From positions 1-64,000 of the forward strand of contig JAJDDT010000042.1 in NCBI GenBank assembly GCA_029260165.1: 64,000 nucleotides of DNA, written 5' to 3'. Below the pieces are notes generated by a model. The model was not told where the DNA came from. It was given only the letters and a program-made list of their open reading frames with translations, and did not search any database. The translations under genes were made by a program, and so were the position numbers. This DNA is from Phycisphaerae bacterium. Lineage in GTDB: Bacteria; Planctomycetota; Phycisphaerae; UBA1845. Positions 1-64,000 of the stretch are shown here, one piece after another. Positions within the stretch are counted from its first letter, which is position 1. Every line of letters starts with the position of its first letter.

Positions 1-153
1 TTTTTCGTACTTGCGGGTGATGGCCGACAGGTCCATGGTTTGGGCCACGTCCAGCATGAAATAAACCAGATCACCATCCGGAAGCCAGTCCCGAGGCGAC
101 GGCGGCAGCAGATACGTTTGATTCGGATCCCACGCGCGATAAGTCTTGCTCAT
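1..153 (-). mobile_element. IS1182-type transposase, N-terminal part (cut by window edge)
   Basis: A reading frame opens with ATG at 153 on the minus strand and stays open to base 1, giving 51 residues. It begins MSKTYRAWDPNQTYLLPPS and continues with RDWLPDGDLVYFMLDV and a DLSAI segment. This is the characteristic start of IS1182/IS5-group DDE transposases (the RPWxPDQxxLLPPS...LRDWLPExHLAYFxxD pattern). The catalytic domain lies outside the window. I could not define a terminal inverted repeat or target duplication in the 146 bases between this start and the next gene. Whether the element is intact cannot be told from here. Confidence 0.8.
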
Positions 154-299
154 CCCTGAGTCCTCAAAAACCGTGTCGATCTCCCCTGACAACGACCCAC
201 ATCATACCATGTGTGTCAAGCACTGTTACTCGGACAGACGCCTAGGCCTGAGTGGGGGTTTCTTGACCGAGGGCGACGTCGCTCGTAACTTTTGTCGCT

Positions 300-1358
300 A
301 TGGAAATCACGGATCAGGACATCAATCTGGTGACCGGTGCGTCCGGTCTGTTGGGCAGTCATGTGGTCGAGCAGTTGCGTCGGCGGGGTCGGCGGGTGCG
401 TGCGCTGGTGCGTCCGACGACGGACACGACGTGGCTGCGGACGCAGGGGGTCGAGTTTGCGGAGGGTGATATCACCGATCGGGCGTCGCTGGAGCGGGCG
501 TGCGCGGGCGTGAAGGTGGTTTATCATGTGGCAGCCCGGGTTGGGGATTGGGGTCCGTGGCGGGAATTCCAGGAGATCACGATCGACGGGACACAGAACG
601 TGATCGACGCTGCGGCGGGGGCGGGGGTCGAGAGGATGCTGCATATCAGCTCGATCAGTGTGTACGGGCATGTCGATGGTAAGGGGCTGGTGCTGGATGA
701 GTCGGCTCCGTTGGGACGATGTTTGAACAAGTGGAGCTACTACAGTCGGGCGAAGGTTGCGGCTGAGGCGTTGGTGTGGGAGGCCCATCGGTCAGGTCGG
801 TTGAAGGTGTCGATTATCAGACCCAGTTGGTTGTATGGGCCTCGTGATCGTGCGACGTTGTCGCGGATGATTACGGCCATTCGGCGTGGCAAGACGAAAT
901 TGATCGGTGACGGTAGCAATCGGTTGAATCTGGTTCATGCGGGGAATGCGGCTGAGGCGGCGATTATGGCGGCGGAGTCGGACAAAGGGATCGGGCAGGC
1001 CTACAATGCCAGCAACGACGGCGAGATCACGCAGGCGGGGTATTTCAACGCGATTGCCAGGGCGATCGGTGAGCCGCCGATTGGGAAGAACGTTCCGTAC
1101 AAGGTGGCCAGGACGGCTGCTTTTTTGTTTGAGTTGGTCGGTCATCTGTTCGGTTTGAAGAAACCGCCGTTGGTGACGCGCTATTCGGTGTGGTTGATTG
1201 GTCGCCACAGTTTTTTTGAGACGGAGAAGATCAGGCGTGATCTTGGTTGGTCGTCTTCGGTTTCCTACGAGCAGGGGATTCCTGCGGCGGTGGCGTGGTA
1301 TCTACAGGAGCACGAAAGCGTTGCTCCTGATGTTGGTGTGTCCACCGCTCAAGCCTAG
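300..1358 (+). CDS. NAD(P)-dependent epimerase/dehydratase (extended SDR)
   Basis: This is a 352-residue extended short-chain dehydrogenase/reductase. The nucleotide-binding motif TGASGLLGSH lies at residues 13-22, the D-x-D/T adenine-site region (EGDITD) follows, and the catalytic YYSRAK (YxxxK) sits near residues 146-151 after an HISSISVYG strand. Family members reduce or epimerise sugar nucleotides, sterols or flavonoid-like substrates. The pattern resembles the 3-beta-hydroxysteroid dehydrogenase/hopanoid-associated epimerase branch, but the substrate cannot be read from the sequence. The gene follows the partial transposase on the opposite strand and is followed after 35 bases by the ArsM-like methyltransferase on the same strand. 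No signal peptide is visible. Confidence 0.85.
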   Translation: MEITDQDINLVTGASGLLGSHVVEQLRRRGRRVRALVRPTTDTTWLRTQGVEFAEGDITDRASLERACAGVKVVYHVAARVGDWGPWREFQEITIDGTQNVIDAAAGAGVERMLHISSISVYGHVDGKGLVLDESAPLGRCLNKWSYYSRAKVAAEALVWEAHRSGRLKVSIIRPSWLYGPRDRATLSRMITAIRRGKTKLIGDGSNRLNLVHAGNAAEAAIMAAESDKGIGQAYNASNDGEITQAGYFNAIARAIGEPPIGKNVPYKVARTAAFLFELVGHLFGLKKPPLVTRYSVWLIGRHSFFETEKIRRDLGWSSSVSYEQGIPAAVAWYLQEHESVAPDVGVSTAQA

Positions 1359-1393
1359 TTAACCCGGTTGCGAGCCAGAGGAGTTATTTTCGC

Positions 1394-2542
1394 ATGGAAA
1401 GTAATGTGCGAACGCGTTATGCGTCTGCGGCGACAAAAGTTGAGGCTGCTCTGTGTTGTGCATCTCAGGATTATGATCCCTCGCTTTTGGGCAATGTGCC
1501 CGAGGCGATTCGCGAGATCGATTATGGATGTGGTGACCCGTCGGTCTGGATTCAACCGGGCGAGACGGTGCTTGATCTGGGTAGTGGCAGCGGGAAGGTT
1601 TGCTACATTGCGTCGCAGGTTGTGGGGCGTGATGGGCGGGTGATCGGCGTTGATTTCAATCAGCCCATGTTGGATGTGGCGAGGGAACATCAGTCGGATT
1701 TTGCGTTGAAGACAGGGTTGGATAATCTGAATTTCAGGAAGGGCCGGATTCAGGACCTTGCGTTGGATCTGGATCGTCTTGAGGTGTGGTTGGCGGAAAA
1801 CCCGGTGACGGGGGCGGATGGTTTTCTTCGATTGGAGGAGGAGTCTGCCCGGTTGCGTGCTGATGAGCCGATGGTTGCGACCGAAAGCGTGGATTGCATT
1901 GTGAGCAACTGCGTGCTGAATCTGGTTGATGCGAGTGCGAAGCCGCAACTGTTCCGCGAGATGCATCGGGTATTGAAGCGTGGTGGGCGGTGCGTGATCA
2001 GTGACATCGTATCGGATGAGGACGTGCCGATGCGTTTGCAGCGTGATGCGGATATGTGGAGTGGGTGCATCAGCGGATCATTTCGCGAGGATTTGTTTTT
2101 GAAGGCGTTTGAGGATGCGGGTTTCTACGGGATCGAGGTCGTTGAACGAGCGGATCAACCCTGGCAGGTGATCGAGGGGATCGAATTTCGGTCGGTGACG
2201 GTTCGGGCGTATAAGGGCAAGGAGGGTCCGTGTCTGGATCGCAATCAGGCTGTTGTCTACAAAGGTCCGTGGAAAGCGGTAATCGACGATGACGGTCATA
2301 CGTTGTATCGCGGGGAACGGATGGCGGTTTGCGACAAGACGTATCGAATCTATACGCGGGCACCGTATGTACAGGATGTCGATGCGGTGCTGCCGATGAC
2401 CGAGGTGCCGTTGGATGCCGCGAAGGACTACGACTGTCGGCGTAACGCGCGACGTCGTCCACGCGAGACAAAAGGCAAGGGATATTCGGTAACACTGCAG
2501 AATGGTGACGCCTGCTGCGGTGACAACGGTTCGTGTTGCTGA
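1394..2542 (+). CDS. ArsM-like SAM-dependent methyltransferase
   Basis: This 382-residue class I methyltransferase carries SAM motif I ([16 protein letters not shown]) at residues 59-74 and the acidic motif GVDFNQPML near 85-93. Cysteines at 46 (YGCG), 173 (SNCVLN) and 225 (SGCISG) fall where arsenite methyltransferases keep their three As(III)-binding cysteines. It also has an early CC pair at 21-22 and a cysteine-rich C-terminus ([10 protein letters not shown]). Known ArsM enzymes convert arsenite to methylated arsenicals. The C-terminal third (about residues 240-382) is longer than in minimal ArsM and belongs to a distinct subfamily. No arsR or arsenic transporter is next to it, so a role in arsenic metabolism is inference. 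Convergent with the kinase gene, 15 bases apart. Confidence 0.75.
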
Positions 2543-2557
2543 GGATCGTGGTTCTGT

Positions 2558-3511
2558 TCAGATTGCGGGTGCGAGAGCGTTGAGCACGAGTTGGGCGTTT
2601 TCGGGGCGTTGGGATGGTCCCTTGGCGAGGCAGGCGAGGATGATGTGGCTGATGCGGGCGGGCAGGTCGGGGTTGATCTGGTGCGGGTTGGTTGGGGGTT
2701 TCTCGCGATGGAGTTTTGCGTAGGTTTGGGCGTCGTTGGCTGAGAAGGCACGTTGGCTGGTAAAGAGTTCGTACAGCACCAATCCTAACGAGTATATGTC
2801 GGAGCGGACCGAGACGGCTGTCCGGGCGTGGTGTTCGGGGGGCATGTAGGCGGGGGTGCCTGCGCGGAGCGGTTTTCCTGCGAATTCAGCCGCAACCGAA
2901 GCCAACCCGAAGTCGGTAATGACGACGCGTCCATCCGCAGCGACCATGACGTTGGCGGGTTTGAGATCGTGGTGCAGCACGCCATGTTTGTGAATGGCTG
3001 ACAATCCGTGGCAGAGCTGCCTTGCAATGTCGATGGCGACGTCGAGGGGTGGTTTGCCGGTTTGGCGAAGCATGGTGGCCAGGTCCTGTCCCCTGATGAA
3101 TTCCATTTCGACGATGAGGCGATCGTCCGTGACGGTGGCGTCGAAGACCTGACAGACGTTGGGGTGTTGCAGCTTCCTGGTGATTTCGACTTCGTGTTTT
3201 AGTCGTTCGCGTGAGGCGTCGTCGTTCTGTCTGGATCGTGGGAGGACCTTGAGGACGACGATGTCGTCACGTTCGATATCGGTGGCGGTGTAGAGTTCGC
3301 CCATTCCGCCTCTGGCGATGAATCGTTTGATGCGGAATCGATGGCCGACGTTTTCTTTGGGTGCGAACGTGGGAAGGTAGGACGTGGCGGAGTCTGCCAT
3401 ATCGCTGTAGTTGCGGGTCGGGTCGTCCGCGGGCGCGATCTGAGGTTTTCCGCAATACCTGCAGGCGGAAGCGTTCCTGATTTGTTTGCCACAATGAATG
3501 CAGTTGGCCAT
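2558..3511 (-). CDS. Serine/threonine protein kinase with N-terminal zinc ribbon
   Basis: This is a 317-residue Hanks-type kinase. Residues 4-20 form a C-x2-C...C-x2-C zinc ribbon (C4, C7, C17, C20). The kinase domain follows at about 57-317, with glycine loop IARGGMGELYTA (65-76), ATP-site Lys88, catalytic loop HHDLKPAN (180-187, Asp182), DFG 200-202 and MPPEH in place of APE. The usual HRD Arg is His, so this is a non-RD kinase, which in general is less dependent on activation-loop phosphorylation. There is no transmembrane segment and no PASTA sensor domain, so it is probably cytosolic. ATG start at 3511. It is divergent from the cysteine desulfurase gene, with about 55 bases between starts that must hold both promoters. 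Confidence 0.9.
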   Translation of the reverse strand: MANCIHCGKQIRNASACRYCGKPQIAPADDPTRNYSDMADSATSYLPTFAPKENVGHRFRIKRFIARGGMGELYTATDIERDDIVVLKVLPRSRQNDDASRERLKHEVEITRKLQHPNVCQVFDATVTDDRLIVEMEFIRGQDLATMLRQTGKPPLDVAIDIARQLCHGLSAIHKHGVLHHDLKPANVMVAADGRVVITDFGLASVAAEFAGKPLRAGTPAYMPPEHHARTAVSVRSDIYSLGLVLYELFTSQRAFSANDAQTYAKLHREKPPTNPHQINPDLPARISHIILACLAKGPSQRPENAQLVLNALAPAI

Positions 3512-3566
3512 CGTGGGGATTGTATCGTATTTCGCTTCGCAAGCATGGATCAGTTAGAATGGTGAT

Positions 3567-4715
3567 ATGGGCGAGTTGATTTATCTTGATAACAATGCGA
3601 CGACGCGGCCGTTGCCGGAGGTTGTCGACGCGATGATGCCCTGTCTGGACAACGAGTACGCCAATCCGTCGAGCGTGCATCAGTTCGGACAGCGTGTGCG
3701 TCATGCCGTGGAGTCGTCGCGGGTGTTGGTGGCGGGGTTGATCAACGCTTCTGTCCGGGAGATTGTGTTCACGTCGGGGGGTACCGAGAGCATCAACCTG
3801 GCCATTCAGGGGTTGTGTCGGGTGGCAGAGGGCAAACGGCGCGTTGTGACGTCGTCGATTGAGCACGCCGCGACGCGAAGCGTTTGCGACGCGCTGAAAA
3901 AAGCGGGATACGAGATTGTCGAGGTGGGGGTTGATCGGGGTGGTCGGTTGGATATGGATGCGCTGGGGTCTGCGTTGACGGACGACACCGCGTTGGCGAC
4001 GGTGTTGTGGGCGAACAACGAGACGGGTGTGTTGTTTGATGTTGCGACGGTGGCGGACCTGTGCGCGAGCAAGGGGGTGCCGTTGCATGTCGATGCGGTT
4101 CAGGCAATTGGGAAAGTGGTAGTCGATGTTGATCGCGTGCTGGTGACGATGTTGAGTCTGTCCGGTCATAAGTTTCATGGTCCCAAGGGGGTTGGGGCGT
4201 TGTATGTCCGCAAACGTACGCGCATTGCACCGTTGATTGTCGGTGGTGGACAGGAACGAAACGTGCGCGGTGGGACGGAAAATGTGGCTGGCATCGTTGG
4301 AATGGGGGTGGCTGCCGGGTGGTGCCGTGGGTCGTTTTCGGAGGTGACGGAACATTCAGGAGTGCTTCGCGATCGGTTGGAGGATGGTATTCTGGCGTCC
4401 TGTCCGAAGGCTGTGGTTCACGGTGACCGGTTGATGCGCCTGCCCAATACGACCAACATCGGATTTCCGGATGTTTCGGCGGAGGGGATTTTGATTTTGC
4501 TGAGTCAGTCCGGTGTTTGTGCATCGAGCGGGTCGGCCTGCAGCAGTGGTGCGCTCGAGCCGTCGCATGTGTTGGCTGCGATGGGTGTGGATGAGGCAAC
4601 GTCAGCGGGTGCGATCCGTTTCGGGGTTTCCCATTTTACGACGCCTGGCGAAATCGATCGCGTGATTGATTTGATGCCCGGCCTGCTCGCCAGGCTCAGG
4701 CCGGGACGCATCTGA
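3567..4715 (+). CDS. Cysteine desulfurase (NifS/IscS family)
   Basis: This 382-residue fold-type I PLP enzyme releases sulfur from cysteine as an enzyme persulfide for Fe-S clusters, tRNA thiolation and thiamin. It has the family start YLDNNATT, the HxxxH-type segment VTSSIEHAA, the PLP lysine in SGHKFHGPKG (Lys202) and the active-site loop GSACSSGALEPS (Cys325). Gly-rich GGGQERNVRGGTEN is also conserved. No iscU, iscR or sufB is adjacent, so it may be the general sulfur donor for mnmA (18.8 kb) and thiS/thiG (10.4 kb) in this window; that link is inference. A weak -10-like TAGAAT sits at 3555-3560, very close to the ATG at 3567. Confidence 0.93.
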   Translation: MGELIYLDNNATTRPLPEVVDAMMPCLDNEYANPSSVHQFGQRVRHAVESSRVLVAGLINASVREIVFTSGGTESINLAIQGLCRVAEGKRRVVTSSIEHAATRSVCDALKKAGYEIVEVGVDRGGRLDMDALGSALTDDTALATVLWANNETGVLFDVATVADLCASKGVPLHVDAVQAIGKVVVDVDRVLVTMLSLSGHKFHGPKGVGALYVRKRTRIAPLIVGGGQERNVRGGTENVAGIVGMGVAAGWCRGSFSEVTEHSGVLRDRLEDGILASCPKAVVHGDRLMRLPNTTNIGFPDVSAEGILILLSQSGVCASSGSACSSGALEPSHVLAAMGVDEATSAGAIRFGVSHFTTPGEIDRVIDLMPGLLARLRPGRI

Positions 4716-5003
4716 GGTTGTCCGCAGTAGGCGCCTCGTTCCCCATCGTCAGATGATCGGAATATCCAAGCTCCTGTTGTGTGTGGGCGTGATTCCAAAT
4801 CAACCACCGGGTTTTACCGACAAAGAGGGGAACGGCCCATCGGTTCAATCCCGAAGCGGCACCACCGGCGCCATGAGGCCGGGGCAGTCAGGCGGACCGG
4901 GCAAAATGGTGCCTGTTCGCGTTGTTTGACACCCGTTGCGGGCGTTCCTATCGTGCGGCGGTTGGTGTGACAGGGTTTTCCGGATTGATTGAGGTGGATT
5001 GGC

Positions 5004-5741
5004 GTGGCGAAAAAAGGTCGGATTGATGAGCGGCGGGTGGATCAGCTTCGGAAGGTGGCGTTGATTCGGGGGTTTACGAAGAACGCGCCGGGGTCGGTGT
5101 TGGTGCGTTGGGGGGATACGCATGTTTTGTGTACAGCCTGTTTTGAAGAGGGGGTGCCGAAGTGGAAGAAGGGGGCGGGGACGGGCTGGGTGACGGCGGA
5201 GTATGATATGCTGCCTGGGTCGACTGGATCGCGTCGTCCAAGGAATCGTCAGAAGGTGGATGGTCGGACGCAGGAGATTCAGCGGTTGATCGGTCGGTCG
5301 CTACGGGCGGTGGTGGATTTCGAGGTGTTGGGGGAGAATACGATTCAGGTGGATTGTGACGTGTTGCAGGCGGATGGGGGGACGAGGACGGCGTCGATTA
5401 CGGGGGCGTATGTGGCGGTTTGTGATGCGGTGCGTTGGGCGATGGGTCAGAAGATATTGAAGGTGTCGCCTGTGCGGGAGGCGGTGGCGGCGGTGAGTGT
5501 CGGGATTGTGAATGGTCGGGCGGTGTCGGATTTGAACTATGTTGAGGATGTTGGGGCTGATGTTGATTTCAATGTGGTGATGACGGGAGGTGGGGAATTC
5601 GTCGAGGTTCAGGGGACGGGCGAGGCGACGACGTTTTCCGAGGCGCAGTTAGGTAGGATGTTGAAGTTAGCGAAAAAGGGGATCGGCGAGTTGGTGGTGA
5701 TTCAGGAGGCAGCGCTGCGGAAGCGTGTGCGGACGGGTTGA
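5004..5741 (+). CDS. rph: Ribonuclease PH
   Basis: This phosphorolytic 3'-5' exoribonuclease trims tRNA 3' ends. The 245-residue product has the family blocks [15 protein letters not shown], the [16 protein letters not shown] segment, [27 protein letters not shown] (phosphate and RNA contacts) and [23 protein letters not shown] chose the GTG at 5004 because GAGGTG lies 7-8 bases upstream and translation from it begins [11 protein letters not shown] as in the family; a TTG at 4989 would add five residues. The next genes are a SPOR lipoprotein and rdgB on the same strand, and the rph-rdgB association is common in bacteria. The preceding 288 bases (4716-5003) contain no recognisable gene. Confidence 0.95.
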
Positions 5742-5760
5742 CTGATTGATCGGGATTGTG

Positions 5761-6573
5761 ATGCGTGCTGGGTTTTTGGGTCTGCTGGTTTCGGTTGTCG
5801 CGTTGGGAGCGGTGTGCGGATGTGAGACGACGGGCGGGTCGGTCGGTCGTGGGTTCGGTAGGAGATCGGGAGAGGCGTGGACGATCGAGTGTTTGGCGAT
5901 GTCGGGTGAGCGTCATCGGGTGCATGCGGAGCAGATTGCCGAGGTCCTGCGGGTGACGCCCTGGGTGGACAAGGCTGAGGTTCGCGTCGTGAGTGAAACT
6001 GATATTTCCCGGGTTTATTACGGTATGTACTATCGGGCGATTGATCGACTTCGGGACGAGCGCGGGTTGCCTGCCAAGCTTGCGTCGGACCTGGGGATGA
6101 TTCGTGATCTGACCGACGGCCGTGGTTTGCGGATGTTCACGGCAGCGCGGATGGTGCCTGTGCCGTTGGCGGACGTTGGTCCGAGCGAGTGGAACCTCGC
6201 GAATGCGGCGGGCGTGTACACGTTGCAGGTGGGCGTTTTTTTTCAGACGAAAGGGGTCGCGAATCATAAGTCGGCGGCGGTGGTGTTTGTGAAGGAGTTG
6301 CGGGCGCGCGGTTACGAAGCCTACTATTATCACACGGATTCCAAGAGTATGGTGACGGTCGGTGTGTTTGGCGAGGAGGCGGTGAACAGGCGGAAGGATG
6401 GAACCAACATCACGGAGTACAGTTCGCGAATTCGGCGTATGCAGCGCGATGAATTGCTGAAGTACAACCTGACGAATGGGGCGGTCTGGTATCAGATTCA
6501 CGAGGGTCAGAAGGTGCCCGTGCGGTCGCAACTGGTTCGGATTCCACAATTGCAAGGCGCGTGGACCCAATGA
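5761..6573 (+). CDS. Probable lipoprotein with SPOR-like C-terminal domain
   Basis: This 270-residue protein opens with a hydrophobic signal (RAGFLGLLVSVVALGAVCGC) ending in a lipobox-like V-C-G-C, so lipid anchoring at Cys21 is likely. Around residues 155-210 the segment YTLQVGVFFQTKG...ARGYEAYYYHTDSKSMVTVGVF has the alternating pattern of a SPOR domain, which binds glycan strands lacking stem peptides in septal peptidoglycan. The rest has no family I recognise. The ATG at 5761 is preferred; a TTG at 5746 would only lengthen the n-region. The stop overlaps the rdgB start as ATGA, so rph, this gene and rdgB are probably cotranscribed. Confidence 0.7.
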   Translation: MRAGFLGLLVSVVALGAVCGCETTGGSVGRGFGRRSGEAWTIECLAMSGERHRVHAEQIAEVLRVTPWVDKAEVRVVSETDISRVYYGMYYRAIDRLRDERGLPAKLASDLGMIRDLTDGRGLRMFTAARMVPVPLADVGPSEWNLANAAGVYTLQVGVFFQTKGVANHKSAAVVFVKELRARGYEAYYYHTDSKSMVTVGVFGEEAVNRRKDGTNITEYSSRIRRMQRDELLKYNLTNGAVWYQIHEGQKVPVRSQLVRIPQLQGAWTQ

Positions 6574-7175
6574 GCGAGCGAACGATCTTGATCGCGACGG
6601 GAAATACGGGGAAATTGCGGGAGATTCGCGCGGTGATGGATGATCTCCCCGTTGTGTGGGAGACGTTGCAAACGTTTCCGGAGATTGATGAGCCTGTTGA
6701 GGATGGTGCGACGTTTTTTGAAAACGCAGCCATCAAGGCGCGGTATTACAGTCGTCGCACGGGGTTGTGGGCGTTGGCGGATGACAGCGGGCTGGTGGTT
6801 GATGCGTTGGGCGGGGCGCCGGGGGTTCACTCGTCGCGGTATGCCGGGCAGGAGCGTGACGAGGCTGCCAACTGTCGAAAGCTGGTTGAGGCATTGCGGG
6901 GTATTCCGGCAGAGCAGCGGTCGGCGCGGTTTGTTTGTTCGATCGTTTGTGTCGATGGTGATGAGGTGTTGGCGCATGCGGAGGGTCGTTTTGAAGGGAT
7001 GATTGTGGATGAGGGTCGGGGGGAGAACGGGTTTGGCTATGATCCTCATTTTTGGGTGCCGTCGCGTGAGATGACATCCGCGGAGTTGTCACCATCTGAC
7101 AAGAACGCGATGAGTCATCGTGGGGCTGCACTGGCTGCGATTCGTCCTGAATTGCTGCGTGTTTTGGGTGGCTGA
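6570..7175 (+). CDS. rdgB: XTP/dITP pyrophosphatase (RdgB/HAM1 family)
   Basis: This 201-residue nucleotide-sanitising enzyme hydrolyses non-canonical purine triphosphates such as dITP and XTP. The start ILIATGNTGKLREI, the metal/substrate block EDGATFFENAAIKAR, the ADDSGLVVDALGGAPGVHSSRYAG signature and the C-terminal ENGFGYDPHFWVP and SHRGAAL segments are all present. The ATG at 6570 overlaps the stop of the SPOR lipoprotein (ATGA), which indicates translational coupling. A GTG nine bases further upstream is possible but less likely. Confidence 0.95.
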   Translation: MSERTILIATGNTGKLREIRAVMDDLPVVWETLQTFPEIDEPVEDGATFFENAAIKARYYSRRTGLWALADDSGLVVDALGGAPGVHSSRYAGQERDEAANCRKLVEALRGIPAEQRSARFVCSIVCVDGDEVLAHAEGRFEGMIVDEGRGENGFGYDPHFWVPSREMTSAELSPSDKNAMSHRGAALAAIRPELLRVLGG

Positions 7176-7193
7176 GATATCGGGTGTTCGCGG

Positions 7194-7221
7194 TTGTACT
7201 CGTGGTCGCGTTGGCTATACT
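7194..7221 (+). promoter_or_regulatory. Predicted sigma-70-type promoter of the polyamine operon
   Basis: TTGTAC at 7194-7199 and TATACT at 7216-7221 are separated by 16 bases. The element lies 19 bases after rdgB ends and about 73 bases before the TTG start of the arginine decarboxylase gene. Pattern match by eye only. Confidence 0.45.
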
Positions 7222-7293
7222 CTCGCGGTTTCAGCCTGACCGTCCCGCAGGGGATGAACCTGCAATCAATCCATTGAATCGGGAGCGACAATA

Positions 7294-7848
7294 TTGGCAG
7301 CACAACTGGTTCCTCGCGAGATGTTTTTCACGAAGGGTGTCGGGAAGCATCGTCAGAGTTTGCAGTCGTTTGAGCACGCGCTTCGTGACGCCGGTATCGC
7401 ACAGTTCAACCTCGTTCGGGTGAGCAGTATTTTTCCGCCGGGGTGCAAAATTGTGTCGCGTCAGTCGGGACTGGAGAAATTGCAGACAGGGGGTATTGTT
7501 CATTGCGTGATGGCTGAGACGCGGACGGACGAGCCTAGTCGTCTGGCGAGTTCGGGGATTGGTCTTGCGGTACCGGCTGAGTCGAACCGATTCGGTTACA
7601 TTTCCGAGCATCATGGATACGGATTGACGCATCGCAAGTGTGCGGACCTTGTGGAGGACATGGCGGCTACGATGTTGGCGACGACGCTGGATATCGAGTT
7701 GGACCCCGACAAAGCCTATGACGAGCGTCGCGAGATTTATCGCGCGAAGGGGTTGATTGTCAAGACGCGTGCGGAGGTGCAGACGGCGCGTGGGGACAAG
7801 GACGGTCTTTGGACGACGGTCGTGTCGGCTGCGGTGTTTTGTTATTAG
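7294..7848 (+). CDS. pdaD: Pyruvoyl-dependent arginine decarboxylase
   Basis: This 184-residue enzyme decarboxylates arginine to agmatine using a pyruvoyl group made by self-cleavage rather than PLP. The cleavage site is expected at Ser44-Ser45 within NLVRVSSIFPPGC, matching the family's Ser-Ser site. The strand GIVHCVMAETRTDEP and the SESNRFGYISEHHGYG-like segment (here AESNRFGYISEHHGYG) are also typical. Translation probably starts at the TTG at 7294, since GGGAG lies 8 bases upstream and no ATG is suitably placed. It is the first gene of a set with the DHS-like enzyme and agmatinase, which fixes its role as the entry step to putrescine. Confidence 0.9.
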   Translation: MAAQLVPREMFFTKGVGKHRQSLQSFEHALRDAGIAQFNLVRVSSIFPPGCKIVSRQSGLEKLQTGGIVHCVMAETRTDEPSRLASSGIGLAVPAESNRFGYISEHHGYGLTHRKCADLVEDMAATMLATTLDIELDPDKAYDERREIYRAKGLIVKTRAEVQTARGDKDGLWTTVVSAAVFCY

Positions 7849-7906
7849 ACCGGTTTCATTGCAAGTGTAGCGGCCTGGGCAATCTCGCATGGTTTGGTTT
7901 TCTCGT

Positions 7907-7925
7907 CACCCACAAGGGGTGACGC
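7907..7925 (+). repeat. Dispersed hairpin repeat, copy A
   Basis: A 19-base sequence beginning CACCCACAAGGGG lies in a 7-bp stem-loop (GTCACCC at 7905-7911 pairing with GGGTGAC at 7917-7923) between pdaD and the DHS-like gene. The reverse complement of 22244-22262 matches 18 of its 19 bases. No T-run follows, so it does not look like a terminator. Confidence 0.5.
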
Positions 7926-7973
7926 TGCATTGGATGCGTTTGTGGATTTGAGTACGAAGGGCGGTGGTTTCGG

Positions 7974-9119
7974 ATGGGGCATGAATGTCCGGGTAGACAT
8001 CAAGCCGGTAAGACGGGCGCGGAGTGGCTGGAGGGTCGGTCGATTGAGCCGTTGAAGCTCCGCGGTCATGAGAATGTTGCGGACATGATTGACAACGTGT
8101 TTGCCGCCAGCGGATTTAACGGGCGTCGATTGGCGGAGGCGGCGGAGCTTTTCGGTCGGATGATTGATGAGGATGCGACGATCGCGCTGACAATCGCGGG
8201 GGCGATGACGCCGATCGGGATGAGCGGGGTTTTTTCCGAATTGATTGAGGCGGGCTTCGTCGATTTTATCATTTCGACCGGTGCGAACATTTACCACGAT
8301 CTGCACCGCCCGTACGAGATGCCGATGGTTCAGGGTAGCCCGAGTGTTGACGACAATGCGTTGGCGGATGTTGGTGTCGCGCGCATTTATGACGTATTCA
8401 TCGGTGACGAGGATACGTTGATGGCGACGGACAAAGCTATTCTGGATGCGTTGAAGGATTTTGACTCGTCCAAACCGTTTTCCACGGCGATGTTGCATCA
8501 TTACCTCGGGAAAGTTGTGCAAGAGCATGCACCGAAAGGTGAGAAATCATTCGTGGCGACGGCGGCGGAGCATGACGTGCCGATCTACACATCGTCGCCG
8601 GGAGATTCGTCGTTGGGGATGAACCTGATCGTGCCGCATCTGTTCAAGTCGGAAGTTCATTTGAATCCGATTTTGGACGTCATCGAGACGGCTGCGATCG
8701 TTCGCGATGCGGATTTGAATGGTGTCGTTGAGATCGGTGGTGGATCCCCGAAGAATTTCTATCTGCAGACGCAGCCCACGTTGCATCAGATATTGGCGGA
8801 CAATGAGAAGGGCGGGCACGATTTTGTCATTCAGTTGACGACAGATGCGCCGCATTGGGGAGGGCTTTCCGGTGCGACACCCGCCGAGGCGCGAAGCTGG
8901 GGCAAGGTCAAGGATGCGTACATCAACAACGTCGTTGTGTATTCGTGTGCGTCGCTGACGTTTCCGTTACTATCGCAATATGTTTTGAGTCGCAAAAAGC
9001 CTCGTAAGTCGAAGCGCCTGTTCGCGAGAATCGATGAGATGGTTCAAAGTCTCAAGGATGTCGCATCCAAAAACGACGATTTCAAGCGTCAATACCAGAG
9101 TATCTACAACATAGGCTGA
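7974..9119 (+). CDS. Deoxyhypusine synthase-like enzyme (probable homospermidine synthase)
   Basis: This 381-residue member of the deoxyhypusine synthase superfamily has the NAD-binding segments TIAGAMTPIGMSG and IISTGANIYHD, DVFIGDED, SPGDSSLGMNL and the GGGSPKNF turn. The catalytic lysine of eukaryotic DHS (in SWGKI) is kept here as RSWGKVK. Bacteria lack eIF5A; bacterial DHS-like proteins (for example Anabaena SpeY) use the same aminobutyl transfer to make homospermidine from putrescine. Lying between arginine decarboxylase and agmatinase, it is most simply the step after putrescine. The product (homospermidine or spermidine) cannot be decided from sequence. ATG start at 7974, with agmatinase following 7 bases after the stop. 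Confidence 0.88.
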   Translation: MGHECPGRHQAGKTGAEWLEGRSIEPLKLRGHENVADMIDNVFAASGFNGRRLAEAAELFGRMIDEDATIALTIAGAMTPIGMSGVFSELIEAGFVDFIISTGANIYHDLHRPYEMPMVQGSPSVDDNALADVGVARIYDVFIGDEDTLMATDKAILDALKDFDSSKPFSTAMLHHYLGKVVQEHAPKGEKSFVATAAEHDVPIYTSSPGDSSLGMNLIVPHLFKSEVHLNPILDVIETAAIVRDADLNGVVEIGGGSPKNFYLQTQPTLHQILADNEKGGHDFVIQLTTDAPHWGGLSGATPAEARSWGKVKDAYINNVVVYSCASLTFPLLSQYVLSRKKPRKSKRLFARIDEMVQSLKDVASKNDDFKRQYQSIYNIG

Positions 9120-9126
9120 GTCGCCC

Positions 9127-10020
9127 GTGCCCCCCGAACAGGTCATCAATAACTTTTTAGGTCTGTCGCGCGAGGAGTCGGACTACGCGACGTCCCGCTA
9201 CGCCGTGTTGCCGATTCCCTACGACAGCAGTGCGAGCTTCAAGGTTGGTACGCGCGAGGGACCGGCTGCGATCATCGCTGCGTCTCAGCATGTTGAGTTG
9301 TTCGATGAGGAGTTGCGGGGGGAGTTTCACGGGGGCGGAGTGGCGACGCTTGACGCGTTGTGGCCTAACATGAGTGGCCCGGAGGCGATGCATGGTGATA
9401 TTTTCAAGGTGGCCAGGGGTGTCGTTCGTGATGGAAAATTTCTGATTGGTCTGGGCGGGGACCACAGCATCACGAGCGCGCTGGTTCGTGCGGCGATGAC
9501 CCAACACAAAAATATCTCCGTTTTGCAAATCGACGCGCATGCGGACCTTCGCGATCAATTCGAGCAGGCCAGGTATTCGCATGCGTCGGTGATGCGCCGC
9601 GTTCACGAGATGGGCGTGCCGATTGTTTCGGTCGGTCTCCGGGCGTGGTCGAAACCCGAGGATCGCACCATGCGGAAACCCGGTATCACGGCCATCACCG
9701 CGCGCGAGTGCATTGATGACGACGATTGGGTGGATCGCGCGATCGAGGGGCTAACTGACACGGTTTATGTGACGCTCGATATCGACGGGTTCGATCCTGC
9801 GTATGCTCCGGGCACGGGGACGCCCGAGCCTGGGGGGTTGGACTGGTATCAGGTGACGTCGCTCTTGAGGTTGGTGGCTGCTGAGAAACGGATCGTCGGT
9901 GCGGACGTTGTCGAGGTTATTCCGCTGCCTGGACAAGCGGTGACGGAGTTCCTTGCTGCCCGATTGGTTTACAAGCTGATTTGTTACGTCGAGTCCGGCG
10001 CGTCGTTGCGGGGTGGCTGA
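9127..10020 (+). CDS. speB: Agmatinase (ureohydrolase family)
   Basis: This 297-residue Mn-dependent ureohydrolase converts agmatine to putrescine and urea. All metal ligands are visible: GGDHS (His113), DAHAD (Asp136, His138, Asp140) and DIDGFDPAYAPGTGTPEPGG with its two aspartates. The TxEPGG form and the PYDSSASFKVGTREGP start favour agmatinase over arginase. It starts at the GTG at 9127, only 7 bases behind the DHS-like gene. Together with the pyruvoyl arginine decarboxylase it completes arginine to putrescine. The next gene, a small membrane protein, starts 3 bases after its stop. Confidence 0.92.
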   Translation: MPPEQVINNFLGLSREESDYATSRYAVLPIPYDSSASFKVGTREGPAAIIAASQHVELFDEELRGEFHGGGVATLDALWPNMSGPEAMHGDIFKVARGVVRDGKFLIGLGGDHSITSALVRAAMTQHKNISVLQIDAHADLRDQFEQARYSHASVMRRVHEMGVPIVSVGLRAWSKPEDRTMRKPGITAITARECIDDDDWVDRAIEGLTDTVYVTLDIDGFDPAYAPGTGTPEPGGLDWYQVTSLLRLVAAEKRIVGADVVEVIPLPGQAVTEFLAARLVYKLICYVESGASLRGG

Positions 10021-10023
10021 TTT

Positions 10024-10368
10024 ATGGCAGCATTCGTGAGCGTTTGGATGGGGTTGGGATGTATGACGGCTGCTGTCACGATGCTTTTCTGGAGGCAGTC
10101 GTTCACGGATTTTCACATTTGGCTTGTTTTGTGGCTCGGTGCTCCGGGGACGATGTGCGTGGCGGGGATGGTCCTGTGGTCTTATCGCAACGAGTATGTT
10201 CCCGAGCCTTCGATTGTCGCTCAGCGATTGCAGTGCAAGGTCGCGATCGGGCTGGCGATTTTGTCTGCCGCGATTGTCTATGCCTTGATATTCGGGGCAG
10301 AGGAGTTTGACCCGGATACGCCGTTTGCGATGGTCGCCCAATTGCCCGCGATGATGACTCGACTATAA
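10024..10368 (+). CDS. Small membrane protein of unknown function
   Basis: This 114-residue protein shows about three hydrophobic stretches (residues 3-22, 30-51 and 73-92) that could be membrane helices. I do not recognise a family. The ATG at 10024 is three bases after the agmatinase stop, so it is probably the last gene of the polyamine operon; a link to polyamine handling is only positional. Its 3' end contains the predicted promoter of thiS. Confidence 0.6.
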
Positions 10369-10369
10369 T
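10342..10369 (+). promoter_or_regulatory. Predicted promoter of thiS-thiG
   Basis: TTGCCC at 10342-10347 and a consensus TATAAT at 10364-10369 are spaced by 16 bases. The thiS start codon is at 10391, leaving a leader of roughly 15 bases, too short for a TPP riboswitch. The AAGGG at 10378-10382 is the likely ribosome binding site. Confidence 0.6.
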
Positions 10370-10390
10370 CGCGCCGAAAGGGCGATCCCG

Positions 10391-10591
10391 ATGCGTTTGG
10401 AAATCAATGGAAAAACCGAGCAAATCGACAACGTTGACACCGTGGCTGATCTCCTGCGTCATTTTGACGTCGCGCAGACGCGCGTGGCTGTCGAGTTGAA
10501 TCAGAAGCTGGTGACGCGTGCGGAATACGCGTCAGTCACGCTGTCGGCGGGTGATCGTGTTGAAATCGTCACGTTTGTGGGAGGTGGATGA
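10391..10591 (+). CDS. thiS: Sulfur carrier protein ThiS
   Basis: This 66-residue ubiquitin-like carrier delivers sulfur as a C-terminal thiocarboxylate for thiamin thiazole synthesis. It begins MRLEINGK, has the beta-grasp pattern ([31 protein letters not shown]) and ends in the obligatory Gly-Gly. The last codons overlap the thiG start, showing a coupled pair. ThiF, ThiH/ThiO and ThiE are not in the window. Confidence 0.93.
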
Positions 10592-11427
10592 TGTCGGGCG
10601 TAACATACCGCGTGGGGTCTTTCGAGTTTGCGTCGCGACTGTTCGTTGGGACCGGTAAATACGCAACGTTCGAGTTGATGGCTGATGCGCTGGACGCGTC
10701 GGATTGCGAGGTCGTGACGGTGGCCATTCGTCGCGACGTGTTGGGCAGCGATGGCGGTGCGAAAAATGACAGCATCCTCGATCACCTCGATTTGAAGCGA
10801 TACACGATACTCCCGAACACCGCCGGTTGTTTCACGGCTGATGACGCTGTTCGATCTGCCAGGTTGAGTCGCGAGCTTCTTGACGGGCTTGGCAACCGTG
10901 GCGCGAAGTGGGTCAAGCTCGAGGTGCTCGCTGACAGGAAAACGCTGCTGCCTGATCCGATTGGCACGTTGGAAGCGACCAGGGAATTGGTTGGCCTGGG
11001 TTTCGAGGTGTTGGTCTACACGAGCGATGATCCGATCCTCGCGAAAAAGTTGAAAGACGCGGGTGCGGTCAGTGTGATGCCCGCAGGTGCGCCGATCGGT
11101 AGTGGCCTGGGGATACTGAATCCGAACAGTGTTTCGATTTGTCTTGAGTATCTCAAGGAGGGTGATCCGGACTATCCCGTTATCGTCGATGCTGGTGTTG
11201 GTACCGCGTCCGACGTGACCATCGCGATGGAACTCGGCGCGGATGGCGTGCTGCTCAACACCGGAATCGCAGGAGCGGGTGACCCTGTTCGGATGGCTTC
11301 TGCAATGCGACATGCGATCGAAGCAGGGCGGCTGGCATTTGAATCCGGACGCATTCCGAGGAAACGTTACGCGACGGCTTCGTCGCCGACAACGGGTGTG
11401 ATAGGCCCCGTCGTTGCGCCCGTCTGA
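10588..11427 (+). CDS. thiG: Thiazole synthase ThiG
   Basis: This 279-residue TIM-barrel enzyme joins deoxyxylulose phosphate, dehydroglycine and ThiS-carried sulfur into thiazole phosphate. It shows [12 protein letters not shown] near residues 14-25, LPNTAGC (75-81) and the Schiff-base lysine in WVKLEVL (Lys110). It also has [22 protein letters not shown] and [18 protein letters not shown] near the end. Two adjacent ATGs (10588 and 10591) could start it; either overlaps or abuts the thiS stop. Confidence 0.96.
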
Positions 11428-11430
11428 TCG

Positions 11431-11895
11431 ATGGTTCTGATGGACAGCCGGAAACGAAATCGCCTGTTGCTTTGGATTATTGTTCTGGGAATCGGCAATT
11501 TCGTCTTGTACACGCTTCTGTACTGGTACCTCGGCGGCGATGCGCCGAACGGTTTCGTCCGCGAGGGCATGTATCATCTGCGAGGTCATTTTCTCTGGGG
11601 CACCACCGGACGATCGACCGGACCGGTTTCACGCGGCATCTGGCTTTATAGTTTTGTGCATTCCATTTCGATTTGGCCAACCATCGCAGCCGTGCTTGTA
11701 TCGATGCTCGCGTTGGCCAGACCGCACATCATTGCAACCATGAAATCAGACAGCTTGATTGGCGGGCGCACGTTTGTTGCCACATGCATGACGGTGATTG
11801 TGCTGGTGACGGGGGCGAGTACCCTGCTTTTCATCCTCAATTTCGCGAGGGCAATTTCCGCGATCGCTGATGGAGGCAGTTACAACGTCGGATAG
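11431..11895 (+). CDS. Membrane protein of unknown function
   Basis: This 154-residue protein has three likely transmembrane helices (about residues 12-33, 81-99 and 119-141) and a short positively charged N-terminus (MDSRKRNR). No family recognised. It begins four bases after thiG ends, so it is probably cotranscribed with thiS-thiG. It converges with the large dockerin-type gene on the other strand, with nine bases between stops and no obvious terminator. Confidence 0.55.
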   Translation: MVLMDSRKRNRLLLWIIVLGIGNFVLYTLLYWYLGGDAPNGFVREGMYHLRGHFLWGTTGRSTGPVSRGIWLYSFVHSISIWPTIAAVLVSMLALARPHIIATMKSDSLIGGRTFVATCMTVIVLVTGASTLLFILNFARAISAIADGGSYNVG

Positions 11896-11904
11896 GACCG
11901 CATT

Positions 11905-14625
11905 TTACGGGTTGTGCGTGTTTGCGTAGATGGCCATGTCCTGTGCATCAACCTTGCCATCGTTGTTGAAGTCGGCTGTGTTGGCCCGTTGCGGCGCGAA
12001 GCCCATGTCGATCAATGCGTTAACCGTGATTTCAGAGACACCGTTTTGCGGTTCGGAAGATGCCGTTGGCGATCCGCAAATCGAGCTGCAACCAGCCTCG
12101 TCTGTTTCAAAGAAATTGATCGAGACAAACGAGAAGTCCAGTCCGTCCACGCTACCGTCACCGTTGATATCAGCATGTGTGTCGCCGAAGCCATCCACAG
12201 TTGGCGGGGTCAGTTCGCCACAGCGTATGCTCTTGTCGAAATCGTCCGGCAGTGTGTTGGGGGCCACCAGCAGAACAAAATCCAGCACATCGACGGAATC
12301 GTCGCCATTGAGATTTCCGTTGACAAGCCAGTGACAGGACGTTCCAAGCCCGGGAGCACGTTGCAAATCCACCCTGAGCACGCCGTCGTCTTCGCAAACA
12401 ACCTCGCAGGCGGATTGCAACGTATGCCACGGATCACGAACGCGAATGCAATCCCAATTGTCCGCCGGCACCTGTGTCCGGGCGGTTCCTCGCCCCGGTA
12501 AATTGCTGGGGCCGCCCAGTTCAACCTCGGCGAATGTCTCAAATCCCGGCACGGTGCAATTATCGGGTTGGGCGTTGCAGGCGGCTGGGTCATCCGGATC
12601 GCAGACAGCCCCCGTCGCACTACAAATACCGAGCACGCCACATTTGCGCAAATCCAGTTCAATGCAACGAATCAGCGGGTCGAATGCGTTGCCGTCGTCC
12701 ATCACTGGTGACATCTGCACCTTGACTTCCAATGCGTTCATCCCGGTGTTCTCGATCTCAAAACTGCACACGTCGGACTGTTCGCACGAATCTGTCGTAG
12801 AGCAGGAAATCGATGTGATCCCCGCACAGAACCCCCCACCGCCGTTGGCCAGTTCCGGATCGTTGCATGCGTGGGAAAACTGAACCGGTTCATCGCAGAC
12901 GCCGGGCGTGTCCACGCCGCATGTCGCTCCCGGTCCGCAATCACCGTCGTTGCGACATTGCGGGAACCATGCCACGGTGCACGATATCTCCCGATCGTCG
13001 TCGCAATCGTCGCTCGAGGTGACTGGATCGAACGAGACGTTCGCAAGCGCCGTACCGCAATCCGCGTCAAACGACCGGCGACCCTCGAACGGACAGGTGA
13101 CCGAAGGTGGCTCGATCGTCAGATTCAGCTGCTCGGAACATGTTCCGACCACGCCCTGCAGCGGGTCGTCGCACGAGGTTGCGCGAACCTTGGTGCCGTC
13201 GCTGCCGCCAAGCCTCGTACCCGGACTAGCCACACGGAAACAGGTTCCGAAGGAATCACAACCCTCGTTGGCTCGGAATCGCAATCGTGCGATCACCGAA
13301 GGTTCGCTCGTTGCGTTTGAGCATCCACCGGACGGACTGTCACCGATCGCATAATCGAGCGTACCTGCCTGCTCGTCCAGGAATGCGAACAGAAGCGTGT
13401 TGAACGCCGCACCGGAATCGTCGCCCGGAATGTCCGCACCCTCGATAACCTCAAGAAACTCCAGATTTTCGCTGTCGTATTCCAGAGAAACCTGTGCCCC
13501 GCAGATCGGAACGACACTGAAACCGAGATGGACGTCAATCTCAACGATCCGGTCCTGGCCAAAACAGGCTTCGCCACCGTCGTTGAACAGCGTTGCGTTC
13601 ACAACGTCGAGGCAAAGCGGCGGGCCGAAATCGCACTCGCAAACCCCATTGTTACAACGTGGACGGGCCGGCGCTTCGCATTCGAGCGACGCATTGCAGT
13701 CGCCGCTATCCCCGCATTGAACGCAGGTGTCGTCCTCCTCGCGACAGACACCCAACCCAGCCAACTCGCAGGGATCCAGGCCGGGGAAACACGAGCCCCC
13801 ATCGCAACTTTCCACACCATTGCAAAACAAGCCATCGTCACAATCACCATCGCTTCGGCAATCTGTTACATCCAGAACGAGGTTGTCAATTGCACCGGAT
13901 CCACCCAATCTAACAATCATGCGGACTGTATCGTTTGGGTTGAATCCGGCATCTGTATTTATTTGTGTCTGAACCGCCGGATCGAACGGCGAAATCTGTG
14001 AATTTGTCGTTGTCAGATCGATGGTCGCGACACCAGGCCCGCCCTCGGTGACGTCTCCGGTGTACCGTTCCGGAACGAAATAGACCCGCTCGCGGTCCTG
14101 TCGATCAATCAGTGTGATCAGTTGCACACCGGTTGCATCGCGATCGACGATGTCGATCGATTGTGGGATCACGAGCGCACTTGATACCGACAAGTCAAAA
14201 ACAATGGTCCCGCCCTGATTCGACACGAGCGGTGTCGAGAACACGTCCGGCGACGACATTCCCGTGGCCCCCTGATGTTGCAGAATCAGCAGATTGCCCT
14301 GGTCCACGAGCATGTCTGCATCCAGCCCCCCCGCATTCGGACCCGTTGGTGTCGAGTCGAAGACCGTCGCACCCAGATTCGGTCCGGTGGCTGAAATACT
14401 GATGATTTCCCCGAAAAACAGCGGTGTGGCGATTCGTTGACCGTTGACCAGCGGGGCGTTGTTATCGTCTGTCGTGAAATCAAGCGTGACGACATCTGCC
14501 GACGTAACTGACACCAGTGTTGCCAGCAGCAGACACGCAAAGCGCGCAGACACCCCCGCAGGCCGGGGACAGGCCTTGAAATGTTCTGACTGGTTCAGGC
14601 GATATCGAAATAACCGATTCACCAA
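11905..14625 (-). CDS. Secreted protein with Cys-rich, cohesin-like and dockerin-like domains
   Basis: A secreted modular protein of about 906 residues. A hydrophobic signal (FACLLLATLVSVTSA) lies near residues 29-43 and a beta-rich domain at about 45-253. A Cys-rich stretch of CxxDGDCDDGLFCNG type follows at about 255-335. A cohesin-like domain runs from about 340 to 475 (EIDVHLGFSVVPICGAQVSLEYDSENLEF...ARLRFRA). The end, from about 762, has three calcium-loop dockerin-like repeats (NGDDSVDVLDF, NGDGSVDGLDF, NNDGKVDAQDM). I place the start at the TTG at 14625 because GGGAAGG lies about 9 bases upstream; GTGs at 14553 or 14775 are alternatives. In planctomycetes such dockerin-like ends often lack a cellulosome context. 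Substrate unknown. Confidence 0.75.
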   Translation of the reverse strand: MVNRLFRYRLNQSEHFKACPRPAGVSARFACLLLATLVSVTSADVVTLDFTTDDNNAPLVNGQRIATPLFFGEIISISATGPNLGATVFDSTPTGPNAGGLDADMLVDQGNLLILQHQGATGMSSPDVFSTPLVSNQGGTIVFDLSVSSALVIPQSIDIVDRDATGVQLITLIDRQDRERVYFVPERYTGDVTEGGPGVATIDLTTTNSQISPFDPAVQTQINTDAGFNPNDTVRMIVRLGGSGAIDNLVLDVTDCRSDGDCDDGLFCNGVESCDGGSCFPGLDPCELAGLGVCREEDDTCVQCGDSGDCNASLECEAPARPRCNNGVCECDFGPPLCLDVVNATLFNDGGEACFGQDRIVEIDVHLGFSVVPICGAQVSLEYDSENLEFLEVIEGADIPGDDSGAAFNTLLFAFLDEQAGTLDYAIGDSPSGGCSNATSEPSVIARLRFRANEGCDSFGTCFRVASPGTRLGGSDGTKVRATSCDDPLQGVVGTCSEQLNLTIEPPSVTCPFEGRRSFDADCGTALANVSFDPVTSSDDCDDDREISCTVAWFPQCRNDGDCGPGATCGVDTPGVCDEPVQFSHACNDPELANGGGGFCAGITSISCSTTDSCEQSDVCSFEIENTGMNALEVKVQMSPVMDDGNAFDPLIRCIELDLRKCGVLGICSATGAVCDPDDPAACNAQPDNCTVPGFETFAEVELGGPSNLPGRGTARTQVPADNWDCIRVRDPWHTLQSACEVVCEDDGVLRVDLQRAPGLGTSCHWLVNGNLNGDDSVDVLDFVLLVAPNTLPDDFDKSIRCGELTPPTVDGFGDTHADINGDGSVDGLDFSFVSINFFETDEAGCSSICGSPTASSEPQNGVSEITVNALIDMGFAPQRANTADFNNDGKVDAQDMAIYANTHNP

Positions 14626-14902
14626 AATTGAATGCCTTCCCACCAGATCGACCCTGCAGACAGACGCACCGCCGTCACAAGCCGAAGGCCTGAACGGTTC
14701 AAACGTAAGCTGAATGAAAGAAAATCGATCCCGTCCCTGGAATGTCTCCTCCAACACATCAGGATATGGCCTCACAAGGCCGAAATCAACCGGTGTCCGA
14801 ATAACTCATTCAAGCGATTAGTAGTTTATTGCAGTGTGGTTTTATTTGTTGATATTGACCAATGTTGTCACGAGGGTCCCGGCTCGGTTGGGCATGGATC
14901 CG

Positions 14903-15178
14903 CTATCCGGACCAACCCGAATGAATAATCCGCTCAATTTCCGGAATGATCGAGTCCCAGCAGGCGGTGGGCGTTTTTTTCACGATGCAGAAATTATTGA
15001 CCAGCATCACCCCCGATACCCCCGCAACGTCGAACATGGCTGTGACAGGCTCGCAATCATTGGCGTCGCCGGACTGATAAAACCCCGTGGCTTTGTTGGC
15101 GGAGAGTAGTCTGGACGCGACAAATTTGAGGACGTCGGGGTCATTGGTCGTCTGTGTTGTGATCTCAAGCGTTGCCAA
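14903..15178 (-). CDS. Nfu/NifU N-terminal domain protein
   Basis: This 91-residue protein matches the Nfu N-terminal scaffold-associated domain. It shows NDPDVLKFVASRLL, a central AMFDVAGVSGVMLVNNFCIVKK strand-turn and WDSIIPEIERII at the end. In other bacteria this domain is normally fused to the C-terminal CxxC NifU domain that binds a 4Fe-4S cluster; that part is absent here, and only two isolated cysteines besides Cys63 remain. It starts with TTG at 15178, with AAGGGA 8-13 bases upstream, and lies 31 bases behind mnmE, so the two probably share a transcript. Function as an Fe-S accessory is inference. Confidence 0.75.
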   Translation of the reverse strand: MATLEITTQTTNDPDVLKFVASRLLSANKATGFYQSGDANDCEPVTAMFDVAGVSGVMLVNNFCIVKKTPTACWDSIIPEIERIIHSGWSG

Positions 15179-15209
15179 TCTTCCGGTCCCTTCTCGTGCC
15201 GATCCTTAC

Positions 15210-16598
15210 TCATTTTCCGATGCAGAACGATCCGAAGATTCTACCCAGAAGATCCTCGGTTGTGACGCTGCCGGCAATCGTGCCCAGCGAATCGAGCGCT
15301 TCGCGGATCTCGAACGCGATCAGGTCCGCCGTCTCACTGACGTGGCTGACATCGCGTGTCAGCGATTGTGCCCGCTCGATCGAAGCGATCGTCTCCCTGA
15401 TCGCCAGCCGATGCCTCGCGGTCAGGAGAACGGTGTGGTCTGCCGGACAGGCGTTGGGCATGTCGAGATGTCGATCGATGACGGCGAGAAGCTCCTCGAT
15501 GCCCACACCAGTTTTCGCACTGACCCTGCAATATGCGACGTTTTTTCGCAACGTGGGATTCGCTGCGGATTTATCGTCGCGGACCAGGTCGATCTTGTTT
15601 CCCACGACAACGTGTGGCCCCAGCCGATCGATCATTTCTTCAACCGCGTCGTCCGGACATGTGACGTCGTGGACGAACAATCGTACGGCTGCGGTGTCGG
15701 CTGCTCTTGTCGATCGGTCCGCTGCCGTGCGCATCAGTCCCGCGCTGTCAGCATCCACACCGGCGGAGTCGATCAACAGCGCCTCACCATGCCCCACGCG
15801 CATCGGGGCGGACAGCATATCGCGCGTTGTGCCTGCGACCGGCGAACAGATCGCGCGGTCCAGTCCGGTCAGGCGATTCATCAACGTGCTCTTGCCCGCG
15901 TTGGAGGGTCCGATAAGCACCACCCTGGGCAACACGTCGAATTGTTCTGCCGACGTGGCCGACGTTGCAAGCTCGTGCAACTGTAAACGGAGTCCTTCGA
16001 GTTTCTCGCGGAGTTCAACCGGTGAGATGAAATCGATTGGCTCCTCCGCGAAATCGATGTCCGCCTCGACCAGTGCTGCCAACCCCGCCAGATTATCCAG
16101 GATGGCTGTCGTCTTAGCGTTCAGTCGGCCTTGCATGAGACCATTGGCCGCGTGCAGTTGAGCGTCCGATCGTGCACGAATCATTCCCGCCACCGCCTCC
16201 GCACGCGTCAGATCGATGGCACCGTTCAGAAACGCACGGGCGGTGAATTCGCCGGGTTCCGCCTGTCGCGATCCAAGGGCAAGCAGGTGCTCACTCAACA
16301 TCGCCAACACCGGTGCAGCACCAGCCACATGATATTCAACAAGATCCTGCCGCGTGTAGCTCCTGGGCGATCGAAAAAGGTAGATTTCGCCGAGGATAAC
16401 ACAATCATTTTCAAGTGTGATCGAACCGTCGTATCGACGGAATCCGGGGCTGGTCAGAAGATCGACGGTCACCTTCGGCGCAAATATCGTCGCAGCTATC
16501 TCGATGCTGCCCGGTCCGCCGCAACGCACGATCCCGCGCATCGCTCTGCCGGGTGGAGAGGAGATAGCCACGATCGTGTCGTCGGTGAGGTCGTACAT
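15210..16598 (-). CDS. mnmE: tRNA modification GTPase MnmE
   Basis: This 462-residue GTPase, with MnmG, installs the 5-carboxymethylaminomethyl group on wobble U34 of tRNA. The N-terminal tetrahydrofolate-binding domain begins DDTIVAISSPPGRAMRGIVR. A helical domain surrounds the G domain, whose P-loop is GPSNAGKST, with GTTRD (switch I), the D-x-x-G element DSAG and NKID. The protein ends FCIGK, the conserved C-I-G-K whose cysteine is characteristic of the family. ATG start at 16598. MnmA, which thiolates the same nucleotide, is encoded at 18.8 kb. Confidence 0.96.
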   Translation of the reverse strand: MYDLTDDTIVAISSPPGRAMRGIVRCGGPGSIEIAATIFAPKVTVDLLTSPGFRRYDGSITLENDCVILGEIYLFRSPRSYTRQDLVEYHVAGAAPVLAMLSEHLLALGSRQAEPGEFTARAFLNGAIDLTRAEAVAGMIRARSDAQLHAANGLMQGRLNAKTTAILDNLAGLAALVEADIDFAEEPIDFISPVELREKLEGLRLQLHELATSATSAEQFDVLPRVVLIGPSNAGKSTLMNRLTGLDRAICSPVAGTTRDMLSAPMRVGHGEALLIDSAGVDADSAGLMRTAADRSTRAADTAAVRLFVHDVTCPDDAVEEMIDRLGPHVVVGNKIDLVRDDKSAANPTLRKNVAYCRVSAKTGVGIEELLAVIDRHLDMPNACPADHTVLLTARHRLAIRETIASIERAQSLTRDVSHVSETADLIAFEIREALDSLGTIAGSVTTEDLLGRIFGSFCIGK

Positions 16599-16854
16599 AA
16601 TGAACCATGTTCTGCTGCGGGTGTCGCGCGAAGTTCCAGTGCCTCGTTACTCGTCGTTTGATGGTTGGGTGGCCCATGGCTTTAGCCGTGGGGGAGTCGA
16701 ATCCAGACCAGCAATCGAGTCCCCCACCTCTAAAGAGGTGGGCCACCCACAATCAACCGGGCCACCCATGAAAGTGGGCCACCCTCGTGCCGGTGATGCA
16801 CCAAACTATCTGCCATAAAGCACTGGTGCAACAGTATCCACCCTGCAGACGTGG
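16599..16854. repeat. Cluster of REP-like palindromic modules
   Basis: This intergenic stretch between the divergent mnmE region and the glycosyltransferase gene is built of palindromes. A 33-base arm at 16667-16699 (starting GGGTGGCCCATGG) is an imperfect inverted copy of 16716-16748. Within each arm is its own small hairpin with a TTTA loop: GGC-TTTA-GCC in the first and CCTC-TTTA-GAGG, read on the minus strand, in the second. The stems differ in sequence but keep pairing. Two more GGGCCACCC units follow at 16759-16767 and 16776-16784 around ATGAAAGT. No protein-coding sequence is supported here. Confidence 0.7.
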
Positions 16855-17655
16855 TCAAACCGGAGCGGTCGGTTGGCGTTGGTGATATTCGCAGGCCATC
16901 CTGCGGTAGGCGGGGCCGGGATCGGGGTAGGTGTCGGGTTGCGGGAGATCCCACTTGGCGAAGAGCATCTGATTGTCGTCTTCACCGATGCGAAGGTCTT
17001 GCAGCTTGCGATCGTCGTGGTACTCCTCGTGGCAGATGAGTGCGTCGCGGCATCCGAGGACTTTCAAATCCTTCTCGATCTGGACTTTCAGCGACAAGTC
17101 CGGGTCAAAAGCGAAAAAATAGTATCGTTCGTCGGCGAATCCGATCTGTTCGAGGAGTTCGCGACGAATCAGCCCGAAGTTGGCATACGGGTAACCGCGA
17201 ATGTTGTACAGGCGGAACGTCGATCCGTCGCGCGTCACCGAATCGAGCATGTTCCGCTCCCGATCCCAATCGTGATAAAACGCGACCATGCCGATGTCGT
17301 CATGTTGCTCGATCATATCAATGGCGGACAAAACGCTGCCCGGCAACGGATACGCGTCGTCGTTAAGCCACATGACGTACGTTCCGCGTGCTGCCCGAAA
17401 CCCCTTGTTGAATCCTCTGACGGCTCCCTCCCGTTCCGTTTCGAGAATCGTTCGGATGTGATCCTGGGTGGCGAGGTATTCCCGCGTTCCGTCGGTCGAG
17501 GCGCCATCCACCACGACCAACTCGTGATCGACCGACACGTTTTCCGCCACCCTTGCGACACATCGGCGAAGACGTGTCAGGCGGTTGTATGTCGGCACGA
17601 CGATACTGACGGTGGGGCTTGTATCGCCATAGTTGTCGATATTTGTCGGGTCCAT
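16855..17655 (-). CDS. Family 2 glycosyltransferase
   Basis: This 266-residue GT-A enzyme transfers a sugar from a nucleotide sugar, probably to a cell-surface glycan. VSIVVPTYNRLTRLRRCV opens the domain at residues 17-34, then ELVVVDGASTDGTREYL follows, and GTYVMWLNDDAYPLPGS carries the metal-binding D-D motif. No transmembrane helix is visible, so it is a soluble or peripheral transferase. ATG start at 17655. It is divergent from the secreted helical protein; about 58 bases separate the two starts. Confidence 0.85.
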   Translation of the reverse strand: MDPTNIDNYGDTSPTVSIVVPTYNRLTRLRRCVARVAENVSVDHELVVVDGASTDGTREYLATQDHIRTILETEREGAVRGFNKGFRAARGTYVMWLNDDAYPLPGSVLSAIDMIEQHDDIGMVAFYHDWDRERNMLDSVTRDGSTFRLYNIRGYPYANFGLIRRELLEQIGFADERYYFFAFDPDLSLKVQIEKDLKVLGCRDALICHEEYHDDRKLQDLRIGEDDNQMLFAKWDLPQPDTYPDPGPAYRRMACEYHQRQPTAPV

Positions 17656-17713
17656 TGCAAATTCTATCGGTCAGTTCGAGCGACCGGCTGGCGTGATTTG
17701 TGTACAATCTCAC

Positions 17714-18700
17714 ATGGAATCCGAATGCGTGTCACGAAGGTTGCTCATGTTTCTTTTGATGTGCATCGTTATGATGATCGGGCAAGCCCCAGCCGACGAG
17801 CCTGCGCCGACAGCGTCGGGCGGGTTCTGGCCAACAGAGAAGATGCTCGAGGGCATTGTTTCACGAATGGCGGACGAGAAATCGGTCCATTTCGATTTGG
17901 ACGCGTCGCAAGCGAAGCAACTGCGTCAGAAGTTCGTCGATCGCTGGTCCCGATTCGCCAGGGACCGCCGAGCGGTCCTGCAACCGCTCATCACCGAATA
18001 TCTGGAATCGCACATCGCAATGACGCCCCCCGATTCCGACGCGGTGGCTGACTGGTCCAAAAGGGCGATGCCGATGATCGATGACCTCGAAGGTGAGTTG
18101 ACCGACCTGTACGCTGACATGCGCGCAATCGTTCCGGTGGCGAAACATCCTGAACTGGTCAGGGACGCGCTCAAAACGACGGCTGGTCTGGAAGCATTTC
18201 GCGGCAAGCTCCAGCTATGGAGCAAGGGCGAAATCGCCGAGAACGAATGGTGGGACCTGCCGCCGATGGAACGTCGCAAGCGGCGTAACAAGAAGGCGAA
18301 AGACGCGGTCGCCCCGGAATCGCCGACTGAAAAAGAGAATCAGCAGAAATCCAGGATCGACACCGAGCTGGACCGTTGGGAACAATACACGGTTGATTTC
18401 ATCCACCGGTATGGATTGGACGATGCCCAGACCGAGTCCGCCCGATCGATCCTCCGCGAATGCAGGCAGCGCGCGATCGCACACGAGGAACGTCACCGTG
18501 ACCGGGTCGTCGCCCTCGAAAAAAAAATCGCCGAGGGTGCCCAAACAGGTGACAGCAACCGCAATGAACAGGTGCAAAAGGAGATGCGCGAGGTCTTCGG
18601 TCCCATTGACGCGATTTTTTCCGAAATGCAGACCCGTCTCCAAAAACTCCTGACCTCCGCCCAATCCGAAGCAGCCGAACCGACCCAAACCAAACCGTGA
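17714..18700 (+). CDS. Exported alpha-helical protein of unknown function
   Basis: This protein of about 328 residues has an N-terminal signal (LLMFLLMCIVMMIGQAPADEP) and then a highly charged, almost wholly helical body. The region RRKRRNKKAKDA near residues 195-206 is strongly basic and the segment EERHRDRVVALEKKIAEG suggests coiled coil. No cysteines beyond the signal and no recognised domain. I chose the ATG at 17714; TACAAT at 17703-17708 resembles a -10 box, in which case the ATG at 17747 would be the start. It ends about 10 bases before the mnmA promoter. Confidence 0.6.
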   Translation: MESECVSRRLLMFLLMCIVMMIGQAPADEPAPTASGGFWPTEKMLEGIVSRMADEKSVHFDLDASQAKQLRQKFVDRWSRFARDRRAVLQPLITEYLESHIAMTPPDSDAVADWSKRAMPMIDDLEGELTDLYADMRAIVPVAKHPELVRDALKTTAGLEAFRGKLQLWSKGEIAENEWWDLPPMERRKRRNKKAKDAVAPESPTEKENQQKSRIDTELDRWEQYTVDFIHRYGLDDAQTESARSILRECRQRAIAHEERHRDRVVALEKKIAEGAQTGDSNRNEQVQKEMREVFGPIDAIFSEMQTRLQKLLTSAQSEAAEPTQTKP

Positions 18701-18709
18701 CGAGCCGGT

Positions 18710-18738
18710 TTGGTTCCCGCGACGGACATCGCTATAAT
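18710..18738 (+). promoter_or_regulatory. Predicted sigma-70-type promoter of mnmA
   Basis: TTGGTT at 18710-18715 and a perfect TATAAT at 18733-18738 with the ideal 17-base spacer. The mnmA ATG is at 18769, giving a leader of about 24 bases. This is the best promoter match seen in the window. Confidence 0.7.
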
Positions 18739-18768
18739 CACGTCCGGATCAGGGATTGGGTTTCGACA

Positions 18769-19869
18769 ATGACCGCAGAATCAAAAGGTAAGATTGTTGT
18801 CGCCATGAGCGGCGGCGTCGATTCCAGTGTGGCAGCGTGCCTGTTGCATGAACAGGGGTACGACGTCGTCGGTTTGTTCATGCGCGTCGGCACGCCCGAA
18901 CCGGCACCCGCCGACGACACCGGCCGGAACCATCAGGGATGCTGCAGCGCCGCCGACGCAGCCGACGCTCGCTACGTCGCGGGCATGCTCGACATTCCCT
19001 TCTTCGCTCTCAATTTCGAGCAGGAATTCGACGAACTGATCGACTATTTCGCCGATGAATACGCCCGCGCCAGAACGCCCAATCCCTGCGTCGTCTGCAA
19101 CCAGAAATTCAAGTTCGGACGACTGTTTGACTACGCCGATGCAGTCGGTGCCAGCGCCGTCGCTACCGGACATTACGCTGTTTTGGATCGCGAAAATGGA
19201 CGACCACAGCTCCGCCGTGGTTGTGACAATCACAAGGACCAGACCTACGTCCTCTTCGGCCTGCAACCCGACGTTCTCAATCGCGTGATGTTTCCCATAG
19301 GACATCTGACCAAGGATCAGGTCCGCACCGAAGCCAAACGATTCGGCCTGCCGGTCTGCGACAAGCCCGACTCGGTCGATATTTGTTTCGTCCCCGACCG
19401 CGACTACGCAAGCGTCGTCCGCGAAAGACGTCCCGACGCGTTCAACGAGGGCAGCGTCGTCGATATTGAGGGAAACGTGGTCGGCAAACACCGAGGCATC
19501 GCCAACTACACCGTCGGCCAACGTCGCGGTCTCGGCATTGCAGCAGGCGTCCCCGTCTACGTCACGCAAGTCAACGTCGAGTCAAACACCGTCACGATAG
19601 GTCAGCGAGACGCATTGATGAAAACGTCGTTGCTCGCTGATCGCGTTAGCATGCTCGAACCCAACCTCGGCAACAGGTTCCGCTGCCAGGCAAAAATCCG
19701 CTATCTGCACAACGCCGCGAGCGCAACCGTTTCGATGCAGGGCGAAGGCGAAGCCGTCGTCACGTTCGACGAACCCCAAAGCGCTCCGACCCCGGGTCAG
19801 GCCATTGTGTTCTATCACGACGATCTCGTGCTTGGCGGCGGATGGATCGTTCGCCCGCTCGACGAATGA
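18769..19869 (+). CDS. mnmA: tRNA-specific 2-thiouridylase MnmA
   Basis: This 366-residue enzyme adenylates and thiolates U34 of tRNA Lys/Glu/Gln. The PP-loop VAMSGGVDSSVAACLL is at about residues 9-24. The first catalytic cysteine is in the TPNPCVVCNQKFKF motif and the second in the VDICFVPD motif. ATGHYAV, KDQTYVLFGL and the C-terminal barrel with GQRRGLGIA are also present. An upstream in-frame TTG-type extension is rejected because it would cover the promoter, and the family start matches the ATG at 18769. Sulfur probably comes from the cysteine desulfurase at 3.6 kb. Confidence 0.96.
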   Translation: MTAESKGKIVVAMSGGVDSSVAACLLHEQGYDVVGLFMRVGTPEPAPADDTGRNHQGCCSAADAADARYVAGMLDIPFFALNFEQEFDELIDYFADEYARARTPNPCVVCNQKFKFGRLFDYADAVGASAVATGHYAVLDRENGRPQLRRGCDNHKDQTYVLFGLQPDVLNRVMFPIGHLTKDQVRTEAKRFGLPVCDKPDSVDICFVPDRDYASVVRERRPDAFNEGSVVDIEGNVVGKHRGIANYTVGQRRGLGIAAGVPVYVTQVNVESNTVTIGQRDALMKTSLLADRVSMLEPNLGNRFRCQAKIRYLHNAASATVSMQGEGEAVVTFDEPQSAPTPGQAIVFYHDDLVLGGGWIVRPLDE

Positions 19870-19930
19870 CCCGTTAGATGACAAACTACCAGCAATTGAA
19901 AAGAAGTATGAACCAAACCAGGAGACGACA

Positions 19931-20347
19931 ATGACCCGTTCAACAATCAAACCCATCATCGCTGTGTCCGCTATGTTGTTCTGTTTCGCTGCGTTGTTTG
20001 CACAGGGAAACCTCAACGAACAGCGAAGCGCCTACAAACCCGAAGCCACCATCGAAGACCTGATGGAGCTAAACAAGAAACTCAACGGGAAGCTCAAGAA
20101 CGAACTTGAGGCAGGAACGAACTGGAAAAAAATAGCCCATCGCGGACGACTTCTCGCTGAAATCGGCAATATTCTCACCTATCAAAAAGACGAATCTGAA
20201 ACCGACTGGCAATCGCACGCCCAACGATTCCGCGCCAATGCCCGAGGTATCGTTGCTGCCGCCGCCGCAAAGGATATCGAAAAGGCTCGCCTGTCCCAGC
20301 GTGAATTATTCACGACCTGCAAACCGTGTCACAAGCAGTACCGATAG
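19931..20347 (+). CDS. Exported cytochrome c'-like protein
   Basis: This 138-residue protein has a signal peptide (PIIAVSAMLFCFAALFAQG) and a helical body. A single haem-attachment motif CKPCH stands a few residues from the C-terminus (TTCKPCHKQYR), the position seen in cytochrome c' and related four-helix-bundle cytochromes. Those bind gases or carry electrons in the periplasm. The helix pattern (IEDLMELNKKLN, WKKIAHRGRLLAEIGNIL) fits a four-helix bundle. ATG at 19931 follows AGGAGA at 19919-19924. Its last 22 bases overlap the proposed start of the next gene, a GT9 enzyme. Confidence 0.75.
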   Translation: MTRSTIKPIIAVSAMLFCFAALFAQGNLNEQRSAYKPEATIEDLMELNKKLNGKLKNELEAGTNWKKIAHRGRLLAEIGNILTYQKDESETDWQSHAQRFRANARGIVAAAAAKDIEKARLSQRELFTTCKPCHKQYR

Positions 20348-21249
20348 ACCCAAATCGTGTCGAAGACATCCTGATCCTGCACAGCGGTGCCGTCGGTGAC
20401 CTCGTCCTGACCGCACATCTCACGCAGCCACTGCGCCGTCGGTTTGCAAACGCGAACATCGCGATCGCAGCACGTTGCGGATTGGTACACTGGTTTGCAA
20501 CGCGAGGCGTCATCGATCGTGCCGTCGATATCGAATCGCTCCCACTGCATCGATTGTTTACCGATCACGAACCCCAGTCGATCGACTGGCCCGTCGGCGC
20601 GAACGACATGTTGATCAATCTGACCGCCGGCAGCAGCGAGTCAGGTCAACGTTTCCAACGCAACCTCGAAATCACCTGTCCAGCCCACGTCGTCCATCTC
20701 GACCCGATCCCCAATTCCAGCAACACCGCCCACGTCGTCACAACGTGGATCGACGCACTCAACCTGAAAGGCATCCCCATCGGATCACCAGACACCGGGC
20801 AGCCGCTCGTTCCAAACATCTCCCCAAATCGAAAGGGCATCATCTGTCACCCCGGCAGCGGCGGGAAATCCAAATGCGCCCGCATCGAATCGTTTGAACA
20901 AATCGTCAACACGCTCCGGCAACGACGTCTCACCGTCCAATGGATGATCGGACCCACCGAAATCGACTGGTACGGCCCCGAACTCACCACCCGCCTCGCC
21001 AGGACCGCATCGGTCATCTGCGAGCAAAACATCATCGCCGCCGCAGATCACCTTGACCGCGCAGCCGCTTACATCGGCAACGACGCCGGCATGACCCACC
21101 TCGCCGCCGCACTGGGTCTCACCACCGTCGCCCTCTTCGGACCCACCAACCCCAACGTCTGGTCGCCCATCAGTCCCCATGTCCACGTCCGCCCATTCCC
21201 AATCACGCCGGACGACCACAACGCCATCGCCGACCTCGTCTGTCCCTGA
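20326..21249 (+). CDS. Family 9 glycosyltransferase (heptosyltransferase-like)
   Basis: This 307-residue GT-B transferase resembles ADP-heptose:LPS heptosyltransferases. It has the N-terminal ILILHSGAVGDLVLTAHL, a C-terminal domain with ICHPGSGGKSKC, and the donor-site segment YIGNDAGMTHLAAALGLTTVALFGPTNPNVWSP. It probably adds a sugar to lipopolysaccharide core or a similar envelope glycan. The first usable start in frame is the GTG at 20326, inside the end of the cytochrome gene, so the two overlap by 22 bases and may be translationally coupled. Coding sequence is markedly C-rich. Confidence 0.85.
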   Translation: MSQAVPIDPNRVEDILILHSGAVGDLVLTAHLTQPLRRRFANANIAIAARCGLVHWFATRGVIDRAVDIESLPLHRLFTDHEPQSIDWPVGANDMLINLTAGSSESGQRFQRNLEITCPAHVVHLDPIPNSSNTAHVVTTWIDALNLKGIPIGSPDTGQPLVPNISPNRKGIICHPGSGGKSKCARIESFEQIVNTLRQRRLTVQWMIGPTEIDWYGPELTTRLARTASVICEQNIIAAADHLDRAAAYIGNDAGMTHLAAALGLTTVALFGPTNPNVWSPISPHVHVRPFPITPDDHNAIADLVCP

Positions 21250-21289
21250 CCCATTTACCCAACACCACGCCACGCTAAACTGACCCAAC

Positions 21290-22216
21290 GTGATCGTGCA
21301 AAACCAAACCAAACCATCCATCAATTTCCCGGGCTGCCTCAACGATTTCAACAAAATCGCGAAGTGGATCGCCGACCTCACGAATCAACCCCCCGAAACC
21401 GTCAAAACCCGGCTCCGACGCGAATTCGACCTCCCAGGCTCCACAGTCGCTGCCGCCGTCAAATCCGCAGGCATCACCCCGCACGTCTGGTCCGACGCGA
21501 TGGCCGACTTCTACAACCAGACCGACGCATTCCTCTACGAACTCGTCATCTGGAACCGCAACCAGGCCAAGGCCCAAATGCGCCGCGCCGTCGCAAACCA
21601 CCTCGCCAAAATTGCCGATCGCCCACTCAAATTGCTCAACATCGGCGACGGCCTGGGCTTCGACACCGTCGCCCTCGCCAACCTAGGCCACGACGTGACC
21701 TACTTCGAACTCCCCGGTCTCACTCAACAGTTCGCCACCCGCGTCTTCGAAGACGCCAACCTCCCCATCACCATCCTCACCGACCCCGAATCCATCCCGC
21801 ACGAGCACTACGACGCACTCATCTGCCTCGACGTTCTCGAACACGTCCCCGATCCGCAAAACTTCGTCGCCCAACTCGTCCGCTACATTCGCCCCATGGG
21901 CCACCTCGTCGTCAACGCCCCGTTCATGTTGATCCAGAAAGCCAATCCCACCCACCTCCGCGCAAACCGAAAACACAGCGGCAGCCTCAAACTCTACAAA
22001 CAGAATGGCCTGACCCTCATCGACGGCGAACCCGTCTGGAACCCCATCGTCCTGCAAAAAACCGAAGGCCAACCCCCAACCCAATCCCCACACGCTTCCA
22101 CGATCGCCAAGCTCAAACTCACCGGCCTGCTCCTCACCCTCGCCCGCTACCCCATCATCCCGTTCAAACCCGCAGAACTGTACGTCCGCAAACTGGGCGT
22201 CTGGTTCAACGAATAG
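21290..22216 (+). CDS. Class I SAM-dependent methyltransferase
   Basis: This 308-residue protein has a helical N-terminal region of about 100 residues, then a Rossmann methyltransferase domain. LLNIGDGLGFDTVALANLG is motif I near residues 112-130, VTYFELPG gives the acidic end of strand 2, DALICLDVLEHVPDP is motif II and GHLVVNAPF motif III. The substrate is unknown. Its position just behind a GT9 gene suggests surface-glycan modification, but this is positional. GTG start at 21290 (another GTG at 21296); 40 bases separate it from the GT9 stop. Confidence 0.75.
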   Translation: MIVQNQTKPSINFPGCLNDFNKIAKWIADLTNQPPETVKTRLRREFDLPGSTVAAAVKSAGITPHVWSDAMADFYNQTDAFLYELVIWNRNQAKAQMRRAVANHLAKIADRPLKLLNIGDGLGFDTVALANLGHDVTYFELPGLTQQFATRVFEDANLPITILTDPESIPHEHYDALICLDVLEHVPDPQNFVAQLVRYIRPMGHLVVNAPFMLIQKANPTHLRANRKHSGSLKLYKQNGLTLIDGEPVWNPIVLQKTEGQPPTQSPHASTIAKLKLTGLLLTLARYPIIPFKPAELYVRKLGVWFNE

Positions 22217-22243
22217 AACAATAGCGATTCTTCTTCTGGTGTA

Positions 22244-22262
22244 GCGTCACCCCTCGTGGGTG
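22244..22262 (-). repeat. Dispersed hairpin repeat, copy B
   Basis: Reads GTCACCCCTCGTGGGTGGC on the plus strand; its reverse complement matches copy A at 7907-7925 in 18 of 19 bases. It lies in the 144-base gap between the methyltransferase and phosphohexomutase genes, which converge. No T-run adjoins it. Confidence 0.45.
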
Positions 22263-22360
22263 GCGCGAAGGCATAATCGATGTTGGTTTAACGATAATTG
22301 TATCAGGCGAGACCTTTCCGATGACGAAAGAAGAACTTGACACAACCAATGGCTTACCCC

Positions 22361-23737
22361 TTACCCCCCAACGATCCCCCGCACCTCCGCCATCAACGAT
22401 TCCCCCGCCTCCGCATCCGCCGCTTCCACAATCACCCGCATGATCGGCTCCGTATTCGACCCCCGCACATGCACCCACTTCTTCTCACCAGGCCAATCAA
22501 CCCGAACGCCGTCGATGTCGTTGATCTGCTCGTCGGCGTAATGCTCTCGAACCGCCTCAACCGCCGCAGCAATCCGCTCCCGATCACACGTCACCTTCTC
22601 CTTCAACATCGTGTACCGAGTGATCCGCCCGACCTCGCTCGCCACAGTCGAACCATTCCCAGCCAGCAAATCCAACACCAACGCCATCCCCACCAGACTG
22701 TCACGCACATGCACCACCCGAGGATCAATGATCCCGCCATTCCCCTCCCCACCAATCACGCACCCACGCTGCTGCATCACCTCGACAACATTCGCCTCAC
22801 CTACAGCCGACCGATGCACCACGCAACCGGAGGCAGCAGCCACGTCGTCAATCATCCGCGACGTCGAGAGATTCGCCGCCGCCGGTCCGGGCGTCGTCTC
22901 AAACACACGTCGCGCACAAAGCGCCAACGTATACTCCTCACCAATGAACCGACCACCCTCGTCGACGATGGCCAACCGATCCGCATCCGGGTCCTGCGCG
23001 AATCCGACATCCGCGCCATGCTTCGACACCGCCTCACACAACTGCCCCAGGTTCTCCCCGACCGGTTCAGGCATGTGCGCGAAATCGTCCGCGGGATTCG
23101 CATTCAAATACGTCACCGCGCACCCCAACGATTCCAACAACATCCGTCCCGCCGTCGCACCAGCTCCGTTGATGCTGTCGAGCACCACCCGAAACCCACG
23201 CGACCGAATCGCCGCAACATCGACGATTTCCAGGACAGCTGACACATGATGCTCGTGCGGATCAACATCCACCGTCTTGCCGTTCGCTACCGGCGAATCC
23301 GGAAAATCCCCCGCATCCAGCACCGCAAAAATTTTCTCAGCCTCCACCGCCCTGGGCGCCTGCCCGTCAGCGGTCATCAGTTTCAACCCGTTCCACTGCC
23401 CCGGATTGTGACTCGCGGTCACAACGATGCCGCCCACCGCCCCCAACTCCCGAACCATCATGGCTACCCCGGGTGTCGTCATGATCCCCAGATCGATCAC
23501 GTCTATCCCGCTGGACGCCGCCCCGGCTCGAAACGCATCCAGAATTCGCTGCCCGGTCATTCGCCCGTCACGACCCGCCACCAGAAATGCGTCCGCCCCC
23601 ACGGATTTCGACCGTTTGAGATAGGTCGCATACGCCCGCCCGAAATCACGCGCCAGGTCATCCGTCAACGTCACCGGCTGATCGCCGTCGGGTTTCACCA
23701 ATCCGCGTACGCCGGAAACACTCTTGATTAACGTCAT
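22361..23737 (-). CDS. Phosphoglucosamine/phosphomanno-/phosphoglucomutase family enzyme
   Basis: This 458-residue alpha-D-phosphohexomutase interconverts hexose 6- and 1-phosphates. It begins IKSVSGVRGLV. The phosphoserine loop is VTASHNPGQWNGLK, the metal loop DPDADRLAIVDE, the sugar-binding loop GGEGNGGI and the phosphate-binding loop RGSNTEPIMRV near the end. The W in the phosphoserine loop and the overall pattern fit GlmM-like or archaeal-type PMM/PGM proteins; substrate choice is not decidable. I start it at the ATG at 23737 (MTLIKSVSG); a longer in-frame start at 23788 would run into smpB. SmpB ends 10 bases upstream on the same strand. Confidence 0.88.
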   Translation of the reverse strand: MTLIKSVSGVRGLVKPDGDQPVTLTDDLARDFGRAYATYLKRSKSVGADAFLVAGRDGRMTGQRILDAFRAGAASSGIDVIDLGIMTTPGVAMMVRELGAVGGIVVTASHNPGQWNGLKLMTADGQAPRAVEAEKIFAVLDAGDFPDSPVANGKTVDVDPHEHHVSAVLEIVDVAAIRSRGFRVVLDSINGAGATAGRMLLESLGCAVTYLNANPADDFAHMPEPVGENLGQLCEAVSKHGADVGFAQDPDADRLAIVDEGGRFIGEEYTLALCARRVFETTPGPAAANLSTSRMIDDVAAASGCVVHRSAVGEANVVEVMQQRGCVIGGEGNGGIIDPRVVHVRDSLVGMALVLDLLAGNGSTVASEVGRITRYTMLKEKVTCDRERIAAAVEAVREHYADEQINDIDGVRVDWPGEKKWVHVRGSNTEPIMRVIVEAADAEAGESLMAEVRGIVGG

Positions 23738-23747
23738 GCTGTAATTC

Positions 23748-24215
23748 CTATCGCCGCCGCATCGCGCGATCCATATCGCGTTTCGCATCTTTTTTCTTCA
23801 ATGCCTGCCGCTTGTCCGCCATTTTTTTCCCCCGCGCCAATGCAAGTGTCACTTTAGCCAGCCCGCGTTTGTTAAAATGGATATCGACCGGCACCAGTGT
23901 CAGGCCCTGGAGGGTCAATTGGGGTGCTATTTTGGCGATCTGTTTTTTATGAAGCAGCAGTTTACGCGCTCTCGTCGGCGAGTGATTTACGTTATTTCCG
24001 TGCGAATAGGGCGGGATATTGCACCCGACCAGCCAAATTTCGCCGTTTTTGTGCTTCGCGTAGGCTTCGTCGAGCGAACACCCGCCGTTTCGGAGGCTTT
24101 TGACCTCGGTGCCGGTGAGGATGATGCCGCACTCGAAATCCTCGATAAGCTCGAACTGGAAACGGGCTTTTTTGTTTCGGACGGTTGGGGTGGATTTTTC
24201 TTTCGGTTTTGCCAT
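23748..24215 (-). CDS. smpB: SsrA-binding protein SmpB
   Basis: This 155-residue partner of tmRNA acts in trans-translation. The beta-barrel segments ARFQFELIEDFECGIILTGTEVKSLRNG and GEIWLVGCNIPPY are diagnostic. RKLLLHKKQIAKI and LVPVDIHFNKRGLAKVTLALARGKK follow, and the tail KRQALKKKDAKRDMDRAMRRR is the basic helix that enters the mRNA channel. The ssrA RNA gene itself is not found in the neighbouring sequence. Confidence 0.96.
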   Translation of the reverse strand: MAKPKEKSTPTVRNKKARFQFELIEDFECGIILTGTEVKSLRNGGCSLDEAYAKHKNGEIWLVGCNIPPYSHGNNVNHSPTRARKLLLHKKQIAKIAPQLTLQGLTLVPVDIHFNKRGLAKVTLALARGKKMADKRQALKKKDAKRDMDRAMRRR

Positions 24216-24334
24216 AATTGTCTGGCGTGCAAGAGATTATGTCGCCCGATGGTTGCCCGCGATGGTGACGATCGACCCGGTGAAGCTGGGCAGTCTATTC
24301 GGACGTTGAAAGTTTGCAACGGCTGCGGTTCGAT

Positions 24335-24988
24335 ATGAGTATAATGAAAACGGAAGCATTGGAAGCCATGAAAAACGGACCGTCAGATGCAGAGCAAAGG
24401 CAGGCGGAGAAGCGCCTCATCGACCGCGCCCGTCGCGGAGACAGCGATGCTTTGCGCGATATCATCGATGCCCACAAGGATCGTGTTTTTGCGTTCGTCA
24501 GGCGGATGATTCGCAACCATCACGACGCCGAGGAAATTGTGCAGGACGCCTTCCTCAAGGCATTCGCCAATCTGACGTCGTTCAAGACGGAATATCGATT
24601 CAGCACATGGCTCTTTACGATTGCGTATCGACTCAGTCTGAATGCCATGCGCCGGACCAGACCGCTCACCGGTGATGTGGAGTTCAGTCACATGCCGTTC
24701 GCCGGTCCTGGTGCGGAACAGACGATTGCAGAGAGCGACGAAGCCCGCAGGCTGACCTCGACGGTGTGGGGCGCGGTGGACAAGCTGAGTCCGCCGCAAC
24801 AGGCGGCTGTTCTGTTGTTTTACCGCCATGGTTATGGTTGCCACGATATTGCCGAAATTCTCGAATTGCCTGTCGCGACAGTGAAGAGTCATCTGCATCG
24901 TGCCCGCGCCAGGCTTAAAGACATGCTGGAGCCTCAGGTGACGCACGAAACCGGAAGACTTCGCACCCTTGGCGGGTTGGCTGGGTAG
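24335..24988 (+). CDS. ECF-family RNA polymerase sigma factor
   Basis: A sigma-70 factor of about 217 residues with only regions 2 and 4. Region 2 is RDIIDAHKDRVFAFVRRMIRNHHDAEEIVQDAFLKAF...FSTWLFTIAYRLSLNAMRR. Region 4 is LSPPQQAAVLLFYRHGYGCHDIAEILELPVATVKSHLHRARARLKDML. The start is uncertain: ATGs at 24335, 24344 and 24368 are in frame, and TATAAT at 24340-24345 could be a -10 box that would make 24368 the true start. The next gene encodes a zinc-finger anti-sigma factor, 65 bases on. Confidence 0.9.
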   Translation: MSIMKTEALEAMKNGPSDAEQRQAEKRLIDRARRGDSDALRDIIDAHKDRVFAFVRRMIRNHHDAEEIVQDAFLKAFANLTSFKTEYRFSTWLFTIAYRLSLNAMRRTRPLTGDVEFSHMPFAGPGAEQTIAESDEARRLTSTVWGAVDKLSPPQQAAVLLFYRHGYGCHDIAEILELPVATVKSHLHRARARLKDMLEPQVTHETGRLRTLGGLAG

Positions 24989-25053
24989 AAGATGGTGACG
25001 CCGGCGATGGATCGTTGGCTGATGTGGTTTTTGCGAAGGTATTGACGACAAGA

Positions 25054-25671
25054 ATGAACTGCGAACAGGCTCGAAATTTTTTTGACGCGCACATCAACGG
25101 CGAGTTGTCGTCCGCTCTGGAGACAGAGTTGGCTGCCCACCGCGTCTCGTGTTCCCAATGTCGCCATGAGCTGGCATTGCTGGAGGTGGCTGGTCATGTG
25201 ATTGCGACCGGTCGTGAGGATGGTGTGGAGCTTGCGCCTGATTTTACCGATCGTTTGCTTGCCTGCGTTGAGATGCCTCAAAAGCGCACACTATCGATGC
25301 CGCGACGTCCTGATCGTCGTTGGATCATGGGCGGAGGGATGCTGGCGTTGGCAGCCAGCGTGGTGTTGGTGTTCACGGTCTGGTTCGCGGATCCCGGGGT
25401 TCGTATCGCGGGCGTCAAGGTGGACAAGAGAACCGCCGTCGAAGATGCCGACATTGAGGTCGCGACGGATTCGATGGTTCGTCAGGTCGAAACCAATATC
25501 AGGACGAACGCGGACGGCGCTCAGCTGTTGATGCGGATGGGGCAGATGTCGGTACAGCAGTTGCTGGATCGTCTGCACTCGGGCGAGTCTGACGGCGTTG
25601 TGTCGGGGGTTTCGGACAAGGACCAGCCCGTTGTCGGTGGTGCGTCCGATCTTGAGATTGAAGAACTCTGA
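25054..25671 (+). CDS. Membrane-bound zinc-finger anti-sigma factor
   Basis: This protein of about 205 residues has an N-terminal zf-HC2 type site: Cys3, then HRVSCSQC (H-x3-C-x2-C) near residues 29-36, the ZAS motif that clamps ECF sigma factors. One transmembrane helix (MLALAASVVLVFTVWF) near residues 97-112 separates it from a roughly 90-residue outer domain of unknown type. Start at ATG 25054 (MNCEQARNFFDAH), as in the family; an earlier in-frame start would add 13 unrelated residues. It should control the ECF factor encoded just upstream. Confidence 0.85.
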   Translation: MNCEQARNFFDAHINGELSSALETELAAHRVSCSQCRHELALLEVAGHVIATGREDGVELAPDFTDRLLACVEMPQKRTLSMPRRPDRRWIMGGGMLALAASVVLVFTVWFADPGVRIAGVKVDKRTAVEDADIEVATDSMVRQVETNIRTNADGAQLLMRMGQMSVQQLLDRLHSGESDGVVSGVSDKDQPVVGGASDLEIEEL

Positions 25672-25729
25672 TCGCGATGGCGCGATCGGTGGTCTATCCG
25701 ATTTTTCTTTTCCAAACAGGGTTTCAACG

Positions 25730-27724
25730 GTGAATCGTCCACTGGCCAGTCGAGCGGAGTTGCTGATTGGCGCGTTGGTCGTTGGTTTGTGCGCTGTGGG
25801 GTCAAACGCGCAGGGGCCGGCGGGCCGGAACCTGGGATCCGAGTCGACGCTGGCTCGCTTCGTTTCCCCTGATGCTGGTTTTTTCGTTGAATTTGATCGG
25901 TTGGCTGTCGGTGGTTCATCGGGCAAGGCTCTGCAGGCGTTTCGGTTGTATGAATTGCTGGTTGGTGAGCAGGCGCGGGGTGACGCCGATGATGGCGATG
26001 TTCGTCAGTCGCTGCTGCGCAGTCTGGGTGTACCTGCCGGCGGTGATGCCCGCGATTTGTTTCGCCATCGCATTGCGGTGGCAGCCCCATCGTGGGAACG
26101 ACTTTCGGATGGCGTGATGATCATCGCGATGGAAGGCGACACCAATCTGATCAACAATGTGTTCGAGCCGATCAGTCCTGGTTCCATAGACGGTGATGAC
26201 AACGTGACGGTCTATACGTCCAAGACCTTTTTGGCGGTTGCAACGGACGGCAAGGTTTTGGTGGTTGGTCGTCGGCGACATCGTCAGGGTCTTTACCGGC
26301 ACGCGGTTCGTCTGATGCAGGGCAAGAGCACCGAATCGCTGGCAACGCGCTCCGCATTCAGGGAGACGGTTCAGGAGTTGCCAAGGGGGCGGGACGGTAC
26401 GGTCTTCGTGGACTTCCTCGTAAACAAGGGATTTTCCACTGTGTTTCCTGCCGCGGCGGATTATGGCAGTGCGGGTATCTACTTTTCCGATGATCGTGTC
26501 GATGTTGCATTCCGGGCGCATCGCAGGAAGGTGGAGAATAACAAATCATCGTCCATTTCGTTTGCACGGGTAGCTGACCTGCCTCAAACGACATTGGCGG
26601 TCTGGACGGCGGAGATTGATCCGGTCGAGATTGTGCGCAAGGCGCTGGGTGTTGATTCGCCTGGTGATGGTGGTCGCTACCTTGAGGGGATGGCTGAGAT
26701 TTTCGATGTCGATGCCGTGACCGAGCGCGTTCTCGGAAAACTAGGTTCGCAGGCGGTCATTGCGTGGGACCAGAATCTCGGGGAGGGGCCCGATGTTCCA
26801 CAGATTGCCATTATGTTTGACGCGCCCGATGCGTCCGCCTGTGTTGCGTTGCTGGCCAACACGGTGCAGGTCGTTGTCGATTGGTTCGATTTGAAGCATC
26901 GTCAGGAGGGTGGTCCGCGTTTTCAACTGCAATCGAGCGAGTATCTCGGCGTTCGCGTTCACGAGCTGACGATACCGGGCGTGGCTGGCCCGTTGGCGGG
27001 ACATGGAGACGACACGTTCAAACCTGCGTTTGCGGCTGTTGGTCGGACCTTTGTGCTGGCTGTTGGAGCCGACCATATTCGCAATATCCTCGATGCCAGG
27101 CTGGGACTGGCTCCACAGATTGGCGAGCTTGACGCACTCAGGTCGCGAAAAACGAATCCACCGACGGCGTCCAGTCGGGCGGTCGCGCAACCCGCGATGA
27201 TTGCGCGGACGCTGGGAAACTGGTTGGCGGATGGTGACAGTGTGCTGTCGCGGTGGTTGGCCAATGGTCGATCGCGTGGGAACGGGGATGGCGAGCGATT
27301 CAGGCTCGGTATTGGTGTGGCTGACGGAAAATCGCCCGGCGCGGTGAGGGTTGTGCGGGTTGATGGTCAGGGACGTGCGAGCGGGAGATTACGCCCAGGC
27401 GATGAAATCCTGGGGTTGAACGACCATTTTCTTCCGCTGGAGGATTCCCGGGGCGCGTTGCGGCGTCTGATGACCGACGCTCGACGCGTCAACCGATGGA
27501 CGTTTCGCGTCAGGCGTGGTCCGAGGTTGATCGATGTCGTCGTGCCGACAGGCTCGCCGATTCCGGTGACGCAGTCTTTTGGGGACCCGGTCGGTGCGCT
27601 TCGGCAGCTTCAGTCGATGCTCGCACGCGTCGATTTTGTCGGTATTCATCTCGTCGAAGCATCTCCAACGCAGCTTCAGGCTCATGTGTCGGTCCGGTTC
27701 GCCGACATCCCTGAAACCAGGTAA
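25730..27724 (+). CDS. Exported PDZ-domain protein of unknown function
   Basis: This 664-residue protein starts at GTG 25730, with CAGGG 7 bases upstream. The signal (LLIGALVVGLCAVGSNAQG) lies at about residues 9-27. The body to about residue 520 has no recognised domain; it contains FVSPDAGFFVEFDRL near its start, the look of DUF3352-type proteins. A PDZ-like domain follows (GAVRVVRVDGQGRASGRLRPGDEILGLNDHFL) at about 530-600. There is no protease catalytic signature. It comes 58 bases after the anti-sigma gene and is probably in the same unit, so it may be part of, or controlled by, that envelope-signalling system. Confidence 0.65.
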   Translation: MNRPLASRAELLIGALVVGLCAVGSNAQGPAGRNLGSESTLARFVSPDAGFFVEFDRLAVGGSSGKALQAFRLYELLVGEQARGDADDGDVRQSLLRSLGVPAGGDARDLFRHRIAVAAPSWERLSDGVMIIAMEGDTNLINNVFEPISPGSIDGDDNVTVYTSKTFLAVATDGKVLVVGRRRHRQGLYRHAVRLMQGKSTESLATRSAFRETVQELPRGRDGTVFVDFLVNKGFSTVFPAAADYGSAGIYFSDDRVDVAFRAHRRKVENNKSSSISFARVADLPQTTLAVWTAEIDPVEIVRKALGVDSPGDGGRYLEGMAEIFDVDAVTERVLGKLGSQAVIAWDQNLGEGPDVPQIAIMFDAPDASACVALLANTVQVVVDWFDLKHRQEGGPRFQLQSSEYLGVRVHELTIPGVAGPLAGHGDDTFKPAFAAVGRTFVLAVGADHIRNILDARLGLAPQIGELDALRSRKTNPPTASSRAVAQPAMIARTLGNWLADGDSVLSRWLANGRSRGNGDGERFRLGIGVADGKSPGAVRVVRVDGQGRASGRLRPGDEILGLNDHFLPLEDSRGALRRLMTDARRVNRWTFRVRRGPRLIDVVVPTGSPIPVTQSFGDPVGALRQLQSMLARVDFVGIHLVEASPTQLQAHVSVRFADIPETR

Positions 27725-27863
27725 TCCCCGGCCCCATTCACGAGACCGGTTTCCCCAACTTGCAACGGGCGGCGGCGTTGGTAACAATGCCGTCGCGACC
27801 CTCGATCGACCGGCGTGCCGGGGGAAATCAGGAGAAAATCACCATTCACCGACGAGAGACATC

Positions 27864-29030
27864 ATGACGAATTGGCGAGCGGAAAGGCTTGGGCAACTGC
27901 CTCCATATCTGTTTGTGGAAATTGACCGAAAGAAGAAGGAGGCGATCGCGGCTGGGAAGGATGTGATCAACCTCGGGATCGGCGATCCGGATTCACCCAC
28001 GCCTGAATTTATTGTGGAGCGGATGTCCAGGGAAATACACGACCCTGCCAACCATTCGTACCCGAACGGGGCGGGTCATCCGGACTTTCTCGATGCCTGC
28101 GTCGGTTTCTTCGATCGTCGATTCGGGGTGACGCCTGACCGCACGTCGGAGGTAACAGCCGTCATCGGTTCGAAGGAGGCGATTGGGCATCTTCCGTTGG
28201 CGGTGGTGAACCCCGGTGAGACCGTTTTGGTGCCTGATCCGGGCTATCCGGTCTACACATCCGCCACGATTTTCGCCGGCGCGATTCCGCATTTGATGCC
28301 GCTTCGTGCGGGCAATGGTTGGCTTCCCGATCTGGACGCGATCCCCGCGGAGGTGGCTGCCAAAGCAAGGCTGATGTTTCTCAACTACCCGAACAACCCG
28401 ACCGGTGCCGTTGCAGACGTTGCGTTTTTCGAGAAGGCTGTCGCATTCGCCAGGAAGCACAATATTCTCATCGCACACGACGCTGCCTACAGCGAGGTCT
28501 TTTTTGAAGTCAGACCGCCGAGCATTCTACAGGTAGACGGAGCCGCCGACGTCGCCGTCGAATTTCATTCGTTGTCAAAATCGTTCAACATGACGGGTTG
28601 GCGAATCGGGTTTGCGGTCGGCAATGCCTCCGTAATTGCCGCCCTGAAATCCGTCAAGGACAACGTCGACTCCGGTCAGTTCAATGCCATTCAGCGCACC
28701 GCCGCCGACGCCCTCAACCATTTCGACCACGTCAGCGTTCGCGCGATGATCGATCTTTACCGTGAACGCCGCGACATCGTGACGGCTGCGTTGACCGAGT
28801 GCGCGGTGACGGTCGAAAAACCGGGGGCGAGTTTCTATGTGTGGGCGAAGTGCCCGATTGGCTACACGTCGATGGATTTCATCTCGATGGTCCTGGATGA
28901 GGTTGGGGTCGTCCTGATCCCTGGAAACGGGTTCGGAAATTGTGGCGAGGGGTATTTCCGCATCGCGCTGACCGTCGACGCCGATCGCATGCGTGAAGCG
29001 ATGGCACGCATCAAGACGGTCTCGTGGTGA
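27864..29030 (+). CDS. dapL: Class I/II aminotransferase, probable LL-diaminopimelate aminotransferase
   Basis: This 388-residue PLP enzyme begins RLGQLPPYLFVEIDRKKKEA and continues INLGIGDPDSPTP, the pattern of DapL, which makes LL-diaminopimelate from tetrahydrodipicolinate in one step for lysine and peptidoglycan. Other family blocks are YPNGAGHPDFLDA, GSKEAIGHLPLA, LNYPNNPTGA, HDAAYSE and the PLP-lysine motif SLSKSFNMTGWRIGF. DapL is usual in planctomycetes and relatives, which often lack the DapC/D/E route. Its last 7 bases overlap folK. Confidence 0.85.
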   Translation: MTNWRAERLGQLPPYLFVEIDRKKKEAIAAGKDVINLGIGDPDSPTPEFIVERMSREIHDPANHSYPNGAGHPDFLDACVGFFDRRFGVTPDRTSEVTAVIGSKEAIGHLPLAVVNPGETVLVPDPGYPVYTSATIFAGAIPHLMPLRAGNGWLPDLDAIPAEVAAKARLMFLNYPNNPTGAVADVAFFEKAVAFARKHNILIAHDAAYSEVFFEVRPPSILQVDGAADVAVEFHSLSKSFNMTGWRIGFAVGNASVIAALKSVKDNVDSGQFNAIQRTAADALNHFDHVSVRAMIDLYRERRDIVTAALTECAVTVEKPGASFYVWAKCPIGYTSMDFISMVLDEVGVVLIPGNGFGNCGEGYFRIALTVDADRMREAMARIKTVSW

Positions 29031-29560
29031 CCGCGGATTCGCCTGCCTACATCGCGCTTGGGTCCAATCTGGGTGACCGTGTCGACTACATGCGTCGCGC
29101 GCTGGATCGGGTGCAGGCACTGCCGCAAACGATGGTAGAGGCCGTTTCCGCGTTGTACGAAACCGAACCGGACGGCGGCCCCTCCGGACAGCCCTTTTTT
29201 TTCAATGCCGTTGCGCGAATACGGACGCAACTGTCGCCAACGCTTCTGATGCAGCACTTGCTTGAAATCGAAGCGTCGCTGGATCGCGTGCGGGTCGTCA
29301 AAGATGGTCCGCGAACGATTGATCTGGACCTGCTTCTCGTCGGTGATCGGGTGCACAACGACGAATTTCTCACACTACCACACCCACGAATGCATGCGAG
29401 GTCGTTTGGGCTGGTGCCGATTTGCGATTTGGGGCGGGACGTTGTTCACCCCGTGCTGCAAAAATCGATGGTGACGTTGCTTGATGAATTGGGCACGGCG
29501 AGCGACGTGAGACGTATCGATGCCCCGACATGGTGGTCGACATCGAAGGACAAATCTTAA
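29024..29560 (+). CDS. folK: 2-amino-4-hydroxy-6-hydroxymethyldihydropteridine pyrophosphokinase (HPPK)
   Basis: This 178-residue enzyme transfers pyrophosphate from ATP to hydroxymethyl-dihydropterin in folate synthesis. It has AYIALGSNLGDRVDYMRRAL at the start, ALYETEPDGG, PFFFNAVARI, LLEIEASLDRVR, GPRTIDLDLLL (metal-binding D-x-D) and LPHPRMHARSFGL. GTG at 29024 or 29027 starts it within the end of dapL. It converges with the tandem glycosyltransferase gene: the two stop codons overlap (TTAA at 29557-29560). Confidence 0.95.
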   Translation: MVTADSPAYIALGSNLGDRVDYMRRALDRVQALPQTMVEAVSALYETEPDGGPSGQPFFFNAVARIRTQLSPTLLMQHLLEIEASLDRVRVVKDGPRTIDLDLLLVGDRVHNDEFLTLPHPRMHARSFGLVPICDLGRDVVHPVLQKSMVTLLDELGTASDVRRIDAPTWWSTSKDKS

Positions 29561-30972
29561 ACCGCAGCTACCACGCCGGATTCCTCGCGCATTTTTCGTT
29601 TCAGCGCAACCTTCAACCGCAGCAATCCGAAGAGACCCACCTCCGCCACACGCTCGATCGTCAACGGAACCTGCACAGGCCTCCTGCCGAGATGCTTGCT
29701 AATCAGGCCACACCAGCGCAATACAAACTGTTCGTCCGCATTGGCGGAATGCGTCAACCCATCCAGCGCATCATCAACCAGGGCAAACGTTTCGCGTTTC
29801 ATCAACGCGCAGGCGGGGTCGATCGCCGAAACGTCGAAGGGGCTGTCAATCGCGGGCAGATTGATGTTTTGCGGGGAGATCAACTGCCCTGTTTCGGGTG
29901 ATCGGGACCAAAACGACCAGCGAATCTGCCCGTCGTGAAACCGTCGCGACAATCCTGATACGACAGGCGCGTCGACGGACGCGAGCAACCCCAGCGTGGA
30001 CTCATGAGGGACCACGTCGCTACCCAACACAAGCACATTCTCGTATCTCTGTTCGGACATCGCCACCAATGGTGCCAACTCCATCATCGCACTGCGCACG
30101 CTGTCGGCGAAAACGTATTCAATGCGTATCCGATGGTGATAGTTATTTTCCCACGCGTTGAGCACGTCGATCAGCCGGACATCCACCCACCCTGTCGGCG
30201 GTACGCAGACAGCCACAATCACCCCCGTCAATTCCCGAGGTGTCTGTCGCGCAGGCCACGGCGAAAACGGCGGCTGCTCGGAAAACAACAAATCCAGATG
30301 CGTCAAATCCAACCGCTTGTAATGGTCGCATGTGACGGATGGATCGACCAGAATGTCGAAACCAGCCAACCGCACCTTACGCATGAAATTGATATCCTCG
30401 CCCACAAACTCATCGTTGGACAGGTTTTCAAACACGCACCACGGGGGCGTTAATTTCTCAACGACATCCCGCCGAATCAGGCACAATCCCAATCCCGTTG
30501 CATCACACACGAACGGCTCATCGGGCATGTCATCTGGGTCCATGTACCGATACCCTACCCCCGCCTGATCGGGCTGAACCCGTTGGCCTCGCAATTTCGG
30601 ATCGTCGAACACCATGATGTTCGTGCCGACGGTCACGCCCGCCTGCGGACCGTTGGGACCGTAGCGACGATGCAGAATCGGCACCGGTGCACAGGCTATC
30701 GGCACGTCATGGGCCAGCAACCGGTCGATCGCATCATCAGAAACAACCACGTCCGTATCAACGAACAACAAATGCGTCCAGGTCGGGTCATCGCGAAATC
30801 GCGTCAGCAACCGATTGCGGCACCGATCGTGAGGCTGTGCGTTTTCCCACCAAAACGTCACCTCCGCTGCCGACCTGGTATTCGCCATCATTTCCCGAAC
30901 AGACGTCATCGCAGCCTGATGAACCTGACCGGTTGACGGCAACGCGACGACGACACGGGCGGGGTTTTCCAT
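29557..30972 (-). CDS. Tandem-domain GT-A glycosyltransferase-like protein
   Basis: This 471-residue protein is apparently built of two related halves. The first (residues 7-230) has RVVVALPSTGQVHQAA, then THLLFVDTDVVVSDDAIDRLL with a D-x-D metal site, and GEDINFMRKVRLAGFDILVDP. The second (about 245-430) repeats the plan: GVIVAVCVPPTGWVDV, YENVLVLGSDVVPHESTLGLLASVDAPVVSGL, and ADEQFVLRWC. The second D-x-D has become G-S-D, so only the first half may be catalytic. No signal or membrane helix. Start ATG 30972 with an AG-rich leader; role unknown. Confidence 0.65.
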   Translation of the reverse strand: MENPARVVVALPSTGQVHQAAMTSVREMMANTRSAAEVTFWWENAQPHDRCRNRLLTRFRDDPTWTHLLFVDTDVVVSDDAIDRLLAHDVPIACAPVPILHRRYGPNGPQAGVTVGTNIMVFDDPKLRGQRVQPDQAGVGYRYMDPDDMPDEPFVCDATGLGLCLIRRDVVEKLTPPWCVFENLSNDEFVGEDINFMRKVRLAGFDILVDPSVTCDHYKRLDLTHLDLLFSEQPPFSPWPARQTPRELTGVIVAVCVPPTGWVDVRLIDVLNAWENNYHHRIRIEYVFADSVRSAMMELAPLVAMSEQRYENVLVLGSDVVPHESTLGLLASVDAPVVSGLSRRFHDGQIRWSFWSRSPETGQLISPQNINLPAIDSPFDVSAIDPACALMKRETFALVDDALDGLTHSANADEQFVLRWCGLISKHLGRRPVQVPLTIERVAEVGLFGLLRLKVALKRKMREESGVVAAV

Positions 30973-31155
30973 GATCAATTCTTTCTCGCTGATTCAGGTC
31001 GGTGCCCAATGGCAAAACGCACCATGGCTTATCGGTTGCATTCGTCGCCTGTCTCTTGTTTTTTGACAGATATCCTTGTAATCAGGCGTATACCAGACGT
31101 CGCCGCCACCATGACGGTGTTGCGTCGAAAATGTGCTTGAAAGAGGATCGTTCCG

Positions 31156-33714
31156 GTGCGTACCAAAGCCAATCCCGCGGTAATTCTGGGTGGATGCGTT
31201 CTGCTCGCTGCAGCGGGCTGCGATAAGGCTGAAAAAAGACGTGTTGCAAAGAACCGCGGCGCATCCGCCGGGACGGTTTTTGTGGATGTCACCGAATCAG
31301 TCGGCATCACCCACAAACACCACCAACCCGTCCTCGACCACAAACTCGACAACATCATGTCCTGGGTTGCGAGTGTCGGGGCAGCCGCTGCGGCTGGTGA
31401 TTTCGACAACGATGGCTGGCTGGACCTGTACGTTACCAATTCCCGGAAAGGAAAACCCAACTATCTCTACCGCAACCGCGGCGACGGCACGTTCGAAGAT
31501 GTGGCTGGTAGCGCTGGTGTCGCGAACCTCAACGACGACACCGGCACGAGCATGGACTGCGTCTGGGGTGATTTCGACAACGACGGCTGGCAGGATCTTT
31601 ACGTCGTCAAATGGGGCAACGACGTCCTGTTCCGCAATCGCGGTGACGGCACGTTTGAAGACGTGACCGTCAAACACATCTCCCGACGCGATGGCCAACC
31701 CGGAACCGACTGGGCCAACGGAAACGCGGCCTTGTTTTTCGATTTCGATCGCGACGGCAGGCTCGACATCTACGTCGGAAACTATTTCGACGAGGTCGAT
31801 CTCTGGAACCTCAAATCCACGCGCATCATGCACGATGATTTTGAAAGGGCGCGCAACGGCGGTCGCAACTACCTCTACCATCAGCAATCCGACGGGACGT
31901 TCAAACAGATCGCCCAGTCTCTGGGCGTTGACGATCCCGGATGGACCCTGGCCGTCGGGTCGGTGGACCTCAACAACGACGGTTGGCCCGATTTGTACTC
32001 CGCCGACGATTTCGGTCCCGACCAGTTGTTCCTCGGTGACGGAGAGGGCGGATTCAAAAACGTCAGCGACTCCGCCATCGGTTTTGACACGAAAAAAGGA
32101 ATGAACATCGATTTCGGAGATTTCAACAACGATGGCTGGCTCGATGCCTACGTCGCCAACATCACGACGGCGGAGTATCTGCAGGAAGGCAACATGCTCT
32201 GGCACAACAACGGCCTCGACGCGGAAGGCCAATTCACCATGACCGACATTGCCCACGAGACCGGAACCCACGACGGTGGCTGGGGCTGGGGCGCGAAATT
32301 CTTCGACCACGACAACGACGGCGATCTCGACCTGCTGGCTGTCAACGGATTCATCAGCAGGGGCGAAGGCGATTACTGGTTCGACCTCGCATCCTGGACC
32401 GTTCTCGGAGAGGACGCAGCCGAGGCCGGCAATTGGCCCGACATCGGCAATCGTTCCTTCTCGGGATACGAGCCATTCCGTTTCTGGCAGAACGACGGTT
32501 TTGATTCCTTCTCGCAACGGGCGCGCGCCGTCGGTCTCGACAGCGACCGCGACGGCAGGGGACTGGTCATTTTCGATTACGACAACGACGGCGATCTCGA
32601 TATCTTCGTCGCCAATCAGGACCAGAAACCACAACTCTTTCGCAACGACCATTCCGCCGTTGGTCACTGGCTGGCCATCACGCTCGAAACCGATTCGTCA
32701 ACCAGCGTGACCAGTGACGCCATCGCAACGCGCGTGACCCTCGTCACTGACCGAGGCCAACAAATCCGCGAACGCGAGGGAGGCAACGGATACGCAGGCC
32801 AATCCGATCCGCGACTCCACTTCGGTCTCGCCGATTCCGAAATCGTTAGTCTTGTCGAAATTCGCTGGCCCGACGGCGGCAGACAATACCTCGAAAATAT
32901 TCCGGTCAACCAGTTTGTCACCATTCGGCGGGATCCGTCGCAATACGTCGACACCACGCTCATCAACATCGCCGCCCCCAGGAGACGTGACCGTGAATCC
33001 GAAACCCGGGACGACATCCTCGATATCGACGAATCGCAAATCGAATCAATTCTCTCGCAAGCGGAACAATCCCTGCGCGAAAACCCCGTCAGTCACTCCC
33101 GCGCCGGCACCTACCGCACTCAATGCGTCCGTTTCAATCAGCACGACCGCGCCATCAGTTTTCTGAAATCACTCGCGGAGGAACAACCCGACGACCCCAG
33201 GGTTCACATCGAACTATCATGCGCCTACGTCGACAAAATCCCCGCATGTGGTGGGTTGGCCGCCGTCGTCAGCAAGGGCACCTACGCCCGAAAATCGCTC
33301 GATGTCCTCAACGCACTCGTCAAAAACGTCGGCGGATCATGGGCGGTCTACTACGCGCGCGGCATGAATCATCTTCATTGGCCCAAGATGCTCCGCCACT
33401 CCGGTGCAGCCGCCGCCGACTTCGAACGCTGCCTCAAACTGCAAAACGAAGATGAAACCGTGGTCACGAAAACCCACCACGAACGCATTTACGTCCTGCT
33501 CGGCGATGCGTACGCAAAAAACGACGAATACAAAAAGGCGAGAAAAGCCTGGCAAGATGGCTTGAAAAAATACCCCAACTCCCCCGACCTCAGGGAACGG
33601 TTGGCTGTCGAGGGCGACAAAACTCTCAAGAAATACATCGCCAACGTCCGGTCACTCGAACAACCCATTGATACCGACCTCGCCTTTCTCGAAAACGACG
33701 GCGAGGTTCATTGA
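31156..33714 (+). CDS. CRTAC1-type lipoprotein: FG-GAP/UnbV domains with C-terminal TPRs
   Basis: This 852-residue protein has a lipoprotein signal (VILGGCVLLAAAGC; lipid Cys near 22). From about residue 45 to 500 come FG-GAP/VCBS propeller units with calcium loops of the form GDFDNDGWLDLYV, RNRGDGTFEDV and DHDNDGDLDLLAVNG. An ASPIC/UnbV domain follows near 550-595 (LHFGLADSEIVSLVEIRWPDG), and about 200 residues of TPR-like helices end the chain. GTG start at 31156 with GAGG 9 bases upstream. Such proteins are exported and common in planctomycetes and acidobacteria; molecular function unsettled. Confidence 0.8.
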   Translation: MRTKANPAVILGGCVLLAAAGCDKAEKRRVAKNRGASAGTVFVDVTESVGITHKHHQPVLDHKLDNIMSWVASVGAAAAAGDFDNDGWLDLYVTNSRKGKPNYLYRNRGDGTFEDVAGSAGVANLNDDTGTSMDCVWGDFDNDGWQDLYVVKWGNDVLFRNRGDGTFEDVTVKHISRRDGQPGTDWANGNAALFFDFDRDGRLDIYVGNYFDEVDLWNLKSTRIMHDDFERARNGGRNYLYHQQSDGTFKQIAQSLGVDDPGWTLAVGSVDLNNDGWPDLYSADDFGPDQLFLGDGEGGFKNVSDSAIGFDTKKGMNIDFGDFNNDGWLDAYVANITTAEYLQEGNMLWHNNGLDAEGQFTMTDIAHETGTHDGGWGWGAKFFDHDNDGDLDLLAVNGFISRGEGDYWFDLASWTVLGEDAAEAGNWPDIGNRSFSGYEPFRFWQNDGFDSFSQRARAVGLDSDRDGRGLVIFDYDNDGDLDIFVANQDQKPQLFRNDHSAVGHWLAITLETDSSTSVTSDAIATRVTLVTDRGQQIREREGGNGYAGQSDPRLHFGLADSEIVSLVEIRWPDGGRQYLENIPVNQFVTIRRDPSQYVDTTLINIAAPRRRDRESETRDDILDIDESQIESILSQAEQSLRENPVSHSRAGTYRTQCVRFNQHDRAISFLKSLAEEQPDDPRVHIELSCAYVDKIPACGGLAAVVSKGTYARKSLDVLNALVKNVGGSWAVYYARGMNHLHWPKMLRHSGAAAADFERCLKLQNEDETVVTKTHHERIYVLLGDAYAKNDEYKKARKAWQDGLKKYPNSPDLRERLAVEGDKTLKKYIANVRSLEQPIDTDLAFLENDGEVH

Positions 33715-33732
33715 CGACGCGCGACCATCGCA

Positions 33733-36700
33733 TCACCGAACCGGATCAAACGCCCGTCGCGGAACCCAACGTGTGTTGTACCTGCGGTGCCAGGGCATGA
33801 CACTCCCGTCGTCATCCAGAATACCCACCGGCAGAGGCTCCACCGTATCGCCATCCACCACGTTGTGATCCGCGTCCTTTTCCCAGCCCACCGAATAGAA
33901 GAAAAACGACCGCGTCATCCCATCCCCCAACGGCGGAAACCCCGAAACCGGATACGCCAACGAGACCGCATCCCCACCGTTCAAAATTGCAATTCGCTCG
34001 TCGGCTCGATCGACCAACTCGAGCACGTCCCCAAACCGCGTGCAGAAGCCCTCAGGTGTTGTCCGCCATGCGGGCAGGTCCGATAATTCCTCGTAATCCG
34101 GCGTGATCGGATGACGCATTGCCCGCGACCCCATCTCCGGAAAACCCCGGAAATACATTTCCGCCCGCGACGGCGTCACCATCGTTATGGCTGATTCGTC
34201 CAGTTCTGCGCGCTCGCCCATCGCAATCCGATCCCAACGAATCTCAAACGTCGAGGTCAACCGCAACCGCCTCGTCCCAACCGGCAACCGCCCCACCAAA
34301 TCCACCAGAATCGTCTTCGTTTTACCCGCCGGCATCCCGACCACCACATCAACACGCTTCCAAACACCCTCTCCCACCTCCGCTTCCAACGTCGGCGGAA
34401 TCACCTCGATCGCGGGGTTCTGCTCGATCGCAATGTTCACACTCGCACTCCCATACCGAAGCCAACCCGTCATCACCAATACCAGGTCACGATCCACGTC
34501 CAGCGAACCGAAATCCATCACCAGTGACATCGGGTGGCACAACCCCCGAAACGGCGGCGGCAACACCTCCCCAGGCTCTGCAAACACGCCGTCCAGTTTC
34601 GCCACGTCCCCCGTTCGATCCAACCCGTCACTGCTCTCCACCGTTACCGGCGCCCGAAAATTCGCAACCGCCCACAGCTCAGACGTCGGAAACGGTGCCG
34701 GCATCAACTTGTCCGTCGGATGAATCTCCACGTCCCCGGCATGATCCACCGCCACCAGGGCAGCTTCATCCAAATACAACACCTCTCGATAGCACTCCGC
34801 CACTTCCAGCCTGTATTCACCATCGTCAGCCACCAATTCATCCGCCGTTCCGACAAACACCAACTCATCAGGATCAGAAGGCAGCACCTGCCCCCGCGCG
34901 ATCGACAACCCCAACGGCGAATTTCCCAAAATATCCGTCACAAACCGATACCGCTCCCCGTTCCACGCGAACAGAAACGGACACGACCCCACCTCCACCA
35001 ACCGCTCCACAAACTCCAGCGGATGATCCGTCACGCTCACCAGAAACTCGTTGTCCACCACGCCATTGGTCCACAACGCCTGAATCGTGTCGAACTGCTT
35101 ACTTCGCCCGACCCCGATCTCCACCGGCAACCCCGTCACAAATCGCGAAATCAGGAGCGGACCATCCCGAAGCTCGACATGATCCCCAATCCCCGTCGGA
35201 TTCGTCAGAATCGTCAGCAATCTCAGCTTCAACTGGCGATTCGCATTCCCCCCGTTATTGCGTAAAAAATGCAGACCATCCTCCCCGGAAACAACCAGCA
35301 CATCCGTATCACCATCGTTATCAAAATCCCCCGTCACCACCTCCCGCACCACAGGTCCCGACCAGATTGCTTCCGCCTCGCCCGCCTTCCAATCTCGCGA
35401 TCCCGTATTCCGCAGCGTCTTCACCACACCGGATTCGTCATACGTCAACAAGTCAAGCCAACCGTCGTTGTCATAATCAAACAACGACACGCCAATCACC
35501 CCCGCCATCGCAATCGTCACCCGCTCTCCACCACCATAAACAACCTGCAAACCCTCCCCGCCAACCAATACCGCATCCGTTCGCCCATCGTTGTCCAGAT
35601 CATTGACCTCGACTCGCCGCGCCGCAGGCCAGGGCCCGGGCGGACTCGGCATCACCCGAAACTGCCCCGCCCGCTGATTCATAAACACCAACGAACCACC
35701 CGCCCCCACCGCCACAACATCCAGCGCGACGTTCCCATCCATCTCCAGAAACGCCACATCCGATACAGGCCCCATCGCGGTGATACCCACATCCCCGGTC
35801 ACGTTCACAAACCCCAGCCTCCGCTCCTTCGCATCTTTCCCGGGCTCCACCGTCGTCTGAATCCGAACCACATAGCTGTTGTTTTCCCACAACTGCAACC
35901 CATCATCACCCGCCACCAGCAAGTCCAACACACAGTTGTGATCGTAATCAACCCACCGCGCCCGCCTGCCCCGAACCTCCCCAAGCCCCGAACTCTCAGT
36001 CCGCTCGACAAACACATCACCACTACGCTCCAATAGCGAAATCCCATCGTCATGCATCAGCAGGACATCATTGCGCGCCTCACGTCGGGGAGCGGTCTTC
36101 TTCGTCCCCTCCGGGATAAACACATAAAAATCCCCGACGGCACACGAGGTGAAATGCTGTTTATCCGCGTCATCAAAAACACGCGTCGAGACAAACGACC
36201 CGCCATCATTCATCGACACCAAATCCCCCGCCCCGACAGGCCTCGCCACAAACAGTACGGGCCTGCCCTCCGCATCCACCTCCAAAACAGCCGCCGTCGA
36301 TCCCGCCCGATCCGCCTCCGACGTAAATACCTCATCCGTCGCATCGGTCCACGTCACCGAAATCGCCGGCGTGTCAATCCCAACACCTTCAACGCCACCA
36401 CCGTCCGGCAAACCGGTCTCAGGCTGGGTATGCACGCAACGCTTGAAAATATCCGCAGGCTGCGTCCCAAACAGAGACTTCAGGTACTTGTGTCTCTCTG
36501 TAAATTTCTTCGCATCATCGCGATCCTTCCGCCGCCGGGCATCACTACCCAACGCATGCACGGCATTGATATGCAATGGCTCCAGACGGATGGTTGCCTG
36601 CAACTGCTCACGCTTCTTCTCATGTTGCCCCGTTGTGTCATACGCTCTCGCGAGCTGATAGCGCAAAGCTGCCGTGTCCGGATCAAGCTCGACCGCCCGC

Positions 36701-37083
36701 TCGAAATAAGGGACCGACGCCTCGAACTGCTCGGAATTGGCAAGTGCCAACCCCATCAGGTAATGCCCCGCCACCGATTCAGGCTCTATCGCAATCGCTC
36801 GTTCCAGATAACCGATCGCTGTCTCATAAGACGCCAGCCTGGTCCTGACCTGATGCGCCCTCGCCATATTACGCAGCGCTGCCGGTGAATCAGGACGCGC
36901 CGACAAGACCTTCTCCAGCACCTTGATTGCGTTGTCCGACTCGCGGTTCTCGATATGACCCTTCGCGCGGTTCATCAGCGAGGCAAACGCCGCATCATCC
37001 ATCCGCGGACGCGACACAACCAACACCACCGCAACACCAACGACGAAAACGCCAATCAACAACGTCCATACGCCACGATTCAT
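33733..37083 (-). CDS. CRTAC1-type membrane protein: N-terminal TPRs, FG-GAP/UnbV domains
   Basis: This 1116-residue protein is anchored by one N-terminal helix (WTLLIGVFVVGVAVVLVVS). TPRs occupy about residues 35-200 (NAIKVLEKVLSARPDSPAALRNMA, AIGYLERAIAIEPESVAGHYLMG, SVPYFERAVELDPDTAALRYQL). FG-GAP/VCBS propeller units run to about 640 (FDYDNDGWLDLLTY, GDFDNDGDTDVLVV). A UnbV-like segment (FDTIQALWTNGVVD) follows near 664, then a C-terminal region of about 400 residues without a recognised family. ATG start at 37083. It converges with the CRTAC1 gene at 31.2 kb, stops 18 bases apart. Confidence 0.78.
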   Translation of the reverse strand: MNRGVWTLLIGVFVVGVAVVLVVSRPRMDDAAFASLMNRAKGHIENRESDNAIKVLEKVLSARPDSPAALRNMARAHQVRTRLASYETAIGYLERAIAIEPESVAGHYLMGLALANSEQFEASVPYFERAVELDPDTAALRYQLARAYDTTGQHEKKREQLQATIRLEPLHINAVHALGSDARRRKDRDDAKKFTERHKYLKSLFGTQPADIFKRCVHTQPETGLPDGGGVEGVGIDTPAISVTWTDATDEVFTSEADRAGSTAAVLEVDAEGRPVLFVARPVGAGDLVSMNDGGSFVSTRVFDDADKQHFTSCAVGDFYVFIPEGTKKTAPRREARNDVLLMHDDGISLLERSGDVFVERTESSGLGEVRGRRARWVDYDHNCVLDLLVAGDDGLQLWENNSYVVRIQTTVEPGKDAKERRLGFVNVTGDVGITAMGPVSDVAFLEMDGNVALDVVAVGAGGSLVFMNQRAGQFRVMPSPPGPWPAARRVEVNDLDNDGRTDAVLVGGEGLQVVYGGGERVTIAMAGVIGVSLFDYDNDGWLDLLTYDESGVVKTLRNTGSRDWKAGEAEAIWSGPVVREVVTGDFDNDGDTDVLVVSGEDGLHFLRNNGGNANRQLKLRLLTILTNPTGIGDHVELRDGPLLISRFVTGLPVEIGVGRSKQFDTIQALWTNGVVDNEFLVSVTDHPLEFVERLVEVGSCPFLFAWNGERYRFVTDILGNSPLGLSIARGQVLPSDPDELVFVGTADELVADDGEYRLEVAECYREVLYLDEAALVAVDHAGDVEIHPTDKLMPAPFPTSELWAVANFRAPVTVESSDGLDRTGDVAKLDGVFAEPGEVLPPPFRGLCHPMSLVMDFGSLDVDRDLVLVMTGWLRYGSASVNIAIEQNPAIEVIPPTLEAEVGEGVWKRVDVVVGMPAGKTKTILVDLVGRLPVGTRRLRLTSTFEIRWDRIAMGERAELDESAITMVTPSRAEMYFRGFPEMGSRAMRHPITPDYEELSDLPAWRTTPEGFCTRFGDVLELVDRADERIAILNGGDAVSLAYPVSGFPPLGDGMTRSFFFYSVGWEKDADHNVVDGDTVEPLPVGILDDDGSVMPWHRRYNTRWVPRRAFDPVR

Positions 37084-37176
37084 GACCAACGTTCTTTCAA
37101 AATCCTCAGAACTGTTCCAGCAGAAGTCATCGATCCACGCCCCCAGATTCGCTTGAGCTTACTTTGCGCGGTACTG

Positions 37177-38061
37177 TTAATTACCACCAGCTTTCAAACC
37201 ACGATTCGTCGCCTCATCCGCCGACGAAAACCACCAGGCCCGATCCGGACGCATCGCACGATGTACCTCGCCGCCAGCCGGGAAATACACATCCTTTCCC
37301 CATCGCGCCACCACAGGCGACGTCGCAGGACCGCCAAGGTGCGTCTTCAAAAACGCGATGATCTCATCCTCGACCCCCTTCATCTTCCCAAACATCCGCG
37401 TTCCATGAGCCTGCCCACCGGGGTAAATCTTTTTCGTTGCCCACCGATTCAACGTCGCCAGTTTGTCCGTCGCCTTTCGTTCCTGCTCGGTGGACATCAA
37501 TAGAACAGGTTGCTCCCTGCACTCCTGAATATGATCGACCGAATTGATACCCAGATAATTCTCCCCCGCCGTCATGCACACCACCGCGTCAATCGCAGGA
37601 TTTTTCGAAGCAGCCTTGATCGCCACGCTTGTCCCAACGCTCGCCCCGACGATCCCCACCCGCGTCATGTCCACCCCCTTTTCGCCCGAAAGAAACGAAT
37701 ACGACGCTTCCACATCCCAATACATCGAGTTGAACAAACTCGCGTCACGCTCAGCCACCCGTTTCACAAGCTCCATCGACGAAGGCTCCACGCTCTCACC
37801 ATGACCGCGCATATCAATCGCCAGCACCGCAAAGCCCGCCTCATGCAGTTTCGGCACCAACGGATCCCACGCAGACCGCCTCGACCGATACATGTGCAGC
37901 AAAATGACCGCCGGTGCCTTCTCAACCACGGCAGGATAAAAGTCCGCCACCAGTTGCACCCCGTCGGTCGTCTTGATCGACACAATAATCGACTTCTGTC
38001 CCCAAACAGGCCCCGCCAAGGCCATCAGCACCAACAAACCCGACACCATCAACCGCTTCAT
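37177..38061 (-). CDS. Exported alpha/beta hydrolase
   Basis: This 294-residue protein has a signal peptide (RLMVSGLLVLMALAGPVWGQ) and a dienelactone-hydrolase-like alpha/beta fold. It shows APAVILLHMYRSRR as oxyanion strand, AVLAIDMRGHGES, the nucleophile elbow VGIVGASVGTSVAIKA (G-x-S-x-G), the QPVLLMSTEQERKA strand and a late His in GGQAHGTRMF. The triad is probably complete. A C-terminal extension (WGKDVYFPAGGEVHRAM...WWFSSADEATNRGLKAG) is unusual. Substrate unknown. ATG start at 38061. Confidence 0.8.
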   Translation of the reverse strand: MKRLMVSGLLVLMALAGPVWGQKSIIVSIKTTDGVQLVADFYPAVVEKAPAVILLHMYRSRRSAWDPLVPKLHEAGFAVLAIDMRGHGESVEPSSMELVKRVAERDASLFNSMYWDVEASYSFLSGEKGVDMTRVGIVGASVGTSVAIKAASKNPAIDAVVCMTAGENYLGINSVDHIQECREQPVLLMSTEQERKATDKLATLNRWATKKIYPGGQAHGTRMFGKMKGVEDEIIAFLKTHLGGPATSPVVARWGKDVYFPAGGEVHRAMRPDRAWWFSSADEATNRGLKAGGN

Positions 38062-38452
38062 AACTAATCTCCTGGCAAGTCGTCTCGACCCACCCTAGAT
38101 ATCACAGCCCCTCGCGTCAATCATGCTGCACACCCGATCAATGCCTGCCCGCCCGCAATCCGGGACGTCAGACTCTGCGGCGATAATCCTGGATCACCAC
38201 AATAGGCTACTCCTCGCGCACTTCGCCCTTATTAGCAAAGAGACTTGCGAGCACGGCAGAAGCGAAGTAGGGCAGGTGCTTGCACCTGCCTCAACTATCA
38301 GCGTCCGGCGCGTGCTGGGACGGTTTCGTGGTCTTGCGTGTCTACCGGATAGGTTTCACGGTGAGTGGCGAGTCCTTCTGAAGTGTCAATCGCTTCGACA
38401 GGCATTTGTTCCCGGGGTACATTCACGGTGACGGCAGGTGCGAGTACCCGTC
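38062..38452. other. Intergenic stretch carrying an inverted repeat
   Basis: No gene supported in these 391 bases. They contain the first copy of a 30-base repeat at 38261-38290, itself a hairpin (GGCAGGTG ... CACCTGCC), and most of the inverted second copy at 38433-38462. The sequence between the copies shows no coding signal. Confidence 0.6.
38261..38290 (+). repeat. 30-base inverted repeat, left copy
   Basis: Begins AGCGAAGTAGGGCAGG. It matches the reverse complement of 38433-38462 in 26 of 30 positions, and all four differences are transitions. The inner GGCAGGTG-CTTG-CACCTGCC part can fold into a hairpin. Confidence 0.65.
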
Positions 38453-38462
38453 CTACTTCGCT
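38433..38462 (-). repeat. 30-base inverted repeat, right copy (covers a stop codon)
   Basis: Inverted copy of 38261-38290. Read on the minus strand it begins AGCGAAGTAGGACGGG, and its GCG-AAG-TAG supplies the last two codons and stop of the methyltransferase gene that ends at 38453. Confidence 0.65.
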
Positions 38463-39232
38463 TTGGTGCAAAGGTAGATGGGCCGGTTGCGTCGCAAGGC
38501 GTATCGCTCGCGCAAGTCGCACGGCAGTTCCTTCGCATAGAATTCCACCTGCACGCGGAATCCGGCGGCACGAAGTCGGTCCGGGTAATCCCGCCCGTAG
38601 ATGCGAACATGATCCTTCTGATTGAACCACCGCTCCCTGTGCTCAGGCGAAACAATGCTCGCATCTTCAAAAGTCTCGGTGCGGTGCAGGTCGATCGGCA
38701 CCTGGAGAATTGCCCAGCCGCCCGGCTTGAGCACGCGGTACAGTTCCTGCATTGCCCGTTGATCGTCCAACACATGCTCGAGAACGTGATTACACAGCAC
38801 CACATCAAAACTGGCGTTTGCGAAGGGGACATGGGTGATGTCCGACCCCACCATGGCCATCAACGAACCCAGGTCGGTCGTGACATAAAATAGATTGGGA
38901 CACGAAGCCAGTTGTTTGCGGAATACGTATTCCGGTGCGAAGTGAAGAACTTTCAGTTGATCGGATAGAAGCCTGGTCTTGCCCTTCAGATAAAGCCACA
39001 CCAGGCGGTGCCTCGCCTTGGATCCGCATCGCGGGCACAGGGCATTAGGTCTGGGCGTGACCCCGTAAGGCAGGAATTTTCGGAATCGGCCACCGCAGCA
39101 CGGACAGGTGACCCGGTTTCCCAAATACAGCAGCGAGCGAAGCCAGTAGCATGCCTGCCGAACTCCAGGGCGGTAGCGCTTGGGCACCAGAGCCTTGCTA
39201 ATGGGACCGACGATAACGCGGTATAAGAACAT
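38453..39232 (-). CDS. SAM-dependent methyltransferase with N-terminal zinc-ribbon
   Basis: This 259-residue protein has two Cys pairs (CPCCGGRF and LCPRCGSKARHR) near residues 43-75 that form a probable zinc ribbon. A class I methyltransferase core follows: KVLHFAPEYVFRKQL takes the place of motif I, FDVVLCNHVLEHVLDDQRAMQEL is motif II, and RVLKPGGWAILQVP motif III. Proteins of this layout often sit in polysaccharide or glycosyltransferase clusters; substrate unknown. I start at ATG 39232, with CGAGGC about 9 bases upstream; a 75-residue upstream extension looks non-coding. The 3' end lies within an inverted repeat. Confidence 0.75.
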   Translation of the reverse strand: MFLYRVIVGPISKALVPKRYRPGVRQACYWLRSLLYLGNRVTCPCCGGRFRKFLPYGVTPRPNALCPRCGSKARHRLVWLYLKGKTRLLSDQLKVLHFAPEYVFRKQLASCPNLFYVTTDLGSLMAMVGSDITHVPFANASFDVVLCNHVLEHVLDDQRAMQELYRVLKPGGWAILQVPIDLHRTETFEDASIVSPEHRERWFNQKDHVRIYGRDYPDRLRAAGFRVQVEFYAKELPCDLRERYALRRNRPIYLCTKAK

Positions 39233-39495
39233 GAAAACATTGCCTCGGTATCCCGTCTTGCACTTCAGCCCAACATCCGCCGTCGCTCTTCTTGAACCGA
39301 GCGTTCCCGCTACGGCGGCCTCAGGTTGCTCGCGAGCAGGAGTATCACTCAATATATCCGAATATCCGAGGCATGTTGGTTCCGCGAGTAACTCTTCAGC
39401 CAGGTGCAATTGACACGCAAGACCGTCGCTACACATGCCTGCCGCGTCGGTGACCAACCTTGTCCCCCGCCAATCCGTCGATTACAGTCACGACC

Positions 39496-39957
39496 ATGCC
39501 CGACGCCTTCCGAGAACGACTCAAGCAGATGCCCGACGCCAAAAAGATCGCCGTCGCCATCTACGGCGAGCAGGTGGCTTCCTACCGCTATGGCCTCCTC
39601 GCCAACAAAGCCCTCAACGACCGCCACCACAAAATCTTCCTCGGAATGAAGCAGGAGGAAACCGACCACGAAACACGCCTCCGCGACCTCGCCCAAAAAA
39701 GATTTCCGGACGCGGATTTCGTCCTCAGTGACAAGGACAAGGAAATGGTCATCGTCGGCCGGCGCATGCTCGAGGTCACCGACGTCGATTCCTTCAACAA
39801 AGCCATGCAGTTCCTTCACGACACCGAAAAACGCACAGGCCTCTTCTATCAGGTCATGCACGAAATGCTCCCTGACGGCGAACTGGGCGATTTTTTCAAG
39901 GAGATGGCCGACGAATGCCACGAGCATGGCGAGTCCCTCCTCGCCATCAAGCCATAA
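39496..39957 (+). CDS. Ferritin-like/rubrerythrin-type diiron protein
   Basis: This 153-residue all-helical protein has carboxylate/His patterns expected of a ferritin-like four-helix bundle: AIYGEQVASYRYGLLA, MKQEETDHETRLRDLA (E-x-x-x-H), and MADECHEHGESLLAIKP (E-x-x-H at the last helix). There is no rubredoxin domain. Likely roles are iron binding or peroxide handling; not more can be said. ATG at 39496; an in-frame earlier start at 39460 would add 12 residues without family support. Divergent from the preceding methyltransferase. Confidence 0.65.
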   Translation: MPDAFRERLKQMPDAKKIAVAIYGEQVASYRYGLLANKALNDRHHKIFLGMKQEETDHETRLRDLAQKRFPDADFVLSDKDKEMVIVGRRMLEVTDVDSFNKAMQFLHDTEKRTGLFYQVMHEMLPDGELGDFFKEMADECHEHGESLLAIKP

Positions 39958-40331
39958 CCCCCCCCCAACCCAACAATTCACACCCCGTTTCACCGTTTTG
40001 CTCCAACGGATTATCAGCCAATGGTCCAGGCGATTCCCTCAACCCGGATTAACCCGATAATCAGGCGGGAAAGACATTTCACAGCCCGGAAATAGCCCGG
40101 TCGCAGGAATAAAGTGTGACACAACGTTTTGAAGGCAAACAATTTGTGAAAAATGCGCGATGTCAAAGTCGCCAACCGCCCGGCAGGGTGATACCATTCC
40201 ACGTGCTCGACCGAAGCCATTCAATTCTCCGGTTTCGACGGGTAGCCTGGTAAGAAGCACCGGGCACGCGAGGGGTTCGATCGAACCGCCAGGCGTCGCC
40301 GGTTACATAGGCTGAATGGGGAAAGTGGCAT
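39958..40331. other. Intergenic stretch with a structured-RNA candidate
   Basis: These 374 bases hold no supported gene. Bases 40229-40302 contain nested inverted repeats, described separately. GGGGAAAG at 40318-40325 is a plausible ribosome binding site for the next gene. Confidence 0.5.
40229..40302 (+). ncRNA. Candidate structured leader RNA (unclassified)
   Basis: Three nested complementary pairs stack in register: CCGG 40229-40232 with 40299-40302, CGAC 40236-40239 with GTCG 40295-40298, and GCCTGG 40245-40250 with CCAGGC 40289-40294. Inside is a hairpin GGTTC-GATC-GAACC at 40274-40287. It ends 29 bases before the ATG of the isochorismatase-like gene. I recognise no known riboswitch class, and it may be chance. 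Confidence 0.3.
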
Positions 40332-41084
40332 ATGCAGAACGGCAAGAAGACCGTAAGACTGACGTATCCTTACGCACTAATCGATTTGAATACCCAGGGT
40401 GATTTCTTCAGCCCCGACGGAGCGACTCCCGTCGTCTTCGCCGAGGGAATGAGGCCTCCACTCAGGCGTGTCATCGCCTGGATGAAACGCAACCATGTTC
40501 CCGTTGTTTCAACGATGCAGACCTTCCGATGTCGGGACGTTCAACCCGATCGCTGTATCGCCGGCACCCCGGGCCAAAGCAAGGTCGACTACACGGTATT
40601 GCCCAACCATATCTTCGTCGCGGGCGATAACACGCTCGCCATCTCGACCGATCTGTTCCGCCAATACCAACAGGTCATCTTCCCGCAGCGATCGCAGGAC
40701 CTGTTCGCCAATCCCAAGGCAGACCGTTTTCTCACGCAGGTCCGTGTCGACGAATTCCTCGTTTTCGGGGCTGTCTGCGAACAGGACGTCAAGACGGTCG
40801 TGCTGGGACTACTCGCGCGCGCCAAGAAAGTGAGCGTTATCACAGACGCCTGTGGATGCTGGAATCAGATGGAGGCTGACCTCGCCACACGACAGGTTCA
40901 GGCCAAAGGCGCAAACATCCTGACCGTCGACGAACTCGTTCAGCGCAGAGTTCGAACACGCTGGTCCAATGGCCAGCCCCGTTTCGTCGCCGAACAGAAA
41001 ACACCGACGATTGTCGAACCGCATTTCCTGCAGCCAGGGACCAACGGTTCCGGATCGTCTGACGCCATGCGGCAAACAGGTTGA
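40332..41084 (+). CDS. Isochorismatase-fold protein with altered catalytic triad
   Basis: This 250-residue cysteine-hydrolase-fold protein opens with YALIDLNTQGDFFSPDGA (Asp18 conserved). It also contains VIFPQRSQDLFANPKADRFL, FLVFGAVCEQDVKTVVLGLLARAKKVSVITDACG and the FxNPxA helix of the YcaC/nicotinamidase superfamily. In most members the sequence is (C/T)-E-x-C-V-K; here the catalytic Cys position is Asp152 (EQDVK) and a Cys stands three residues earlier (Cys149). The usual catalytic Lys aligns with Gln119. Hydrolase activity is therefore doubtful. ATG start at 40332 preceded by GGGGAAAG. Confidence 0.75.
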   Translation: MQNGKKTVRLTYPYALIDLNTQGDFFSPDGATPVVFAEGMRPPLRRVIAWMKRNHVPVVSTMQTFRCRDVQPDRCIAGTPGQSKVDYTVLPNHIFVAGDNTLAISTDLFRQYQQVIFPQRSQDLFANPKADRFLTQVRVDEFLVFGAVCEQDVKTVVLGLLARAKKVSVITDACGCWNQMEADLATRQVQAKGANILTVDELVQRRVRTRWSNGQPRFVAEQKTPTIVEPHFLQPGTNGSGSSDAMRQTG

Positions 41085-41167
41085 TCCACCAACCGACACT
41101 TGCCGATCTGTAGGGAGTTCCATAGACTACCCGCGACGACGCGGTAGATTCCGGACGACCTGCCACC

Positions 41168-41443
41168 ATGGCCAAGAAGAAAAAACTACCAAAGCAGCTC
41201 GCCATTCTCGATGAGGATCTCTGCACAGGCTGCGATGCCTGCGTCACCGTCTGCCCGGTCGACTGCATCGACAAGGTGGCTGACCCCACCCACCCGGGTT
41301 ACGCCATGGGTATCTGCTCCATCGATCTCCCCGTTTGCATCGGATGCAAGCTGTGTGCCCAGGTCTGCCCATGGCATGTCATCACCATGGTCCCGACCGA
41401 TCAGGTCGTCATGGTCCCCGAACTGGCCAGACAACTCCAATAG
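41168..41443 (+). CDS. 2[4Fe-4S] ferredoxin
   Basis: This 91-residue ferredoxin has two cluster-binding motifs: CTGCDACVTVCPVDC and CIGCKLCAQVCPWHV, each C-x2-C-x2-C-x3-C and together able to bind two [4Fe-4S] clusters. A basic N-terminus (AKKKKLPKQ) and a short C-terminal extension frame them. The spacing between the motifs is longer than in clostridial ferredoxins because of the inserted PTHPGYAMG loop, the pattern seen in RnfB/NapF-type domains. No redox partner gene is adjacent. ATG at 41168. Confidence 0.88.
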   Translation: MAKKKKLPKQLAILDEDLCTGCDACVTVCPVDCIDKVADPTHPGYAMGICSIDLPVCIGCKLCAQVCPWHVITMVPTDQVVMVPELARQLQ

Positions 41444-41857
41444 CCCCTGTTTTCACGATTCTGAAGGTCGCCACGGTGCAGGATTTGTCGCTGCCTGCCG
41501 TAAAAACACTGTTGGCCAACCAGGTGAATCAGACACCTGCCTGGCCAACAGCTTCCTTTGCCCCACCGGAAAGCAACCGTACGCACCCGAAAATCAGTGC
41601 GTCGCTCCCTGGCCTCAAGAGATTCCCCCCAAGGCCCCCGGCTCCTTCCAGGCCGACGCTGCGTCAACGACAACAGCCTTCAGCCCAGTGGATGAGAACT
41701 TAGGGTATTTCAAAAATGGCGTCAATAGGCAATTTGGGGAAGAAAATCAGACTGCGAAATACCCTGAATAAACGATCTATTTTGCCCAATTTTACCGGAC
41801 GTTACTCCAAATTACCAAAACAGTGTCCGCACCGATCCGGATTCCCCCATCCGGGAA
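41444..41857. other. Intergenic stretch with two inverted repeats
   Basis: These 414 bases hold no supported gene and become AT-rich after 41700. A strong stem-loop lies at 41509-41551 (CTGTTGGCCA ... TGGCCAACAG, then CAGGTG/CACCTG, loop AATCAGA). A perfect 10-base inverted repeat AGGGTATTTC / GAAATACCCT lies at 41702-41711 and 41756-41765. Neither is followed by a clear T-run. The first may end ferredoxin transcription. Confidence 0.5.
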
Positions 41858-42289
41858 TCAGCCGGTTGTCTCCAGTTCCCTGATCAGATTCGGGATAGCC
41901 CGGTCAAGGTTGCGCGAGTAGATCGCTGCAAAAACCCGACCAAACACACCAGCAGCAAATCCCTCGCCATCCAGCAGGAAACCAATCTCCGTCTCCTCCG
42001 GGCCAACGCGTTTGAACTGATGGTCATAATGAACTGTGATCCACAGGAACGGTCCCACCCATTTCCAGTTGCTTCCCGCGTTGAGTTCGTCCATCCGAAA
42101 GGTCGAGCGGATACCGTTGGTCAGCCGAATGGTGCCCTGCGAATCGAGTCCGAGGGAACCCGGAGGCTGAAGATCGACCCGGCGAATGTGCCTCGCCCAA
42201 CTGGGCCACTGCTCCACGCGCTCGAGGTGAGCCCACGCCTTTTCAAGCGGGACCTTAACGGTAAAACGTCGCTCCAATAGCCGGATCAA
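41858..42289 (-). CDS. SRPBCC (START/Bet v1-like) domain protein
   Basis: This 143-residue single-domain protein of the polyketide cyclase/dehydrase superfamily shows ERRFTVKVPLEKAWAHLERVEQWPSWARHIRRVDL at the start, TFRMDELNAGSNWKWVG in the middle, and a final amphipathic helix RNLDRAIPNLIRELE. Such folds bind hydrophobic ligands. The TTG at 42289 is the likely start: AGGAGG lies just upstream (GAGGAGGAGCTGAC then TTG), a near-perfect ribosome binding site. Function unknown. Confidence 0.75.
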   Translation of the reverse strand: MIRLLERRFTVKVPLEKAWAHLERVEQWPSWARHIRRVDLQPPGSLGLDSQGTIRLTNGIRSTFRMDELNAGSNWKWVGPFLWITVHYDHQFKRVGPEETEIGFLLDGEGFAAGVFGRVFAAIYSRNLDRAIPNLIRELETTG

Positions 42290-42596
42290 GTCAGCTCCTC
42301 CTCAGGTCTGTCATCTGCCGAGTAGCGATTTTCGCGGAAAGGATTCGCAAGGTCCACGACTTTTCCGACAGCCATTTGCGATCCGTTCCTGAACAGCACC
42401 GTGACCTTGAAGCGTTGCTTGAACAAGTGGCACTTGAAAGACGAGGTAAAACACGGTCAGTAAAGCCCGTGAAGCCGTTTGGCTAAAATCTGTCTTAAGA
42501 TGCTTGAGATTCGCAGGCCAAACCGCTAGATTGGCCGACGTACTTATTATTGGACCACGCATTAGGGGACTTTTGCCGATTTGGAGGGTTAGAAGG
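42290..42596. other. Intergenic stretch between divergent genes
   Basis: 307 bases without a supported gene. TATTAT at 42545-42550 might be a -10 box for the downstream gene, but no good -35 pairs with it. GGAGGG at 42582-42587 is the likely ribosome binding site of the Cys-rich repeat gene. Confidence 0.4.
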
Positions 42597-44390
42597 ATGA
42601 GGCTGGGAAGACTTTGCACGGTGGCGATCGCGGTTTGCGTCATGTCGTTGGTCGGTGCGGACGCGTTGGCGATCCTGCCAAGCCATACCGACGCTGCCAC
42701 GTTCAACGCGGACAATCCGGGGCTGACGGTTTCGGATTTTGAAATCGTGTCGATACCGTTGGGATTCAGCGATCCGGCTGAACTGGATCTGGTCGATGTG
42801 GGTGTGACGTATTTTGGCGAGTCGTTCGTGATTTCGGCGGCGCATAACGGCCCGCTTCCCAGTTCCTCGATCCCTGCAGGTCCGTACAACAACGCCGGCT
42901 CGCAATATCTGATTGGTGGCAAGCCCCTGACGGGTATCTTTGAGATTCTCCTGCCTTCGCCGAGCACGCGATTTGGTCTGGACATAGGGGCGGTTCTGGT
43001 TGGAACGCCGTTGTTGATTATCACGATCGAGTTTCCGGAAATTGGCGAGACGCATGTGTTTTCACCGGGGACTGATTGGCAGTTTTTCGGGTTTGAGTTC
43101 GGTGCTCCGGTCCAATCGGTTGAAATTTTCTTCTCGATCATTGGTGGTGGGGGCGAAGGTGAGAACTTCATCGGAATCGACAACGTGCATTTCGGCAACG
43201 CGGCTGGTGGATGCGGTGATGGCAATGTTGACGCGGGTGAACAGTGCGATGATGGCAACAACATCGATGGTGACGGTTGTGATGCGGGTTGTGTGACTGA
43301 GTTCTGCGGCGACGGAACGGTCAACAACAGTGGGGCTGAGCAATGCGATGATGGGAACAATATCGCCGGTGACGGTTGTGACGCTGGTTGTGTGATCGAG
43401 TTCTGCGGCGACGGAACGGTTAACAACAGCGGGGCTGAACAGTGCGACGACGGGAACAATATCGCCGGTGACGGTTGTGATGCTGGTTGTGTGATCGAGT
43501 TCTGTGGTGACGGGACGGTCAACAACAGTGGAGCTGAGCAATGCGACGACGGGAACAATATCGCTGGTGACGGTTGTGATGCCGGTTGCGTGACCGAGTT
43601 CTGTGGCGATGGAACGGTTAACAACAGCGGGGCTGAGCAATGCGACGACGGGAACAACATCGCCGGTGACGGCTGTGACGCGGGTTGCGTGACCGAGTTC
43701 TGCGGTGACGGAACGGTCAACAACAGTGGGGCTGAGCAGTGCGACGATGGGAACAATGTCGATGGCGACGGTTGCAATGCCGGTTGTGTGACGGAGTTCT
43801 GTGGTGACGGAATCGTCAATAACGGTGGTGCCGAAGTCTGTGACAACGGAGCCGGCAATTCTGATACGCAGCCCGATGCGTGCCGAACCGACTGCTCGCC
43901 GGCGACATGTGGAGACAATGTGATCGATTCGGGCGAGGATTGTGACGACGGTGTCGGTAACGCGAACGCTCCGAATGTCTGTCGCACGAATTGCCGCCTG
44001 CCCGTTTGTGGTGACAGTATTATCGACAACGGGGAAACCTGCGACGACGGTGCATCGTCCGCTGCCTGCGACGTTGATTGCACGCTGCCCATTTGCGGCG
44101 ATGGCGTGGTTAACACCGAGGCGGGTGAAGAGTGCGATGACGGTGGTCCGTCGGTGGCGTGTGACGGCGACTGCACGTCGGCGGCTTGCGGCGACGGGGT
44201 TCTCAATCTCATCGCGGGCGAGCAGTGCGATGACGGCAACAACAACAATGGTGACGGTTGTTCTGCTGATTGCGACCTGGAACCGGGTGAGCCCATCCCA
44301 GCCATCACGACCTGGGGGATGGTTGTGCTGACGACGCTGTTTGTGGTGGGACTGGTCATCAAAACGCGTCGAAAGGCGTCGATGAGGTAG
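42597..44390 (+). CDS. Exported Cys-rich (DUF4215-type) repeat protein with IPTL-CTERM-like tail
   Basis: This 597-residue protein has a signal peptide (LCTVAIAVCVMSLVGADALA) and a beta-rich N-terminal domain to about residue 203. Eleven Cys-rich repeats of the C-G-D-G...E-x-C-D-D-G-N-N type follow, known as myxococcal/DUF4215 repeats. Repeats 2-6 are almost identical 33-residue units. The end EPIPAITTWGMVVLTTLFVVGLVIKTRRK is a sorting tail: an I-P-x-x-x-x-W-G motif, one transmembrane helix and a basic cluster, as in IPTL-CTERM proteins processed by exosortase relatives. Surface location is likely. ATG 42597 with GGAGGG upstream; a rho-independent terminator follows. Confidence 0.8.
   Translation: MRLGRLCTVAIAVCVMSLVGADALAILPSHTDAATFNADNPGLTVSDFEIVSIPLGFSDPAELDLVDVGVTYFGESFVISAAHNGPLPSSSIPAGPYNNAGSQYLIGGKPLTGIFEILLPSPSTRFGLDIGAVLVGTPLLIITIEFPEIGETHVFSPGTDWQFFGFEFGAPVQSVEIFFSIIGGGGEGENFIGIDNVHFGNAAGGCGDGNVDAGEQCDDGNNIDGDGCDAGCVTEFCGDGTVNNSGAEQCDDGNNIAGDGCDAGCVIEFCGDGTVNNSGAEQCDDGNNIAGDGCDAGCVIEFCGDGTVNNSGAEQCDDGNNIAGDGCDAGCVTEFCGDGTVNNSGAEQCDDGNNIAGDGCDAGCVTEFCGDGTVNNSGAEQCDDGNNVDGDGCNAGCVTEFCGDGIVNNGGAEVCDNGAGNSDTQPDACRTDCSPATCGDNVIDSGEDCDDGVGNANAPNVCRTNCRLPVCGDSIIDNGETCDDGASSAACDVDCTLPICGDGVVNTEAGEECDDGGPSVACDGDCTSAACGDGVLNLIAGEQCDDGNNNNGDGCSADCDLEPGEPIPAITTWGMVVLTTLFVVGLVIKTRRKASMR
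43305..43799 (+). repeat. Five tandem 99-bp coding repeats
   Basis: Five head-to-tail units of 99 bp, each encoding CGDGTVNNSGAEQCDDGNN plus a GDGC-AGCV-EF ending. Differences between units are mainly synonymous. The first four are closest; the fifth has NVDGDGCNAGC. More divergent units flank them on both sides. Confidence 0.92.
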
Positions 44391-44437
44391 GCCGTCGGTT
44401 TGTCGGGCCATGATCATTGCGTCAGGAATTCAAGACT

Positions 44438-44467
44438 ACAGGGAGCGCTTCGGCGCTCCCTGTTTTT
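44438..44467 (+). terminator. Rho-independent terminator
   Basis: A perfect 11-bp stem (ACAGGGAGCGC / GCGCTCCCTGT) with a TTCG tetraloop, followed by TTTTT at 44463-44467. It lies 48 bases after the Cys-rich repeat gene and 27 bases before the stop of the converging aminotransferase gene. Confidence 0.93.
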
Positions 44468-44493
44468 GCGCTGTTGCAATGAACCCGGTTTTT

Positions 44494-45621
44494 TCAGTGT
44501 TTCGGTAGAAGCTCGACGAGTTGGTCGATTTCCTTTGTAGACGTGTAGTAGTGCGGACTGGCGCGGAGTTTGCCCTTGCGGGCGGCGATGACCAGGCGGT
44601 GTTCGGCCTGCAGGTGTCGCTGGATTTCGTCGTGGTTGTGCAGGTCGGAACTGAACGCGACGATCGAGCTGGCTTCGTGACGCTCGCGCGAGCTGAACAC
44701 GCGATAGCCCTTGTCGCGAAGCCCTTCGACCATGCGATCCGTCAGAAACAGCAACCGCCGGCAGATGTTTTCGACACCGATTTCAAGGGTCAGTTCGATG
44801 GCGGCTCCGAGGGCGAAAATACCAGGGAGATTGTAGGCACCGCTGTCAAACCGCTTGATCGTGTCTGCAAATTCGAAGTTGTAGTGGTCGAACTGTTGCG
44901 GGTTTTTGACCGACATCCAACCCACGCAGCTCGGGCGCAGGTGGCCCTGGATCGGCTTGGAGACGTAGAAAATCCCAATTCCTTCCGGTGCGCAAAGCCA
45001 CTTGTGTCCGTCGGCGGACAGGAAGTCGATGTGCATGGCTTTTACATCGATGGGCATCGCACCGAGCGACTGAATGGCATCGACGCACAGGAAAACACCC
45101 TTTTTGACGCAATGTTTTCCGAGTGTTTCCAGATCGGTCCGAAAGCCGCTGGCGAATTGCACACTGGATATCGCGACGACCCGGGTGCGGCTGTCAATGG
45201 CTTCGATCAGCGGTTCGATCGGGATGCGACCATTCTCTTCGATCACGGTCCGCACCTGCACGCCTCGTGATTGCAGATTCATCCATGGGTACATGTTGGC
45301 GGGAAATTCAACGTTGGCTGTGACGATATTGTCACCGCTTTTCCAGGCCAATCCGTTGGCGACCATTGAGATACCCTCGCTGGTGTTTTTGACAAAGGTG
45401 ACCTCATCGACATTGGCGTTGATCAGTTTGGCGGCCAGGTGACGCACCTCCTCGGCACGCCGATAGAAACCGCTGCCGAGATAGCAGTTGTCACGGGACA
45501 GGTCGAAATATTCCTTGCCCGCTTCGGCTGCCCGCTTTGAAACCGGTGCGACGCCTGCGTGGTTCTGGTAGTTGTAGTTCCGCGTGATGGGAAATTCGTC
45601 GCGTATTGCTTCCCAGTCCAT
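44494..45621 (-). CDS. Class V aminotransferase-like PLP enzyme
   Basis: This 375-residue fold-type I enzyme is related to cysteine desulfurases and isopenicillin-N epimerase. It has YNYQNHAGVAPVSKRA, EVTFVKNTSEGISMVANGL, VVAISSVQFASGFRTDLE, VDAIQSLGAMPIDV and the PLP lysine in SADGHKWLCAPEGIGIFYV. There is no G-S-A-C desulfurase loop; the C-terminal third instead has YRVFSSRERHEASSIVAF and RKGKLRASPHYYT, which suggests an aminotransferase or lyase acting on another substrate. ATG 45621 with AGAAGG upstream is preferred over an in-frame start at 45645. Confidence 0.82.
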   Translation of the reverse strand: MDWEAIRDEFPITRNYNYQNHAGVAPVSKRAAEAGKEYFDLSRDNCYLGSGFYRRAEEVRHLAAKLINANVDEVTFVKNTSEGISMVANGLAWKSGDNIVTANVEFPANMYPWMNLQSRGVQVRTVIEENGRIPIEPLIEAIDSRTRVVAISSVQFASGFRTDLETLGKHCVKKGVFLCVDAIQSLGAMPIDVKAMHIDFLSADGHKWLCAPEGIGIFYVSKPIQGHLRPSCVGWMSVKNPQQFDHYNFEFADTIKRFDSGAYNLPGIFALGAAIELTLEIGVENICRRLLFLTDRMVEGLRDKGYRVFSSRERHEASSIVAFSSDLHNHDEIQRHLQAEHRLVIAARKGKLRASPHYYTSTKEIDQLVELLPKH

Positions 45622-45853
45622 CAGCTTACCTTCTCTTGTCCTCACCCCTGGTCACATGCGACCCGATCCGGGTCGTCCCGCTCCATTATAGAACCAAACC
45701 GCGCGACTTCTGAATGCTTTTTGTCGAATTCGATCGCAAGCTGCGGTTGGCGGTGTCACTCTTATCGGACAGTCGGACGGTTGGCTACCAGAATGTTTGC
45801 GAACCACGCCTGTCGCGATTGACGGTTGGCCAACGCGTCGCGAGGATGGCGGG

Positions 45854-47434
45854 ATGGATGCTCGCGCTGTCGCCACCAACATGATTCGCGTTGTCTACCA
45901 GGACGACCACTACCTGATCGCCCGCAAACCGGCTGGTCTGCCCATGCGCACCCAACGCCGAGGCGTACCCGCAGGACTGGTCGAAGCCCTGATCGAGCTG
46001 GGCTACGGGACCGAAAAGGGCGATCTGACACCTTGCTTTTTGCTTGAAAAATATGTGTCAGGCCTGGTCATTGTCGCCAAAACGCCCCAGGCGGGCTACC
46101 ACATGCAGCGGACGATCGAATCCGGTGGGTTGACGCGGTCGTATGTGGCGGTTGTACGCGGGGATGCGCGGGTCGCACTGAAAAAAGGCTCCGTCGAGGT
46201 CGTCAAACAGTCCGACAAACGCGCGTTGATTCGGTATCCGCACACGGGCAAGGGCGGGCGAAGCCTGCGCGAACTGTTGATCCATCAGCGCATCCCGATC
46301 CTGGGCGACACGCAGTTCGACCCCAGACGCAAGGGCAGACATGGTGGTCGGATGTACCTGCATCTGGAGAGGCTGCAATTCGATCATCCGCTGGAAAACA
46401 AGCCCGTCAACGTCTCTGCTCCGATGCCAAGCGGTTTCAATGTGGTAGCCAATGATGCCGAGACGATGCGGGAGGATGTCGAGGCAGCGTTGGCGGGGCG
46501 GACGTCGTTCCTGCTGGATACCCGGACGGATGCGTACAGGCTGATGGGGGGCAGGTCGGACGGGGTGTCCGGTTTGATTCTTGATCGTCTGGGACCCGTG
46601 GGGATTCTGTTGCTCAAGGAGGGAAAATTCCAGGGTGGGGAGGATCGGGCGAGGCGGGCGGCTGGTTTTTTCGCGAAGGAGCTGGGATTGCAGTCGGTCT
46701 ACATGAAATGGATCCCGCGCGACCGAAGCCATGGCGTTGACAGTGCGCTCGGAGATGCTCGAAGTGCGACGCCGCTGTGGGGTCAGCCAGCCCCTGAAGA
46801 GGTGACCATCCGTGAGAACGGGATGAACCTGCTTGTCAGGCCTTTTGATGGATTCATGACCGGTGTTTTTCTCGATCATCGCGACAATCGCGCGCGAATT
46901 CGGGAGATTTCCAGGGGAAGACGGGTGCTGAACGCGTTTTCGTACACCTGTGCGTTTTCGGTGGCGGCTGCGCTCGGCGGGGCGGAGCAGGTGTCGAGCG
47001 TTGATATTTCCAAACGTAATCTGGAGTGGGGCAAGGCTAATTTCGCGGCTAATAACATTTCGTTGGATGGCCACTACTTCTTTTGCTCGGAGATTTATGA
47101 TTTCTTCACCCGTGCCCGGCGGCAGGAGCGGATGTTTGATGTTGTGATTCTGGATCCACCGACGTTTTCGCGGTCGAAGAAACCGCCGCGGACGTTTCGC
47201 GTGCAGGACGACATGGCTTCGCTGATTCGCGAATCGTTGACGGTTCTGGACAAGGGGGGAACGTTGATGGTGGCTACGAACGAGCGCTTGTTAGATGTGT
47301 CATGGATTCGACAGCAGATCTCGGTCGCATCGGGTGGGCGGGCGTTCAAGGTGGTCGACGTGCCTGACCCGCCGATCGATTTCGAGCACGATTCCGATGC
47401 AGCCAAGACCGTGTTTGCGAGTTTCGATGGTTGA
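45854..47434 (+). CDS. RluA-like domain fused to RlmI-type rRNA methyltransferase
   Basis: This 526-residue fusion has an N-terminal domain (about 8-205) that follows RluA pseudouridine synthases: IRVVYQDDHYLIARKPAGLP, SGLVIVAKT, RSYVAVVRG, HQRIPILGD. The catalytic R-L-D motif, however, reads LLEKYVSG, with Glu65 in place of Asp. The C-terminal domain (about 213-526) is an RlmI/RlmK-like class I methyltransferase: FMTGVFLDHRDNR, VLNAFSYTCAFSVAAALGGA near 359 and ILDPPTFSRSKK near 434. Such enzymes make m5C or m7G in 23S rRNA. ATG 45854 follows GAGG by 8 bases. The stop overlaps tgt by 8 bases. Confidence 0.85.
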   Translation: MDARAVATNMIRVVYQDDHYLIARKPAGLPMRTQRRGVPAGLVEALIELGYGTEKGDLTPCFLLEKYVSGLVIVAKTPQAGYHMQRTIESGGLTRSYVAVVRGDARVALKKGSVEVVKQSDKRALIRYPHTGKGGRSLRELLIHQRIPILGDTQFDPRRKGRHGGRMYLHLERLQFDHPLENKPVNVSAPMPSGFNVVANDAETMREDVEAALAGRTSFLLDTRTDAYRLMGGRSDGVSGLILDRLGPVGILLLKEGKFQGGEDRARRAAGFFAKELGLQSVYMKWIPRDRSHGVDSALGDARSATPLWGQPAPEEVTIRENGMNLLVRPFDGFMTGVFLDHRDNRARIREISRGRRVLNAFSYTCAFSVAAALGGAEQVSSVDISKRNLEWGKANFAANNISLDGHYFFCSEIYDFFTRARRQERMFDVVILDPPTFSRSKKPPRTFRVQDDMASLIRESLTVLDKGGTLMVATNERLLDVSWIRQQISVASGGRAFKVVDVPDPPIDFEHDSDAAKTVFASFDG

Positions 47435-48566
47435 TTCAACCGGGTTTTTATTTGAATTGCTGGGAAACGACGCGGGATCGTTCGCTCGGCGGGGTCGGCT
47501 GGTGACGCCTCACGGGGTTGTGCAGACGCCCGCGTTCATGCCGGTGGGCACGATCGGAGCCATGAAAGGCCTGACGCCGGTGCAGTTGGCGGAGACCGGT
47601 TCGGAAATCATGCTGTCCAACACCTATCACCTGGCGCTTCGACCGACGCCCGGGGTTGTTGAGGGATTGGGAGGGTTGCATCGGTTTACAGGTTGGGATC
47701 GCCCGATTTTGACGGACAGCGGGGGTTTTCAGGTTTTCTCGCTCGCGAAAATCAACAGGATCGACGACGACGGGGTCGATTTCCGGTCGCATATTGATGG
47801 TTCGCTGATCCGTCTGACGCCGGAAATTGCGACGGATATTCAAAACAGGCTCGGCGCGGATATCATCATGGCGTTCGATCAATGTCCCCCGCTGCCCTGC
47901 GATCCTGCGGAGTTGACGGCGGCTGTTGATCGCACGATCGCGTGGGCCAAGCGGTGTCGGGCGGCGCATTCGCGGTCGGATCAGTGGCAATTCGGGATCG
48001 TGCAGGGCGGTGTCGATCACCATCAGCGGCGAATTTGTGCTGAGCAGGTCATCGAGGTTGGGTTTGACGGTTATGCGGTTGGGGGTCTTTCGGTTGGGGA
48101 ATCGCATGAGGAGATGGTGGATGTGCTGACGGGGTTGTGCCCGCGATTGCCGGGGGACAGGCCTCGGTATTTGATGGGGGTGGGTGTGCCTCGGGATTTG
48201 TACGCGGGGGTTCGGGCGGGGATCGACATGTTTGATTGCGTGATTCCGACGCGGAACGGGCGTCACGGGCATGTTTTCACGGCGACGGGACCGTTGAAAA
48301 TGCGGAACGAGCGACATCGGCTGGACGGCGGGCCTCTTGAGGAGGGGTGTGACTGTTATGCCTGTCGGACGTTTTCGCGGGGGTATTTGCGTCATTTGTT
48401 CATGGCTGGGGAGATGCTGGGGCCTACGCTGGCGTCGATTCACAACGTGCGATTTTTGCAGAGGTTGATGGGCAGGATGCGGGATTTGATTTCAACGGGT
48501 GATCTGGCGACAATCCCGGACGAATTTCCCGTGGTACTGGAAACGGATGGAAACGACGAATCTTAG
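47427..48566 (+). CDS. tgt: Queuine/preQ1 tRNA-guanine transglycosylase
   Basis: This 379-residue TIM-barrel enzyme exchanges guanine-34 for preQ1 in tRNAs with GUN anticodons. Catalytic aspartates are in LTDSGGFQVFSL and in MFDCVIPTRNGRHG. The zinc site is CDCYACRTFSRGYLRHLF with the downstream His of ASIHN. The start TPHGVVQTPAFMPVGTIGAMKG is typical. ATG 47427 lies inside the end of the fusion gene (8-base overlap), so the two RNA-modification genes are coupled. yajC follows 9 bases after, the common tgt-yajC arrangement. Confidence 0.96.
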   Translation: MVDSTGFLFELLGNDAGSFARRGRLVTPHGVVQTPAFMPVGTIGAMKGLTPVQLAETGSEIMLSNTYHLALRPTPGVVEGLGGLHRFTGWDRPILTDSGGFQVFSLAKINRIDDDGVDFRSHIDGSLIRLTPEIATDIQNRLGADIIMAFDQCPPLPCDPAELTAAVDRTIAWAKRCRAAHSRSDQWQFGIVQGGVDHHQRRICAEQVIEVGFDGYAVGGLSVGESHEEMVDVLTGLCPRLPGDRPRYLMGVGVPRDLYAGVRAGIDMFDCVIPTRNGRHGHVFTATGPLKMRNERHRLDGGPLEEGCDCYACRTFSRGYLRHLFMAGEMLGPTLASIHNVRFLQRLMGRMRDLISTGDLATIPDEFPVVLETDGNDES

Positions 48567-48575
48567 GATGACATC

Positions 48576-48947
48576 ATGACGACTGGGTTTGGGATATTGG
48601 CGAATGCATCGGCGGTGTGGTTTGGGCTATTGGGACAAACGCCGGCACCGGCGCCGGGAGGTGGTTCTCCGGCAAGTGGTGGGTCTCCAATCCTGATTGG
48701 TCTGATGATTTTTCTCGGGGTGTTTTTCTTCATCAGCACGCGCTCGCAGAAGAAGGAGCGTAAGAAGACAACGGACATGCTGGATAATCTGAAAAAGAAC
48801 GACAAGGTGCTGACCGTCGGGGGGATCGTCGGGACGGTGACGAACGTGAAGGAAAACGAGATCGTGTTGAAGGTGGACGAGTCGACCAATACGCGGATGA
48901 CGTTTCTGAAGCGTTCGATTCAGCAGGTGCTGACGGGTTCGGAGTGA
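48576..48947 (+). CDS. yajC: Preprotein translocase subunit YajC
   Basis: This 123-residue protein has a long P/G/S-rich N-terminal region (TPAPAPGGGSPASGG), one transmembrane helix (ILIGLMIFLGVFFFIS) near residues 38-54, and the family cytosolic domain KERKKTTDMLDNLKKNDKVLTVGGIVGTVTNVKENEIVLKVD. YajC associates with SecDF at the Sec translocon. Here secD does not follow; the next gene is on the opposite strand. ATG at 48576. Confidence 0.93.
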   Translation: MTTGFGILANASAVWFGLLGQTPAPAPGGGSPASGGSPILIGLMIFLGVFFFISTRSQKKERKKTTDMLDNLKKNDKVLTVGGIVGTVTNVKENEIVLKVDESTNTRMTFLKRSIQQVLTGSE

Positions 48948-48956
48948 TCTGCCGCT

Positions 48957-50252
48957 TCAGGTTGTCTGTTTGACCCTGGCGACGACGATGGTGATGTCAT
49001 CTGTTTGTGGTGCCAGTCCCGCGAATCGGCGGGTGTCCCATTTGATCTGTTCGGCGAACACGTTTGGGGCAAGATCGCGGTGTTTGCGGATCGATTCGCG
49101 CAGACGTTTTCTGCCAAAATGTTCGCCCTGGAAATTCATCGCATCGAGAACGCCGTCGGTGTAGAAGACGATGACATCCCCGGGTTCGAGCGTGACGACC
49201 TCTTCGTCGAAAATCAGTTCAGGTTCGACACCGATGACCATCCCACCAGCATCGAGTTCGGTGAATTCGTCTCCGCGCAGGAGCAGTGGCGGGTCATGTC
49301 CGCCGTTCACATAGCGCAGGACGCGATCGTCCGCATCGAAGATACCGTAGAAGATGGTGGCAAATTCGTTGAGCAGGGTGTCACGACACATGTGGCGGTT
49401 GACGCTGGCCATCACGTCGGTGACTTCGCGCTCGTTGACGGCAAAAGCGTGCAGCGCGGATCGGGCGGAAGCCATCAACAGTGCGGCAGGAATCCCCTTT
49501 CCGACCACGTCGGCGATGGTGAAACCGATGGTGCCGGCGGGCAGTTCGATGAAATCGTAGAAATCTCCGCCAACGTCGAGGCTTGGGTTATAGACACAAC
49601 CAAACACAACGAACGGGTGATTCGGGGGCCGATCGGGGATCATGCGACGTTGGATGTCACCGGCGTAGCTCATCTGCCGACGGTGTCGTTCGGTGGTTCG
49701 TCGTTCCTCGAGGAGTTGGGCTTCGATGATGCCGGCAGCGGCGTGGGTACCCGCCGACCGCAGCAGCGCCTGGTCCTGGGCCTTGAATTCTCGTTTTTTC
49801 CCGGCGTAGACGCGGATAACACCGACGGTCCTGCCCCGATAGGTCATCGGTGCGCAGACTCCGCTGACAAGGCCCTCTGCCCTTGCCTGGGCGGGGTAGA
49901 CGACGCGCGGGTCGGACGCGACATCGGCGATGTAAACAGTTTCTCCACCGAGGGCAGCCAGGTCGACGGGGTTGTTGTGGACAAGGACGGGTCCCTTGTT
50001 GATGTAGGTGTCGGAAAGGTTGTGGGCGGCTGCGATCACCAGTTCGCCTGTTTCCTCGTTGAGAAGCCGGATACCGCAGGCCTTTGCGTTGAGAAGCCTG
50101 GCCACATGTTGAGCGGTCTGGCTGAGAATGACGGAAAGGTCGGCGGTTCCTGCGAGGAGGTCGGACAGGTCGATGATACCGGCGAGCGCGTCGAGCGGGG
50201 TGACTGGAGGGGCGACGGTCGGCGAGGGTGTTTCGTTGGGTTTGCTGGTCAC
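48957..50252 (-). CDS. GAF-domain SpoIIE-type protein phosphatase (PP2C family)
   Basis: This protein of about 431 residues carries a GAF sensor domain (about 35-180: ILSQTAQHVARLLNAKACGIRLLNEETGELV...GLVSGVCAPMTYRGRTVGVIRVYA). A linker of RsbU type follows (GDIQRRMIPDRPP), then a SpoIIE phosphatase domain with the metal-binding DVGGDFYDFIEL, IADVVGKGIPAALLM, YVNGGHDPPLLLR and FYTDGVLDAMN...DDITIVVARV. Such phosphatases dephosphorylate anti-anti-sigma factors. I propose GTG 50252; an ATG at 50399 would add 49 residues that look non-coding. No anti-sigma partner is adjacent. Confidence 0.85.
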   Translation of the reverse strand: MTSKPNETPSPTVAPPVTPLDALAGIIDLSDLLAGTADLSVILSQTAQHVARLLNAKACGIRLLNEETGELVIAAAHNLSDTYINKGPVLVHNNPVDLAALGGETVYIADVASDPRVVYPAQARAEGLVSGVCAPMTYRGRTVGVIRVYAGKKREFKAQDQALLRSAGTHAAAGIIEAQLLEERRTTERHRRQMSYAGDIQRRMIPDRPPNHPFVVFGCVYNPSLDVGGDFYDFIELPAGTIGFTIADVVGKGIPAALLMASARSALHAFAVNEREVTDVMASVNRHMCRDTLLNEFATIFYGIFDADDRVLRYVNGGHDPPLLLRGDEFTELDAGGMVIGVEPELIFDEEVVTLEPGDVIVFYTDGVLDAMNFQGEHFGRKRLRESIRKHRDLAPNVFAEQIKWDTRRFAGLAPQTDDITIVVARVKQTT

Positions 50253-50695
50253 ACTGATGATGATAGAGATTGAGTGACGCGCGGCAATGGTGAATTTATC
50301 CCCGGAGCCTGTTCCTACGATGGCATTACCCTGTTGAAGGCATGCCGCGTACAGGTAATTTGAGGAACTCCGTTTCAACTGCGGCGCGACGTTTCGCATC
50401 CGGCTGTTCTGCTTTTTTTTCGATCTGCTCGTCTGGGAGCTGTGACCGCTTTTCCAGTGTCGTGGCTGATGCTGTTGCGTGATGAAGGTGGGTACGCGTT
50501 ATCGGTCGTGCGTGTCGGCTGGAGTGAAGTGACACTTGCATCGGGGCGGTCGTTTGGGTTTTGACGGGGTTTGAGGTGAAGTTGTGCTTGCGGGGGGTGG
50601 TGGGGGCGCGATAAAATCCGTGTGGTTGAAGAGGTTCAAGTCGGTCCAGGGCACACATGCAGGGGTGTTGCGAAAGGAAGGAAAGGGTACACACA
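50253..50695. other. Intergenic stretch between divergent genes
   Basis: 443 bases with no supported gene between the phosphatase and the large repeat protein. A promoter candidate for the repeat gene is given separately. If the phosphatase starts at 50399, the left part is coding. Confidence 0.4.
50588..50617 (+). promoter_or_regulatory. Possible promoter of the large repeat-protein gene
   Basis: TTGCGG at 50588-50593 and TAAAAT at 50612-50617 with an 18-base spacer, 78 bases upstream of the GTG start at 50696. Weak -35; by-eye match only. Confidence 0.35.
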
Positions 50696-53600
50696 GTGAC
50701 ATCTGTTCGGGCGAGTCTGGCGTTGGTGCTGGTGTTGTCGATGGCGGGTTCGGTGTTGGCTGCGCAGGCGGCTTGCAAGGGGGCTGCTCTGTTCGCGCTG
50801 GATGCGGACGCGGGGGATTTTTTCGGGTATTCGGTGTCGGTGGATGGTTTTACGGGGTTGGTTGGTGCGCCGCGGGATGACGAGCACCTTGCCGACGCGG
50901 GGGCTGCCTACATTTTTGAATTCAACGGTGCGACGTGGGTGCAGCGTCAGAAGCTGACGGCGTCTGATGCGCAGTTTTTTGACTGGTTTGGGGGCGGGGT
51001 GGCGTTGGATGGTGAGTGGGCGTTGATTGGGGCGCCGTTCAAGACGTTTGCGAGCGTGAATTCGGGTGTGGTTTATGCGTTCAAGCGTGTTGGCGGGGTT
51101 TGGGTTGAGCAGCAGAAGCTGGTGCCTTCGGATGCGGGGTCGTCGGACTGGTTTGGGTTTGATATTGCGATGGATGGGGGTTTGGCTGTTATCGGGTCGA
51201 GCAGGAATGATGCTGTGGGGATGGATTCCGGGTCGGCGTTTGTGTTTCGGCTGGTGGGTGGGGTCTGGGTTGAGGAGCAGAAGCTGACGGCGTCTGGTGG
51301 GGCGGGTGGTGATGAATTTGGTGGTGCGGTGGCGGTGGCTGGTGATGTGGTGGTGGTTGGTTCGGCGCTCGCGGATGTGCCATTTGTTGGGGCGGGTTCT
51401 GCGTATGTTTTTCGGTTTGACGGGTTGGGTTGGGTGGAGGAGCAGCGGTTGACGGCGGACGATGCGGCGGGCGGTGATGCGTTTGGTTCGTCGGTGGGGG
51501 TTGACGCGGGGCGGGTTCTGGTCGGTGCGACGATGGAGGACAAGGCGGCCAACAATGGTGGGGCGGTTTATGTTTTTGAGGAGACGTTGGGGCCTGTGAC
51601 GTGGGTTCAGTCGCAGAAGTTGACGGTTCCGGTCAGCGGTGCGGGCGACATGATTGGGGCGTCGTTGTCGATGGATGGTGATGCGTCGTTGGTGGGTGGT
51701 CCCCGGGTTGATCAGTTCGGGTTTAATTCCGGTCGGGCGTTTTTGTATCGGGAGCTGAGTGGGGCGGGTTGGCAGTTGCGCCGGGTGTTGGAGTCGGGTT
51801 TTCCGATGCCGGGCGATCAGTTCGGTTTTTCGTTGTCGCTGAGTGGGGATATTGCGATGGTGTCGTCGCATCTGGATAACACGTTTGGGGATGATGCGGG
51901 GGCGGTGTTTGTCTTTTTCGTTGGGTTTGATGCGGATCTGGATGGGGTTTCGGATGCGTGCGACAACTGTGTGGTGTTGTTTAATCCCGGGCAGGAGGAT
52001 TGTGACGGGGATGGGCTTGGGGATGTTTGTGAGATTGCGGCGGGGATTTCCGAGGATTGCGATGGGAACGGGATTCCCGATGAGTGTCAGGCTGAGCCGT
52101 TGCCGGGAGATGACTGCGATGGGGATGGTGTTCCCGATGTTTGCGAGACGGACTGTCAGCCCAATGGGGTGCCTGATGATTGCGATGTGTTTGACGGGAC
52201 GAGTCTGGATTGCAATTTGAATGGTGTGCCGGACGAGTGCGAAACGGATTGTCAGCCTAACGGGTTTCCGGATTCGTGTGATCTTGTTTCGGGATTGAGT
52301 GCGGATTGCAATGGCAATGCGGTGCCTGACGAATGCGATACGTCGGCAGGCGGGGGGAGCGTTGATTGTAACGGCAACATGGTGCCCGATGAGTGTGAGC
52401 GTGATTGTCAGCCTAACGGGGTGGCGGACTCGTGCGATATTTCGTCGGGGACGAGCGGTGATTGTAATGCGAGCGGGATTCCGGATGAATGTGAGCTGAC
52501 GATCGGGACGGATTGCAATCTCAATGGTTCGCTGGATTCGTGTGATATTTCGTCGATGACGAGCGGCGATTGCAACGGGAATGGTGTGCCGGATGAGTGC
52601 GATGTGGTGTCGAAGGCGAGTGCTGATTGCAATCTGGATGGGGTGCCTGACGAGTGTGAGACGGATTGTGATGCGAATGGTTTTCCGGACGATTGTGATA
52701 TTGCGGGTGGGGCGGTGGATTGCGATTTGAACGGTGTCCCCGATGTTTGTGACATTGCGGGCGGTGCGTTGGATTGCAACGTGAATGGTATTCCGGATGT
52801 GTGCGAGCCGGACTGTCAGCCTAACGGCATTCCTGATGATTGTGATCTTGCGGGAGGGTTGCCGGATTGCAATGGGAATGGTTTGCCCGACGCGTGCGAT
52901 TTGACGGGTGGATTGAATGATTGTGATGGCAATGGGGTTCCGGACGAGTGTGATACGGATTGTAATGTGAATGGTGTTCCGGACGTCTGTGACATTGCGG
53001 CGCAGACAAGTCCGGATTGCAACGCAAACACGGTTCCCGATGAGTGTGATATTGTCAATGGGGCGGCGGACTGCAACAGTAACGTCGTGCCCGATGAGTG
53101 TGAGCGTGATTGTCAGCCCAATGGTGTTCCCGATGATTGTGATATTGCGGCGATGGTGAGCGTGGACTGCAACGTGAATGGTGCTCCGGATGAATGTGAT
53201 GTGGCGTCGATGTTGTCTCCGGATTGCAATGGCAACGTGATCCCGGACGAGTGTGAGGTTGATTGCAACGGTAACGGTGTACCGGACGATTGTGATATTG
53301 CGTCAATGGTGGTTCGAGACTGCAACGGGAACGGCGTGCCGGATGTTTGTGAGATTCAGGGGGGGGCGTCGGATTGTAACGGGAACGGGATACCGGATGT
53401 TTGTGAAACGGATTGTCAGCCTAACGGGATTCCCGATGATTGCGATATTGTGAATGAGATCAGTGTTGACTGTGATCTGAACGGTGTTCCGGATGAGTGT
53501 GATATTGCAGGTGGGGCGGTGGATTGCAACGGCAACGCGATTCCAGACCGGTGTGAGCCTGACTGTCAGCCCAATGGTGTGGCGGATGCGTGTGATATTT

Positions 53601-55069
53601 CGGTGGGAACGAGTCCGGACTGTGATGTGAACGGTGTGCCGGACGAATGTGATATTGCCGGCGGGGCGGTTGATTGTAATGGCAATGGGATACCCGACGT
53701 TTGCGAGACCGATTGTGACGGTAATGGCGTGCCGGATGATTGTGATATTATTTCCGGCGTGGTGTTTGATTGCAATTCCAACGGTGTTCCGGACGGATGT
53801 GATATTGTCGGGGGCGGGGCGGATTGCAACGCAAACGGGGTTCCCGACGAATGCGAGGATGACTGTCAGCCTAACGGGGTTCCTGACGCGTGTGATATTG
53901 CGTCCGGTACGAGTGCGGATTGTGATGGCAATGGTGTTCCGGACATGTGCGATATTTCGGCGGGGGCGATGGATTGCAATGGCAATGGTGTGCCGGACGG
54001 GTGCGATCTGGCGAGCGGGGTGAGCAGTGACTGCGATGGGGACGGTGTTTTGGATGAATGTCTGCTGGGGCCTTGCATGCGGGATTGCGACTGTGTTCTG
54101 GGTGCTGTCTCGCTCGCGGGGATGGCGGATCCGGGAGTGTTTCCGTCGGCGTGTACGGATGTGTGTCATTATCTATATTGTGATATGGATGGACAGTGTC
54201 GCACCTGTTCGCGGAGATGGGGAAACACCTGTAGTGTTTATTCGGGGAATGTTGGGACGAGCGATATCCTGTGTTCGGTGAACGCGTTTGGAAATTACTG
54301 TTCCTGTCCGAATGCGGATTTGAAGAATGATTCGGATCCGTCGGGGAAGGGGCCTAGTGGCGTGCCGCTTACGACCGGGGATCTTCTTGCCGTTGTGGAT
54401 GCGTTTGGTGGTGCGGATCCATTTGGCTGTTCATCGGATGGTTTTGTTTCGTGCGATGATGTGGGCCTGACACCTGCGTCGGGTTGTACGTCTTCCGCGA
54501 TTGGTGCGTCGGCGGCGAGCGGCGGGCTGGAGCGTATGTTCGGCGTGCAACGATCCTGGACGGCTGGGGCGGCGACCTCCGCGCAGTTCAGGTTGGTGCC
54601 TCGTCGGCGGGCGGTGCGCGCGGGCGGGATGTTGGAAGTGGATGTGTTCGTCAGCGGTGTTTCGGGATTGGTCGGGTATCAGTTTGGTGCGGTGGCGGAG
54701 CACCTGGGTGACGAGCGGATGGACCCGGTGCCTGAGACGGTTGAGACGGAGATGTTTCGGGCTGACTACGTTTTCGCGGGGTTGTATGGATTGCCGGCGG
54801 TTGATCGTTCGCTGGGTCGTCTTGGTGGTGTGGTGATGGACGCGGGTGTGACGGTTGGTGATGACGCGTTGGCTTATCTGGGGACGTATCGTTGGCGTGT
54901 GCCGGAGGGTGCGGTGGGCCGGATCGAGGTCAGGCCGGCGGTGGAGCATCTCGGATTGTGGACGGCGGATTCCGGTCGGATCGTTGCGGACGCAGGGCGT
55001 TGGGTCGCGGTGGTGGTGGTCGCTGGTGATGTGCCGTCTTCCAAGACCCCGCGTGCGGGGCGGCGTTAG
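50696..55069 (+). CDS. Very large exported FG-GAP and Asp/Cys calcium-repeat protein
   Basis: This 1457-residue protein starts at GTG 50696 (AAGGAAAGGG 8 bases upstream) with a signal peptide (VRASLALVLVLSMAGSVLA). Residues about 30-410 are seven FG-GAP propeller-type repeats (DFFGYSVSVDG...GAAYIFEF). Residues about 413-1130 are 41 tandem units of the D-C-x-x-N-G-x-P-D-x-C form, akin to thrombospondin type 3 calcium repeats. A Cys-rich spacer, a single dockerin-like helix (TTGDLLAVVDAFGG) and a cohesin-like terminal domain (about 1305-1455: GGMLEVDVFVSGVSGLVGYQF) follow. Probably a rigid calcium-stabilised surface or secreted protein. No membrane anchor. Confidence 0.8.
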   Translation: MTSVRASLALVLVLSMAGSVLAAQAACKGAALFALDADAGDFFGYSVSVDGFTGLVGAPRDDEHLADAGAAYIFEFNGATWVQRQKLTASDAQFFDWFGGGVALDGEWALIGAPFKTFASVNSGVVYAFKRVGGVWVEQQKLVPSDAGSSDWFGFDIAMDGGLAVIGSSRNDAVGMDSGSAFVFRLVGGVWVEEQKLTASGGAGGDEFGGAVAVAGDVVVVGSALADVPFVGAGSAYVFRFDGLGWVEEQRLTADDAAGGDAFGSSVGVDAGRVLVGATMEDKAANNGGAVYVFEETLGPVTWVQSQKLTVPVSGAGDMIGASLSMDGDASLVGGPRVDQFGFNSGRAFLYRELSGAGWQLRRVLESGFPMPGDQFGFSLSLSGDIAMVSSHLDNTFGDDAGAVFVFFVGFDADLDGVSDACDNCVVLFNPGQEDCDGDGLGDVCEIAAGISEDCDGNGIPDECQAEPLPGDDCDGDGVPDVCETDCQPNGVPDDCDVFDGTSLDCNLNGVPDECETDCQPNGFPDSCDLVSGLSADCNGNAVPDECDTSAGGGSVDCNGNMVPDECERDCQPNGVADSCDISSGTSGDCNASGIPDECELTIGTDCNLNGSLDSCDISSMTSGDCNGNGVPDECDVVSKASADCNLDGVPDECETDCDANGFPDDCDIAGGAVDCDLNGVPDVCDIAGGALDCNVNGIPDVCEPDCQPNGIPDDCDLAGGLPDCNGNGLPDACDLTGGLNDCDGNGVPDECDTDCNVNGVPDVCDIAAQTSPDCNANTVPDECDIVNGAADCNSNVVPDECERDCQPNGVPDDCDIAAMVSVDCNVNGAPDECDVASMLSPDCNGNVIPDECEVDCNGNGVPDDCDIASMVVRDCNGNGVPDVCEIQGGASDCNGNGIPDVCETDCQPNGIPDDCDIVNEISVDCDLNGVPDECDIAGGAVDCNGNAIPDRCEPDCQPNGVADACDISVGTSPDCDVNGVPDECDIAGGAVDCNGNGIPDVCETDCDGNGVPDDCDIISGVVFDCNSNGVPDGCDIVGGGADCNANGVPDECEDDCQPNGVPDACDIASGTSADCDGNGVPDMCDISAGAMDCNGNGVPDGCDLASGVSSDCDGDGVLDECLLGPCMRDCDCVLGAVSLAGMADPGVFPSACTDVCHYLYCDMDGQCRTCSRRWGNTCSVYSGNVGTSDILCSVNAFGNYCSCPNADLKNDSDPSGKGPSGVPLTTGDLLAVVDAFGGADPFGCSSDGFVSCDDVGLTPASGCTSSAIGASAASGGLERMFGVQRSWTAGAATSAQFRLVPRRRAVRAGGMLEVDVFVSGVSGLVGYQFGAVAEHLGDERMDPVPETVETEMFRADYVFAGLYGLPAVDRSLGRLGGVVMDAGVTVGDDALAYLGTYRWRVPEGAVGRIEVRPAVEHLGLWTADSGRIVADAGRWVAVVVVAGDVPSSKTPRAGRR
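51990..54080 (+). repeat. Array of 41 degenerate 39-60 bp coding repeats
   Basis: The DNA repeats a core close to GATTGTAATGGCAATGG then GTGCCGGACGAGTGTGA, encoding D-C-x-x-N-G-x-P-D-x-C. Units alternate between a short form of 13 residues, ending CET/CER/CEP and often followed by DCQPNG, and a long form of 17-20 residues carrying an I-A-G-G-A-V or S-G-T-S linker. Spacers are coding, so this is not a CRISPR array. Confidence 0.9.
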
Positions 55070-55083
55070 CGTTCGAACAGGTT

Positions 55084-56052
55084 TTAGACGCCGCCGAGGA
55101 TGGAGCCTTCGCCTTTTCCTCGGGCGAATTGTCCGGCGATTCTGCCTGCGAGTCTTGAGAATGGCAGTGACTGCATCCAGACGGTTCCGGGGCCTGTCAG
55201 GGTTGCGAGGAAAATCCCTTCTCCGCCGAACATCATGGTCTTGATTCCGCCGGCGCGTTGGATGTCGTATTTGACGGTGGGTTGGATGGCAACGAGGCAT
55301 CCGGTATCGAGTCGGAGTGTCTGGCCTGCGTCGAGTTCGCATTTTCGGATGGCACCTCCGGCGTGGACGAAGGCGACGCCGTCGCCCTTGATGCGTTGCA
55401 TGATGAATCCTTCCCCGCCGAACAGAGCCGCCCCGATTTTTTTCTGAAACGCGATGCCGATTTCGATGCCGCGGGCAGCGCAGAGGAAGGAGTCTTTCTG
55501 GCAGATGATTTCGCCGCCGAGTTCGTCGATGTGCATGGGGATGATCTGTCCGGGGTAGGGGGCACCGAAGGCGACTTGTTCGCGGCGGGTGCCTTCGGCG
55601 CCAAAGGTGGTGAGGAAGAGTGATTCGCCGGTGATCATGCGTTTTCCGGCGGCGGCGAGTTTGCCGAGGAAACCGGTTTCTTTGGAGGCGTCGCCGAAGA
55701 CGGTGCGCATGCGGATGCCGTCGGTCATGTACATCATGGCGCCTGCTTCTGCGATGACGACCTCGTTGGGGTCGAGGGTGATTTCGACGAACTGCATGTC
55801 CTGGCCGTGGATTTCGTAGTCGATTTCGTCTGCCACGCGTCGTTTGGGGGGCGTTGGGGGCTGCGAGTGTTGTGTGAGTGTTGATGCGAGGGCGGCGACG
55901 TGCCGGGCTTCGGTCCAGTCGTTTTGGCCTGGGCCGTAGACGAGGGTGTTTTGTCCGTTGGCGGAGTCGAGTTGGGTGATGAGGTCGTGGAGGTTGACGG
56001 GGCCTGTGGTTTCACCGTTGCGGACGAAGAACCAACCGTTGTCTGCGGGCAT
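55084..56052 (-). CDS. AIM24/TIGR00266-family protein with N-terminal GYF-like domain
   Basis: This 322-residue protein has a GYF_2-like domain at residues 1-55 (GWFFVRNGETTGPVNLHDLITQLD) and a linker. An AIM24 beta-helical domain occupies about 78-322: VEITLDPNEVVIAEAGAMMYMTDGI, GESLFLTTFGAEG, GEIICQKDSFLCAARGIEIG, GGEGIFLATLTGPGTVWMQSLPF. Bacterial AIM24 proteins are of unknown function. ATG 56052 has AAGGAG at an ideal distance. It is convergent with the repeat-protein gene, whose stop is 14 bases away. Confidence 0.85.
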   Translation of the reverse strand: MPADNGWFFVRNGETTGPVNLHDLITQLDSANGQNTLVYGPGQNDWTEARHVAALASTLTQHSQPPTPPKRRVADEIDYEIHGQDMQFVEITLDPNEVVIAEAGAMMYMTDGIRMRTVFGDASKETGFLGKLAAAGKRMITGESLFLTTFGAEGTRREQVAFGAPYPGQIIPMHIDELGGEIICQKDSFLCAARGIEIGIAFQKKIGAALFGGEGFIMQRIKGDGVAFVHAGGAIRKCELDAGQTLRLDTGCLVAIQPTVKYDIQRAGGIKTMMFGGEGIFLATLTGPGTVWMQSLPFSRLAGRIAGQFARGKGEGSILGGV

Positions 56053-56201
56053 GATGATCTCCTTCGGGCGGGATGGATTGAAGCGTCGCAGACAGAAGGT
56101 TGCCACGAATGGTGGTGTTGTGCAAATATGAGGGTGGTTTGACCGGGGTCGATGGGGGGGATTGCGGACGGTTGGCTGGTTTGATCCGGTTGCGATCGTT
56201 G

Positions 56202-56240
56202 ACGCGCCGGCAGGCTTTTTGGGAGGCCTGCCGGGCGTCG
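56202..56240. other. Stem-loop downstream of the Flp pilin gene
   Basis: GACGCGCCGGCAGGC (56202-56216) and GCCTGCCGGGCGTC (56227-56240) pair with one bulge around a TTTTTGGGAG loop. It lies 20-58 bases past the pilin stop on the minus strand; no T-run follows in that direction, so it may act in mRNA stability rather than as a classical terminator. Confidence 0.5.
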
Positions 56241-56259
56241 GGTTTCGATCGTTTTGCGG

Positions 56260-56442
56260 TTAGAAGTTGGCGTCCAGGGCACCTTTGATGATAAGGTAGA
56301 TGGCTTGCACGCCATTGCCAAACCCCGCCAGGGCCGTCAAGGCTCCGCCGGAGATCACAGCCAACATCACCGCGTATTCAGTCGCCGTCGGACCTGATTC
56401 GTCCGACAGGAACTTTTTGATTTGAGCGGTTGATTTTTGCAT
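56260..56442 (-). CDS. Flp/Fap-type pilin
   Basis: This 60-residue prepilin of the Tad system has a short charged leader (MQKSTAQIKKFLSDESG), then the diagnostic G-x-x-x-x-E-Y: SGPTATEYAVMLAVISGGALTALAGFGNGVQAIY. Cleavage is expected after the Gly before PTATEY, and the hydrophobic helix packs the pilus core. ATG 56442, with GGACGGAA upstream. No tad/cpa assembly genes are near; the adjacent secretion genes are of the type II kind. The next 366 bases (56443-56808) hold no other supported gene. Confidence 0.85.
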   Translation of the reverse strand: MQKSTAQIKKFLSDESGPTATEYAVMLAVISGGALTALAGFGNGVQAIYLIIKGALDANF

Positions 56443-56808
56443 CGTTCCGTCCGTAAACAAATGGTTCGGTCCGTCTGGAGAACATGAGTACCCTAACGAG
56501 ATTACGATTGGTTGAGTTTGCGGCAAGGTCCGAATTGACAAATAGTTATGGGATTCTTACGGGTCTGATATTTTCGGTGTCAGAGGTGTGCCCGGGAGGA
56601 TTTCGGGCGGGATTCGTTGTGGGAGGGGGTTGGGGAATTTTGGGGTTGGGTGGCGTTGGTTGCATTGGGGGAGTAAAAGTTCCGAAATCTGAATCCGTCG
56701 GGGGACGGTGGGTGTAGAAAGGCGCGGGGTTGGTGCGGTGCTGCGGTGTTGGTCGTTATCGGACTCTATTTGACGGATTGGACCTGAATTTTCCGGGATG
56801 GTGTATTG
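56443..56808. other. Intergenic stretch between flp and gspE
   Basis: 366 bases, divergent promoter region. TTGACA occurs at 56535-56540, but no good -10 stands 16-18 bases on. GGGATGG at 56795-56801 is the likely ribosome binding site of gspE. Confidence 0.4.
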
Positions 56809-58479
56809 GTGTCACTCGGCGACAATTTGGTGAAACGTGGCAAGATCACGGCGGATCAGTTGGCGGTCGCGCGCGAGCGTTGCAGGAAGCCCACGGATCG
56901 GATCGAAAAGACGCTCGTTCAGATGGGTTTCGCGACTGAGCGGGATGTTCTGGAGGTGATTGGCGAGCAGTTGTCGATTCCGGTGGTCGATCTGGGGACG
57001 GTGGAGATTGACACCGAGCTGCTGACGAAGGTGCCTTCCAAGGTTGTGCATCGATACCAGTTGTTTCCGGTTTCGAGTCACAACGGATCGATCAAGGTTG
57101 CGACGGCGAATGCGTTTGATCTGTATGCGTTCGACGAAGTTCGGATGCTGACGGGGTTGAAGGTTGAGCCTCTGCTGGCGACGGCGGAGGACATTTCGCG
57201 GGAGATCAAGAAACACTACGGGGTGGGCGGCGAGACCATCCAGGCGATGGTCGGCGACGACGTCGAGGTGGTCAGTGACGTGTCCGAGGAGGACAAGGAT
57301 CTGATCGAGATGGCCCAGGAGGCGACCGTCGTCAAGCTGGTGAATGAAATCCTGCTTGAGGCGATTCGGGACCGGGCGAGTGACGTTCACATCGAGCCTT
57401 ATGAGGACGGATTGAAAATTCGGTATCGCATTGATGGTGTTTTGCATACGACGAATGTGCCGCCGGAGATCAGGCGGTTTCATTCTGCGATCGTGTCGCG
57501 TATCAAGATCTTGTCGAATCTGAATATAGCCGAGCATCGGTTGCCGCAGGATGGTGGGTTCAAGATTCGTGCTCAGGAGAAGGAAATCGACCTGCGTGTG
57601 AGCATTATCCCGACGGTGTATGGTGGGGCGGTGGTGATGCGTATCCTGGACAAGTCCAACGCGTTGATCGGGTTGGATCGGTTGGGTTTGGCGGACGAGA
57701 CGCTGGTTCGATTTCGTGAGGTGATCGATCAGCCTTATGGGATCGTTCTGGTGACCGGTCCGACGGGTTCGGGCAAGACGACGACGCTTTATTCGGCGCT
57801 GAACACGATCAAGAGCGACAAAATCAAGATTCTGACGGTCGAGGATCCGGTGGAATACTATCTGGACGGGATCAATCAGGTTTCGGTCAAGCCGAAGATT
57901 GGTTTGACGTTTGCGTCGGGTTTGCGGTCGTTCTTGCGTCATGATCCGGACGTGATTCTGGTGGGTGAGATACGAGACTATGAGACGGCTGAGGTCGCGA
58001 TCAACGCGTCGTTGACCGGTCACCTTGTGTTCAGCACGTTGCACACGAATGATGCGATCACGTCGAATACGCGATTGCTGGACATGGGGGTCGAGCCGTT
58101 CCTTGTGAGCAGTTCGATGGCGGGGATTTTGGCGCAGCGGCTGGTTCGCAAGGTTTGTCCGACGTGCAAGGAGTCGTATGCGCCTGATCCGGATCAGTTG
58201 CCAGCGGATTTCAACTATCAGTCGGGACAGGAATTGTATCGCGGCAAGGGGTGTACGGATTGTCGGATGAGCGGTTATCGGGGTCGGTTCGGGATTTATG
58301 AGCTGCTGGTGATGAACAGTGAGCTACGGGAGTTGGTTGTTCAGCGTGCGACGACGACGGCGCTTTTTGAGGCGGGCAAGCGGAACGGATTGACGTTGAT
58401 GCGTGAGGATGGTTGGGCGAAGGTGCGTCGTGGCGAGACGACGATCGAGGAAGTGGCGCGGGTGACCAAGGCGATGTAG
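56809..58479 (+). CDS. gspE: Type II secretion/type IV pilus assembly ATPase (GspE/PilB)
   Basis: This 556-residue hexameric ATPase powers pseudopilus or pilus extension. The N-terminal GspE/MshEN domain is LVKRGKITADQLAVARERC...TLVQMGFATERDVLEVIGEQLSIPVVDL. Walker A GPTGSGKTT starts at residue 317. The Asp box (EDPVEYYLDG), Walker B DPDVILVGEIRDYETAE and His box LVFSTLHTNDAI follow. A tetracysteine zinc site sits at CPTC (about 450) and CTDC (about 483). GTG 56809 follows GGGATGG by 7 bases. The gene heads a run of gsp genes; 286 bases separate it from gspF, without a recognised gene. Confidence 0.95.
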   Translation: MSLGDNLVKRGKITADQLAVARERCRKPTDRIEKTLVQMGFATERDVLEVIGEQLSIPVVDLGTVEIDTELLTKVPSKVVHRYQLFPVSSHNGSIKVATANAFDLYAFDEVRMLTGLKVEPLLATAEDISREIKKHYGVGGETIQAMVGDDVEVVSDVSEEDKDLIEMAQEATVVKLVNEILLEAIRDRASDVHIEPYEDGLKIRYRIDGVLHTTNVPPEIRRFHSAIVSRIKILSNLNIAEHRLPQDGGFKIRAQEKEIDLRVSIIPTVYGGAVVMRILDKSNALIGLDRLGLADETLVRFREVIDQPYGIVLVTGPTGSGKTTTLYSALNTIKSDKIKILTVEDPVEYYLDGINQVSVKPKIGLTFASGLRSFLRHDPDVILVGEIRDYETAEVAINASLTGHLVFSTLHTNDAITSNTRLLDMGVEPFLVSSSMAGILAQRLVRKVCPTCKESYAPDPDQLPADFNYQSGQELYRGKGCTDCRMSGYRGRFGIYELLVMNSELRELVVQRATTTALFEAGKRNGLTLMREDGWAKVRRGETTIEEVARVTKAM

Positions 58480-58765
58480 CGTCCGCATTTCGGGTCGGGT
58501 GGGATCAATTTTTGCATGTCTGGAGACCGGCTGCAATCAGCGGCTGGTGTTGGTGTATGATTTCACGGTGATTGTGTTCGCTTTGCGGGTTGTCGCTGGT
58601 CCTTTTTGATTGACGTAACCTCTTGTGCGGGCTAGGTTAACGGTGTCTGCGGCGGAATCGACGGCCAGGGAGGGTCGCGCCGGCAACGGTGGTGCGGACA
58701 CACTTCCTGGTCGATCATGATCGTCGTGCGTGCGAATTCCTGAATTTCTGTGGGATTGACGAGAC

Positions 58766-59962
58766 GTGCCAACGTTTGCCTACAAAGCGGTTGAGAAGAG
58801 CGGGAGGACCGTCACGGGTTCGATGGCTGCTGAGAACGAGCAGGTGGCGTTGCGTCTGTTGGCGGAGCGGTCGCTGTTTCCGGTGAATGTGTCGGAGGCG
58901 GCGGGTGCGAGAATCGGTGGTGGGGGTCGCAAGATCAGGCTTCGGTATCTGACGACGTATTACCAGCAGATGGCGGATTTGTTGCGTGCGGGCGTGCCGA
59001 TGATGCGTGCGTTGGAGGTGTTGAGCACGCAGGAGGGGTCTCCGGTGACATTGCGAAACGCGTTGGCGGAGGTTCGGGAGGATGTGGCTGGCGGGGTGAC
59101 GTTGGCGGAGGCGATGGAGAAGCATCCGAATTTGTTCAAGGGGTTGCACTGTTCGATGATTCGTGCGGGTGAGCGTGGTGGGTTTCTGGAGGATGTTCTG
59201 GAGCGGTTGGCGGTTTTTTCGGAGAAGCAGGACGAGCTTCAGAACAAGCTGGTCGGGGCGATGATCTATCCGGCGATTCTGATGTGCGTGGCTGTTTTGG
59301 TTGTGACGTTGATTATGGTGCTGGTGGTGCCGAAGTTGCGTGATCATCTTCGGCCTGAGACGTTTAATGTCATGACGCATATTGTGTTCGGGGCGTGTGA
59401 CGTTCTGATGAATCGTTACGGTTGGATCATCGCGGTGATCGTGGGGTTGATTGGGAGTGTTGTCGCGTTGAGCAGGGCGGAGTTTGCTCAGATTGGGTTT
59501 TCGCGGTTTCAGCTCAAGGCACCGATATTCGGCAAGATTTTCAGTGCGGTGGCGGTGAGTCGGTTTTGTCGCATCCTGGGAACGCTGTTGCAGAATGGGG
59601 TACCGATATTGCAGTCGCTGGCGATCTCGCGGGATTCAGCCGGGAACAGGGTGTTGGCGGCTGAGATCGAGAAGGCGGGTGAGAGTGTGCGACGTGGTGA
59701 GACGTTGTCGACGCCTTTGGGTGAGAGTGGTTTGGTGCCGGGGGATATTTTGAGCATGATTGCGGTGGCGGAGGAGAGCAACAATCTGGAAAACGTGTTG
59801 GTTCAGATTGCAGAGACGCAGGAGACGCGGACATCGCGGTCGATCGAGACGGCGGTTCGTCTGGTCGAGCCATTGCTACTGGTGGGGATGGCGGTGGTGG
59901 TTGGAAGTATTGCGTTTGCGTTGTTGTTGCCGATTTTGAAGATGGGTGCGGCGGGGCAGTAG
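58766..59962 (+). CDS. gspF: Type II secretion inner-membrane platform protein GspF
   Basis: This 398-residue protein begins PTFAYKAVEKSGRTVTGSMAAENEQVALRLL, the GspF/PilC start. It has two repeated GspF domains (YYQQMADLLRAGVPMMRALEVL and RFCRILGTLLQNGVPILQSLAIS) and three transmembrane helices: AILMCVAVLVVTLIMVLVV, WIIAVIVGLIGSVVAL and LLLVGMAVVVGSIAFALLLPIL. It anchors the GspE ATPase and transmits rotation to the pseudopilus. GTG start at 58766. Confidence 0.94.
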   Translation: MPTFAYKAVEKSGRTVTGSMAAENEQVALRLLAERSLFPVNVSEAAGARIGGGGRKIRLRYLTTYYQQMADLLRAGVPMMRALEVLSTQEGSPVTLRNALAEVREDVAGGVTLAEAMEKHPNLFKGLHCSMIRAGERGGFLEDVLERLAVFSEKQDELQNKLVGAMIYPAILMCVAVLVVTLIMVLVVPKLRDHLRPETFNVMTHIVFGACDVLMNRYGWIIAVIVGLIGSVVALSRAEFAQIGFSRFQLKAPIFGKIFSAVAVSRFCRILGTLLQNGVPILQSLAISRDSAGNRVLAAEIEKAGESVRRGETLSTPLGESGLVPGDILSMIAVAEESNNLENVLVQIAETQETRTSRSIETAVRLVEPLLLVGMAVVVGSIAFALLLPILKMGAAGQ

Positions 59963-60012
59963 TGCGCCGTTGGGCAGAACGATATGGAACATGTAATCAG
60001 GAGAGCATGAAG

Positions 60013-60468
60013 ATGTCACGGAAAGTGATGCGTCGTCGAGCGGGTTTCACGCTCATTGAGGTGTTGATGGTGGCTGCGATTTTGGCGTTGTTGGCTGCTT
60101 TTGCGGTGCCGGCGCTGATGGGGGCAGGTGACCGGGCGAAGGAGGACATGGCCAAGGCGGCCGTCGGTCGCAATGGTCCGATTGCGTCGGGTATGAAGCG
60201 GTATCGGTTTGATGTCGCAATCTATCCGGACAGCGATGATGGCTTGCGCGCTCTTTACGAGCGACCCGACAGCATAGACGCCGATTCAAAGAAGTGGAGG
60301 GGGCCTTATATGGATGGCACCTATGAGGAGCTTCTCGATCCGTGGCAACAGGAGTTCCAATACAAATCACCGGGTGAGTTCAACGAGAGCGGCTACGACA
60401 TTTGGAGCGTCGGTCCGGACGGTGAGGATGGCACGGACGATGATGTGAAGAACTGGCTTGAGAAATAA
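60013..60468 (+). CDS. gspG: Major pseudopilin GspG
   Basis: This 151-residue class III prepilin has leader MSRKVMRRRAG and mature start FTLIEVLMVAAILALLAAFAVPALMG, cleaved by prepilin peptidase after Gly with the usual Glu5. The C-terminal domain has the GspG signatures DVAIYPDSDDGLRALYERP, WRGPYMDG, LLDPWQQEFQYKSPGEFN and YDIWSVGPDGEDGTDDDVKNW with its calcium-binding aspartates. ATG 60013 is chosen because AGGAGAG is 8 bases upstream; the ATG at 60007 is too close. It forms the pseudopilus shaft. Confidence 0.95.
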   Translation: MSRKVMRRRAGFTLIEVLMVAAILALLAAFAVPALMGAGDRAKEDMAKAAVGRNGPIASGMKRYRFDVAIYPDSDDGLRALYERPDSIDADSKKWRGPYMDGTYEELLDPWQQEFQYKSPGEFNESGYDIWSVGPDGEDGTDDDVKNWLEK

Positions 60469-60524
60469 GCATCGCGGGTCGTTGTGCCCGGGTGCTGCGG
60501 GTTGGGTGTTCATGGTGACGTGTT

Positions 60525-61310
60525 GTGGTTAGTCGGTTCGGTCGTGGGTACACGCTTGTTGAGGTGGTGTTGGTTGTTGCGCTGATGCTGACGATTGCTG
60601 CGTTTGCGTTGCCGAATGTGATTCGGGATATCGAGACGCGTCGATTGCCGGAATCGGCGAGGCAGATGCGGGCGCTTCTGACGCTGACGCGGGCGAATGC
60701 GATGTACGACGGGAAGCGGTATCGCGTTCGGATACCAGCCGACGATGAGTTGGACAGTGATGGCGGTGAGCGTCAGCCGATCGTGGAGCGTGAGGACGAG
60801 CCTTTTCTGGAACCCGGGACGTACAACCGTGTGATTGATCCCTGGGCGCGTGGCGACACGTTGCTGGGTGACGTCTGGTGTGCGGGGGTGCGGCTTGGTC
60901 GACCGACGCTGGAACGGATTATGGAGGAGCGTTTCGTTGATGAATTGGCTGAGGAACTGGTCGAGGAGGTGGACGAGCAGGAATCTGAATATACGGAGCA
61001 GTATCCGCCGTTGTACATCGAGCCTGACGGGACGACGGAGTGGGTGACGTTTGTGGTGACGGACGCGCCGCGCGATATTGAGATTGACGCGTTGTTTGAG
61101 GATGAGGAATCCGGGGAGCAGTATCTGCGGATCGAGGTCATCCTTGATGGGAACACCGGTTTGTGTTGGTTGCAGCGACCTTTTTACGACGAGGAGCTGG
61201 ACCTGTTTCAGGAGCACGGTTGGCCTCCGGTGTTGCGGCGGGATTTCATTCGGACGGAGCCTCTGACCGAGGAGGATGTGCTCGAGACTCGTGAGACGAG
61301 GGTGCGGTAG
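60525..61310 (+). CDS. gspH: Minor pseudopilin, GspH-like
   Basis: This 261-residue protein has a prepilin start (VSRFGRG then YTLVEVVLVVALMLTIAAFALPNVI) and the GspH-type segment RQMRALLTLTRANAMYDGKRYRVRI. The C-terminal part is unusually long and acidic (for example FVDELAEELVEEVDEQESEYTEQY). GspH proteins usually have 150-200 residues. GTG start at 60525; the stop overlaps the gspI start. Position after gspG supports the call, though the H/I/J assignment of minor pseudopilins is less sure than for E, F and G. Confidence 0.75.
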   Translation: MVSRFGRGYTLVEVVLVVALMLTIAAFALPNVIRDIETRRLPESARQMRALLTLTRANAMYDGKRYRVRIPADDELDSDGGERQPIVEREDEPFLEPGTYNRVIDPWARGDTLLGDVWCAGVRLGRPTLERIMEERFVDELAEELVEEVDEQESEYTEQYPPLYIEPDGTTEWVTFVVTDAPRDIEIDALFEDEESGEQYLRIEVILDGNTGLCWLQRPFYDEELDLFQEHGWPPVLRRDFIRTEPLTEEDVLETRETRVR

Positions 61311-62167
61311 TGGCGGGATCGGTGCGACATGTTGGTTCGATGAGGCGGCGGCGGGGGTATCTGCTGCTTGAGGTGGTGGTTTCGATTGGGCTGTTGCTGA
61401 TGGGTTTGGCGGTCATCGGCGGTCAGATTCAGACGTCGCAGGATACGGCGCATGAGGCGCGGGACCTGGCGCGGGTCATGATGCTCGTCGAGATGAAGGT
61501 GGCGGAGCTGGATGCCGGGCTGGTGGTGTTTGAGCAGGAGGCGGATCAGGAGGTTGAGGGGGATTTCACGCGGCGGATTCCGGACCACGGGTGGCGGATG
61601 CGGCTTGATCCGACGGTGACGGAGAATCTGTGGATGATCACGCTGGATATTTTGTACAACCCGCGTGAGACGATTGAGGATGAGTTCGAGCCTGACGATG
61701 CGGAGGTGGTGCACACGGTTTATCTGATGCGCGCGACGCCGCCTCAGGTTGATCTTCAGTTGGATTTCGGATTGACGGAGGAGGCGATTGCTCAGCTTGG
61801 CGAGCAGATTCCGATCGAGGATTTTGATCCGACGAATTTTGATCCTTCGCTGTTGCGCAATCTGGATACGGAGGAATTGCTGGGCATGTTGCCCGCGTTT
61901 ATTCAGATAATGGGGTTGAGCGAGCGGGAGATTCGCAGCATGTTGCCGGCGGAGCTTCGCGGGTTGCTGGATACGCAGGGTGTTGGGGCTGCGCTGGAGG
62001 GTGCGTCTGATTTTGATCTGGGTCAACCGGGACAGGGTGCGACGCCGGGGCAGCCTGATCGGCGTGGCGGCGGTGCGCCGGGTGGGGAAAATATCGGTGA
62101 CGATGGTGATCTGAATCCGGTGGCGTTGCCGAACCGTGGTGGTCGGCGAGGGGGGCGTGGTCGGTGA
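61310..62167 (+). CDS. gspI: Minor pseudopilin, GspI-like, with Gly/Arg-rich tail
   Basis: This 285-residue protein has a prepilin segment RRRRG then YLLLEVVVSIGLLLMGLAVIGGQIQ, a GspI-like hydrophobic helix, followed by a long acidic region. GspI is usually about 120 residues, so this is more than twice the length. The end (GQPDRRGGGAPGG...NRGGRRGGRGR) is rich in Gly and Arg and looks disordered. GTG 61310 overlaps the gspH stop by one base; its own stop overlaps gspJ. Confidence 0.7.
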   Translation: MAGSVRHVGSMRRRRGYLLLEVVVSIGLLLMGLAVIGGQIQTSQDTAHEARDLARVMMLVEMKVAELDAGLVVFEQEADQEVEGDFTRRIPDHGWRMRLDPTVTENLWMITLDILYNPRETIEDEFEPDDAEVVHTVYLMRATPPQVDLQLDFGLTEEAIAQLGEQIPIEDFDPTNFDPSLLRNLDTEELLGMLPAFIQIMGLSEREIRSMLPAELRGLLDTQGVGAALEGASDFDLGQPGQGATPGQPDRRGGGAPGGENIGDDGDLNPVALPNRGGRRGGRGR

Positions 62168-63156
62168 TGGGTTTTCGTCGTCGGAGAAGCTTGACGCTGA
62201 TTGAGGTCGTTTTGACGGTCGGGCTGATGGTGCCGTTGATGGGGATGTTGTTTTGGTTCTACGCATCGGCGTTGGAGACGCGTGATCGCAATGGGGAAAT
62301 GGTTCGGGAGACGCAGTTGGCGCGGGTGATCGTGGATCGGATTGCCCGGGAGCTGCGTCAGTCGACGGGTTTTGCCAGTGGTTATGGGCCTGGTGTTTTC
62401 GGGACGAGGCATCGCATTTCGATCAACACGGTGGTGATTCCGGACAAGGCGTTGTTGCGCAAGCAGGCGATCAGCGAGACGGATCGTCCGGGGCAGTTTG
62501 ATTTGCGGCAGGTTGATTACTACATCGCGTGGGATGAGATCAACGTTGACGAGAATGGTGATCCGCGGGCGTTGGGAATGGTTCGTCGGGAGCGGCGGAC
62601 GTTCAATCAGTTGAAACCGGTCGGAGAACCGGGCGAGGTTCCGTTGGATGATCCGGCTGCGTTGCCGGGAGGGGTTGAGGGGCAGCCTGATGGTGGTTTG
62701 GTGGGGGACGGTTTGGGTCGGGGTGACGAAGCGGCGGGTGACGATGCCGCGGGCGACGAGCAGCCATTTGATCCAACAGGTGCGGAGACGGTTGGTGAGC
62801 GTGTTGACGACGAGTTGGATGATGTTGAGTTGGAAGGGTCGAAGCAGGAGTTGTACGCCCCGGAAATTCGTTTTGTCGAGTTTTTCTATCATGATGGTAA
62901 CAAATGGTGGGAGAGCTGGGAGATTGACGAAGGCAATTCGTTGCCGCAGATGGTCATGATTACGGTGGGGTATGAATCCGAGCTTCCGGAAGACGAAGAG
63001 ATTGAGATTATCGAGGAGATGTTCCTGAACGAGGAGGATATCGAGCCGTTGCCGGAGGACCGGTACATGGTGATTGTTCGCATTCCGCAGGCGGACTCGT
63101 TTTTTGGTTCGCGTGTGCAGCGTGAGGTGTCGTCGCTTGCGGATGTTGATTTTTGA
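62167..63156 (+). CDS. gspJ: Minor pseudopilin, GspJ-like
   Basis: This 329-residue protein has a prepilin segment RRRRS then LTLIEVVLTVGLMVPLMGMLFWFYASAL, followed by RETQLARVIVDRIARELRQSTGF, the GspJ pattern. The residue before the cleavage site is Ser instead of the usual Gly. Residues about 150-215 are an acidic, Gly-rich insertion (for example DEAAGDDAAGDEQPFD) not typical of GspJ. The C-terminal part returns to a beta-strand pattern. ATG 62167 shares one base with the gspI stop; GTG 62164 is an alternative. Confidence 0.75.
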   Translation: MGFRRRRSLTLIEVVLTVGLMVPLMGMLFWFYASALETRDRNGEMVRETQLARVIVDRIARELRQSTGFASGYGPGVFGTRHRISINTVVIPDKALLRKQAISETDRPGQFDLRQVDYYIAWDEINVDENGDPRALGMVRRERRTFNQLKPVGEPGEVPLDDPAALPGGVEGQPDGGLVGDGLGRGDEAAGDDAAGDEQPFDPTGAETVGERVDDELDDVELEGSKQELYAPEIRFVEFFYHDGNKWWESWEIDEGNSLPQMVMITVGYESELPEDEEIEIIEEMFLNEEDIEPLPEDRYMVIVRIPQADSFFGSRVQREVSSLADVDF

Positions 63157-63158
63157 TT

Positions 63159-64000
63159 ATGGTTGATCTGGCCAGACAATCTGTTCGGCGTGGGATGATT
63201 TTACCGCTGATGCTGCTCGTGTTGGTGCTGCTGGGCATGTTGGCGGCGAGCGGGTCGTTTTTTGTCCATGCGGATATGTCAGCCACTCGGTCGGGTGCGC
63301 GTCGGTTTCAGACGCGGATGGCGGCTGAGGCTGGTTTGGAGAAGGTGAAGTTGTTCCTGCGCGATCATCGGCTTGACGACGCGAGTTGGTATGACAATCC
63401 GGAGCAGTTTCATCGCGTGATTGTCTGGACGGAGACCGAGCAGGTTGAGGAATACGGTTCGGTCGAGGAGTACGATGAGCCGACGCAGAATTATCGGTTT
63501 AGTGTCGTGGCGGACAATCCGGACGATGACGAGGTGCTCGTTCGGTTTGGTGTGACGGATGAAGCCTCCAAAATCAATATCAATACGGCTCCCGTGTCGC
63601 AGTTGGTTGCGCTGATCACGCCGTTTATCGACGAGGAGGATGAGTGGACGGCTGAGCAGATTGCGGATGCCATTCTGGATTGGCGTGATGGTGATACGCA
63701 GCCGCGGCCGTTTGGGGCTGAGGCGGAGTATTATTCGCTTTTGGATCCGCCGTACGCGGTGAAAAACGGTCCGTTTGATACGGTGGAGGAATTGTTGCTG
63801 GTTCGGGGGATGACGGCTGACCTGTTGTATGGTGAGGATGTGGACCGCAACGGTCTGTTGAGTCCGAACGAGGACGATGGGGATTTGATTTTTCCGGACG
63901 ACGATCTGGACGGTTTTCTCAATCGCGGTGTGTACCCGTTTCTGACGGTGTATTCGCGTGATTTCAATACCGCAGCCGACAACAGTGCTCGCGTGTATCT
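63159..64000 (+). CDS. gspK: Minor pseudopilin/tip protein GspK (cut by window edge)
   Basis: The first 280 residues are present and open to the right edge. The start VRRGMILPLMLLVLVLLGMLAASGSFF is the GspK-type prepilin helix. RMAAEAGLEKVKLFLRDH follows, then the helix-hairpin-helix-like region with SKININTAPVSQLVALI, ADAILDWRDGDTQPRPFGAE, YYSLLDPPYAVKNGPFDTVEELLLVRGM and an acidic D-x-N/D-x-D calcium-like loop. GspK caps the pseudopilus with GspI and GspJ. ATG 63159 is 3 bases after gspJ. The gspL/M/D genes would be expected further right. Confidence 0.88.
   Translation, partial: MVDLARQSVRRGMILPLMLLVLVLLGMLAASGSFFVHADMSATRSGARRFQTRMAAEAGLEKVKLFLRDHRLDDASWYDNPEQFHRVIVWTETEQVEEYGSVEEYDEPTQNYRFSVVADNPDDDEVLVRFGVTDEASKININTAPVSQLVALITPFIDEEDEWTAEQIADAILDWRDGDTQPRPFGAEAEYYSLLDPPYAVKNGPFDTVEELLLVRGMTADLLYGEDVDRNGLLSPNEDDGDLIFPDDDLDGFLNRGVYPFLTVYSRDFNTAADNSARVY

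What the first reader, a model, noticed from the sequence alone, without database searches (positions are those of the whole stretch)
7194..10368. Compact arginine-to-(homo)spermidine operon using a DHS homologue
A pyruvoyl arginine decarboxylase, a deoxyhypusine-synthase-like enzyme and agmatinase lie in one operon with a plausible promoter. The catalytic Lys (SWGK) of the DHS-like enzyme is kept although bacteria lack eIF5A. This predicts a SAM-decarboxylase-independent triamine route. A co-located small membrane protein of unknown role may belong to it.
Basis: partly seen in the sequence, partly recalled or inferred. Interest (0 to 1): 0.55.

Follow-up and report, generated by a model that had tools for sequence, protein, structure and literature searches.

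The report
Bacterial arginine-to-homospermidine operon (SpeY type)
A planctomycete-type bacterium carries one operon that should turn arginine into the triamine homospermidine using a relative of the enzyme that modifies eIF5A in our cells; this route is already known, though some metagenomic phage contigs were found here to carry a similar gene set.

Summary
One likely transcription unit encodes a pyruvoyl arginine decarboxylase, a deoxyhypusine-synthase (DHS) homologue that keeps the catalytic Lys (K311), an agmatinase, a small membrane protein, then thiS-thiG. The proposed promoter is supported: TTG-N19-TATAnT recurs upstream of 11 of 13 related operons. The genome, rated 100% complete, shows no SpeD, no convincing SpeE, and a single ureohydrolase.

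The most likely product is sym-homospermidine, by SpeY-like coupling of two putrescines. A spermidine donor is unlikely: the position of human Asp316 is L298, and that of Asp243 probably M216. Agmatine coupling (caldomycin route) is the main rival; it is weakened because six relatives with a clade-A enzyme have no ureohydrolase match. This kind of pathway is published (SpeY; ADC-speB-speY clusters), so this is a new member, not a new system. The small membrane protein is a real but optional gene.

By-product: of 22 IMG/VR contigs with a DHS homologue, 18 carry it beside a SpeD-type decarboxylase gene and 16 also beside an agmatinase-like gene; in the other two the contig ends there. Five tested contigs have T4-like replication genes. 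Two phage SpeY queries found no match in 50,697 GenBank phage records.

The parts
7194..7221 (+). promoter: TTGTAC, 16-base spacer, TATACT
   Evidence: conserved in 9 of 9 aligned loci and 11 of 13 scanned loci; no experiment
7294..7848 (+). pyruvoyl-dependent arginine decarboxylase (PvlArgDC), TTG start
   Evidence: PF01862 1.6e-55; TIGR00286 above cut-off
7974..9119 (+). SpeY-like deoxyhypusine-synthase homologue (putative homospermidine synthase), ATG start, supported by a CP(G) stretch shared with the N-termini of close relatives
   Evidence: PF01916 3.4e-74; best NCBIfam model NF001980 'homospermidine biosynthesis protein' 421.5 bits, below its cut-off of 450; predicted structure matches human DHS at Z 34
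9127..10020 (+). agmatinase SpeB, GTG start
   Evidence: TIGR01230 244.2 bits above cut-off; the only PF00491 match of the genome
10024..10368 (+). small membrane protein, 114 aa, three hydrophobic stretches, role unknown, optional
   Evidence: homologues between speB and thiS in L063, L060, L062
10391..10591 (+). thiS, probably the same transcript
   Evidence: TIGR01683
10588..11427 (+). thiG, probably the same transcript
   Evidence: PF05690

Best explanation
The operon is a complete arginine-to-sym-homospermidine pathway. PvlArgDC decarboxylates arginine to agmatine, SpeB removes urea to give putrescine, and the SpeY-like DHS homologue joins two putrescines with NAD+: one is oxidised and held as an imine on K311, ammonia leaves, the second putrescine attacks, and the imine is reduced to homospermidine. 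It stands in for SpeD/SpeE as the cell's triamine route. Shown here: the genes, their order, the conserved promoter motif, the active-site residues, and the lack of the alternatives that were searched. Inferred: all catalysis, and putrescine rather than agmatine as the SpeY substrate.
For: Family assignments. Single ADC, single DHS homologue, single ureohydrolase and no SpeD in a genome rated 100% complete. Of 14 genomes sampled in the window's family, 13 have the DHS homologue and 11 of these have the ADC within 1 kb; the other two have no PvlArgDC match. In the order, 25 of 32 PvlArgDC genomes have a ureohydrolase within about 2 kb of it, and in 10 of these the DHS homologue lies between the two (counted by hand). 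Triamine routes seem to substitute: the 4 of 61 genomes without a DHS homologue all have SpeD plus a PF01564 match on the same contig, against 12 of 61 with SpeD overall (hypergeometric about 0.001 by hand, not corrected for kinship). K311, W309 and E305 invariant in 24 sequences; the predicted structure matches human DHS at Z 34.3, 1.9 A over 306 residues. Human Asp316 is L298 here and human Asp243 probably M216 (through CdmS F204), so a diaminopropane leaving group has no evident pocket. Six genomes with a clade-A enzyme (five of them 97% complete or more) have no PF00491 match, while at all 26 inspected positions their commonest residue is that of the operon-borne enzymes (a tie at position 145); this fits putrescine as substrate. 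sym-Homospermidine is reported as a polyamine of several planctomycetes (PMC4334474, passages).
Against: No activity was measured. The enzyme scores below the curated cut-off of the homospermidine model (421.5 against 450), as does the relative L005 (413.5). It shares some residues with the agmatine-coupling CdmS (L298, E305, D153, and an acid at D145). The pairwise alignment puts a gap at M216 and N217 opposite human Asp243, so that replacement is less sure than L298. In none of the f5 and f8 loci of the same clade was an ADC found beside it (three have speB beside it), so clustering is not a rule. The enzymes of the six ureohydrolase-less genomes show 12 fixed differences from ten operon-borne ones over positions 20-344, one of them G215 to Ala beside M216; one of the six genomes (G004) also has a clade-B enzyme, and how the six make putrescine was not found. 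Three of the four DHS-less genomes are only 67-87% complete. Some planctomycetes lack homospermidine: Planctopirus limnophilus has putrescine and spermidine, and Stieleria maiorica spermidine.
Confidence: 0.7

Rival explanations
1. Agmatine homocoupling: the DHS homologue joins two agmatines to caldomycin (1,9-bis(guanidino)-5-azanonane) and SpeB then removes both guanidino groups, giving homospermidine without free putrescine.
For: Shown for CdmS of Thermus thermophilus (PMC10981699, parts 1 and 2 of 4 read). The operon has exactly an agmatine maker, a DHS homologue and one ureohydrolase. The window keeps CdmS L286, E293 and D143 as L298, E305, D153, and an acid (D145) at E136.
Against: CdmS S67 and F204 are A77 and M216 here. 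The enzyme groups with the NF001980 clade, not with the CdmS-type clade NF002699 (174.5 bits against a cut-off of 500; tree). Six genomes with a clade-A enzyme have no PF00491 match to finish the route.
Confidence: 0.2
2. Spermidine plus putrescine: the enzyme moves the aminobutyl group of imported spermidine to putrescine, as plant homospermidine synthase does.
For: Same fold and same catalytic Lys as human DHS.
Against: Human Asp316 is L298 in all 30 clade-A rows and Asp243 probably M216 (M in 29 of 30), and no spermidine synthesis gene was seen in the genome.
Confidence: 0.05
3. Protein modification: the DHS homologue modifies EF-P or another protein, as true DHS modifies eIF5A.
For: DHS ancestry; haloarchaeal homologues (32-34% identical in the best segment) often have an agmatinase-like gene nearby (four of five loci), which PMC5178350 (passages) ties to aIF5A modification.
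Against: The one EFP_N match of the genome reads VAKGNKRSYMQGKLKN at the loop; by eye, Asn stands where E. coli EF-P has Lys34 (E. coli sequence recalled, so this is weak). ADC and SpeB in one operon point to small polyamines.
Confidence: 0.03

Closest known systems
SpeY pathway (DHS-like homospermidine synthase with speB and an arginine decarboxylase), PMC10407285 and PMC9992855 (passages)
   Same: ADC, agmatinase and DHS homologue clustered; homospermidine as product; no SpeD/SpeE route needed. Clusters with speY are described there, and speDA directly upstream of speY in the planctomycete Gimesia maris.
   Different: In the passages I saw the ADC is a SpeD (AdoMetDC) descendant or PLP-dependent; here it is PvlArgDC (PF01862), a different fold. 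The order ADC-speY-speB of this lineage is not in the passages I read.
NCBIfam NF001980 / PRK00770 'homospermidine biosynthesis protein'
   Same: Best-scoring model; sister clade B in the tree (96% SH-aLRT); 42% identity to L090, the clade-B member that was scanned and scores above the cut-off (519.9).
   Different: 421.5 bits, below the curated 450; the window lies in a separate clade of 30 rows (98%).
Caldomycin synthase CdmS of Thermus thermophilus, PMC10981699 (NF002699)
   Same: DHS homologue that works with a ureohydrolase; same catalytic Lys.
   Different: Different clade; S67 and F204 not kept; 174.5 bits against a cut-off of 500.
Human deoxyhypusine synthase
   Same: Fold (Z 34); Lys329; also Glu323 and Trp327 (these two numbers counted or recalled).
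   Different: Asp316 is L298, Asp243 probably M216, His288 (number counted) is N261. Besides EF-P no eIF5A search was made in the genome.

Membership tests
DHS superfamily (PF01916) | profile match above gathering score | tested here: met
   250.2 bits against 27
DHS superfamily (PF01916) | catalytic Lys in SWGK | tested here: met
   K311, invariant in the 24 aligned sequences
DHS superfamily (PF01916) | DHS fold | tested here: met
   predicted model, mean pLDDT 90.3; Z 34.3 to human DHS over 306 residues
True deoxyhypusine synthase | binding-site Asp pair (human D243, D316) | tested here: not met
   D316 is L298; D243 is M216 by way of CdmS F204, or N217 by the pairwise alignment
NF001980 homospermidine biosynthesis protein (curated equivalog) | score over curated cut-off | tested here: not met
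   421.5 against 450; sister clade in the tree
SpeY (DHS-like homospermidine synthase) | makes homospermidine from two putrescines with NAD+ | not testable with these tools
   needs an enzyme assay
SpeY (DHS-like homospermidine synthase) | found with putrescine-making genes, SpeD/SpeE not needed | tested here: met
CdmS caldomycin synthase (NF002699) | score over curated cut-off, and residues S67, F204, L286, E293 | tested here: not met
   174.5 against 500; A77, M216 differ, L298, E305 kept
BvHSS-type homospermidine synthase or CASDH | PF03435 gene over cut-off in the genome | tested here: not met
   three matches, none over cut-off
PvlArgDC | TIGR00286/PF01862 match | tested here: met
   124.9 against 106.95; 187.8 against 22.7. 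NF009064 is below its cut-off, 187.5 against 207
Agmatinase | TIGR01230 match | tested here: met
   244.2 against 174.3

The most novel reading that the evidence does not exclude
The arginine-to-homospermidine pathway also exists as a compact phage cassette. In IMG/VR, contigs with T4-like replication genes carry, side by side, a SpeD-type decarboxylase related to the pelagiphage arginine decarboxylases, a SpeY and an agmatinase. Such phages would make homospermidine from host arginine by themselves. This is in related loci, not in the window.
Probability: 0.7. Interest if true: 0.6.

Novelty: new member of a known kind. Interest (0 to 1): 0.36.

Why it matters
For the window: it points to the triamine route of a Phycisphaerae-like lineage, suggests that SpeY and SpeD/SpeE replace each other within one order, and gives a testable question (putrescine or agmatine as the SpeY substrate) that an assay can settle. 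[quoted passage not shown] the contigs found here would change that, and would give phages a complete SAM-free triamine pathway rather than one enzyme that leans on the host.

Tried and rejected
Generic promoter and Rfam scans of the locus gave nothing useful; the promoter was supported only by comparing relatives. The PF01564 match in the genome was checked and dropped as a spermidine synthase: 24 bits, in a methyltransferase-like ORF. Ten neighbouring ORFs of loci where the DHS homologue stands without the ADC or speB of the window were scanned: phosphoesterase-like, YgfK-like, histidine ammonia-lyase, epimerase, glycosyltransferase and MFS-type matches, three with no match, none a polyamine enzyme. 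Not searched: agmatine deiminase, N-carbamoylputrescine amidohydrolase, and decarboxylases of the aspartate-aminotransferase fold; the genome searches had run out (12 of 12). Of the SpeY papers Shaw 2010 and Burnat 2018, both known to me by recall and from citations, the first is not held and the second was not looked up. In one search the row labelled CdmS S67 is one column off; the residue matching S67 is A77, read from the alignment.

Rows dropped: before the first tree three rows that duplicate others (L063, L054, L104) were left out; they were used in place of L007, L005 and L006. The promoter alignment used 9 of 13 ADC-speY loci; the other four were scanned, and two of them (L079, L080) lack the motif. 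Four of 22 viral loci (L140-L143) have another DHS type without the cassette. The second tree holds 18 of 22 viral rows; L130, L135, L137 and L139 were not put in. Of the ten proteins, besides those cited, L083, L098 and L101 pass no cut-off and the haloarchaeal L008 passes that of a deoxyhypusine synthase model.
Full report
What is there. The ORFs named in the finding are present on the + strand: PvlArgDC 7294-7848, DHS homologue 7974-9119, agmatinase 9127-10020 and a 114-aa hydrophobic ORF 10024-10368, followed by thiS 10391-10591 and thiG 10588-11427. Upstream lies a Ham1-type NTP pyrophosphatase 6561-7175. Gaps are 125 bases between ADC and DHS homologue, then 7, 3 and 22 bases. Family matches are strong for the three enzymes. 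For the DHS homologue the best NCBIfam model is NF001980 'homospermidine biosynthesis protein' at 421.5 bits, under its cut-off of 450.

Promoter. A generic scan found no site before the ADC. An alignment of nine upstream regions, the window's included, has eight invariant columns, and all eight fall in TTG and TATA-T. A direct scan finds TTG-N19-TATAnT, a 16-base spacer between hexamers, in 11 of 13 ADC-speY loci, starting 73 to 105 bases before the ADC match; L079 and L080 lack it. In the window it is TTGTAC 7194-7199 and TATACT 7216-7221, a weak match taken alone.

Genome context. The window's genome is rated 100% complete with 1.71% contamination. It has one PF01916 match, one PF01862 match, one PF00491 match, none for PF02675, none over cut-off for PF03435, and one for PF02784, which is LysA. 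The one PF01564 match is 24 bits in a methyltransferase-like ORF. So SpeD, SpeE, HSS/CASDH and PLP decarboxylases of the alanine-racemase fold other than LysA are not seen; the aspartate-aminotransferase fold was not searched. Absence rests on profile searches of a 119-contig assembly.

Comparison in the order. In 61 genomes (the window's and 60 drawn), PF01916 is in 57 and PF02675 in 12. The four without PF01916 (G002, G006, G053, G058) all have PF02675 and a PF01564 match on the same contig (in G058 the latter is cut by a contig end). If the labels were independent this would have a chance of about 0.001 (495/521,855, worked by hand), without correction for kinship; three of the four are 67-87% complete. 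Eight genomes have both. PvlArgDC is in 32 of 61. Counting by hand from the coordinates: in 10 the order is ADC, DHS homologue, ureohydrolase; in 3 ADC and DHS homologue are near and the ureohydrolase elsewhere; in 15 ADC and ureohydrolase are near with no DHS homologue between them; in 4 none of these. In the window's family, 11 of the 13 genomes with the DHS homologue have the ADC within 1 kb, and the other two (G013, G050) have no PvlArgDC match. In the f5 and f8 loci of the same enzyme clade no ADC was found beside it; three (L062, L065, L077) have speB beside it.

Relatives of the DHS homologue. A tree of 66 rows separates six groups, each on one side of a supported branch: the window clade A (30 rows, 98% SH-aLRT); clade B (7 rows, 99%), sister to A (96%), whose one scanned member (L090) scores 519.9 bits against the NF001980 cut-off of 450; the CdmS-type clade (8 rows), of which four were scanned and score above the NF002699 cut-off; an unlabelled clade C2; a divergent clade D; and haloarchaeal DHS. 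The tool warns that several long branches meet.

Mechanism. K311, W309 and E305 are invariant in the 24 aligned sequences and match human Lys329, Trp327 and Glu323 (the last two numbers counted or recalled). The AlphaFold model (pLDDT 90.3) superposes on human DHS at Z 34.3, 1.9 A, 306 residues. In PMC10981699 (parts 1 and 2 of 4 read) human Asp243 and Asp316 are the two binding-site residues that differ in CdmS (Phe204, Leu286). In the window Asp316 is L298. Asp243 is M216 if mapped by way of CdmS Phe204, while the pairwise alignment puts a gap there and N217 opposite. His288 is N261, an Asn in all rows of the five groups counted. This argues against spermidine as donor. Between putrescine and agmatine the residues do not decide: L298, E305, D153 and acid D145 agree with CdmS, A77 and M216 do not. 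With Lys299 as anchor, a Trichormus plasmid homologue matches the other six CdmS residues at one constant offset, which supports the mapping. A better test is genomic: the CdmS route needs a ureohydrolase, and six genomes with a clade-A enzyme have no PF00491 match (G004, G016, G020, G028, G036, G052; completeness 97, 99, 98, 100, 99 and 55). At all 26 inspected positions the commonest residue is the same as in ten operon-borne enzymes (a tie at 145); over positions 20-344 there are 12 fixed differences, one of them G215 to Ala beside M216. G004 also has a clade-B enzyme. I take this as moderate support for putrescine.

What is known. PMC10407285 (passages) states that homospermidine is made by HSS or by the DHS homologue SpeY, describes clusters of SpeD-derived ADC, speB and speY, and names Gimesia maris with speDA upstream of speY. 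PMC9992855 (passages) shows SpeY in Pelagibacter and Fonsibacter clusters. PMC4334474 (passages) reports sym-homospermidine in several planctomycetes, but not in Planctopirus limnophilus; in PMC12254169 (passages) one Stieleria has spermidine instead. So the pathway and product are established; what is added here is a PvlArgDC version with a recurring order and promoter. A search for 'phycisphaera' with 'polyamine' lists 20 of 22 papers; no title is a polyamine analysis of a Phycisphaera, and I read passages of two of them only (the two just named).

Small membrane protein. Homologous stretches lie between speB and thiS in L063 (73%), L060 (56%) and L062 (34%), and an ORF of similar size and start stands there in L065. 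In L055, L064, L081 and L075 thiS follows speB without it; in L057, L078 and L103 no homologue was found. It is a gene, optional to the pathway, with three hydrophobic stretches. Its role is not known.

Phage cassette, seen in passing. A scan of IMG/VR with the alignment gave 22 loci. In 18 a SpeD-type stretch lies next to the DHS homologue or one gene away, and in 16 of these an agmatinase-like stretch does too; in the other two (L130, L139) the contig ends at the DHS homologue. Two orders occur: speY-speB-speD (five contigs) and speD-speY-speB (13 contigs). In L125 and L124 the three score 450-455 bits for NF002699 (cut-off 500), 143-155 for agmatinase (cut-off 174.3) and 52-55 for SpeD (cut-off 75.65), each below the cut-off; the SpeD-type protein of L155 passes the PF02675 score, 44.5 against 25. 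Among 50,697 phage records the SpeD-type protein of L125 matches 12 (11 pelagiphages, one uncultured phage; 41-52%) and that of L155 11 (10 and one; 33-41%). The HTVC201P protein, 46.6% identical to that of L125 and 33.7% to that of L155, was shown to be an arginine decarboxylase; but some other phage SpeD homologues, of Myoviridae, act on ornithine (PMC9992855), so the substrate of the second order is open. The SpeY of L125 and of L155 have no match in those records. The five contigs of the second order that were tested (L151-L155) carry the clamp-loader family phrog_168 of T4-type replication; L155 also has DNA polymerase phrog_262 and a UvsX-like recombinase, closest at 60% to Methylophilales phage Melnitz. 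Of the first order, nine ORFs of L145 and four of L146, L147 and L149 have no PHROG match, so their viral nature rests on the IMG/VR label. A marine origin is inferred from relatives; no sample data were seen. The 14 cassette rows put into the second tree form one group (100%), next to a Sphingomonas plasmid homologue (97%) that lies beside a type III PLP-dependent enzyme. Papers holding 'phage', 'homospermidine' and 'deoxyhypusine synthase' (6), 'auxiliary metabolic gene' with 'deoxyhypusine synthase' (1) and 'pelagiphage' with 'agmatinase' (2) show no such cassette in their titles and abstract starts; PMC9992855 says that no SpeY homologue was detected in viruses or phages; PMC9599517 holds none of five searched terms.

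Verdict. Observation confirmed, interpretation supported, mechanism likely but untested, kind already known. The phage cassette is the more surprising result.

Noticed in passing
L124:2965-5043, L125:2965-5096, L133, L152-L155 and others (IMG/VR contigs): A three-gene cassette of SpeD-type decarboxylase, SpeY and agmatinase-like gene on 16 of 22 viral contigs (18 with SpeD-type and SpeY), five tested ones with T4-like replication genes; two SpeY queries without match in 50,697 GenBank phage records.
   Followed up: yes
L121:1492-2052 (EF-P of the window's genome): EF-P loop reads VAKGNKRSYMQGKLKN; by eye the residue at the E. coli Lys34 position (recalled) is Asn, with Lys next to it, so the usual modified Lys may be absent.
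   Followed up: no
L098-L102 (genomes G057, G060, G009, G039, G048): A divergent PF01916 clade at 21-26% identity, below every NCBIfam cut-off in the two members scanned, with TWEK, TWCK, TWDK or TWGK in place of SWGK; function unknown.
   Followed up: partly
L056, L071, L074, L076, L082-L085, L087, L089, L093: Another clade (C2), all from family f4, in which Gly replaces the Asp at window position 109 and Leu the Asn at 105; the one member scanned passes no NCBIfam cut-off.
   Followed up: partly
L140-L143 (IMG/VR contigs): Four viral contigs carry a DHS homologue grouped with clade C2, without the polyamine cassette.
   Followed up: no
window 10391-11427: thiS and thiG follow the polyamine genes closely here and in several relatives (for example L063, L060, L055, L064, L081), a recurring neighbourhood without a reason known to me.
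   Followed up: no

Follow-up and report, generated by a model that had tools for sequence, protein, structure and literature searches.

What does a protein do that joins an RluA-type pseudouridine synthase domain, stripped of its catalytic aspartate, to an rRNA methyltransferase in a single reading frame? The question is raised by a gene in the window, by which we mean the whole stretch of 64,000 nucleotides of Phycisphaerae DNA analysed here. The listed open reading frame begins further upstream, at the TTG at 45797. We place the start at the ATG at 45854, which corresponds to the MDAR position at which the congeneric protein starts; from there a frame of 526 amino acids runs through 47434 with no internal stop. 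The features on which the argument draws are these:

45854..47434, + strand: fusion gene, 526 aa, pseudo-RluA domain followed by an RlmK/RlmQ-type methyltransferase (start shared with the congener L005)
45869..46462, + strand: RluA-family pseudouridine synthase fold, residues 6-203, catalytically degenerate (PF00849, structure match, dN/dS)
46037..46063, + strand: degenerate motif II, residues 62-70, F-L-L-E-K-Y-V-S-G where the canonical form is H-R-L-D-x-x-T-S-G (alignment)
46046-46048, + strand: Glu65 at the place of the catalytic Asp (alignment)
46241..46279, + strand: degenerate motif III, residues 130-142, canonically P-x-T-G-R-T-H-Q-I-R-V-H-A (alignment)
46268-46270, + strand: R139, the invariant motif III Arg (alignment and tree mapping)
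46463..47431, + strand: SAM-dependent methyltransferase part, residues 204-526, on the RlmK/RlmQ side of COG1092 (PF10672, tree, structure)
47153..47167, + strand: conserved D-P-P-T-F motif of SAM methyltransferases, residues 434-438 (alignment)
47276..47281, + strand: T-N, residues 475-476, where RlmI-type m5C enzymes have S-C-S (alignment and tree)
47427..48566, + strand: tgt, queuine tRNA-ribosyltransferase, its first 8 bases shared with the 3′ end of the fusion gene

Both halves are recognised by Pfam, PF00849 (pseudouridine synthase) at residues 19-106 with 28.3 bits, which barely exceeds the cut-off of 26.8, and PF10672 (SAM methyltransferase) at residues 315-517 with 93.4 bits. A sequence-only reading of the locus, which had described a synthase-like domain fused to a methyltransferase in one open reading frame, is thus upheld. 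AlphaFold2, run with a 47-sequence alignment, predicted the whole protein with a pLDDT of 93.1 and a pTM of 0.91. In this predicted structure residues 6-203 have the RluA catalytic-domain fold, matching the catalytic domain of E. coli RluC with a Z score of 20.8 (rmsd 2.8 A, 188 residues aligned) and RluA (2i82) with a Z score of 20.5, which makes the front half a complete RluA-type domain rather than a fragment of one. It shares with the E. coli synthases RluC, RluA, RluD and TruC the catalytic-domain fold, the K-P of motif I, Tyr97 and Arg139. Unlike them, it has Glu in place of Asp and Leu in place of Arg, has lost the T-G-R-T-H-Q of motif III, lacks an S4 domain and is fused to a methyltransferase.

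The loss of the active site is extensive. The motif II region reads C61-F62-L63-L64-E65 where intact relatives have H-R-L-D at 62-65, so that the base-flipping Arg has gone along with the catalytic Asp. Motif III reads G-K-G-G-R-S-L-R against the canonical T-G-R-T-H-Q-I-R, with R139 alone retained, and the remnants of the active site in the window protein are Y97 and R139. The earlier observation that R-L-D reads L-L-E here was accurate, down to the numbering of Glu65. A sequencing error or an isolated mutation can be ruled out, because the congener, which is 72% identical, carries the same motif (CFLLEKYVSG) and the site is degenerate in almost all of the family. The L-L-E pattern is far beyond chance, being kept in that congener, while the architecture is kept in orthologues of about 30-49% identity. 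In characterised enzymes these residues are essential: the catalytic Asp is required in TruA, TruB, RluA and RsuA, the Arg108Ala variant of RluB is inactive, as are Lys or Met variants of the corresponding Arg of RluA (PMC3919597), and RluC D144A forms no pseudouridine (PMC11194073). Since those synthases need both motif II residues, Asp as well as Arg, the window domain presumably makes no pseudouridine.

The fused protein is present in most of the genomes searched of the window's family within the Phycisphaerae, its named carriers being mostly Phycisphaerae MAGs, and comparison among them shows that the motif II residues have changed many times. In the alignment of 24 fused Phycisphaerae proteins the place of the catalytic Asp is occupied by Glu in nine, Ser in six, Asp in three, Gly and Asn in two each, and Pro and Ala in one each, whereas 22 of 23 fused proteins of other groups have Asp there and the remaining one Glu. 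The partner Arg is kept in 12/24 Phycisphaerae proteins as against 23/23 in the other groups; R139 is Arg in all 24. When these positions were mapped on a tree built from the methyltransferase half alone, with the scored synthase columns left out, a minimum of 10 changes was required at the Asp place and of 9 at the Arg place, with none at R139. It had been suggested that the front domain might work with Glu. On this reading it is still a pseudouridine synthase in which Glu65 stands in for Asp, and the protein shares the bifunctionality of its intact relatives. Glu is indeed the commonest residue at that place in the clade, Y97 and R139 survive in the window protein, fused relatives with an intact site are common, and two Phycisphaerae proteins (L011 and L014) keep the Arg, Asp, Tyr and motif III Arg together. 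Because of these two, and of the Asp in 3/24, inactivity need not extend to the entire Phycisphaerae family. The window protein itself, however, has Leu for the Arg of R-L-D and little of motif III, its sister lineages carry Ser, Asn, Gly, Pro or Ala at the place of the Asp, and mutation of either motif II residue abolishes activity in the characterised synthases cited above. We consider a Glu-dependent synthase here to be improbable.

If the domain is not a synthase, it might be a functionless remnant awaiting deletion, with the stand-alone methyltransferases of sister families as the end state. Many other Phycisphaerae (L019-L033, L044-L049) do carry the methyltransferase alone, encoded by frames some 320-430 aa long, and in these relatives the methyltransferase can thus do without the front domain; one fused protein (L015) adjoins the stand-alone methyltransferases of sister families in the tree, and motifs II and III have decayed in many lineages. 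The constraint on the domain is difficult to reconcile with this explanation. Among the same close Phycisphaerae pairs, dN/dS (NG86) was 0.07-0.19 for the synthase domain and 0.09-0.21 for the methyltransferase domain, values that are rough since dS was 1.1-2.2 and thus near saturation. Even deeply diverged members retain the fold and R139, and the domain is present in most of the family's genomes. The synthase domains of the decayed group also carry a net charge of +7.0 per 100 aa, compared with +2.4 in intact fused proteins, +0.1 in the family's own RluD-like paralogues and +2.0 in E. coli, although this may partly reflect composition because the methyltransferase half of the decayed group is likewise somewhat more basic. 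The low dN/dS, the confidently predicted fold and a charge more basic than that of active relatives together argue that the decayed domain is not junk, and we regard the remnant explanation as quite unlikely. Constraint combined with basic charge fits a retained RNA-binding surface. The earlier proposal that the front domain had become an RNA-binding guide is therefore plausible as far as the RluA fold, the lost catalytic residues and the purifying selection go; on this proposal the domain would still bind rRNA.

The methyltransferase half was identified previously as RlmI-type, with its SAM and D-P-P-T-F motifs kept. The second part of that description is correct: the SAM-binding D384 is present together with D-P-P-T-F at 434-438, and D384, D434 and P436 are invariant in 47 fused proteins. 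The first part is not. In RlmI, which makes m5C1962, the Cys of the S-C-S motif is the catalytic one; the window protein has the same COG1092/PF10672 fold (3c0k, Z 32.8), but T-N replaces S-C-S, and the domain's only conserved Cys, C366, lies elsewhere. In the methyltransferase tree RlmI was represented by the E. coli enzyme and by the RlmI-like protein that the genome itself encodes. RlmK, the RlmQ-type proteins and the fused proteins were separated from that side with an SH-aLRT of 99; the tree did not settle the deep order or the place of the fused proteins among RlmK and RlmQ. Lacking the cysteine motif, and placed as it is in the tree, the protein can be rejected as an m5C methyltransferase of the RlmI type.

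Two enzymes on this side of the tree are informative. RlmK, the C-terminal half of E. coli RlmKL, makes m7G2069 and gives the best NCBIfam match to the methyltransferase part (164.7 bits, model positions 502-663; structural Z 31.4). RlmKL, too, unites two rRNA-modifying enzymes by fusion; in E. coli, however, the partner of RlmK is another methyltransferase (RlmL), and RlmK proteins form a clade of their own (100). RlmQ, or YwbD, of Bacillus subtilis reportedly makes m7G2574. RlmQ-type proteins resemble the window protein in lacking the RlmI cysteine and in having T-N at the same place, and differ in that a short N-terminal domain stands where the window protein has its pseudo-synthase domain and in forming a separate tree branch. 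The closest solved structures to the methyltransferase part are from Firmicutes, 3vse (Z 39.4) and SMU.776 (3ldf, Z 36.5), both of which we take to be RlmQ. The genome also encodes a separate RlmI-like protein with TCSCSG (L228) and a stand-alone RlmL (on contig C96), and no second RlmK-like gene was found in it. From the RlmK/RlmQ grouping, the T-N, these two other genes and the single RlmK-like gene, our best guess is that the methyltransferase makes an m7G of 23S rRNA near the peptidyl-transferase centre, with G2069 and G2574 alike possible. RluC, the closest solved synthase to the front half, acts at 2504 and 2580 (PMC11194073); it is speculation on our part that the closeness of these sites to 2574 is perhaps no accident.

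Taken together, we favour, with moderate confidence, the explanation that the gene encodes an active RlmK/RlmQ-like methyltransferase of 23S rRNA that retains a catalytically dead RluA domain for the binding and positioning of RNA, the methyl group probably going to N7 of a guanine close to the peptidyl-transferase centre. The groove of the pseudo-synthase, with R139 and the basic surface, would most likely hold a 23S stem-loop. The stem-loop so held could present a guanine to the methyltransferase half, which might then methylate it by m7G-type chemistry. An alternate explanation is that the protein is mainly a 50S assembly factor, both halves binding rRNA and chaperoning its folding around the peptidyl-transferase centre, and methylation being of secondary importance. 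For example, RlmB and RlmKL have been shown to aid 50S assembly even when they do not modify RNA, in an E. coli strain devoid of ten modification enzymes (PMC11194073), and the structural neighbours of the protein include 6yxx_E4 (Z 28.4), 7am2_BZ and 7aoi_XP, which are proteins from assembly intermediates of the mitoribosomal large subunit of trypanosomes and Leishmania. Yet inactive RluC (D144A) gave no assembly help in the same E. coli study (PMC11194073), and the strict conservation of the SAM-methyltransferase motifs argues for methylation as the selected function. A predominantly assembly-related role is in our view unlikely, if the least so of the alternatives weighed here.

The search for the same domain pair that had been proposed for this locus recovered it through the Phycisphaerae family and in other phyla. 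Full-length fused proteins with an intact H/Q-R-L-D occur in Verrucomicrobiota, where they are many and include an Akkermansia MAG, in Myxococcota, in Herpetosiphon aurantiacus and in a planctomycete family (f31). They have the same two domains in the same order as the window protein over its full length, and differ in that motif II (HRLDxxTSG) and motif III are intact; PF00849 scores 98-117 bits in the five of them that were checked (L054, L057, L058, L071, L107) compared with 28-31 here. We found no characterisation of the intact fused proteins in the literature, and a search of the open-access literature for the fusion, active or decayed, returned no paper, in agreement with the earlier remark that no characterised enzyme of this architecture was known. 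Orthologues with R-L-D and proven activity had been named as the evidence that would count against a lost catalytic function. Many relatives of the same architecture do keep R-L-D, but none is known to be active, and these relatives point to decay from a bifunctional ancestor without contradicting a loss of function here. Given the intact fused proteins of other phyla and of family f31 on one side and the varied Phycisphaerae residues on the other, it is likely that the ancestor was bifunctional and that the synthase site decayed later.

In the synthase tree the decayed domains group in one clade (100/99), and fused groups and RlmK come together in the methyltransferase tree with moderate support (94). 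The free synthase tree does not unite all fused synthase domains, and constraining them to one clade cost 7.75 log units (p-AU 0.22), so that a single origin of the fusion is neither rejected nor supported; in the careful tree the decayed domains lie, with weak support, close to a synthase of the same genome that is linked to a rhodanese, a placement that is possibly due to long-branch attraction. In two Bdellovibrionales an intact synthase (VHRLDRPTAG) is followed directly 3′ by a separate methyltransferase (L051, 4220-4951 and 4870-5934; L052, 4264-4995 and 4962-5978) that is related to the window's and belongs to the same clade. These synthases were considered as the unfused ancestor and rejected, as they do not clearly group with the fused ones; the Bdellovibrionales pairing apparently arose independently, and synthase and methyltransferase may have been paired on more than one occasion.

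Pseudo-enzymes in general are well known, but we know of no bacterial RluA-family pseudo-synthase that is a retained part of an rRNA methyltransferase. The window protein appears to be one end of a larger, undescribed series. We offer only tentatively the broader idea that widespread two-headed rRNA enzymes, a synthase joined to an m7G-type methyltransferase in one chain, modify two neighbouring sites near the peptidyl-transferase centre, and that in Phycisphaerae the synthase head has repeatedly turned into a dead guide by which the methyltransferase is aimed. If this were true, a natural series would run from intact bifunctional enzymes through decayed synthase domains to the methyltransferase alone, along which one could trace how an rRNA-modifying activity is lost and its domain converted to RNA binding; the human gut genus Akkermansia would carry an uncharacterised bifunctional enzyme, for which the series would hint at the first rRNA sites to consider.

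Among the loci examined, tgt directly 3′ of the fusion gene is common only to the window and the congener, so the neighbourhood gives no functional clue. Several minor observations may be recorded. Decay similar to that in Phycisphaerae is seen elsewhere: a Polyangium protein (L113, 721-2409) has Q-R-L-E (QRLERDASG) with motif III also degenerate, and motif III of the fused synthase domain is degenerate in a member of the Myxococcales (L074). The rhodanese-linked synthase of the same genome (L002, contig C64 of G000, 1312-3204, - strand) is a UPF0176/TrhO-type rhodanese fused to an intact RluA-type synthase in a 631-aa frame (PF17773, PF00581 and PF00849), and PF00849 frames of comparable length, 603-613 aa, are present in relatives. 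Elsewhere in the window, the product of 42504-44390 (+ strand) carries DUF4215 six times in tandem (CGDGTVNNSGAEQCDDGNN...) and ends in a hydrophobic stretch with basic residues after it, and is probably a surface protein. The 1470-aa product of 50657-55069 (+ strand) contains a long array of short repeats rich in Asp, Asn and Cys (DCNGNGVPDECD-like) and is probably a secreted calcium-binding protein.
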